Part shown: piece after piece, positions 1 to 26,787 of the stretch
Numbering within the stretch: the first letter of the stretch is position 1
Layout of the letters: each line of letters opens with the position of its first letter
IMG/VR virus record: IMGVR_UViG_3300050821_002914
Span: 1 to 26,787 of that record
Length of the DNA stretch: 26,787 nucleotides
Direction: 5' to 3' (one strand)
DNA from: a virus
Made by a program: the position numbers and the translations under genes
The notes under the pieces: model-generated
Told to the model about the DNA's origin: nothing
Databases searched by the model: none
What the model saw: only the letters and a program-made list of their open reading frames with translations

Positions 1-302
1 TGGCCACGATCACAGCCGACACCCCCACCAACGCGCGCACCCCCCGGCAGTGGCGTACGGGACGGCTGCGCGCGCGCCTCGCAGCGGTCGGGTCGCGAGG
101 CACGCAGATGGCCAGCGCGGTGCGGCACCGAGACCGGAGCCCCGCGCTGACCATCGGCGGACTCGGCAGCATCGACATCGCAGCCTGGGAGACCTTCGGC
201 CGCGGCGCCGCATGGGCCGCGCTCGGCGTCAGCTTCCTGCTCTACGACCTGGACCGGGAACGGCGCATCCGCGAACGCCGCGAGCGCGAGAACGTCCGAT
301 GA
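1..302 (+). CDS. Small protein with one membrane-like segment, 5' edge of window
   Basis: The reading frame is open from base 3 to the TGA at 300-302. The first two bases are TG, so the start codon (ATG or GTG) is probably cut by one base at the window edge. That would give about 100 residues; an internal ATG at 108 is a weaker start. The N-terminus is Arg-rich. A hydrophobic stretch, roughly residues 65-83 and containing WAALGVSFLLY, could span a membrane. The C-terminus is strongly charged (repeats of RER). Small proteins of this layout are often found just upstream of the portal gene in actinophages; their role is unknown. The stop overlaps the next ATG by 3 bases, so it is co-translated with the following gene. 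The function cannot be named from sequence. Confidence 0.6.
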   Translation, partial: ATITADTPTNARTPRQWRTGRLRARLAAVGSRGTQMASAVRHRDRSPALTIGGLGSIDIAAWETFGRGAAWAALGVSFLLYDLDRERRIRERRERENVR

Positions 303-556
303 CCAAGCGCGCCGTCGTCCACGTCTCGATGGAACTGATCCACCACCTCCTCGACCTGCCGCCCCACGTGGAAGTCCTCCACGCCACCATCGGCAACTAC
401 GGCCTGACCCTGGACGTGGTCATCACCGCACCGGACATGGCAGACACGGACGTCGCCATCGGCTGCACGCCGCCGTCGGCACGGACGACCTACGTGCGCG
501 AGAACGGCGTGGGGCGCCTGGAATCCCTCGAATACCCGCGGCAGCGCGACTCATGA
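299..556 (+). CDS. Small hypothetical protein upstream of portal
   Basis: An 85-residue protein starting at the ATG that overlaps the previous stop (ATGA at 299-302) and ending in an ATGA overlap with the portal start (553-556). The frame is open further upstream, to an ATG at 50, but that would overlap the preceding gene deeply. The tight coupling favours 299. The protein has a mixed alpha/beta composition with no membrane segment, no Cys pair motif and no family I recognise. Its place between the upstream gene and the portal suggests a small head-assembly or accessory protein, but this is inference from position only. Confidence 0.6.
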   Translation: MTKRAVVHVSMELIHHLLDLPPHVEVLHATIGNYGLTLDVVITAPDMADTDVAIGCTPPSARTTYVRENGVGRLESLEYPRQRDS

Positions 557-2838
557 GCCTGCTGGGCAGCCTCCTGCGCCCCCTCAACGGCAAAGCCCCC
601 ATCCCCCTGGGCGACGGCGTCAGCGCAGCGCGCCGCGGCCTGTCCTACAGCCTCGGCAACGGACGCGGCGACGCCGAGACCTTCATGCGCCAATACGGCA
701 TATCCGGCACCATCTACGGCATCATCTCGCTGCTCGCCGAATCGGCGGCCACCCCCACCTGGAAGCTGTACAAGAAACCCCCCGCCGACGGCCGCGTCCG
801 CTACACCACCGCCGACAAGGGCAGCGACCAGCGCGTCCAAGTCGTCCAGCACGCCGCGATCCAACTGTGGAACGCGCCCAACGACTGGCACAGCGGATTC
901 GAGTTCCGGGAAGGCTCCCAGCAGCACCAGGAACTCACCGGCGAGACGTTCTGGGTGATGGACACCGAGGCCGGATTCCCCACCTCCATGTGGTACGTCC
1001 GCCCCGACCGCATGGAACCCGTCCCCGACCCCGACGACTTCCTCCTCGGCTGGATCTACCGCAGCCCCACCGGCGAACAGGTCCCGCTGCGCACCGAGGA
1101 AGTCATCCTCGAGAAACGCCCCGACCCCCTGGACCCCTACCGCGGCGCCGGCCCGGTCGCCTCCATCCTGCCGAACATCCAGCAGCAGCGGTACGCCACC
1201 GAATACCAGCGGAACCTGTTCCTCAACGGGGCCGACCCCGGCGGTGTCATCACCGTCCCGAACCGGCTCAGCGAACCGCAGTTCGACGAGCTCGTGGACC
1301 GATGGCGCGAATCCCACCGCGGTGTGGCCCGCGCCGGGCAGGTCGGGGTCCTGGAGAACGGCGCGACCTGGTCGGCGAACGCCCACAGCAACAAAGACAT
1401 GGAGTACGGGCAGCTCAGGCTGGCCAACCGGGACGAGCTGCGCGAGGCCTGGCGCATCCACAAAGCAATGATGGGCACCTCCGACGACGTCAACCGGGCC
1501 AACGCCCAGACGGCGCAGGAAGTGTTCGTGGCCTGGCAGGTGCTGCCGCGGCTGAACCGCCGCCGGGACACCCTGAACTCGAAGTTCCTGCCGCTGTTCG
1601 GTGGGAGCAACAAGACGGTCGAGTTCGATTACGATGATCCTTCGCCGGTGAACGCCGAGACCGCCGCAAACGAACTACTCCAGAAAGCCCAGGCCGCACA
1701 GGCACTGCTGACCCCCGGCGTGTTCAACCCGCGCGACGTCCTGGAAGCAGTCGGGCTGCCCGACATGGACCTCGCGGACATCCCGGCCGCCGTCGCACCC
1801 CCCGCACCCCCGCCGGACGTCGGTCCGCCGCCGAACGCCTCCGAACTCGGCGACCAGGGCCAGAACCGGGCACGGCCGTCCATCACCATGCGCCGCCCGG
1901 CCTTCGCAGCGCCCACCGCACCCCCGCACGACCTCGACGACGTCGACAAGCAGTGGAAGAAAGCCGTCGCGATCCTCACAGCCGCCTACCTCCTCAACAT
2001 CATCCCAGCCCAGCGCAAGCAGCTGCGCGCACAGATCACCACCCTCGTTGATGCCGGGAAGCTCGCGCTGCTGGCCGAACTGAACGTCGACAGCACGGCC
2101 GGCGCGAATCTGCTGCTTACCTCCATGACCGCGATGGCCGCAGCCGCCGCCAAGCAGGCCGCCGCCGAGGCCGCGAAGCAGGGCGCAGCCGGTGTGACCG
2201 CGCAGACCGTGTCCCGCGACGCCCTAGCGGAGGTCGCGGACCTCACCGCGTCGCTCCAGTCCGCGCAGCTGGCGCTGTCCGCAGGGTCGGAGGCCACCCG
2301 GCTCGCGTTGGCCGCCGGCGACAGCGCCGACGGTACGGACGTCGCCAGGCAGGTCGACGCGTTCCTGTCCGATCTGTCCGACGCCTCCCTGACGGGGCGT
2401 CTGGCCGGCGCGTTGTCCGCGGCGCAGAACGAGGCGAGGATCGCGACGTTCGTCAAGGGCCCGTCGGCGGACCTATTCGCGTCAGAGGTGAACGACAAGT
2501 CGACCTGCAGCCCATGTAAAGCAATTGACAGTACGTACATCGGGAACACCGCCGACGAGAACATCACCGACGCCGTCGACGCCCTCTACCCCAACGGCGG
2601 CTACATCGGCTGCGCCGGCGGATCCAACTGCCGCGGCACCGTCATCGCCGACTACACCAACGACCACGGCGGCACGTCGCAGGGATCCGACCTCGGCCTG
2701 AGCGACCGGCACTGGTCGGCAATCCACACCGGACGCACCGCACCCACAGCCGAACCGGACACCGCCGAGCTGGCACACCTGCTGCGGCGCGTCCTCAGCG
2801 ACGGATACATGCCGGTCCAAACGGCAGGGAGGCACTGA
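553..2838 (+). CDS. HK97-type portal protein with MuF-like C-terminal extension
   Basis: A 761-residue protein. Residues about 1-400 follow the HK97-type phage portal family (dodecameric ring at the capsid vertex through which DNA enters): an N-terminal YGISGTIYGIISLLAES segment, a WNAPND stretch, and the RGAGP...ILPNIQQQ region before the clip/stem. A Pro/Ala-rich linker (about 410-435) joins a long Ala-rich helical region and a C-terminal domain. That domain carries C652-x2-C655 and C687-x5-C693 (CSPC, then CAGGSNCRG), which resembles the Cys-containing end of the phage Mu F / SPP1 gp7 minor head protein domain. HK97 portals are usually near 400-500 residues, so the length fits a portal-minor head fusion. 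Translation starts at an ATGA overlap, and the stop overlaps the protease ATG by one base. A patch of A/T-ending codons lies at 2473-2532, within the Cys motif. Confidence 0.9.
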   Translation: MSLLGSLLRPLNGKAPIPLGDGVSAARRGLSYSLGNGRGDAETFMRQYGISGTIYGIISLLAESAATPTWKLYKKPPADGRVRYTTADKGSDQRVQVVQHAAIQLWNAPNDWHSGFEFREGSQQHQELTGETFWVMDTEAGFPTSMWYVRPDRMEPVPDPDDFLLGWIYRSPTGEQVPLRTEEVILEKRPDPLDPYRGAGPVASILPNIQQQRYATEYQRNLFLNGADPGGVITVPNRLSEPQFDELVDRWRESHRGVARAGQVGVLENGATWSANAHSNKDMEYGQLRLANRDELREAWRIHKAMMGTSDDVNRANAQTAQEVFVAWQVLPRLNRRRDTLNSKFLPLFGGSNKTVEFDYDDPSPVNAETAANELLQKAQAAQALLTPGVFNPRDVLEAVGLPDMDLADIPAAVAPPAPPPDVGPPPNASELGDQGQNRARPSITMRRPAFAAPTAPPHDLDDVDKQWKKAVAILTAAYLLNIIPAQRKQLRAQITTLVDAGKLALLAELNVDSTAGANLLLTSMTAMAAAAAKQAAAEAAKQGAAGVTAQTVSRDALAEVADLTASLQSAQLALSAGSEATRLALAAGDSADGTDVARQVDAFLSDLSDASLTGRLAGALSAAQNEARIATFVKGPSADLFASEVNDKSTCSPCKAIDSTYIGNTADENITDAVDALYPNGGYIGCAGGSNCRGTVIADYTNDHGGTSQGSDLGLSDRHWSAIHTGRTAPTAEPDTAELAHLLRRVLSDGYMPVQTAGRH

Positions 2839-4091
2839 TGCACGGAGCAAGGCCCATGCGCTCGACGCGGCGGCTACAGAACTTGAACACCGGACTGCCG
2901 CGGTGGTGGTCCATCACGAATAAAACGGACACCGGCGAACCGACACTCGTCAGCATTTACGACGAAATCGGATTTTACGGCGTCCCGGCCGGCGAGTTCC
3001 TCGCCGAACTCTCCGGCATCAACGGCGACCTCGACGTCCACATCAACTCCCCGGGCGGCGATGTCTTCGATGCCGTGGCGATCTACAATAGCCTGAAGGC
3101 GCGGCGCGGCACCGTCGCCATCACCATCGACGGACTGGCCGCCTCAGCCGCGTCGTTCATCGCCCAGGCGGCGTCCCCCGGGAAGCTGGAGATGGCCCCG
3201 TTCTCCACGATGATGATCCACGACGGGTTCGCCGCCGGCATCGGCAACGCCGCCGACATGCGCGACCTCGCCGGCCAACTCGACGACGCCAGCGACAACA
3301 TCGCCGGGATCTACGCCGCCCGCACCGGCAAACCCGCCGACTACTGGCGGGCCAAGATGCGCGCCACCACCTGGTACAAGGACGTCGAGGCCGTCGCCGA
3401 CGGACTAGCCGACCGGATCCGCGGCCAGGACGGCGACGTCCGCGCCACCTGGGACATGTCCGTGTTCAACGCCGACAGCCCCCCGGCCGGCGAAGACAAA
3501 GACCTCGGCGACGGCTGGGTCATGGGCCCCGACGGCAAAGCCCGCTACGACCCCGACGGCGACGGCGACGACGACTCCACCGCCGAAGGCGACACCGACC
3601 ACTCCCACTTCGACGAGGACGGCAAGCAGACCAAGGCCATCCCGCCCAAGCCCGGATCGGCCAAGGCGAAGCCGCCGGAGAAGACCGCGACGGCCGCCGG
3701 CACCCCCGTGCTGCGCGCGGCCACCGACGCCGCCGTCGACAACTCCGCCTGGGACGCCTCCAAGGCCTGGCACAACGGCACCGAAGCCGAAGACCCGGCC
3801 GCGTTCTATGAGGGCATCTGCGCCGGAAAGAAATCCGGCGACCCCTCCACCCAGGCCGCATGGGCGCTGCCCTACAAATACCACCCGTCCGACCCGCCGA
3901 ACGCCAACGGGGTCCGCGCGGCACTGGCCCGGCTGTCCTCCACCCAGGGCCTCATCAACAGGGCCGAGGCCGGAGACACCCTGGAAGCAGCCATGAAGAA
4001 GATCAACCCGGACTATGAGCCGGGCGACCAGATAGACGGCGGCCTGCTCTCCGCAGTGCTGACCTCGGGCCTGAGAGGGGCTGGCAAGTGA
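2838..4091 (+). CDS. ClpP-like capsid maturation protease (S14 type)
   Basis: A 417-residue protein that should process the capsid precursor. The N-terminal 200 residues are ClpP-like: INSPGGDVFDA (residues 70-80, substrate-binding strand), GLAASAAS with the presumed nucleophile S103, and MIHDG with the presumed catalytic H128. The third catalytic residue would be an Asp in the region around residues 175-195. An acidic, Asp/Gly-rich linker (about residues 215-265, containing DPDGDGDDD) leads to a C-terminal domain (about 295-400) with a WHNG...AAWALPYKYHP pattern that I recall from other actinophage proteases; its role is not known to me. AGGGAGG at 2826-2832 lies 5 bases before the ATG and supports this start over the ATG at 2856. 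It overlaps the portal by 1 base and the capsid gene by 4. Confidence 0.88.
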   Translation: MHGARPMRSTRRLQNLNTGLPRWWSITNKTDTGEPTLVSIYDEIGFYGVPAGEFLAELSGINGDLDVHINSPGGDVFDAVAIYNSLKARRGTVAITIDGLAASAASFIAQAASPGKLEMAPFSTMMIHDGFAAGIGNAADMRDLAGQLDDASDNIAGIYAARTGKPADYWRAKMRATTWYKDVEAVADGLADRIRGQDGDVRATWDMSVFNADSPPAGEDKDLGDGWVMGPDGKARYDPDGDGDDDSTAEGDTDHSHFDEDGKQTKAIPPKPGSAKAKPPEKTATAAGTPVLRAATDAAVDNSAWDASKAWHNGTEAEDPAAFYEGICAGKKSGDPSTQAAWALPYKYHPSDPPNANGVRAALARLSSTQGLINRAEAGDTLEAAMKKINPDYEPGDQIDGGLLSAVLTSGLRGAGK

Positions 4092-5521
4092 GCGCGAAGA
4101 TGAAGGTCCCCACCGACTCCGCCGGAATCATGGAGCTGCTCAACGACGAGACGGCGCTCCAGGCCCGGTTCTCCCGCGAGGCGGTCAAGAACGGCGAAAC
4201 CAAGGAATTCCTCGACGCCTACGCCAAGATGTACGTGAAGACGAACCCCGACTCCGTGGACGACGTCCGCGAGCAGGTCGAGTCCGTCATCTTCGACCTG
4301 GTGCGCGACAACGGCGCCAAGCGCGGCCCGAAGCTCGGCGTCAGCGTCGCCAACGGCTCCCCGCAGCTGTCCATCGACGGCACCGCCCGCGTCTCCAAGG
4401 GCCGCGGCGCCGTATACAACAAGACGTCCATGGGCGCGCAGCTCGAACGGGCGTACAAGTCGGCCGATCGGTTCAACTCGATCGGCGAGTACTGCAAGGC
4501 GATCTTCGAGCTGCGTTCGCCGTCCACGCGGGCCGACCGCGACGAGGTCATCCGCAAGCTCGACAACGTCCGCACCTTCCAGAACTCGTTCGGGTCCGAG
4601 GAGCCCGGTGCCGGCGGATTCCTCGTCCCGGAGATCATGCGCTCGGAGCTTTTCCAGCTCGCCCTGGAGGAGTCGATCGTCCGCAACCGGGCGACGGTCA
4701 TCCCCATGTCGACGCTGCGGGTGCCGATCCCCACCGTCGACGACACCAGCCACGCCACGTCCGTGTTCGGCGGCATCGTCTTCTACTGGACCGAAGAAGC
4801 TGCAGCCCTCACCGAATCCAACGCCACCTTCGGACGCGTCACCCTCGACGCGAAGAAGCTCACCGGGTTCTTCAAAGTCCCCGCAGAGCTCCTCGACGAC
4901 GCCCCCGCATTCGGTGCCTGGTTCGACGAGCGCGTCCCCGCCGGCCTCGCCTGGTTCGAAGACATCGCGTTCATGACCGAAACCGGCGCCGGCACCCCCG
5001 AGGGTTTCATCAACAGCCCGGCGTCCATCCAAGTCACCAAAGAAACCGGACAGTCCACCGGCACCATCGTCTGGGAGAACATCGTCAAGATGTACTCCCG
5101 GATGCTCCCCACCAGCCTCAAGACCGCCGTGTGGATCGCGAGCATCGACACCTTCCCGCAGCTGGCCACCATGGCCCTGTCCGTGGGCACCGGCGGCGGC
5201 CCCGTCTGGATCGGCGGCTGGTCCCAGCCCGGCAGCGAGCTGCCCCCGATGACGATCCTCGGACGCCCGGTCATCTTCACCGAGAAGTGCCCCGCGCTGT
5301 CCACGACCGGCGACATCAACTTCGTCGACCTGTCGTACTACCTCATCGGCGACCGGCAGCAAGTGCGCGTGGACTCCAGCGAGCACTTCCTGTTCCAGAA
5401 TAACCAAGTGGCCTACCGCCTCATATCCAGAGTCGATGGTCGACCGTGGATCCAAAGCGCCTTGACGCCTCACAATGGCGGACCCTCGTTGAGTCCGTTC
5501 GTGCAAATCGCTACCAGGTAG
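4088..5521 (+). CDS. Major capsid protein, HK97 fold
   Basis: A 477-residue protein that builds the icosahedral shell. The HK97-fold body begins near residue 174 with GAGGFLVPEIMRSELF, a hallmark of the family. It continues through TLRVPIPTVDD and ends with RVDGRPW...SPFV. Residues 1-170 are charged and helical, consistent with an N-terminal scaffolding (delta) domain removed by the upstream protease. GTG is the start (GTGA overlap with the protease stop). AGAGGGG at 4074-4080 sits 7 bases upstream, while the ATG at 4100 has no such site. The last 40 codons (5399-5518) differ sharply in codon use: 26 of 40 end in G/C, against 39 of 40 in the preceding 40 codons, by hand count. The capsid family motif is still intact in this tract. 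Confidence 0.92.
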   Translation: MSAKMKVPTDSAGIMELLNDETALQARFSREAVKNGETKEFLDAYAKMYVKTNPDSVDDVREQVESVIFDLVRDNGAKRGPKLGVSVANGSPQLSIDGTARVSKGRGAVYNKTSMGAQLERAYKSADRFNSIGEYCKAIFELRSPSTRADRDEVIRKLDNVRTFQNSFGSEEPGAGGFLVPEIMRSELFQLALEESIVRNRATVIPMSTLRVPIPTVDDTSHATSVFGGIVFYWTEEAAALTESNATFGRVTLDAKKLTGFFKVPAELLDDAPAFGAWFDERVPAGLAWFEDIAFMTETGAGTPEGFINSPASIQVTKETGQSTGTIVWENIVKMYSRMLPTSLKTAVWIASIDTFPQLATMALSVGTGGGPVWIGGWSQPGSELPPMTILGRPVIFTEKCPALSTTGDINFVDLSYYLIGDRQQVRVDSSEHFLFQNNQVAYRLISRVDGRPWIQSALTPHNGGPSLSPFVQIATR

Positions 5522-5538
5522 CGACGCCATTATCTAGT

Positions 5539-5551
5539 GTAAACTGGGTGC
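5539..5551 (+). promoter_or_regulatory. Possible -10 element for a leaderless HNH transcript
   Basis: Between the capsid stop and the HNH ATG (5552) there is no purine-rich ribosome binding site. An AT-rich patch holds TAGTGT (5535-5540) and TAAACT (5540-5545), both of the TANNNT form. A -10 at 5540-5545 would place the transcript start at about 5551-5553, on the ATG itself. No convincing -35 is visible. Leaderless mRNAs are common in actinobacteria, but this call rests on one hexamer. Confidence 0.25.
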
Positions 5552-6190
5552 ATGGCTGGAAGTAGAAAGTGCGACCCAGGGTGCACATGCAAGAAACACG
5601 ATCGACGTCTCGATCTCACGGAGGAGGAACGCGTTGAACGTCATCGGCAGCAGAGCCGTGAAGGGATGCGGCGTTTCTACGGCTCGGGGATCTGCCCGTC
5701 GTGCGGAGGGAAGAAGGTCCCGCAGTCCGAGCTGTGCCAGCAGTGCAGGGGCAACGCTCACACGGGACTCCTCCCCGAGGAGAAGCGCAGGATCGCGGCG
5801 GAATATCAGCGTGCCCGCCGGGCGGCTGACCCGGAGGCCGCGCGAGCAAAGGCCCGGGGGTACAACCAGAAGAATGGGCGCCGCTATCACATCAAGAGCA
5901 AGTTCGGCATCACGCTCGACGACTGGGATCGGCTACTCGTGGGCCAGTCCGGCCGATGCTATTTGTGTGAGAAGCCTCTCGGGGCCGGGCGCACGGATAT
6001 CCACATCGACCATGACCATGCATGCTGCCCGGGGCGTAAGTCCTGTGGCAAATGCATTCGCGGGCTGGCCTGCCAGAAATGCAACCAGGGCGTCGGCCAG
6101 TTTGGAGATGACCCGCAGCTCATGCGGAAAGTCGCCGACAACCTGGAAGCGGCCAACCGTCGTCTTCGCGAGCAGGAAGTGACCTCATGA
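5552..6190 (+). CDS. Endonuclease VII-type HNH endonuclease, probably a homing enzyme
   Basis: A 212-residue protein of the recombination endonuclease VII family. The core is C136-x2-C139, then H151-I-D-H-D-H156 (the metal-binding/catalytic stretch), then C174-x2-C177-N, followed by GVGQFGDDPQLMRK, typical of the family end. Upstream are a second C48-x2-C51...C62-x2-C65 zinc knuckle and an N-terminal CDPGCTCKKH motif, which probably help DNA binding. T4 endonuclease VII resolves branched DNA, but free-standing copies inside actinophage structural operons usually behave as mobile homing endonucleases. Codons such as AGA, CGA, CCA and ACA are far more frequent here than in the upstream capsid genes, which supports separate acquisition. 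It starts 30 bases after the capsid stop with no visible ribosome binding site. Its stop overlaps the next gene (ATGA). Confidence 0.88.
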   Translation: MAGSRKCDPGCTCKKHDRRLDLTEEERVERHRQQSREGMRRFYGSGICPSCGGKKVPQSELCQQCRGNAHTGLLPEEKRRIAAEYQRARRAADPEAARAKARGYNQKNGRRYHIKSKFGITLDDWDRLLVGQSGRCYLCEKPLGAGRTDIHIDHDHACCPGRKSCGKCIRGLACQKCNQGVGQFGDDPQLMRKVADNLEAANRRLREQEVTS

Positions 6191-6477
6191 CGAACCAGCG
6201 TCAGATCCAGATCGGCGAGCTCACTCCGAAGCTCGTCAAGGAAGCCCTGAAGAAGGGCGAACGGATCATCGTGTTCGACGGCGGCGAGCCGATCGCTCTA
6301 ATCACCGGAGCCGCCGCGGAGCTCGGGCGCCACAAGGACTTCTTCGTCCACTACCCGCACGACCCCGCGGAGTGCTTCAACACCTGCTGGCGGCACAACG
6401 GGAAGACCGACGGCGCCGAGCAGGATGAGGCGCTGCCAGCCGAGTCTGAACCGGATCCCGAGCGGATCACCGCCTGA
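6187..6477 (+). CDS. Small protein with Phd/YefM-like N-terminus
   Basis: A 96-residue protein starting in an ATGA overlap with the HNH stop. Residues 7-45 follow the pattern of Phd/YefM antitoxins: a short strand (IQIGEL), a helix (TPKLVKEALKKG), then a beta hairpin (ERIIVFDGGEPIALIT). Compare the family form 'I..L...L..V..GE.V.V...G.PVA.L'. The remainder (HKDFFVHYPHDPAECFNTCW, then an acidic tail) is not familiar. No toxin-like gene is adjacent, so if the fold is right it is an orphan, perhaps a repurposed DNA-binding or protein-binding module. The position right after the homing-type nuclease suggests it may have travelled with it, or may be an old member of the capsid operon. Family assignment is by pattern only. 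Confidence 0.6.
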   Translation: MTNQRQIQIGELTPKLVKEALKKGERIIVFDGGEPIALITGAAAELGRHKDFFVHYPHDPAECFNTCWRHNGKTDGAEQDEALPAESEPDPERITA

Positions 6478-6493
6478 TCGAGTACGGGCAAGC

Positions 6494-6517
6494 CCCGGCC
6501 GCAATCCTGCGGCCGGG
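6494..6517 (+). terminator. Perfect 10-bp GC hairpin after the capsid module
   Basis: CCGGCCGCA with one more flanking C (6494-6503) pairs base for base with TGCGGCCGGG (6508-6517) around the loop ATCC. The hairpin begins 17 bases after the stop at 6477 and lies in the longest non-coding gap of the head region (6478-6590). A C-rich stretch rather than a T-run follows, so it may act as a rho-type or U-less terminator, an attenuator, or an mRNA 3'-end stabiliser that sets a high level of capsid mRNA relative to downstream genes. Confidence 0.55.
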
Positions 6518-6590
6518 CCCCCGCCCCGAGTGAGCAAGCCGGGCAGCGGCACCCCCGGCCCAAGCCGCAGCCGCACAGAAGGAGTCGAGC

Positions 6591-7025
6591 ATGGCTGGAA
6601 TGGAAGGTCTGGGGCGGCTGTTCAACGTCGTCCCGGCGGCCACCGGGCTGTACATCAACATGAAGGACTGTTCGTCGGTGACGTTCATCTGCACGTCGGC
6701 GTCGACGGACACGTTCAACGTGGCCGAGGCTAAGACGTCCGGCGGTGGCAGTGTTCAGGACGTCGGCAACGTCATCTCTCGCTACTACTCGACGACGGAC
6801 ACTGACGGGTCGGTGGCGTGGACTAAGCAGACGCAGGCCGCGGCCGACGAGGTCGCGTCGGTGGCCACGGGCAGTGTGGTGGCGATCTGGATCTCCGGGT
6901 CGATGCTCGACGATGGGTTCGACTACGTGTCGTGCACGGCGTCTTCGACCGGAACGGTCATCGCGATCCTGCATGACCTGACGGTGGCTCGGACGCCGGC
7001 GAACCTGTCGCTGCCGGGGGAGTGA
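6591..7025 (+). CDS. Beta-rich putative virion protein
   Basis: A 144-residue protein starting at an ATG with AAGGAG at 6579-6584, 6 bases upstream. It begins with LGRLFNVVPAATGLYINMKD and is rich in Ser/Thr/Val/Gly, with alternating hydrophobic residues suggesting a beta sandwich. It has no membrane segment and no catalytic motif. It ends with AILHDLTVARTPANLSLPG. I recall similar proteins just after the capsid gene in actinophages, where they are taken to be virion components, possibly capsid decoration; this is memory of context rather than a demonstrated function. It is the first gene after the 6494-6517 hairpin, and its leader resembles the one at 8232-8248. Confidence 0.65.
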   Translation: MAGMEGLGRLFNVVPAATGLYINMKDCSSVTFICTSASTDTFNVAEAKTSGGGSVQDVGNVISRYYSTTDTDGSVAWTKQTQAAADEVASVATGSVVAIWISGSMLDDGFDYVSCTASSTGTVIAILHDLTVARTPANLSLPGE

Positions 7026-7033
7026 TCTGACCC

Positions 7034-7513
7034 ATGGGCAACTTCATCCAGGGCACGCAGCTGCGGACCCTCAATCAGGGCGTCATCGTCACCAAGGCTG
7101 CGGCGAACCTGCCGCAGTCGGCGACGGCGACGCTGTATACGGTGGCCGGCGGTGCGGTGCTGGTGACCGGGCTGATCGGCATCGTCACCACGGCTGTCGC
7201 CTCCTCCGATCCGGTGCTGTCTCTGGGCACCGCGCCCACCACGGGCACTGCGGAGACGTCCGGTATCGCGTCTACGACGGTGCTGACTAGCGCCGAGATC
7301 GGGACGATCGTGACCGTGCAGCCGAGTTCTGGGCTGCCGGGTGCGTTGGTGGTCATGGCGAGCGCGGCGAAGGCTGGTAACACGGTGTTCCTTGCGAACC
7401 CGTTCGTGGTGTCTGCGGGCACTATCACGTGGACGACGGGCGCGAGCAAGACGGGCGCTATGAAGTGGTATCTGACGTATGTTCCGCTGGACGATGGCGC
7501 GTCGGTGTCCTGA
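7034..7513 (+). CDS. Beta-rich putative virion protein (decoration or neck candidate)
   Basis: A 159-residue protein starting 8 bases after the previous stop, with GGGGGAG about 11 bases upstream. The sequence is dominated by Ala, Thr, Val, Ser and Gly, with a hydrophobic GGAVLVTGLIGIVTTAV stretch that looks more like buried beta strands than a signal. It ends with ASKTGAMKWYLTYVPLDDGASV, a conserved-looking close that I associate with actinophage structural proteins of unknown role. It probably forms part of the head surface together with its neighbours at 6591 and 8246. Its TGA shares one base with the ATG at 7513, so the next product may be made by re-initiation. Confidence 0.65.
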   Translation: MGNFIQGTQLRTLNQGVIVTKAAANLPQSATATLYTVAGGAVLVTGLIGIVTTAVASSDPVLSLGTAPTTGTAETSGIASTTVLTSAEIGTIVTVQPSSGLPGALVVMASAAKAGNTVFLANPFVVSAGTITWTTGASKTGAMKWYLTYVPLDDGASVS

Positions 7514-7995
7514 TGTGGTCGTGCGGCGGGTGTGGGTGTCAGAGCATCGCTGCTGGTGTGGTGGTGTGTCCGATGTGTGGGAAGGAGAGTGACGTGCCGA
7601 AGATCACCAGTGCTGGGGCGTCGATCGCCGGGGAGGATATACCGGCGACGGCGGTGGCCGCCGTGCCGGTGGCCGTGGCCGGCGAACACGGCCCTGAGCT
7701 GACCAAGCCGCTGGCCGGCGACGGCGTCGTTCCGGTCCCCCACGACGGCACCGAGGCAGTCGGCAGCACCGAAAACCCGCCGGCACCAGGTCAGCCGATC
7801 GAGGAGCCGATCGAGGAGCTGTCAGCGGCCGATCGGGCTGCCGGGTACACGGAGCTGTCGTACGCGCAGCTGCGTGCGGAGGCGAAGTCGCGGGGCCTGC
7901 CGACGGGTGGGACCGCGGTGGATCTGGCGGCACGCCTCGGCGAGCACGACCAGACCGCGGCCGAACCGGTTGCGCCGACGGGCGACGGCAAGTAG
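7513..7995 (+). CDS. Zinc-ribbon plus SAP-domain protein with two candidate starts
   Basis: From the ATG at 7513 (one-base overlap with the previous stop) the product is 160 residues. It has a four-Cys zinc ribbon (C4-x2-C7 and C19-x2-C22), a disordered Ala/Pro/Glu linker, and a C-terminal SAP-like helix-turn-helix at about 112-146 (LSYAQLRAEAKSRGLPTGG...DLAARL). SAP domains bind DNA or act as protein hubs. A second in-frame start, GTG at 7594, has AAGGAG at 7582-7587, 6 bases upstream. It would give a 133-residue form lacking the zinc ribbon. The 7513 start has no clear ribosome binding site. Either the short form is the real gene, or both forms are made. The SAP call is by pattern. Confidence 0.7.
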   Translation: MWSCGGCGCQSIAAGVVVCPMCGKESDVPKITSAGASIAGEDIPATAVAAVPVAVAGEHGPELTKPLAGDGVVPVPHDGTEAVGSTENPPAPGQPIEEPIEELSAADRAAGYTELSYAQLRAEAKSRGLPTGGTAVDLAARLGEHDQTAAEPVAPTGDGK

Positions 7996-8007
7996 GAGGC
8001 GAGCGCG

Positions 8008-8226
8008 ATGGCCGACGGCGGAACGACCGGGTGGGACCTCTACTCGACGCTGGCCCAGCAGTCGGAGTACGTCGCCTACTACAAGTCGATTCCGCCGGTG
8101 GCCTGCCCGCATGATGGGGAGCCGTTGCGGCAGGGTCCTCCGCAGACCCCGGGGATCTTGTATTGCCCATTCGACGGATTCCAATATCCACGGGATTGGG
8201 ATCCTGAGACCATGGCAGGTCTATGA
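8008..8226 (+). CDS. Small Cys-containing protein of the actinophage head region
   Basis: A 72-residue protein with AGGAGG at 7994-7999, 8 bases before the ATG. The core has two related half-motifs, CPHDGEPL and YCPFDGFQYPRDW, which look like a divergent treble-clef or zinc-knuckle pair, although only two Cys are present. I recognise the pattern as common in head-to-tail regions of actinophages and their prophages, without a known function. The neighbours are presumed virion proteins. It could be a small assembly factor or a minor head component. Confidence 0.65.
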   Translation: MADGGTTGWDLYSTLAQQSEYVAYYKSIPPVACPHDGEPLRQGPPQTPGILYCPFDGFQYPRDWDPETMAGL

Positions 8227-8245
8227 TCATGAAGGAGAGTCGAGC

Positions 8246-8527
8246 ATGACCGTGTCCCGGCCGGCCTCGGCCACGCTGGCGAACGTGGGGTCCTCGGCGA
8301 CGAACGTCACCCTGTTCACCGCCGCATCCGACGCCAACGGGCGCACCATCTACAATGACAGCACCGCGGTGCTCTACGTCAAGTTCGGCGCGACCGCCTC
8401 GACGAGCTCGTACACGGTGCAGATCGCCGCGGCCGGCTACTACGAGTTCCCGCAGCCGATCTACGCAGGGCAGGTCGATGGGATCTGGGCCACCGCCAAC
8501 GGCAACGCACGCACGACGTGGTGGTGA
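8246..8527 (+). CDS. Small beta-barrel-like virion protein
   Basis: A 93-residue protein starting at the ATG at 8246 with AAGGAG at 8232-8237, 8 bases upstream. The frame is open further upstream, but that would overlap two genes and lacks a site. The sequence is regular beta (NVTLFTAASDANGRTIYNDS, then TVQIAAAGYYEFPQPIYAGQ, then DGIWATANGNARTTWW). I recall short proteins of this form next to tail spikes or head genes in many actinophages, with no experimentally known role to my knowledge. It sits 4 bases upstream of the beta-helix spike gene, so it may form part of the base that anchors the spike. Confidence 0.65.
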   Translation: MTVSRPASATLANVGSSATNVTLFTAASDANGRTIYNDSTAVLYVKFGATASTSSYTVQIAAAGYYEFPQPIYAGQVDGIWATANGNARTTWW

Positions 8528-8531
8528 CCTG

Positions 8532-10154
8532 ATGCCCCTGTTCCAGTCGACCGCGCCACCGACCCCGTGGGTGTTCAACATCCGCTCCTACGGGGCTGTG
8601 GGCGACGGGCAGATCGTCACCGACGGCGCGATCACCTCGGGCAGCCACAACCTGGCGTGCGCGACGTCGACGCCGTTCAAAGCTGCCGACGTCGGCAAGC
8701 CGATCCTGGTGCTGCATGCCGCGGCGGCCGGGATCACCACGCTGGTCACGACGATCGCGACGTTCGTCGACTCCGGGCATGTGACGTTGACCGCTGCGGC
8801 CGGTGCTACGGTCACCTCCGGTGGCACGGTCATGTGGGCGACCGACGACACCGCGGCGATCCAGGCCGCGATCAACGCCGGGCATGCGTACGCCACCGCT
8901 TTCGCCGCGCCGGCCGGCTACCAGGTGTATTCCCCGCCCGGTTCCGGGTCGTTCTATGGCATCGCCGGGCCGTTGGTCACCGGCGGGGCGACGCTGGGCA
9001 ACGGGCAGCTCACGGTCCCGATCAACCTGGACACGGTGAACGGCATCAGCTGCCAGATCGTCGGTGTGGACTCCGGGGCGAAGACCAGGCATTGGAACCA
9101 GACGACACCGGCGATGTCCGCCTCGACGTGGGTCAGTTTCGGGGTGTTCGCCTCGTTGACGGCGCAGAACAACTCCGCGAACGCTGCTGGTACTCCGGCG
9201 GTGATCTCTGGGCCGACCGGTGTCAACGGGTACGGCACCTCGGCGTTGCTGTACAGCAACGTCACCGTGCACATCAAGAACCTGTCGATCCTGACCACGC
9301 ACTCGGCGAACGGTTTCACCTACTCGGCGCTGAACCTGCACGGGTGCGCCCGTGCGATCCTCGAGGATTTCTCCTACGGCACCACCGGGTCGGTCCCCGG
9401 CTCGGACTACGGGTCACCGGCCGGGTTCGCTAACGGCAACAGCATCGGCGTGATCATGCCGGCCAACGGCAACAACGCCCGCAACGACTGGCACCGGGTG
9501 ATCTGCCAGGGCGGCTACACCCGCGGCGTGTACGCCACCGAACACATGAACATCGACGAGTCCCTGATCCTGTACTGCTGGTCCGGGTTCTGCCCGGTCG
9601 GGACATTCGGAGACGGCGGTTCCGGTGTCGGTGCGCTGCACGCCGTGAATTTTCCGCAGCTGGCCGTCGAGGGCTGCACCCAGATCATGCAGATCATCGG
9701 GCCCGGGTCCTCCGGTGTCGGGCCGATCCTGCGCGGCCGTCTCGACACGGAGGGCAACAACACGTTCGACGACACCACCTCCGGGACGTCGCTGGCGGCG
9801 GCTACCGGGCAGGTGCGTATGTCCGGCGCCGGGAACACGATCTCCTCGACGTCCGGGATGAGCATTGAGGTCATCGACGACCGGACGCTACCGGGACCGG
9901 TCGCGACCCCGTCGTTCACCCTGGGGACCGCGCAGATCAACAGCTACTGGCGGTGGGCGACTGTCACCGTCAACGGCGGCACCGTCACCGACATCAAAGT
10001 GTCCGCGCTCATGGGTGGCGCGTCGGCGCCGGCGATGACGACGGTATGGCCGGCCGCGTTGGGCAGTCCGGTGACGTTCCGGGTGCCTCCGGGCGGCTGG
10101 TGGCAGATCGACGGGTCGGTGAAGCCGACCACGCACATCTGGATGCTGGATTGA
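8532..10154 (+). CDS. Right-handed beta-helix (pectate-lyase-type) spike protein
   Basis: A 540-residue protein from the ATG at 8532, 4 bases after the previous stop. The N-terminus carries FNIRSYGAVGDG, the signature of the pectate lyase 3 / tail-spike beta-helix superfamily, with TDDTAAIQAAIN about 100 residues later. The middle shows the repetitive short strands of a parallel beta helix. The last 70 residues form a separate module rich in Thr/Val/Gly, ending GGWWQIDGSVKPTTHIWMLD, which could be a trimerising or receptor-contacting knob. Spikes of this kind bind or cut surface polysaccharides. The location is odd: it lies between the capsid and connector genes rather than after the tape measure, so it may be a head fibre or a displaced tail spike. 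The enzymatic residues cannot be assigned. Confidence 0.75.
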   Translation: MPLFQSTAPPTPWVFNIRSYGAVGDGQIVTDGAITSGSHNLACATSTPFKAADVGKPILVLHAAAAGITTLVTTIATFVDSGHVTLTAAAGATVTSGGTVMWATDDTAAIQAAINAGHAYATAFAAPAGYQVYSPPGSGSFYGIAGPLVTGGATLGNGQLTVPINLDTVNGISCQIVGVDSGAKTRHWNQTTPAMSASTWVSFGVFASLTAQNNSANAAGTPAVISGPTGVNGYGTSALLYSNVTVHIKNLSILTTHSANGFTYSALNLHGCARAILEDFSYGTTGSVPGSDYGSPAGFANGNSIGVIMPANGNNARNDWHRVICQGGYTRGVYATEHMNIDESLILYCWSGFCPVGTFGDGGSGVGALHAVNFPQLAVEGCTQIMQIIGPGSSGVGPILRGRLDTEGNNTFDDTTSGTSLAAATGQVRMSGAGNTISSTSGMSIEVIDDRTLPGPVATPSFTLGTAQINSYWRWATVTVNGGTVTDIKVSALMGGASAPAMTTVWPAALGSPVTFRVPPGGWWQIDGSVKPTTHIWMLD

Positions 10155-10236
10155 CCGGTTGATCGGACACAACTGAATAGCTACTCCGCAGGCCAGCCCG
10201 CCAGGGCTTCTCGATCAAGAAAGCAAGGATCAGGCG

Positions 10237-10246
10237 AAGGAGGTGA
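10237..10246 (+). promoter_or_regulatory. Full-length consensus ribosome binding site
   Basis: AAGGAGGTGA is complementary to the whole anti-Shine-Dalgarno tail of 16S rRNA. It sits 3 bases before the ATG at 10250 (6 bases if only AAGGAGG is counted). It is the strongest site in the window and ends a 95-base non-coding gap after the spike gene, suggesting independent, strong initiation of the neck/tail block. Confidence 0.7.
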
Positions 10247-10249
10247 ACA

Positions 10250-11329
10250 ATGGCGATCACGCGCGCCGCATACTGCACCCGCGAGCGGGTGAAGCAGGCA
10301 GCTGACATCAAGCTGACCACGCACAATGACTGGCAGGTCGACGACGCGATCGAGGCTGCGGCTGACTCGGTCGACGGGCTGCTGCACCGGGTGTTCTACA
10401 CCACCCTCACCACCATCGTCGTGGACTGGCCGAACTTTCAGGGCACCTACCCGTGGAAGATCTACCTGGACGCCGCCGAGCTCGCGGACATCACCAACAC
10501 CGTCCCGGTGGTCACCACCGGCGGTGACGACCCGGTAGTGATCCCCGCAGCGAACATCCTGTGGGGCCCGGCGAACTATGGACCGCCGTACGCCTGGCTG
10601 GAACTGGACCGGTCCACGTCCTCGGCGTTCGGCCTGGGCGATACCCCGCAGCGGGACGTCCACATCCTCGGCCAGCGCGGCTTCCGGGACGCGTTCGCCC
10701 CGGCCGGCGCGCTGGGCGCCGCGATGTCCGACACCGTCGGCACGGCAGCCCAAGTCACCAACGGCGCGTTGATCGGCGTCGGCGACGTCATGGTGGTCGA
10801 CTCCGAGCGGATGCTGGTCACCGACAAGGCGATGGTGACCAGCGGCCAGTCGCAGATCGGCTCAGGTGTGAGTACCGCTTCGAAGTCCGACCAGCTGCTG
10901 CAGGTCACCGACGGCACGAAGTACGCCGCACAGGAGGTGCTGCTGCTGGACGCCGAGCGGATGCTGATCGTCGACATCGCGGGGAACAACTTGTCGGTGG
11001 TCCGGGCCTGGGACGGCACGACGCTGGCCACCCATTCCGCGGCGACGGTGTATGCGCTGCGGGAGCTGACGGTGACCCGCGGGGCGTTCGGATCGACTGC
11101 GGCCACTCACCTGTCGGCTGCGGCCGCTACGCGGGCGGTCGTGCCTGCTCTGGTGCGTCAGCTCGCGCTGGCTGAAGCGATCGTTGATGTGGCGCAGCAG
11201 ATCGGCGCTTACTCCCAAGTGCAGGGCGATGGGGCGTCGAAGGTCGTGAAGATCGGTCAGGGGCTGCCGGATCTGCGCAACCGCTGCCTGGCGCAGTTCG
11301 GGCGTACCAACCGGCAGAGGACGGTGTGA
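10250..11329 (+). CDS. Head-tail connector (adaptor) protein with an internal repeated insertion
   Basis: A 359-residue protein. The N-terminus (YCTRERVKQAADI..., then DDAIEAAADSVDGLLHRVFY) and the C-terminal helices (VPALVRQLALAEAIVDVAQQ) fit a phage head-tail connector of the gp6/gp15 type, which docks under the portal. The position directly before the tail genes supports this. Such adaptors are usually about 100-200 residues. The extra length lies in the middle, where motifs repeat: GDVMVVDSERMLVTD and EVLLLDAERMLIVD, then VVRAWDGTTLATHSAA and VTRGAFGSTAATHLSAA. The latter pattern also appears in other phage tail and adaptor proteins. The inserted module is beta-rich and may decorate the neck. 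The start is fixed by the perfect ribosome binding site at 10237-10246. Confidence 0.7.
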   Translation: MAITRAAYCTRERVKQAADIKLTTHNDWQVDDAIEAAADSVDGLLHRVFYTTLTTIVVDWPNFQGTYPWKIYLDAAELADITNTVPVVTTGGDDPVVIPAANILWGPANYGPPYAWLELDRSTSSAFGLGDTPQRDVHILGQRGFRDAFAPAGALGAAMSDTVGTAAQVTNGALIGVGDVMVVDSERMLVTDKAMVTSGQSQIGSGVSTASKSDQLLQVTDGTKYAAQEVLLLDAERMLIVDIAGNNLSVVRAWDGTTLATHSAATVYALRELTVTRGAFGSTAATHLSAAAATRAVVPALVRQLALAEAIVDVAQQIGAYSQVQGDGASKVVKIGQGLPDLRNRCLAQFGRTNRQRTV

Positions 11330-11330
11330 G

Positions 11331-11789
11331 GTGGCATTCAACTTCCAGGGGCTCGTAGACGCTGTGGCGTCTTACGCCGGCACGACCGGTGAGTTCGATG
11401 CGGTCAACACGCACGAACCGAAAGCCAAGCCGAGCAACGGGGTGACCTGCTCGATCTGGATCGCCGAACTCGCGCCGATCGCGTCGGCGTCGGGGCTGAA
11501 CTCGGTGACCGGTCTGGTGACGATGACGATGCGGATCCAACGTCCGTTCCTGTCGCAGCCGGCGGACCAGATCGACCCCCTGATTTTGCAGGCGTGTGCG
11601 TCTCTGATGGGCGTCTTCGCCGGCGGCTTCACCATGGGCGAGACCGTGCGTGACGTCGATCTGCTCGGGGCACACTCCCAGGGTTTGCACGCCAAGGCCG
11701 GCTACGTCAACCAGGACAACACCGTCTTCCGGATCATGGACGTGACACTCCCCCTCGTTGTCAACGATTTGTTCCCGGAGGTGCCGTAA
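11331..11789 (+). CDS. Tail terminator-like protein
   Basis: A 152-residue protein starting with GTG two bases after the previous stop, with AGAGG 10 bases upstream. The opening helix (FQGLVDAVASYAGTTGEFDAVN), the central strands (LVTMTMRIQRPFLS) and the paired helix DPLILQACASLMGVF followed by a strand-rich end match the general layout of small tail-terminator/completion proteins, which cap the tail tube at the neck. The gene order (connector, this gene, gp10-like gene, tail tube) agrees. Homology is not strong enough by eye to exclude a neck adaptor. Confidence 0.55.
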   Translation: MAFNFQGLVDAVASYAGTTGEFDAVNTHEPKAKPSNGVTCSIWIAELAPIASASGLNSVTGLVTMTMRIQRPFLSQPADQIDPLILQACASLMGVFAGGFTMGETVRDVDLLGAHSQGLHAKAGYVNQDNTVFRIMDVTLPLVVNDLFPEVP

Positions 11790-12190
11790 TGGGTGCTGTC
11801 GTCACGGTGACGGGGCCGCTGTTCACCGGCCAGGTCGATGCGTGGCTGGATGCCGCGCTCACCGATGCGGTGAAAGAGGTCGCCGACTACGCCGAGTACC
11901 AGTGGCAGATGAACATGATCAACTCGTTCGTGAATCCGTCATCCCCGCCGCGGTACCAGTCGGAGGCCAACGTCGCCAAGCGCGGCAGCGACCTGGTCGT
12001 CAACGACGGGTACCCGGGCAGCGGCCTGCTGTACGGGCCGTGGCTGGAGGGCGTCGGTTCCCGGAACGCGACGTCCCGGTTCAAGGGCTACTCCTCGATG
12101 CGACGTGCGACCGCGACCGTGGACCGGATGACGGCTGCGATCATCAAGCCGGTTTTCGACGCGTTCACCGCACGAGCGAACGGACTGTGA
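11789..12190 (+). CDS. HK97 gp10-like neck / tail-completion protein
   Basis: A 133-residue protein whose ATG overlaps the previous TAA by one base. An N-terminal amphipathic helix (LTDAVKEVADYAEYQWQMNM) is followed by a PPRYQSE segment and GPWLEGVGSRN...RFKGYSSMRRA, then a C-terminal helix. The last pattern is one I associate with small neck proteins of the HK97 gp10 class in actinophages. It probably acts in joining head and tail. Order relative to the putative terminator is inverted compared with HK97 itself, so the two calls (11331 and 11789) could be exchanged. Confidence 0.55.
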   Translation: MGAVVTVTGPLFTGQVDAWLDAALTDAVKEVADYAEYQWQMNMINSFVNPSSPPRYQSEANVAKRGSDLVVNDGYPGSGLLYGPWLEGVGSRNATSRFKGYSSMRRATATVDRMTAAIIKPVFDAFTARANGL

Positions 12191-12194
12191 CGCC

Positions 12195-12938
12195 ATGACA
12201 AAGACCAGCGGTCTCTCTGATAACGCCTACATCGGCGGTTATGACCTGTCCGGGGACATCATGTCCCTGTCGAAGGTCGGTGGCGGGCCGGCCGTCCTGG
12301 ACGTCACCCCCATCAACGCTTCCGCGCACGTCCGCATCGGCGGGCTGCGCGACGGAGGCATCGACTTCAGCACCGCCTTCGACCCCGCCGCCGGCCAGGA
12401 ACACCCGGCGCTGTCGGTGCTGCCGACCGCCGACGTCCATGTGGCATACCTGCGCGGCACGGGGATCGGGAATGATGCGGCCTGCGAGGTCGCCAAACAG
12501 GTGAACTACGACCCGACCCGCGCCACCGGCGGCATGCTGACCGTGGCGGTGTCCACCGTGGCCAACGGATACGGGCTGGAGTGGGGCACACAGCTCACGG
12601 CCGGCCTGCGTACGGACACCTCGGCGACAGCCGGCACCGGGTTCAACTTCGGCGCCTCGACGTCCTTCGGGTTCCAGGCGTACCTGCAAGTCACCGCGTT
12701 CACCGGCACGGACGTGACAGTGAAGCTTCAGGACTCCGCGGACAACGTCACTTACGCCGACCTGGCGTCGGGGGCGTTCGCGCAGACCACGGCGGCGCGT
12801 ACGACGCAGCGGATCGCGGTCGGCGGCACGGCCACGGTCCGGCAGTACGTGAAGGCGACCACGATCACCTCCGGCGGGTTCACCTCGGTGACGTTCGCCG
12901 TGGTGCTGGTGAAGAACACGGTGGCGGTGAAATTCTAG
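12195..12938 (+). CDS. Major tail (tube) protein with C-terminal beta domain
   Basis: A 247-residue protein 4 bases after the previous stop. Residues 1-130 (MTKTSGLSDNAYIGGYDLSG..., GGPAVLDVTPINASAHVRIG) fit an actinophage tail-tube protein that stacks in rings around the tape measure. Residues about 145-247 form a second beta-sandwich domain (GFQAYLQVTAFTGTDVTVKL..., ending VTFAVVLVKNTVAVKF) of the sort displayed on the outside of some tails. The ribosome binding site is weak, so translation probably depends on coupling. A second, shorter tube-like protein with a similar N-terminus lies at 13388. I cannot say which is the more abundant. Confidence 0.75.
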   Translation: MTKTSGLSDNAYIGGYDLSGDIMSLSKVGGGPAVLDVTPINASAHVRIGGLRDGGIDFSTAFDPAAGQEHPALSVLPTADVHVAYLRGTGIGNDAACEVAKQVNYDPTRATGGMLTVAVSTVANGYGLEWGTQLTAGLRTDTSATAGTGFNFGASTSFGFQAYLQVTAFTGTDVTVKLQDSADNVTYADLASGAFAQTTAARTTQRIAVGGTATVRQYVKATTITSGGFTSVTFAVVLVKNTVAVKF

Positions 12939-13382
12939 ATGATCTTCAGTCAGCAGCCGAACCGGATTCCGCCGCTGGGCCCTGCGTCGGCGTACGTGTC
13001 CTACGAGATCAGGGCGCTCCCGGACACCACGGTGGTCGCGGCATGCAAGGACGTCGGGTGCGAATACTGGCGCGACGGCTGGGACTCCCCGGTCGACGAG
13101 CGCACCGTGGAGGGCCGGATGCAGGCCTACACGATCCGCAGGCACTCAGGGCGTACGTTCACCGAGCTCAGGCGCGCTGACGGGGTGACGGTGTTCCGGT
13201 TCGCCCCCTATCAGCGGTGCTTCCGGGAGCACCGGACCAAGCCGGACCTGTGGCTGAAGCGGGACGGCGACTGGCGGCAGAACCCGACCGGCCGTAAGCG
13301 GCTGCACCAGCGGGCGACCGACTGGGTGGAGGACTTCCAGGAGCACGAGGGGCGCCTGGCCGATCTGCGACAGAAAGGGTAA
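12939..13382 (+). CDS. Conserved actinophage tail-region protein of unknown function
   Basis: A 147-residue protein whose ATG follows the previous TAG directly. It is charged and soluble, with C45 and C50 (CKDVGCEYW), a C101 within APYQRCFREHR, and a basic C-terminal half (LKRDGDWRQNPTGRKRLHQR, then TDWVEDFQEHEGRLADL). I recall this pattern between tail genes in actinophages, but no function is established to my knowledge. Being sandwiched between two tail-tube-like genes, it may be a tail assembly factor or an RNA/DNA-binding accessory protein. Confidence 0.6.
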   Translation: MIFSQQPNRIPPLGPASAYVSYEIRALPDTTVVAACKDVGCEYWRDGWDSPVDERTVEGRMQAYTIRRHSGRTFTELRRADGVTVFRFAPYQRCFREHRTKPDLWLKRDGDWRQNPTGRKRLHQRATDWVEDFQEHEGRLADLRQKG

Positions 13383-13387
13383 CGATC

Positions 13388-13801
13388 ATGGCGAAGACAA
13401 GCGGCCTGGCGGCGACAGTCCTGGTGGATGACGCCTCCAGCATGGCCCAGACCATCAGCAACGACATCACCAACTTCACGTTCTCCACCCCCCGCGGGGT
13501 GCAGGACGACACCGGCGTCGACAAGAGCGCACACGAGCGGCTGCTGCTGCTCACGGACTACGCTGCGACGCTGACCGGCGTCTTCAACAACGCGTCGAAC
13601 ATGTCGCACGCAGTGCTCAAGACGATCCCGTCGACGTCGGTCCCCAGGAACGTGAAGATCGAGCCGACATCCGGCAGTACCCCGTACCTGTCGTGCCTGT
13701 GCATCGGCACCGACTACGCGATCACCCGTGCGAACACGGGCGAACTCACATGGACGGCGCCCTTCGCGCTCAGCGATGGCACCGTCCCCACCTGGAACTA
13801 A
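13388..13801 (+). CDS. Second tail-tube-like protein
   Basis: A 137-residue protein with AAGGG 8 bases before the ATG. It begins MAKTSGLAATVLVDD, close to the MTKTSGLSDNAYIGGY of the 12195 product, and it shares the later pattern '(D)xTxxxxSAHxR...L' with that protein. It lacks the C-terminal beta domain. It lies directly upstream of the tail assembly chaperone genes, the usual place of the major tail protein in siphophages. It may therefore be the true tube subunit, with 12195 a decorated or specialised form. Both calls are from sequence pattern and gene order. Confidence 0.65.
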   Translation: MAKTSGLAATVLVDDASSMAQTISNDITNFTFSTPRGVQDDTGVDKSAHERLLLLTDYAATLTGVFNNASNMSHAVLKTIPSTSVPRNVKIEPTSGSTPYLSCLCIGTDYAITRANTGELTWTAPFALSDGTVPTWN

Positions 13802-13818
13802 GAAGGCACGGTATTGCT

Positions 13819-14235
13819 ATGGGCTTCAAGGTTAAAGAGAAGCAGTACAAGCTCAAGTTCGACGACGACCAGGAGATGGCTGGCTTCGAGGTCATCATGC
13901 TGCCGATGTCCGTGGAGACCGTACTGCTGCTTCAGGAGCTGGGAGAGCCCAGGGAGACGCGCGGCGAGGACCGGGAGGACGTCCGCTCGACCATGCAACT
14001 CGTCGCCGATCACATGGTGTCCTGGAACCTGCTAGACGCCGACGACCTGCCAGTCCCGGTGTCAGTCAAGGCACTCCAGACGCTGGAAATGTCGTTCTAC
14101 CGCACCATCGTGCGCGAGTGGGACCGGGCCTGCGCCGGAGTGCCCGCCCCTTTGGACAGCGGATCGACCTCTGGCGTGAGCTCCCTGGAGGCGTCCATCC
14201 CGATGGAACCGTCATCACCGAGCCCGGAGAGCTGA
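13819..14235 (+). CDS. Tail assembly chaperone, short form
   Basis: A 138-residue product from the ATG at 13819 (the frame is open upstream, but only inside the previous gene). AAGAAGG lies 12 bases upstream, which is a long spacing. It is acidic and helical (FKVKEKQYKLKFDDDQEMAG..., VKALQTLEMSFYRTIVREWD), with a low-complexity Ser/Pro end. Its place just before the tape measure and the overlapping reading frame downstream are diagnostic of the gpG/gpGT system, in which the short form coats the tape measure during tail assembly and is not part of the final virion. Confidence 0.75.
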   Translation: MGFKVKEKQYKLKFDDDQEMAGFEVIMLPMSVETVLLLQELGEPRETRGEDREDVRSTMQLVADHMVSWNLLDADDLPVPVSVKALQTLEMSFYRTIVREWDRACAGVPAPLDSGSTSGVSSLEASIPMEPSSPSPES

Positions 14236-14381
14236 ACCGGGCCCGGTTCCTGCTGCGTGCGTTGCGGGAGTTCCCCGGCTACACGCTGTCGACGCTGCTG
14301 GCCGAGGATGCAGGGCTGATCCAGCTGATGCTGATCGAGAAGAGATGGAAGGGCGACGACGGTGAAGGTGAGCAGGGGTGA
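13819..14381 (+). CDS. Tail assembly chaperone, long form by -1 frameshift
   Basis: Slipping back one base after the TTG at 14152-14154 continues translation at GGA 14154 and ends at the TGA at 14379-14381. This gives a 187-residue protein: 112 residues shared with the short form and 75 new ones. The added part (LWRELPGGV..., ELNRARFLLRALREFPGYTL, LAEDAGLIQLMLIEKRWKG) is plausible helical protein, and it has no ribosome binding site of its own before the ATG at 14118. In lambda the G-T fusion recruits tail-tube subunits. The same role is expected here, made at a low ratio to the short form. Confidence 0.75.
14148..14154 (+). promoter_or_regulatory. Programmed -1 ribosomal frameshift site (CCCTTTG)
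   Basis: The heptamer is C CCT TTG in the phase of the short chaperone frame, which is the X XXY YYZ form (X=C, Y=T). After slippage the two tRNAs pair with CCC and TTT. The -1 frame is open across this point, and the site lies 81 bases upstream of the zero-frame stop codon. No obvious downstream pseudoknot was identified by eye. Confidence 0.65.
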
Positions 14382-14424
14382 GGTGGTCGCCGGCGGCGTG
14401 CCCCGGCTGTGGGGTGGCCACTGA
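14362..14424 (+). CDS. Possible 20-codon coupling ORF before the tape measure gene
   Basis: A GTG at 14362 with AAGGG about 9 bases upstream opens a 20-residue frame (MKVSRGEVVAGGVPRLWGGH). Its TGA shares its last base with the tape measure ATG at 14424. It could serve only to deliver ribosomes to that ATG, whose own ribosome binding site is poor. It may equally be a chance frame. Confidence 0.2.
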   Translation: MKVSRGEVVAGGVPRLWGGH

Positions 14425-17048
14425 TGGCGAACGTCATCGAGATCCTCGTCACCGGCAAGAACGAGTCGAAAGCGGCGGTCGCCGAGGCTAAAGCCGATTC
14501 CACGAGTCTGAAGGACGGCTTGGACAAGCTCGGTGTCGGTGGCGGTCTGGCGTTGGCCGCGATCGGCTACGAGTCGGTGAAGATGGCCGCCCAGTTCGAG
14601 GCGTCGAGCACCCGGCTGGTGACGTCGGCGGGTGAGTCCTCGGCGAACATCGACATGGTCAAAAAGGGCATGCTCGATATGGCCGGGCAGGTCGGGATCT
14701 CGGCCAACGATCTCGCGCAGGGCATGTACACGGTGGAGTCGGCTGGTTTCCACGGCGCCGAGGGCCTGACGGTGCTGAAAGCTGCTGCGCAGGGCGCCAA
14801 GGCTGAGAATGCCGATCTGGGAACGGTAGCGAATGCGGTCACTGACGTCCTGGTCGACTATCACCTGAAGGCTGCCAGCGCGGCGACTGTCACGAGCCAG
14901 CTGATCACGGCGGTGTCGTACGGCAAGACGAGCTTCGAGGACTTCTCCGGGGCGATGCACAACGTGCTGCCGTTGGCCTCGGCGCTGCATCTGTCGATCG
15001 GCGACGTGTCCGGGGTGCTGGCCGAGATGACGGCGCACGGGGTGTCGGCGGATCAGGCGTCGCAGAACATCGCCAACGCTATGCGGTCGCTGGCAGCGCC
15101 GACGGGGACGATGCAGAAAGAGTTCCAGCTGCTGGGGATCAGCTCGGATGAGGTCCACGCCAAGCTGGGTACGGCCGGCCTGGCCGGGACGATGCAGTGG
15201 CTGTCGCAGGTCGCCAACGACAACGCCGGCGCGGTGGGGCAGAACGCCACCGAGGCGATGAAGAAGCTGATGGGCACGGCCCCCGGTTTGCAGGTGGCGC
15301 TGATGACCACGGGGGAGAACTTCACGGCGACGACGGCGGCGATCAAGGGGATCAGTGGGGCGACTGCCGATGCGAACGGTAACGTCAAGGGGTTCTCGGA
15401 TGTCCAGAAGACGCTGAAGTTCCAGATGGATGCGGTGGGAGCATCACTCCAGTCGATCATGATCGAGCTCGGCGACAAGCTGATGCCGATTTTCAAGGAT
15501 TTCTTCGGGTACCTGGCCGACCACAAGGTCGTCATCGAGGCCGTCGCCGTCGCTATCGGGGTGGTCGCGGTCGCCGCGACGCTGAAGCTGGCTGGCTCCA
15601 TGACGTCCAACCTGCTCACCGGCATCAGCAAGGCGGTCACGGGGCTCACGGGGCTCGGGAACACCGCCGTCGAGACCGCTGGCAAGGAAGACGCCGCCGC
15701 AGCGTCCACCACCGGTCTCGCATCGAAGATCGGCGGGGCGGTCCCCATCATCGGCAGCATGGTGGTCGGGGCTGTAGCCCTAGGCACCGAACTCGGCAAG
15801 CTGGCCGGCGTCGGCGACCACACCGGGCAGTCGCTGACGAACCTGACGACGCAGATGCTGGCCATCAACAACGGGGTGCAGCCCGCCACACAGGGTATGG
15901 CGCAGCTGACCAACCAGCTCATGTTCATGTCACAGAAGATCAACGACAACAAGCCGGTCCAAGGGTTGCAGGACATCGACACAGCGCTGGCCCAGCTGGT
16001 GACCAGCGGCCACGCGCAGCAGGCCGAAGCGACCGTGAACGACATCACGACAGCCTTGACCAAGCAGGGCGTCAGCCTGGGCTACATCCACGACCAGGTG
16101 CTGCCGAAGTACAACCAGGCGCTCCAGGACGCGTCGAACAACGCCCAGCTCAACGCGACGGCCACCGACGGGTCCTCCACGGCGTTGTCCGGGAACGCCG
16201 ACCAGGCGAACAACGCTGCGGACGCCCAGAACAACCTGGCCATAGCGATCCAGGCCGCGAACGACGCTTTCGACACCTTGAACAACAACCTGACCGCATC
16301 CGACGCCCTCCACGCCTTCCAGAAGGACCTGCTCAGTGTCACGGACACGATCAAGACCAACGGGACCGCGCTCGACAGCAACACCCTGAAGGGTCTGGCG
16401 AACCTGGACGCCTTCAACGCCGACGCCAAGCACATCCTGGACTACCGGAACGCCCAGATCGCCGCGGCCGGCGGAACGAAAGCCTCCAGCGACGCGATCG
16501 ACCAGGCGAACACGGCGGCGAACACGCAGGTCTCACAGCTCATCAAGGTGTGGGGGCAGGCGGGCGCGAACACGACTCAGATCACCGCCTACGCCAAGTC
16601 GCTGGGGCTGATCCCCGACACCATCCCGACCACCGTCGACCTGAACACCGAAACTGCTACTCAGAAGCTCCACGACCTTCAGAATCTGATGCTGATCGTC
16701 GGGAACGCGGCTCCTATCGCCAAGGGCGGCACTAAGTTCCAGGCCCACGGTGGTGAGGTCGCCGGGGCTGCGACCGGCGGTGACCGCACCGGCCTGGTGA
16801 TGGTCGGTGAGCAGGGCCCAGAGCTGGTGCGGTTGCCGACCGGGTCCACGGTGCGGTCGAACCCGGACACGATGGCCGCTATCGCCGGCGGCGGGGGAGT
16901 CTCCGGCGGCGGTAGGGGTGGGGGCGTCATCCAGCTTGAGCTGGTGGGGAACCCGAGCGACCCGCTATTGCAGTGGCTGCGGGGCGCGATCCGCGCCCGC
17001 TTCGGCAACGACCCCGACAGCGTCCAGAAAGCCCTCGGGCAGACCTAA
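14424..17048 (+). CDS. Tail tape measure protein
   Basis: An 874-residue protein that sets tail length and is injected with the DNA. The region from about residue 55 to 290 (FEASSTRLVTSAGESS, GISANDLAQGMYTVESAGF, NAVTDVLVDYHLK) is the TP901-type tape measure core. Two hydrophobic stretches at about 367-392 and 434-457 could insert in a host membrane. Long Gln/Asn/Ala-rich helices follow, and the C-terminus has the Gly-rich VGEQGPELVRLPTGSTV motif frequent in such proteins. At about 0.15 nm per residue, the tail should be near 130 nm. The ATG at 14424 is preferred over the GTG at 14409 because GGGGTGG at 14411-14417 lies 6 bases before it. Confidence 0.9.
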   Translation: MANVIEILVTGKNESKAAVAEAKADSTSLKDGLDKLGVGGGLALAAIGYESVKMAAQFEASSTRLVTSAGESSANIDMVKKGMLDMAGQVGISANDLAQGMYTVESAGFHGAEGLTVLKAAAQGAKAENADLGTVANAVTDVLVDYHLKAASAATVTSQLITAVSYGKTSFEDFSGAMHNVLPLASALHLSIGDVSGVLAEMTAHGVSADQASQNIANAMRSLAAPTGTMQKEFQLLGISSDEVHAKLGTAGLAGTMQWLSQVANDNAGAVGQNATEAMKKLMGTAPGLQVALMTTGENFTATTAAIKGISGATADANGNVKGFSDVQKTLKFQMDAVGASLQSIMIELGDKLMPIFKDFFGYLADHKVVIEAVAVAIGVVAVAATLKLAGSMTSNLLTGISKAVTGLTGLGNTAVETAGKEDAAAASTTGLASKIGGAVPIIGSMVVGAVALGTELGKLAGVGDHTGQSLTNLTTQMLAINNGVQPATQGMAQLTNQLMFMSQKINDNKPVQGLQDIDTALAQLVTSGHAQQAEATVNDITTALTKQGVSLGYIHDQVLPKYNQALQDASNNAQLNATATDGSSTALSGNADQANNAADAQNNLAIAIQAANDAFDTLNNNLTASDALHAFQKDLLSVTDTIKTNGTALDSNTLKGLANLDAFNADAKHILDYRNAQIAAAGGTKASSDAIDQANTAANTQVSQLIKVWGQAGANTTQITAYAKSLGLIPDTIPTTVDLNTETATQKLHDLQNLMLIVGNAAPIAKGGTKFQAHGGEVAGAATGGDRTGLVMVGEQGPELVRLPTGSTVRSNPDTMAAIAGGGGVSGGGRGGGVIQLELVGNPSDPLLQWLRGAIRARFGNDPDSVQKALGQT

Positions 17049-17057
17049 GGAGTACCG

Positions 17058-17570
17058 ATGTCCTACAAGACCTGGAACGGCGCGTGCGGTGCCCTGACCG
17101 CACCCCTGGCCGCCGTGGCCACCGGCACGTCCCTGAAGACGATGCTTCAGCTGGCCACCCCGTCCACCCGGCAGATCCAGGTCATCGCCTGGGGATACAC
17201 CCTGTCCACGTTGCCCGGAGCCACCGCGACGATCGAACTCATCCAGACCGACGTCGCCGCGACCGTCACCGCGCACATCGCCTCCGGGATCATTCAGGTC
17301 ACCGACCCGAGCGGCACCGCCTCGGCGCTGACTCTGGGCACCGCCGCGACCGGGTACACCGCGTCGAACGAGGGGTCGATCACCGCGACCCGGCTGCTGG
17401 ACTGCGACCAGATCCCGACCGCATCCGGCGAGGTTCCGTTGGACTACGACTACCAGTTCATGCCCGACGAGCGGCCGCTGATCCCGGTCAGCAAGTTCCT
17501 GCGGATCCGGGCCAACACTCCCACCTCCGGGGTGAACATGCTCTGCTGGGTCTCCTGGAACGAGGTGTAG
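17058..17570 (+). CDS. Beta-rich minor tail protein
   Basis: A 170-residue protein with AAGGAG at 17047-17052, 5 bases before the ATG, so its ribosome binding site overlaps the tape measure stop. It has alternating polar and hydrophobic residues with many Thr/Ala/Ser (STRQIQVIAWGYTLSTLPGA, TATIELIQTDVAATVTAHIA), ending in FLRIRANTPTSGVNMLCWVS. The fold is probably a beta sandwich. The place between the tape measure and the large tip protein is where a distal tail protein would lie, but no Dit signature is evident; 'minor tail protein' is as far as the sequence goes. Confidence 0.6.
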   Translation: MSYKTWNGACGALTAPLAAVATGTSLKTMLQLATPSTRQIQVIAWGYTLSTLPGATATIELIQTDVAATVTAHIASGIIQVTDPSGTASALTLGTAATGYTASNEGSITATRLLDCDQIPTASGEVPLDYDYQFMPDERPLIPVSKFLRIRANTPTSGVNMLCWVSWNEV

Positions 17571-17573
17571 CCG

Positions 17574-19862
17574 GTGACTCCGACGGCTCCGCTGGCCGAA
17601 GGGTGGCGGCAGAGGCAGAGCCGGCGCGGGTGGATTCCCTATCCGCCGGTGCCGGCGTCTTCGCCGGGCGCGCAGGGGCCGACGGACCCGATCGGGGTGA
17701 AGGTCGAGCTGTTCCTGGGGTCCGGATGGGTCGACATCACGTCGTACACGCTGTACCGGGACGGGTCGCAGAAAGTCCAGATCACCCGCGGCCGCGGCGA
17801 TGAGACCTCCCAGGTGTCGCCGCAGACGTGCGCGTTCCAGATCAACAACCGGGACGGCCGGTTCTCCCCCCGCAACCCGGTCGGCCCCTACTACGGGATG
17901 ATCGGCCGGAACACCCCCATCCGCGTCAGCAGGCTGCAGAACGGGATCCGCCGGTACCGGTTCTACGGTGAGGTTCCGGCGTGGCCGACGACGTGGGACA
18001 TCTCCGGGAACGACGTGTACATCCCGCTGCAGGCGTACGGGATGTTGCGCCGGCTGCGGCAGGGTGTTTCCCCGACGATCTCGGCGATGGCCAGGGCGTA
18101 CGCGTCGATGGCCGCTCCGCTGGGAGTGACGGCGTACTGGCCGTGCGAGGACGCGGCGTCGGCGGTGACGTTGGCCTCGGGACTGCCGGCCGGCGGACCC
18201 TACCCGACGTCACCGATCTCCTTCGCCGGTGCGGCGAACCCGACGCTGGCGAACTTCACCGGGTTCCTGTGCTCCCAGCCGCTCCCGCTGCTGAACACCT
18301 CGGTATGGACCGGGGTGACCCCTGTCGACACGGTGACCGGGGGGACGGCGAACGTGCTGCGGTTCCTGATCGCGGTCCCGGCCGCCGGGGAGACCAACGG
18401 GGCGGTCATCGCCCGGATGTACACCACCGGGACGATCGCCCGGCTGGAGTTGCAATACGGCACCGGTGGTTCCCTGACGCTGCTCGGGTTCGACGTGAAT
18501 GGAACCCAGTTGTTCACGTCCGGGGCTTTTGCGTTCGCGGTGAACGGGCTGCTGTTGCGGATGTCGATGGAGCTCGCACCATCCGGGGCCGACGTCGGGT
18601 GGATGTTCTCCATCCTGCAGGTGGGTGCGGGCGGCGCGGAGTTTATCTCGGGCACCCTGACCAGCGCCTCGGTGGGTACCGCCTACCAGGTGGTGCTCAA
18701 TCCGAATGGGACGCTGGTCGGGAGCGCATGCGGCCACATCTCCTACCAGACGAGCCAGGATTCCCTGTTCGGGATGCTGGGTCCGTTGGGTGCGTGGCTG
18801 GCCGAGTCTCCGGCGACGGGCCGGTTCCTGCGGCTGTGCTCGGAGCAGAACATCAACGCCACCTTGAACGACAGCTCGGCGTTCACCCCGAACGGGGAGA
18901 CGATGGGCATGGGCTACCAGCTGCCCGACACGTTCCCGAACCTGCTACAGCAGGTCCCTGACACGTCGTTGGGGTTCTTGTATGAGTCGCGGGATCAGCT
19001 GGCGTTGGCGTTGCGGGGCCGGGTGTCGCTGTACAACCAGGTGGCGAAGCTGGCGTTGGACTTCGCCCAGCATCAGTTGTCCGCGCCGGCGCCGCCGGTC
19101 GACGACGACGCGAACATCCGCAATGACGTGACGGTGACCCGGGTCGGCGGGTCGTTCTACCGGCAGGCGTTGACGTCCGGGGCGCTGTCGACGGCGCAGC
19201 CGCCGGCCGGCGTTGGCCCGTACGACACCGACTACACGTTGAGTATCCGCAACGACATCCAGGCGCAGTATCAGGCCGGGTGGCGGCTTCATATGGGGAC
19301 GGTGGACGAGCCGCGGTATCCGCAGATCTCGATCAATCTGCGGCATTCGCAGTTCACGGGGAATCTGGACTTGATGAACGCGGCGTTGACCGTCGAGATC
19401 GGGGACCGGATCACGGTCGCGAATCCGCCGGCGTGGATGCCCCCGGATGCGATCACGCAGGTGGTGCAGGGGTACACCGAGACGATGGGGGTCTGGGAGC
19501 ACGACATCACGTTCAACTGCTCCCCGGAGGACCCATACCATGTGGCGATCTTGGATGACGTGGTGTTGGGCCATGCCGACACGGACGGGTCGACGCTGGC
19601 CGGGACGTACCCGCTGGGCACCGAGACGACGCTGCTGGTGGCGACGACCGGGGCGCAGCCGGCGTCTCCGCTATGGACGACGGCTGCCGGCGACTTCCCG
19701 TTTGACATCAGTGTGAGCGGGGAGCGGATGACGGCCACGAACATCACCGGGGCCAGCTCGCCGCAGACTTTCACGGTGACCCGGTCGGTGAACGGTGTGG
19801 TGAAGGGGCAGCAGTTCGGGACGGACGTCCGTCTGTGGCAGCCGATGATTATCTCCATGTGA
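17574..19862 (+). CDS. Large tail hub / tip protein with embedded LamG-like domain
   Basis: A 762-residue protein starting with GTG 4 bases after the previous stop. Residues about 40-130 (VKVELFLGSGWVDITSYTLY, FQINNRDGRFSPRN, NTPIRVS) and the C-terminal region (VEIGDRITVANPPAWMPPDA, GYTETMGVWEHDITFNCSP) match the two ends of a type of actinophage minor tail protein that I take to form the tail hub. Between them, about 185-400, lies a segment beginning AYWPCEDA that looks like a LamG/concanavalin-type carbohydrate-binding fold. An insert of this kind suggests cell-surface binding at the tail tip. No protease or hydrolase motif was seen. Function is inferred from position and size. Confidence 0.75.
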   Translation: MTPTAPLAEGWRQRQSRRGWIPYPPVPASSPGAQGPTDPIGVKVELFLGSGWVDITSYTLYRDGSQKVQITRGRGDETSQVSPQTCAFQINNRDGRFSPRNPVGPYYGMIGRNTPIRVSRLQNGIRRYRFYGEVPAWPTTWDISGNDVYIPLQAYGMLRRLRQGVSPTISAMARAYASMAAPLGVTAYWPCEDAASAVTLASGLPAGGPYPTSPISFAGAANPTLANFTGFLCSQPLPLLNTSVWTGVTPVDTVTGGTANVLRFLIAVPAAGETNGAVIARMYTTGTIARLELQYGTGGSLTLLGFDVNGTQLFTSGAFAFAVNGLLLRMSMELAPSGADVGWMFSILQVGAGGAEFISGTLTSASVGTAYQVVLNPNGTLVGSACGHISYQTSQDSLFGMLGPLGAWLAESPATGRFLRLCSEQNINATLNDSSAFTPNGETMGMGYQLPDTFPNLLQQVPDTSLGFLYESRDQLALALRGRVSLYNQVAKLALDFAQHQLSAPAPPVDDDANIRNDVTVTRVGGSFYRQALTSGALSTAQPPAGVGPYDTDYTLSIRNDIQAQYQAGWRLHMGTVDEPRYPQISINLRHSQFTGNLDLMNAALTVEIGDRITVANPPAWMPPDAITQVVQGYTETMGVWEHDITFNCSPEDPYHVAILDDVVLGHADTDGSTLAGTYPLGTETTLLVATTGAQPASPLWTTAAGDFPFDISVSGERMTATNITGASSPQTFTVTRSVNGVVKGQQFGTDVRLWQPMIISM

Positions 19863-19879
19863 GCCTGTAGGAGGCTGCT

Positions 19880-20431
19880 GTGACGTACAACGCCGGCCAG
19901 CGCGTCAAGGCCGCCGACCTGAACCAGAACAGCCCGCAACTGCTGGGATCAACGATCCTGGCCGCGCCGGCGGCGTCGATCCCGATCACCATCCCGCCCG
20001 GGTTCAACCACCTGCACGGGATCTGGACCGGACGGCAGGACTCCGGTAGCGGCGGCGCGTTCTGTTTCCTCCGGCTCAACGGCGACGCTGGGAACAACTA
20101 CACGTTCCAGAAGGTCTACGGATCCGGGGCGGTGACGACCTCAGCTAATGCCGGCGGCGGCACGAACGGTATCCACATCGGGGTTGTCCCCGGCAGCGGC
20201 GACACGGCGAACTACTTCGGGACCGGCAGTTTCAATGTCGGGAACGCCTCTTCGGCGGTGTTCAAGCCGGTGTCGGGGCATTTCGCGGGGATGGTGTCGG
20301 CGACGAACGGATATGCCGGTGAGTCGGGTGGGATCTGGGTTTTGACGACGGTGGTGACGACGGTGACGTTGGTGCCGCTCTCGGGGAACCTGGTCGCGGG
20401 GTCGTCGATGAGTATCTACGGGTGGCAGTGA
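19880..20431 (+). CDS. Minor tail / tip fibre protein
   Basis: A 183-residue protein starting at GTG with TAGGAGG at 19868-19874, 5 bases upstream. The N-terminus (MTYNAGQRVKAADLNQN) is a short linker with a DLN motif common at the start of small fibre and baseplate proteins. The rest is beta-rich and Gly-rich (GFNHLHGIWTGRQDSG, FCFLRLNGDAGNNYTF, SGNLVAGSSMSIYGWQ) and resembles compact trimeric receptor-binding or upper baseplate domains. It is the last structural gene before the second HNH and lysis genes, so it is a candidate receptor-binding protein. The beta helix at 8532 is the other candidate. Confidence 0.6.
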   Translation: MTYNAGQRVKAADLNQNSPQLLGSTILAAPAASIPITIPPGFNHLHGIWTGRQDSGSGGAFCFLRLNGDAGNNYTFQKVYGSGAVTTSANAGGGTNGIHIGVVPGSGDTANYFGTGSFNVGNASSAVFKPVSGHFAGMVSATNGYAGESGGIWVLTTVVTTVTLVPLSGNLVAGSSMSIYGWQ

Positions 20432-20478
20432 TGGTGGCGCGTACCGTGGTGGTCGAGGATTCGAGGAGGATGGGATGA
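20431..20478 (+). CDS. Possible 15-codon coupling ORF
   Basis: An ATG at 20431 shares its A with the preceding TGA (TGATG). It opens 15 codons that end in a TGA overlapping the next ATG (ATGA at 20475-20478), and the frame covers the AGGAGG used by that gene. The arrangement would let ribosomes step from the fibre gene to the HNH gene. The peptide itself is unlikely to be functional, and the frame may be chance. Confidence 0.2.
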   Translation: MVARTVVVEDSRRMG

Positions 20479-20921
20479 CCGAGCCGGATGGCCAGGTGGC
20501 GGCACACGATCAGGCCGAGACGCGCCACTATACGGTGCATTTCCCCGCTCATCCGGCCAGGGCGGACGACCCGCACTACACGGACTTCAACCATCTGCAT
20601 GCGGCGTGGAAGAAAGACCCGGAGAAGTGGCGGTGCGCCGTCGGCGTGCACCGCGGCGACTTCTCCGAGTGCGACCTGACCAAACCGCTGGAGTTGCACC
20701 ACAGTCACGTCGAGTTCAGTCTTCAGAACGGCGTGGACCTGGCGTGGCTGGAAGCGGACTATCCGGGGATCTCCAGCCGGGACGAGGTCGGCGCCTGGGT
20801 CGAGTCGGCGGCGAACCTGGAAGTTCTGTGCGTCAGGCATCACCGCGGGCACGGCGGCGTGCACGTCGCGGCTGCTGCGGACTTCGAGGCTGAAAGGTTC
20901 GTCCGGGGGTTGATCTCGTGA
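20475..20921 (+). CDS. Putative HNH endonuclease, actinophage type
   Basis: A 148-residue protein with AGGAGG at 20464-20469, 5 bases before the ATG. After a WRCAVG...CDLTKPLELHHSH stretch come a long helix-containing spacer and NLEVLCVRHHRGHGGVH. The HH pair, the Asn and the final HH match the arrangement of an HNH nuclease (beta-beta-alpha-metal). It belongs to a form I have seen between the tail and lysis genes of Streptomyces phages. It may be a homing-type nuclease or may help packaging, as some HNH proteins do, although those usually sit beside terminase. It ends in a GTGA overlap with the next gene. Confidence 0.65.
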   Translation: MTEPDGQVAAHDQAETRHYTVHFPAHPARADDPHYTDFNHLHAAWKKDPEKWRCAVGVHRGDFSECDLTKPLELHHSHVEFSLQNGVDLAWLEADYPGISSRDEVGAWVESAANLEVLCVRHHRGHGGVHVAAAADFEAERFVRGLIS

Positions 20922-21397
20922 CTCCCATGTTCCAGCATGTCCCGCACCCGCACATCGCCGCGCGTAGGGCGCACGGCCCGGTGAAGGTTGCCGACCAGCT
21001 TCCGACCGAAACTGCAGCCGCCCGGTTCAATGCCCGGCTGGCCGTCCGGATCACGTCGATGGTCGGCAGCATGTGGTGCGCCTACGTGTTCGCGGCGTTC
21101 GACCTGATTAGTTTGCCGGCGGCGATCCGTGGCGGTGCGCAGACGATCGTGTCGTGGGTGGCGCAGACGTTCCTGCAACTGGTGCTGCTGTCGATCATCA
21201 TGGTGGGTCAGAACGTCCAGTCGCAGGCTGCGGACAAGCGCTCGGAGGCGACCTGGCATGACGCCGAGGCGATCCTCCATGGGCAGGAGCAGATCGCCGC
21301 GCACCTGTCCGCGCAGGACTCCGACCGGCTGGCGTTGCACGCCGAGCTCGCCGCGCAGGCGATCCTGATCCGGTCGATGGGCGGTGGGGCGCCGTGA
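20918..21397 (+). CDS. Two-TM membrane protein, DUF1003-like, holin candidate
   Basis: A 159-residue protein starting in a GTGA overlap. It has two predicted membrane helices, about 47-68 (SMVGSMWCAYVFAAFDLIS) and 76-97 (TIVSWVAQTFLQLVLLSIIM). These are followed directly by VGQNVQSQAADKRSE and a helical, acidic C-terminus ending in DAEAI...QIAAHLSAQ. The GS near TM1 and the 'LSIIMxxQNxQ' motif after TM2 resemble DUF1003 membrane proteins, which are common in bacteria and actinophages. It is translationally coupled to the endolysin gene, so a holin role is reasonable. DUF1003 proteins are not established holins, so this is position-based. Confidence 0.65.
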   Translation: MTPMFQHVPHPHIAARRAHGPVKVADQLPTETAAARFNARLAVRITSMVGSMWCAYVFAAFDLISLPAAIRGGAQTIVSWVAQTFLQLVLLSIIMVGQNVQSQAADKRSEATWHDAEAILHGQEQIAAHLSAQDSDRLALHAELAAQAILIRSMGGGAP

Positions 21398-22416
21398 CCA
21401 TCTTCGGTACGGACATCTCGAGCTTCCAGTCGGGTCTGGACCTGTCGACGCTGTCGGACGCGTCGTTCATCCTGGCGAAGACCACCGAGGGCACGTACTA
21501 CACGGACCGGAACTATCAGGGGTGGCGCAGGCAGGCCGCGCAATTGGGGAAGCTGTTCTGCTGGTATCACTTCCTGTCCGGTGAGGACGCGCACGCCCAG
21601 GTGCAGCACACGATCGCGAACGTCGGCGATGCCGGGCTGCCGGGGATGCTCGACGTCGAGCCCGAAGGAGCGTTCACCCCGACGCTGGCGCAGACGCTCG
21701 CCTACGTCGATGCGGCGCACGCTGGGGGGCTGCTGCTGCGGCTGGTGTACCTGCCGGAGTGGGTGTGGCGGAAGATGGGTGCTCCGGACCTGAGGCCGCT
21801 GGCCGCCCGCGGGGTGTATCTGGTGTCGTCGGCGTACCCGGGTGGTTCGGGGTCCGCGGTCCAGGAGTATCCGGGGGACGGCGCTCCCGGGTGGCTGCCG
21901 TACGGGGGGCTGACGCCGCTGCTGTACCAGTTCACGGACAACGCCCGCGACGGCGGTCAGGCGCTGGACTTCAACGCTTACCGTGGGACGGCGGCGTCGC
22001 TGGCTGCGTCGCTGGCCGGCTCCACTCCCACCTCGAACTCAGGAGATCCCATGGCCACGTACACGATGAGCGCCGGCTGGCAGGCTGACTACCCGGACGT
22101 CGCCCCAGCGCTTGAGCAGCACATCCCGGTGGGTACCGTCATCGACGACGGGGACGCGGCGGCGTACGCGATGATCCGGTCGTTCGTCGCTGCCGAGCGG
22201 GCGGCGGCGATCGAGGCGAAGGTGGACGCCCTGGCGGCGAAGCTCGGTGCTCCGACCGTTGACGTCAACGGTCTGGCCGCGGCGTTGGGTCCGCTGCTGC
22301 ATCCGACGACGGACGTGGACGCGCTGACTGCGGCGCTGCTGCCGCACCTGCCGGGGTCGCCGGATCCGGTGGCGTTCGCGGACGCGTTGATCGCGCACGT
22401 CAAGGTCGTGCCGTGA
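21394..22416 (+). CDS. Endolysin, GH25 muramidase with C-terminal helical domain
   Basis: A 340-residue protein starting in a GTGA overlap. Residues 1-205 are a glycoside hydrolase 25 (lysozyme) domain: FGTDISSFQ with D7, FILAKTTEG, WYHFLSG, and LDVEPEG with D87 and E89. D87 and E89 match the Asp-x-Glu active-site pair of the family. The domain ends with YQFTD...DFNAYRG. It cuts peptidoglycan between MurNAc and GlcNAc at the end of infection. A linker (TPTSNSGDP) leads to a C-terminal helical region (about 220-340) with a repeated pattern (VNGLAAALGPLL, VDALTAALLPHL, PVAFADALIAHV), probably a wall-binding or oligomerising domain. An internal start lies at 22051. The stop overlaps the next GTG. 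Confidence 0.88.
   Translation: MTIFGTDISSFQSGLDLSTLSDASFILAKTTEGTYYTDRNYQGWRRQAAQLGKLFCWYHFLSGEDAHAQVQHTIANVGDAGLPGMLDVEPEGAFTPTLAQTLAYVDAAHAGGLLLRLVYLPEWVWRKMGAPDLRPLAARGVYLVSSAYPGGSGSAVQEYPGDGAPGWLPYGGLTPLLYQFTDNARDGGQALDFNAYRGTAASLAASLAGSTPTSNSGDPMATYTMSAGWQADYPDVAPALEQHIPVGTVIDDGDAAAYAMIRSFVAAERAAAIEAKVDALAAKLGAPTVDVNGLAAALGPLLHPTTDVDALTAALLPHLPGSPDPVAFADALIAHVKVVP
22041..22053 (+). promoter_or_regulatory. Internal ribosome binding site and ATG within the endolysin gene
   Basis: AGGAGA (22041-22046) followed by ATG at 22051-22053 lies in the endolysin reading frame, exactly at the junction between the linker and the C-terminal region. Initiation here would give a separate 121-residue protein (22051-22416). 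The spacing of 4 bases from AGGAGA is short, and 5 if counted from AGGAG. Confidence 0.5.
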
Positions 22417-22739
22417 CCCCCGAGCAGGTGGAGCACCGGCGGGCGCAGTTGCTGCGGTTCGCTCGGATGACCGCCTATGCGCTGGCGGTGCAGTTGCTGG
22501 CGTTCGGCGGGAACTGGCCGGGATGGGCCACGGTGTGGTCGTTGCTGCCGGCCGCTGCTGAGACCGCTTTGCGTCAGGCGCTGCCGGTGAAGCTGTTGCC
22601 GACGACGGGTTCGGTGCTCGCGCCGACCGTCCCGCCGCCGGGGTTCCCGGCGGCCCGTACCGGTACCGTCCCGATGCCGCAGGTCCCGGCCGGCGCCCAG
22701 CAGGCGCCGGCCCCGCCGGCCGACCCGGCTCACGGCTGA
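22413..22739 (+). CDS. Small one-TM protein with Pro-rich tail
   Basis: A 108-residue protein starting in a GTGA overlap with the endolysin stop. A charged N-terminus (VEHRRAQLLRFARM) precedes a hydrophobic stretch (TAYALAVQLLAFGGNWPGWA) that could span the membrane, then WSLLPAAAETALRQALP. The last 45 residues are Pro/Ala-rich and likely extended (PTVPPPGFPAAR, QAPAPPADPAHG). The position after the endolysin suggests a holin or an accessory lysis protein. A Pro-rich tail could reach across the cell wall. No family is recognised with confidence. Confidence 0.6.
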   Translation: MTPEQVEHRRAQLLRFARMTAYALAVQLLAFGGNWPGWATVWSLLPAAAETALRQALPVKLLPTTGSVLAPTVPPPGFPAARTGTVPMPQVPAGAQQAPAPPADPAHG

Positions 22740-22779
22740 ATCCGCCACTCATGGCCCTAGACCCTGGCCTGTGGTTCTG

Positions 22780-23208
22780 ATGGCCGTTTACAACCTGGCC
22801 GAGCAGGTGACAGTGGCGGTGGGTGCCATCAGCAGCCTGTCCGGCATCGCGGCGTTCCTCACCTACCGGCTGAAAGCCCGCGAGCTCCGGCAGACAGCAG
22901 AGAAATCGATGATCGACAAAGCGAAGACGTTGAGTGACATGTCCCTGGCGCTGCTCACTCCGATTGAGAGAGCCGCGGCCAGAGCTGAAACCCGCGCCGC
23001 CGAGCTTGAGGCGCAGGTCCACAACCTGGAGGCTGCGATGTCGTCGCTGACCGATTCCCTGGCGACGTTGACGACCCGGTTCCAGGCCGAGCGGGAGGAG
23101 TTGCAGCGGCAGATCGCGGCTGTTACCGCCGATCGTGATGCCGTCGTGGTGTCGCTGAGGCTCCTCAAGGACGAGTTGGAAGCGTTGCGGCAGCAGGGTG
23201 CCGCATGA
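22780..23208 (+). CDS. Membrane-anchored coiled-coil protein
   Basis: A 142-residue protein if read from the ATG at 22780; a GTG at 22771 in the same frame would add 3 residues. Neither has a clear ribosome binding site, and a 31-40 base gap follows the previous stop. The N-terminal segment (VTVAVGAISSLSGIAAFLTY) is one membrane helix. From about residue 30 to the end it is a heptad-rich coiled coil (ERAAARAETRAAELEAQVHN, LQRQIAAVTADRDAVVVSLR). This is a layout used by some phage lysis regulators and by cell-surface anchors. The function is unknown, and the neighbours are other small membrane or coiled-coil genes. Confidence 0.6.
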   Translation: MAVYNLAEQVTVAVGAISSLSGIAAFLTYRLKARELRQTAEKSMIDKAKTLSDMSLALLTPIERAAARAETRAAELEAQVHNLEAAMSSLTDSLATLTTRFQAEREELQRQIAAVTADRDAVVVSLRLLKDELEALRQQGAA

Positions 23209-23221
23209 GGAGCGTATCGAC

Positions 23222-23452
23222 GTGAGATTCCTGTGCCGGCGTAATCGGAAGCAGCCGGAATTGCTGCCCGCAGTGCGCCGGGTCACTGTCAGTCTGGAGG
23301 AGCGTTTCCGTGATTTCGAGCAGCGGTTGGACGGGTTTTCCGCGCGGCTGGCCGGTGCTGCTGATCAGGCGTGGCGGATGGCTCAGGAGGCGTCGGATCA
23401 GGTGGATGAGGCGACGGCGCGGGTAGAGGAGCACGATGGGCATGACACCTGA
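23222..23452 (+). CDS. Small coiled-coil protein
   Basis: A 76-residue protein from the GTG at 23222, chosen because GAGGAG at 23207-23212 sits 9 bases before it. A GTG at 23198 in frame would overlap the previous gene and has no site. A basic start (RFLCRRNRKQPELL) leads into a continuous amphipathic helix (VSLEERFRDFEQRLDGFSAR, ADQAWRMAQEASDQVDEATA). There is no membrane segment. It could pair through coiled coils with the 22780 or 23436 products. It overlaps the next gene by 17 bases. The function is not known. Confidence 0.5.
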   Translation: MRFLCRRNRKQPELLPAVRRVTVSLEERFRDFEQRLDGFSARLAGAADQAWRMAQEASDQVDEATARVEEHDGHDT

Positions 23453-23855
23453 CCCTGCTGGTGTGCCGGAGTCGGCTGCGGCGGCTGTTACTCGGCTGGT
23501 GGCTGAGGCTGCGGATCTGCGGGAGACGATCGCCGGGTTGCGGGCGGATCTTAAGGCCAGCAACGATGCGCGGCATCGTAATCAGCGGCGGACGTGGGCG
23601 ACGATTGTCCTGGATGTCAGCTTGTCGCTGCTCGGTTTGTGGCTGTATCACAGTGTGATCGTGACGCAGCAGTCGGAGGAGCGGACGCGGACGCAGGTGT
23701 TGTGTCCGCTGTATCGGGAGTCGCTGGCGCAGATCACTCCGGCGGCGCGGGCGGCGGTGCCGGTGGCGCAGCGGGGGACGTATGACGCAGAGGTGAAGGT
23801 CATCGAGGGTGGGTATCGGGTGTTGGACTGCCAGCCTGCGGTGCCGGGCCCGTAA
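23436..23855 (+). CDS. Membrane protein with Cys-containing outer domain
   Basis: A 139-residue protein starting at the ATG at 23436 (GAGGAG 4 bases upstream; the ATG at 23442 is the alternative at 10 bases). A helical N-terminus (AAAAVTRLVAEAADLRETIA) is followed by a membrane helix near residues 53-75 (TWATIVLDVSLSLLGLWLYH). A C-terminal domain then has two Cys (VLCPLYRESL and VLDCQP) that could form a disulfide if exported. I recall small proteins with CPLY and a late Cys at the end of actinophage lysis regions, function unknown. It is the last rightward gene. Its TAA is 3 bases from the stop of the leftward gene at 23859. Confidence 0.6.
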   Translation: MGMTPDPAGVPESAAAAVTRLVAEAADLRETIAGLRADLKASNDARHRNQRRTWATIVLDVSLSLLGLWLYHSVIVTQQSEERTRTQVLCPLYRESLAQITPAARAAVPVAQRGTYDAEVKVIEGGYRVLDCQPAVPGP

Positions 23856-23858
23856 GGG

Positions 23859-24200
23859 TCAGTGTTTGCGGATGAACCCGAGCCAGACGCCGACGGCCGC
23901 GGCTGCGGCGGCCACGACGGCCAGGGCGCGCTGGAACGGCGTCCAGTTGCTGTCGGCGGTGTCGGCGCGGGCTTTGCGCGCGGCTTCCAGTGCGTCGGCG
24001 GTGGTTTTCACGGTGGCCTCCCGGGCTCTGGCTTCGTCGCCGAGGCGTTGGACGGCCAGGGTGAGGGTGGCCAGTTCGCGGGCGACGTCGGCGATGGATC
24101 CGTTGATGGCGGCGAAGTGTTTGGCGTGGTCGGCGAGTTGGGCGGCTACTTGGCCGTCGATGCGTCCGCGGTCGTAGGCGCTTTCGGGGGTGTCTGTCAC
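23859..24200 (-). CDS. Leftward small membrane protein, holin-like coiled coil + TM
   Basis: A 113-residue protein on the minus strand, starting at a GTG that overlaps the stop of the upstream 55-residue gene (GTGA). A charged start (YDRGRIDGQVAAQLADHAKH) and INGSIADVARELATLTLAVQ form a predicted coiled coil. A single C-terminal membrane helix (ALAVVAAAAAAVGVWLGFI) is followed by RKH. XhlA/holin-type phage proteins have this topology, and similar proteins occur near actinophage lysis genes. The orientation against the lysis block is unusual if it is a late gene. Confidence 0.65.
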   Translation of the reverse strand: MTDTPESAYDRGRIDGQVAAQLADHAKHFAAINGSIADVARELATLTLAVQRLGDEARAREATVKTTADALEAARKARADTADSNWTPFQRALAVVAAAAAAVGVWLGFIRKH

Positions 24201-24364
24201 TGGCGCCTGGCGGGCCAGTTGACGGGCACGACCAGGTGGAGTGCGAGGAGTCCGATGGCGCCGGCGACCCAGAAGAGGGGGTTTTCCAGGTGGGCGCCGG
24301 TCTTGTCGAGCAGGATGAGGATCATGGCGATGGCTGCTGCGATGGCTGCGAGGAACGCGAGCAT
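24197..24364 (-). CDS. Short hydrophobic protein (55 residues), holin candidate
   Basis: A minus-strand ORF from ATG 24364 to TGA 24197 with AGGAGG (plus-strand CCTCCT, 24370-24375) 5 bases upstream. The product has two hydrophobic segments, LAFLAAIAAAIAMILILL and PLFWVAGAIGLLALHLVV, separated by a short polar turn (DKTGAHLEN), and a basic end (WPARRQ). This is the form of a small two-TM holin or a signal-less membrane protein. The strong ribosome binding site and the GTGA overlap with the 23859-24200 gene support it as real despite its size. The two genes form a small leftward operon. Confidence 0.7.
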   Translation of the reverse strand: MLAFLAAIAAAIAMILILLDKTGAHLENPLFWVAGAIGLLALHLVVPVNWPARRQ

Positions 24365-24399
24365 GTGCGCCTCCTAGGGTTGTCCTCAGGTTAGCGCTG

Positions 24400-24429
24400 T
24401 TGTGGTGGGGTGGGTTGGGGGCGGTAGGA
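24400..24429 (+). promoter_or_regulatory. Possible rightward promoter
   Basis: TTGTGG and TAGGAT are separated by 18 bases. TAGGAT fits the actinobacterial -10 consensus (TAGRRT); the -35 is partial. Any transcript would start near 24436 and be antisense to the leftward genes, reaching the hairpin at 24476-24503 after about 40 bases. Confidence 0.25.
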
Positions 24430-24475
24430 TGTGTGCAGGTCGTGAGGCTGAGTAGTCCGTCGTGGTGGCGTGTGT

Positions 24476-24503
24476 GGCCGGTGTCCTGGCAGGGGCGCCG
24501 GCC
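24476..24503 (+). terminator. GC-rich hairpin downstream of the leftward zinc-ribbon gene
   Basis: In plus-strand RNA, GGCCGGTGTCC (24476-24486) pairs along all 11 positions with GGGCGCCGGCC (24493-24503), using two G-U pairs, with the loop TGGCAG. TTCGTCGTGTT follows. In minus-strand RNA the same bases give two C-A mismatches, though the outer six GC pairs remain. It lies 16 bases beyond the stop of the 24519-24650 gene, so it may end leftward transcripts, rightward ones, or both. Confidence 0.5.
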
Positions 24504-24518
24504 TTCGTCGTGTTCGGG

Positions 24519-24650
24519 CTACACCCGGCCGCTGCCGTTGCAGGTAGAGCACTTATGTCGCTTGGAGCTGCCGTCGGGCATGTCCTGGATGATGTCTCCG
24601 GAGCCGCCGCAGCCGGGACAGGTCGCGCCGTTGCGCGGGTAGGTGTTCAT
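24519..24650 (-). CDS. Tiny zinc-ribbon protein with CxxC repeats
   Basis: A 43-residue protein from the ATG at 24650, with AAAGGGG about 8 bases upstream on the minus strand. An ATG further upstream (24719) would overlap the 95-residue gene's stop and a hairpin, and lacks a site. The two motifs CPGCGGSG and CSTCNGSG (CxxCxGxG form) are the zinc-binding repeats seen in DnaJ-type and similar small zinc ribbons. They are spaced by 20 residues and likely bind one zinc ion. Such mini-proteins are common in actinophage early regions, roles unknown; nucleic-acid or protein contact is possible. Confidence 0.7.
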   Translation of the reverse strand: MNTYPRNGATCPGCGGSGDIIQDMPDGSSKRHKCSTCNGSGRV

Positions 24651-24677
24651 GGTTGTTCCCCTTTCGTTCATTGGGTG

Positions 24678-24703
24678 ACGGTAGCCCGGGGTTGGGCTGC
24701 CGT
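24678..24703 (-). terminator. Intercistronic hairpin between leftward genes
   Basis: ACGGTAGCCC (24678-24687) pairs with GGGCTGCCGT (24694-24703) around the loop GGGGTT. On plus RNA the 10-bp stem is complete with one G-U pair; on minus RNA there is one C-A mismatch. It sits 12 bases after the stop of the 24716-25003 gene and 28 bases before the next start, without a T-run on either side. It probably modulates transcript ends within the leftward unit. Confidence 0.4.
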
Positions 24704-24715
24704 GAAGGGTGGCGT

Positions 24716-25003
24716 TCACCAGCGGACGATGCGTTCGCCGCGCTTGCGCTTGGCCCGCTTGCGTCTGGGCGCGACTTCCCAGCCGTGCTCGCCGAGCCGA
24801 ACGCCCTTGGTCTTGAGCCGGCCGGTCGTGGGGTCACGGCGGATACGGGCCTTCCTGGTCGGGCGTCGGATCTTCCTGACGACGTGGCCGAGCGACGGTT
24901 CGTCGAAGAAGAGCTGCGCCAGGAGGTGGCCGGGCGAGTACCATCGTTTGATCTTGCGCCACTCGCGGCGGGCGGTCCGTCGGGGGTGCAGCAGCCAGTC
25001 CAT
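24716..25003 (-). CDS. Very basic 95-residue protein next to the translocase
   Basis: A minus-strand protein whose ATG (25003) is one base from the TGA of the translocase, so it is co-translated. It is exceptionally rich in Arg and Lys (RRTARREWRKIKRWYS, VRKIRRPTRKARIRRD, and APRRKRAKRKRGERIVRW at the end), with Trp residues near both ends. It has no membrane helix or Cys. The charge strongly suggests nucleic-acid binding, and tight linkage to an FtsK-type DNA pump suggests it acts on the same DNA. I do not recognise a family. Confidence 0.65.
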   Translation of the reverse strand: MDWLLHPRRTARREWRKIKRWYSPGHLLAQLFFDEPSLGHVVRKIRRPTRKARIRRDPTTGRLKTKGVRLGEHGWEVAPRRKRAKRKRGERIVRW

Positions 25004-25004
25004 C

Positions 25005-26787
25005 TCAGGCCTCCAGCCGGTCGGTGGACGGTACCGGGTAGTAGCGGCCGTCGTCGCTCTTCCATGCGGCGCCGCGGCCGATCCAGTTCCGCAGGGCTTT
25101 GCGGACCGAGTCGCGGGAGCGCAGGTTCTCCAGCCCGAGGTCGACGAGGTCGTCCACGGATGCCGAGGTGGACCCGGCGAACGCCGTCCACAGCGCCGAC
25201 CAGTTGGCCTCGACGGCGGTTCCGTCTGGGTAGCGGGCCTGCTTGACGACGTAGGGGCGGAAGGCGTGGCCGGCGGGGAGCTCGGGTTCGTCGTCCTCGC
25301 CGATCTGCTTGCGCCGGCCGCCGCCGGGGCCGTCGGGTGCCGGTTCGGCGGCGTACGCCTGGTCGAACGCTGCGGCGGACATCTCGTCCAGGGCCGGCAC
25401 GCTGTCGGCGTACTCGTTGACCGTTTCGACGATCATCCGGTCGGTGACGTAGTAGGCGCGGGCGGCGAGCGGCTGCGGATGCTCACGGGACTTGATCATG
25501 AATGATCCGGGATGCCGGAGCTCGTCCAGGCGCCACCCGGCGCCCTGCGCCCCCGCACCCAGGATGACGTTGATCGTTCCGGCCTCTGCGCAGCCCAGGC
25601 CGATCCTGATCTGATACTGCTTGCGCGCCGCGGTGGAGGAGCCGAACACGTCCCGGTCCGGGTACTGGGTGGCGTCCAGGGAGAACACGCCGGCGAAGCG
25701 TCCGATCTGCTTGATGCGCTTGAGCGCCTTCGCGGCGGCCGGCCACTCTCCGGTCTGCTCGGCCAGCTCGTCGAGCGACACCAGGACGTACGCGCCCCAG
25801 CGGGCCTCCCACTTGCGGACCGGCTCGGGAGCCTCCTCGTCGCCGTCCTCGTCGTAGAAGGACTCGCCGTCGATGCCCATGAATTCCCCGCGGGCCTTGA
25901 TGATGGCGAGGATTCCGTTGAGGGTGCGCATTCCCTGCTCGGGATCGGTGGCCAGGTGGTGCATCACCCTGCGATAGGGGCCGAGCTCGGGCGCCCCCGG
26001 TTTGCAGTCGATGCCGATCCGGACCACGTCGGTACAGGAAAGGGTCGAGCAGAGGATGACGTTCATGACGCCGGATTTGCCATTGTCGGTGTCCCCTGCG
26101 ACCAGGGAGTGCTTCCACAGGAATGTCTGCTCGACGATAGCCATGTTCTCGAACAGCCCCAGCGGGATCGGCTCGTCGAACGTGGTCGTGGACGGTCCGG
26201 GCCACGGGATGGTGTCGGCGAGCTTGTCGGCGCCGTGGAACCAGGTGAGGACGACCTCGTTGGTGCGGCCGCCGCGGGTGACTTCCAGGTGCCGGCAGTT
26301 CAGGTTGTTCGCGAGTTCCCGGCGTTTGCCTATCACCCAGTCGGGGCTGATGTTGGACCCGGCCGGCAGGGCGACGACGGCGGTGTGGGTGTCTTCGCCG
26401 GCGGCCTGGATCGAGCGGACGACGATGCCGGCGGCTTTCGGGGACAGGGCGGTGAATGCGTTGTGCAGCTGGAGCGTTTCGAAGTTGACGACCTGCGGGG
26501 TGTGGGCCGGTAGCGGCATCCCGCCGCGCGGCATGTGCGGCGGGCCGGGGTTGGCGGCATCGGTGTAGGCGATGATGTCGGCACGGTGCCGGTCGGCGTG
26601 CCGCCGCCGGTTGCCGTGCCACAGGGCGTAGGCGGCGGCCAGTTCCGGCACGAGCGCCATCAGCGAGATCCACGACGGGCCTTGCAGGCAGGCGGCACCG
26701 CCGGCCACGAGGCCGGCACCGACGAGGACCGTGCCGCGGGTCATGCCGTCGTCGGCGTGCTCGGGGTCGTTGACGATCGCGGCCAGG
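25005..26787 (-). CDS. FtsK/SpoIIIE-type DNA translocase, 5' end beyond the window
   Basis: The minus-strand frame runs from the TGA at 25005-25007 through an ATG at 26744 and stays open to the window edge, so the start is probably outside. Two hydrophobic segments near the start (GTVLVGAGLVAGGAACLQ and SWISLMALVPELAAAYALW) look like membrane helices. Walker A is AGDTDNGKS (about residue 216 from 26744), Walker B is YVLVSLDELAE (about 318), and the GRFAGVFSLDATQYP segment matches the later conserved part of the motor. The last 75 residues (WSALWTAFAGSTSASVDDLV, RDSVRKALRNWIGRGAAWKS) could be a winged-helix DNA-binding end. TraB-like proteins of Streptomyces plasmids are built the same way. 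It probably moves phage or plasmid DNA. Confidence 0.82.
   Translation of the reverse strand, partial: LAAIVNDPEHADDGMTRGTVLVGAGLVAGGAACLQGPSWISLMALVPELAAAYALWHGNRRRHADRHRADIIAYTDAANPGPPHMPRGGMPLPAHTPQVVNFETLQLHNAFTALSPKAAGIVVRSIQAAGEDTHTAVVALPAGSNISPDWVIGKRRELANNLNCRHLEVTRGGRTNEVVLTWFHGADKLADTIPWPGPSTTTFDEPIPLGLFENMAIVEQTFLWKHSLVAGDTDNGKSGVMNVILCSTLSCTDVVRIGIDCKPGAPELGPYRRVMHHLATDPEQGMRTLNGILAIIKARGEFMGIDGESFYDEDGDEEAPEPVRKWEARWGAYVLVSLDELAEQTGEWPAAAKALKRIKQIGRFAGVFSLDATQYPDRDVFGSSTAARKQYQIRIGLGCAEAGTINVILGAGAQGAGWRLDELRHPGSFMIKSREHPQPLAARAYYVTDRMIVETVNEYADSVPALDEMSAAAFDQAYAAEPAPDGPGGGRRKQIGEDDEPELPAGHAFRPYVVKQARYPDGTAVEANWSALWTAFAGSTSASVDDLVDLGLENLRSRDSVRKALRNWIGRGAAWKSDDGRYYPVPSTDRLEA

Follow-up and report, generated by a model that had tools for sequence, protein, structure and literature searches.

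An endonuclease VII-type gene exchanged as one block with a recoded capsid gene end in phages of soil actinobacteria

The capsid-endonuclease locus

The DNA analysed here, referred to as the window, is a 26.8-kb viral record (26,787 nt) from IMG/VR. It carries an actinophage-like genome in which genes for the portal, the protease and the major capsid protein are followed by an endonuclease VII-type gene and then by small conserved genes. In a nucleotide search of isolate phages, Dagobah was the sole isolate that matched the capsid gene. The features of the locus are given below; relatives are denoted by L numbers, and those bearing the endonuclease gene are called carriers.

4088..5521, + strand: major capsid protein gene, HK97-type (PF05065; Pfam Phage_capsid 1.7e-51; PHROG major head protein), the start being that of the GTG open reading frame
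5399..5521, + strand: recoded 3' end of the capsid gene (40 codons plus stop), with low GC3 and conserved protein; a proposed co-conversion tract, based on the change point, GC3, a drop in identity and the tie to endonuclease-bearing relatives
5522..5551, + strand: intergenic region in which TAAACT at 5540-5545 resembles a promoter element and precedes the ATG by 6 nt, in a leaderless arrangement, based on recurrence of TANNNT among the loci
5552..6190, + strand: free-standing endonuclease VII-type (DHHRN) gene, a predicted homing endonuclease (PF02945, 1.9e-18; PHROG endonuclease VII; PDB profile match)
5570..5599, + strand: N-terminal CxxxCxCxxH module (C7, C11, C13, H16), possibly binding zinc or DNA, with invariant columns in 17 proteins
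5888..6148, + strand: catalytic domain, residues 113-199 (Pfam match; DHHRN invariant in 17 relatives)
6008-6013, 6017-6019, 6059-6061 and 6083-6085, + strand: the DHHRN set, D153 H154, H156, R170 and N178, respectively
6187..6477, + strand: conserved next gene, from tblastn of its protein against relatives

In the endonuclease-free relative L004, tblastn places the start of this next gene only 7 nt past the capsid stop. The endonuclease gene is thus an optional gene between two conserved ones, and positions 5522-6186 constitute an insertion in the window. An overlapping reading frame was rejected, given that the endonuclease frame opens only 21 nt past the capsid stop in the window.

The neighbouring gene had been recognised as an endonuclease VII gene in the earlier note, and the Endonuclease_7 profile match listed above agrees with this. 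The residues D153, H154, H156, R170 and N178, together with C136, C139, C174 and C177, are invariant in 17 relatives. Profile matches to PDB entries include T4 endonuclease VII (4e-8) and Hpy99I (1e-4), and the predicted structure (mean pLDDT 82) has T4 endonuclease VII as its best, albeit weak, Foldseek match (E 0.005). The motif is C-terminal, with the Pfam match covering residues 113-199 of 212, which is the position found in the homing endonuclease clade and not the N-terminal position found in resolvases. At the N-terminus the window protein carries one CxxxCxCxxH module and relatives carry 1-4 copies; these modules plausibly serve in DNA binding, and their number may set DNA specificity. 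About four tandem modules of the form CxxGCxCxxH are present in the endonucleases of L085 (3980-4615) and L087 (3983-4687).

In 18 of 23 loci (1.9 expected) the start codon of the endonuclease gene is preceded at 4-8 nt by a TANNNT element, which suggests that the gene may have its own leaderless promoter, a reading drawn from actinobacterial promoters. In L280, a GC-rich hairpin followed by T's (ggcccctccccgtgaggggccttt) occurs just past the endonuclease stop, at about 5075, and the unit may therefore carry its own terminator.

Codon usage at the capsid gene end

The capsid gene comprises 478 codons with a mean GC3 of 0.91. An earlier hand count, by which 39 of the 40 codons at 5279-5398 end in G or C and only 26 of the 40 at 5399-5518, was confirmed, and a scan of the whole capsid gene placed the best single change point at exactly 5399, where a break near 5398 had been claimed; its likelihood was reached by none of 2000 codon shuffles. 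With a GC3 of 0.69 the tail lies close to the endonuclease gene overall (0.74), whereas the capsid body stands at 0.92. The low GC3 extends across the 30-nt gap and into roughly the first 30 endonuclease codons (GC3 0.50), so that the stretch has its centre at the junction; within the endonuclease gene, GC3 is about 0.5 at the 5' end (5552-5640) and 0.7-0.9 in the remainder. The predicted fall in identity to relatives at about 5398 also occurs, at 5399: identity to seven relatives, taken per 60 nt, mostly lies at 0.8-0.95 over 5159-5398 and at 0.58-0.75 after 5399.

Capsid relatives were taken from IMG/VR, endonuclease relatives were found with profiles, and near-duplicates were removed. The resulting set contained 131 capsid genes, 25 followed directly by an endonuclease gene and 106 lacking it; L084, a member of the first group whose endonuclease is 462 nt away, was excluded from later calculations. 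The GC3 change in the last 40 codons averaged -0.224 with the endonuclease (25 genes) versus -0.019 without it (106 genes; p=1.2e-11), a smaller first set having yielded p=4e-8 for the same contrast, and the last 40 codons of endonuclease-free capsids retain a GC3 of about 0.9. To allow for non-independence among the relatives, the comparison was repeated on disjoint nearest pairs, and the carrier (HNH+) member showed the larger drop in 21 of 24 HNH+/HNH- pairs (Wilcoxon p=8e-6).

The outcome named in the earlier note as contrary to its reading, namely a low-GC3 end shared by endonuclease-free relatives or by the whole family, was looked for and not found, since L004, L005, L007 and L008 keep the high-GC3 tail codons predicted for them, the exception among close relatives being L003. 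Across the family a drop occurs in about 9% of endonuclease-free capsids, including L003, and the endonuclease-free phages with low tails include L003, L012, L014, L259, L271, L279, L304 and L337. Little drop is seen in some carriers (L021, L093, L186 and L018). Gene loss as the source of low tails lacking the endonuclease was rejected as a general explanation, and remains suggestive only, given that nearness to carriers was not predictive (rho -0.09, p=0.33). L003 carries a recoded tail and no endonuclease gene, with 51 nt from the capsid stop to the next gene, and has in common with the window the codons GGA CCC TCN TTG AGT CCG TTC GTN CAA. Its tail is consistent with endonuclease loss and retention of the tract, and both L003 and L344 may represent tracts persisting after loss of the element. 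Directly behind two other low-GC3 tails lacking the endonuclease are genes for an unknown protein (L259, +12 to +642) and a probable methyltransferase (L271, +15 to +576), which may be later occupants of the site or alternative cargo there.

The presence of the endonuclease is patchy on the capsid tree, requiring 19 gains or losses, at least 15 of them forced by well-supported branches (shuffled mean 21.4), and endonuclease similarity shows no significant correlation with capsid similarity (Mantel 0.13, p=0.16). A scan of bacterial genomes for the endonuclease revealed no further case behind this capsid. Endonuclease VII-type genes also occur near genes of other families in L188, L189, L191, L198 and L199, with a last-40-codon GC3 below that of the gene body in a comparison confined to these endonuclease-bearing loci, and the low-GC3 footprint may extend beyond capsid genes.

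Conserved protein, scrambled codons and block exchange

The codon change had been described as mostly synonymous with the protein kept, and the relatives bear this out. Between the carrier L100 and the endonuclease-free L026 the tail proteins are identical over 41 residues, whereas synonymous codon identity falls from 0.77 in the body to 0.31 in the tail. Where body synonymous identity is 0.75-0.80, the tail value is 0.76 in endonuclease-free pairs versus 0.37 in mixed pairs (4 pairs), and larger bins of mixed pairs gave 0.38-0.42. Over 18 nearest pairs, carrier tails match their nearest relatives in 216 of 548 synonymous codons, with 208 expected from random carrier-tail usage, and thus they hold no detectable synonymous memory of vertical descent. 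Active avoidance of native codons, which would give fewer matches than random, was not supported by the same figures.

The amino acids of the tail correlate with the capsid body (Mantel rho 0.69) but not with the endonuclease (-0.03). Together with the saturation of synonymous sites, this renders a single recent import from a distant donor too simple, and donor import, by which tail amino acids should follow the endonuclease, was retained only as exchange among related capsids; either transfers occurred mainly between phages with such capsids, whose homology permits repair, or the tail changed in place after arriving. A conserved functional DNA site common to carrier tails was also rejected, as codon sharing exceeds shuffles weakly (z 0.6-3.1) and not generally, and so was the proposal that the target is the most conserved DNA of the gene, since the RVDGRPW window ranks 9th of 418 and not first.

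Two pairs of relatives reveal exchange of the tail and endonuclease as a block. L103 and L104 have endonucleases that are 82% identical and capsids that are only 67% identical; nucleotide identity stands at about 63-67% across the capsid body, rises to 85% over the final 96 nt, is 84% for the endonuclease gene and drops to 61% past it. L279 and L280 have capsid bodies that are 96.5% identical, with 36 of 429 codons differing, 35 of them synonymously, whereas 21 of the last 37 codons differ, 19 synonymously. The endonuclease gene is present only in L280, L279 having about 67 nt at that place, and past this site identity is 96.0% for the remaining 594 bp. Since the L279 tail is itself lowish in GC3 (31 of 40 codons versus 39 of 40 before it), this pair illustrates block exchange and not a native tail beside a recoded one. 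In two further pairs near-identical capsids are followed by different endonucleases, and divergence is confined to the block or begins with it: for the window and L002 identity is 89% in the body, 66% in the tail and 54% in the endonuclease, and for L082 and L280 it is 88%, 65% and 56%, respectively, and 81% after the endonuclease.

Change-point estimates of tract length range from 13 to 97 codons, many being 29-42 and the weakest change points being unsure; such variable length is as expected for resection and repair and does not fit a fixed site. A codon block CAT AAY GGC AGC TCA recurs in carriers across capsid clades. A pattern ending in CAY AAY GGC AGC TCA, chosen post hoc from carrier tails, was found in 12 stretches among 2.9 million viral contigs, 10 of them on contigs already known as endonuclease carriers and 2 not. 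In many phages of soil actinobacteria the gene for the cutter and the recoded capsid end are exchanged as one block.

The earlier note had proposed a homing co-conversion tract. The tie between tail and endonuclease across the family and the block exchange in two pairs lend this proposal partial support, and co-conversion of flanking sequence is seen comparatively in the relatives L103/L104 and L279/L280. The expected match of the window's own tract to a donor phage with the same endonuclease was not obtained among the relatives compared: the nearest endonuclease is that of L082 (59-65% amino acid identity), yet the L082 tail is different (0.15 synonymous identity).

Proposed mechanism and relation to known systems

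We consider it probable that the locus was shaped by intronless homing of a gene for a free-standing DHHRN (endonuclease VII-motif) nuclease, and that the recoded capsid tail at 5399-5521 is its co-conversion tract. During mixed infection, we infer, a phage without the endonuclease would have its capsid gene cut by the enzyme near the 3' end. Repair templated by the carrier would bring in the endonuclease gene and the capsid sequence beside it, mostly some 30-85 codons, the presumed direction of transfer being from carrier to non-carrier. The tail would then be an endonuclease-linked allele that specifies nearly the same capsid C-terminus with other codons. A natural reading of the recoding is that it makes the tail uncuttable and would leave carriers immune, and the transferred piece would functionally replace the end of this essential gene damaged by the cut. 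On the best account, the endonuclease-linked allele has existed long enough for synonymous saturation and still encodes nearly the same protein. A more far-reaching version, which we hold tentatively and regard as somewhat less than an even prospect, is a natural counterpart of synthetic home-and-rescue drives, in which the endonuclease attacks the capsid 3' end and carries a synonymously recoded copy that confers immunity and at the same time patches the break, the codons being scrambled as endonucleases and capsid tails evolve in an arms race.

Other explanations have to be weighed against homing with co-conversion. The tail could have been recoded in place, by a locally raised mutation rate due to mutagenic repair where the DNA next to the endonuclease is cut or nicked again and again, under purifying selection on the protein and with no import. 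The agreement of tail amino acids with the capsid body and the saturated synonymous sites accord with this, and polymorphism is raised beside mobile introns, for which mutagenic repair has been proposed (PMC5378118). We nevertheless judge it unlikely, because L103 and L104 have the tail and endonuclease, and not the capsid body, in common, because the sharp block between 96% flanks in L279 and L280 would be hard to produce by mutation in the time available, and because carriers of different capsid clades share the codon block described above. Mutagenic repair beside the endonuclease may still contribute to the change of the tail. Ordinary mosaic recombination could instead move a cassette of tail and endonuclease, the enzyme being a resolvase or passenger and not the driver. 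Phage genomes are mosaic, and block exchange alone is no proof of cutting; yet a homing enzyme accords better with the protein family, with the constant position behind a single essential gene and with the patchy presence, and a C-terminal endonuclease VII motif falls on the homing side of the tree (PMC6083498), so that we give this explanation a rather low probability.

That the codon change is regulatory, with promoter or translation signals for the endonuclease located in the capsid 3' end, appears very improbable. The recurrent TANNNT element accords with it and T4 endonuclease promoters can sit within the preceding gene, at its 3' end (PMC2988022), but such a promoter needs about 40 nt, whereas most tracts are far longer with variable starts, and the tails of close carriers are mostly without shared sequence. 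A codon choice that is relaxed at the capsid gene end throughout the family has nothing in its favour beyond the observation in a single gene, and is refuted by the endonuclease-free capsids to the point of being barely conceivable.

Homing endonucleases drag flanking DNA along with them, and the evidence for this comes mostly from crosses or single introns. Here, at least 15 separate gains or losses on the capsid tree are accompanied by the same footprint at one essential-gene site, readable from codon usage alone. This offers a route to active or past homing sites in uncultured phages when no donor is at hand, and a case in which protection by synonymous recoding can be tested. Moreover, a mobile gene can leave its scar as unusual codon usage at the end of the gene next to it, a caution for capsid-based phage phylogenies.

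The mechanism is known and the recurrent recoded tail of an essential gene appears undescribed; a literature search, with most subscription papers outside its reach, yielded no report of a recurrent synonymously recoded essential-gene end beside such an enzyme. Among the closest known systems is F-CphI of cyanophage S-PM2, a proven free-standing homing endonuclease located beside a conserved gene, with its endonuclease VII motif at the C-terminus and the same D, H, H, R and N residues (PMC6083498). The target of F-CphI is psbA, and a group I intron protects the genome that encodes it, whereas here no intron is seen and the end of the neighbouring gene is recoded. Free-standing phage endonucleases are known to co-convert flanking sequence, and T4 SegF, SegG and MobE, which lie by essential genes and undergo intronless homing with marker exclusion, resemble our system in this respect (PMC2988022). 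They differ in being GIY-YIG or HNH enzymes of T-even phages, for which we found no description of a recurrent recoded gene end in many lineages.

The co-conversion tracts of the plant mitochondrial cox1 intron likewise consist of foreign differences beside a mobile endonuclease element and can outlive that element (PMC3192709); they are intron-borne and mitochondrial, whereas the element described here is free-standing and most synonymous codons of its tract differ. HEG islands also place homing genes near essential phage genes, including capsid genes, and mark boundaries of exchange (PMC10448857), but they exceed 10 kb and are bracketed by GIY-YIG or HNH genes, whereas the present unit is below 1 kb and carries an endonuclease VII-type gene. 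A parallel to the putative immunity is provided by PhiPA3 gp210, a homing endonuclease that attacks gp178, an essential gene of the rival phage PhiKZ, and against which 17 engineered silent changes protected gp178 (PMC11620839). In that system the protection was engineered, whereas in the capsid genes considered here comparable recoding has arisen naturally.
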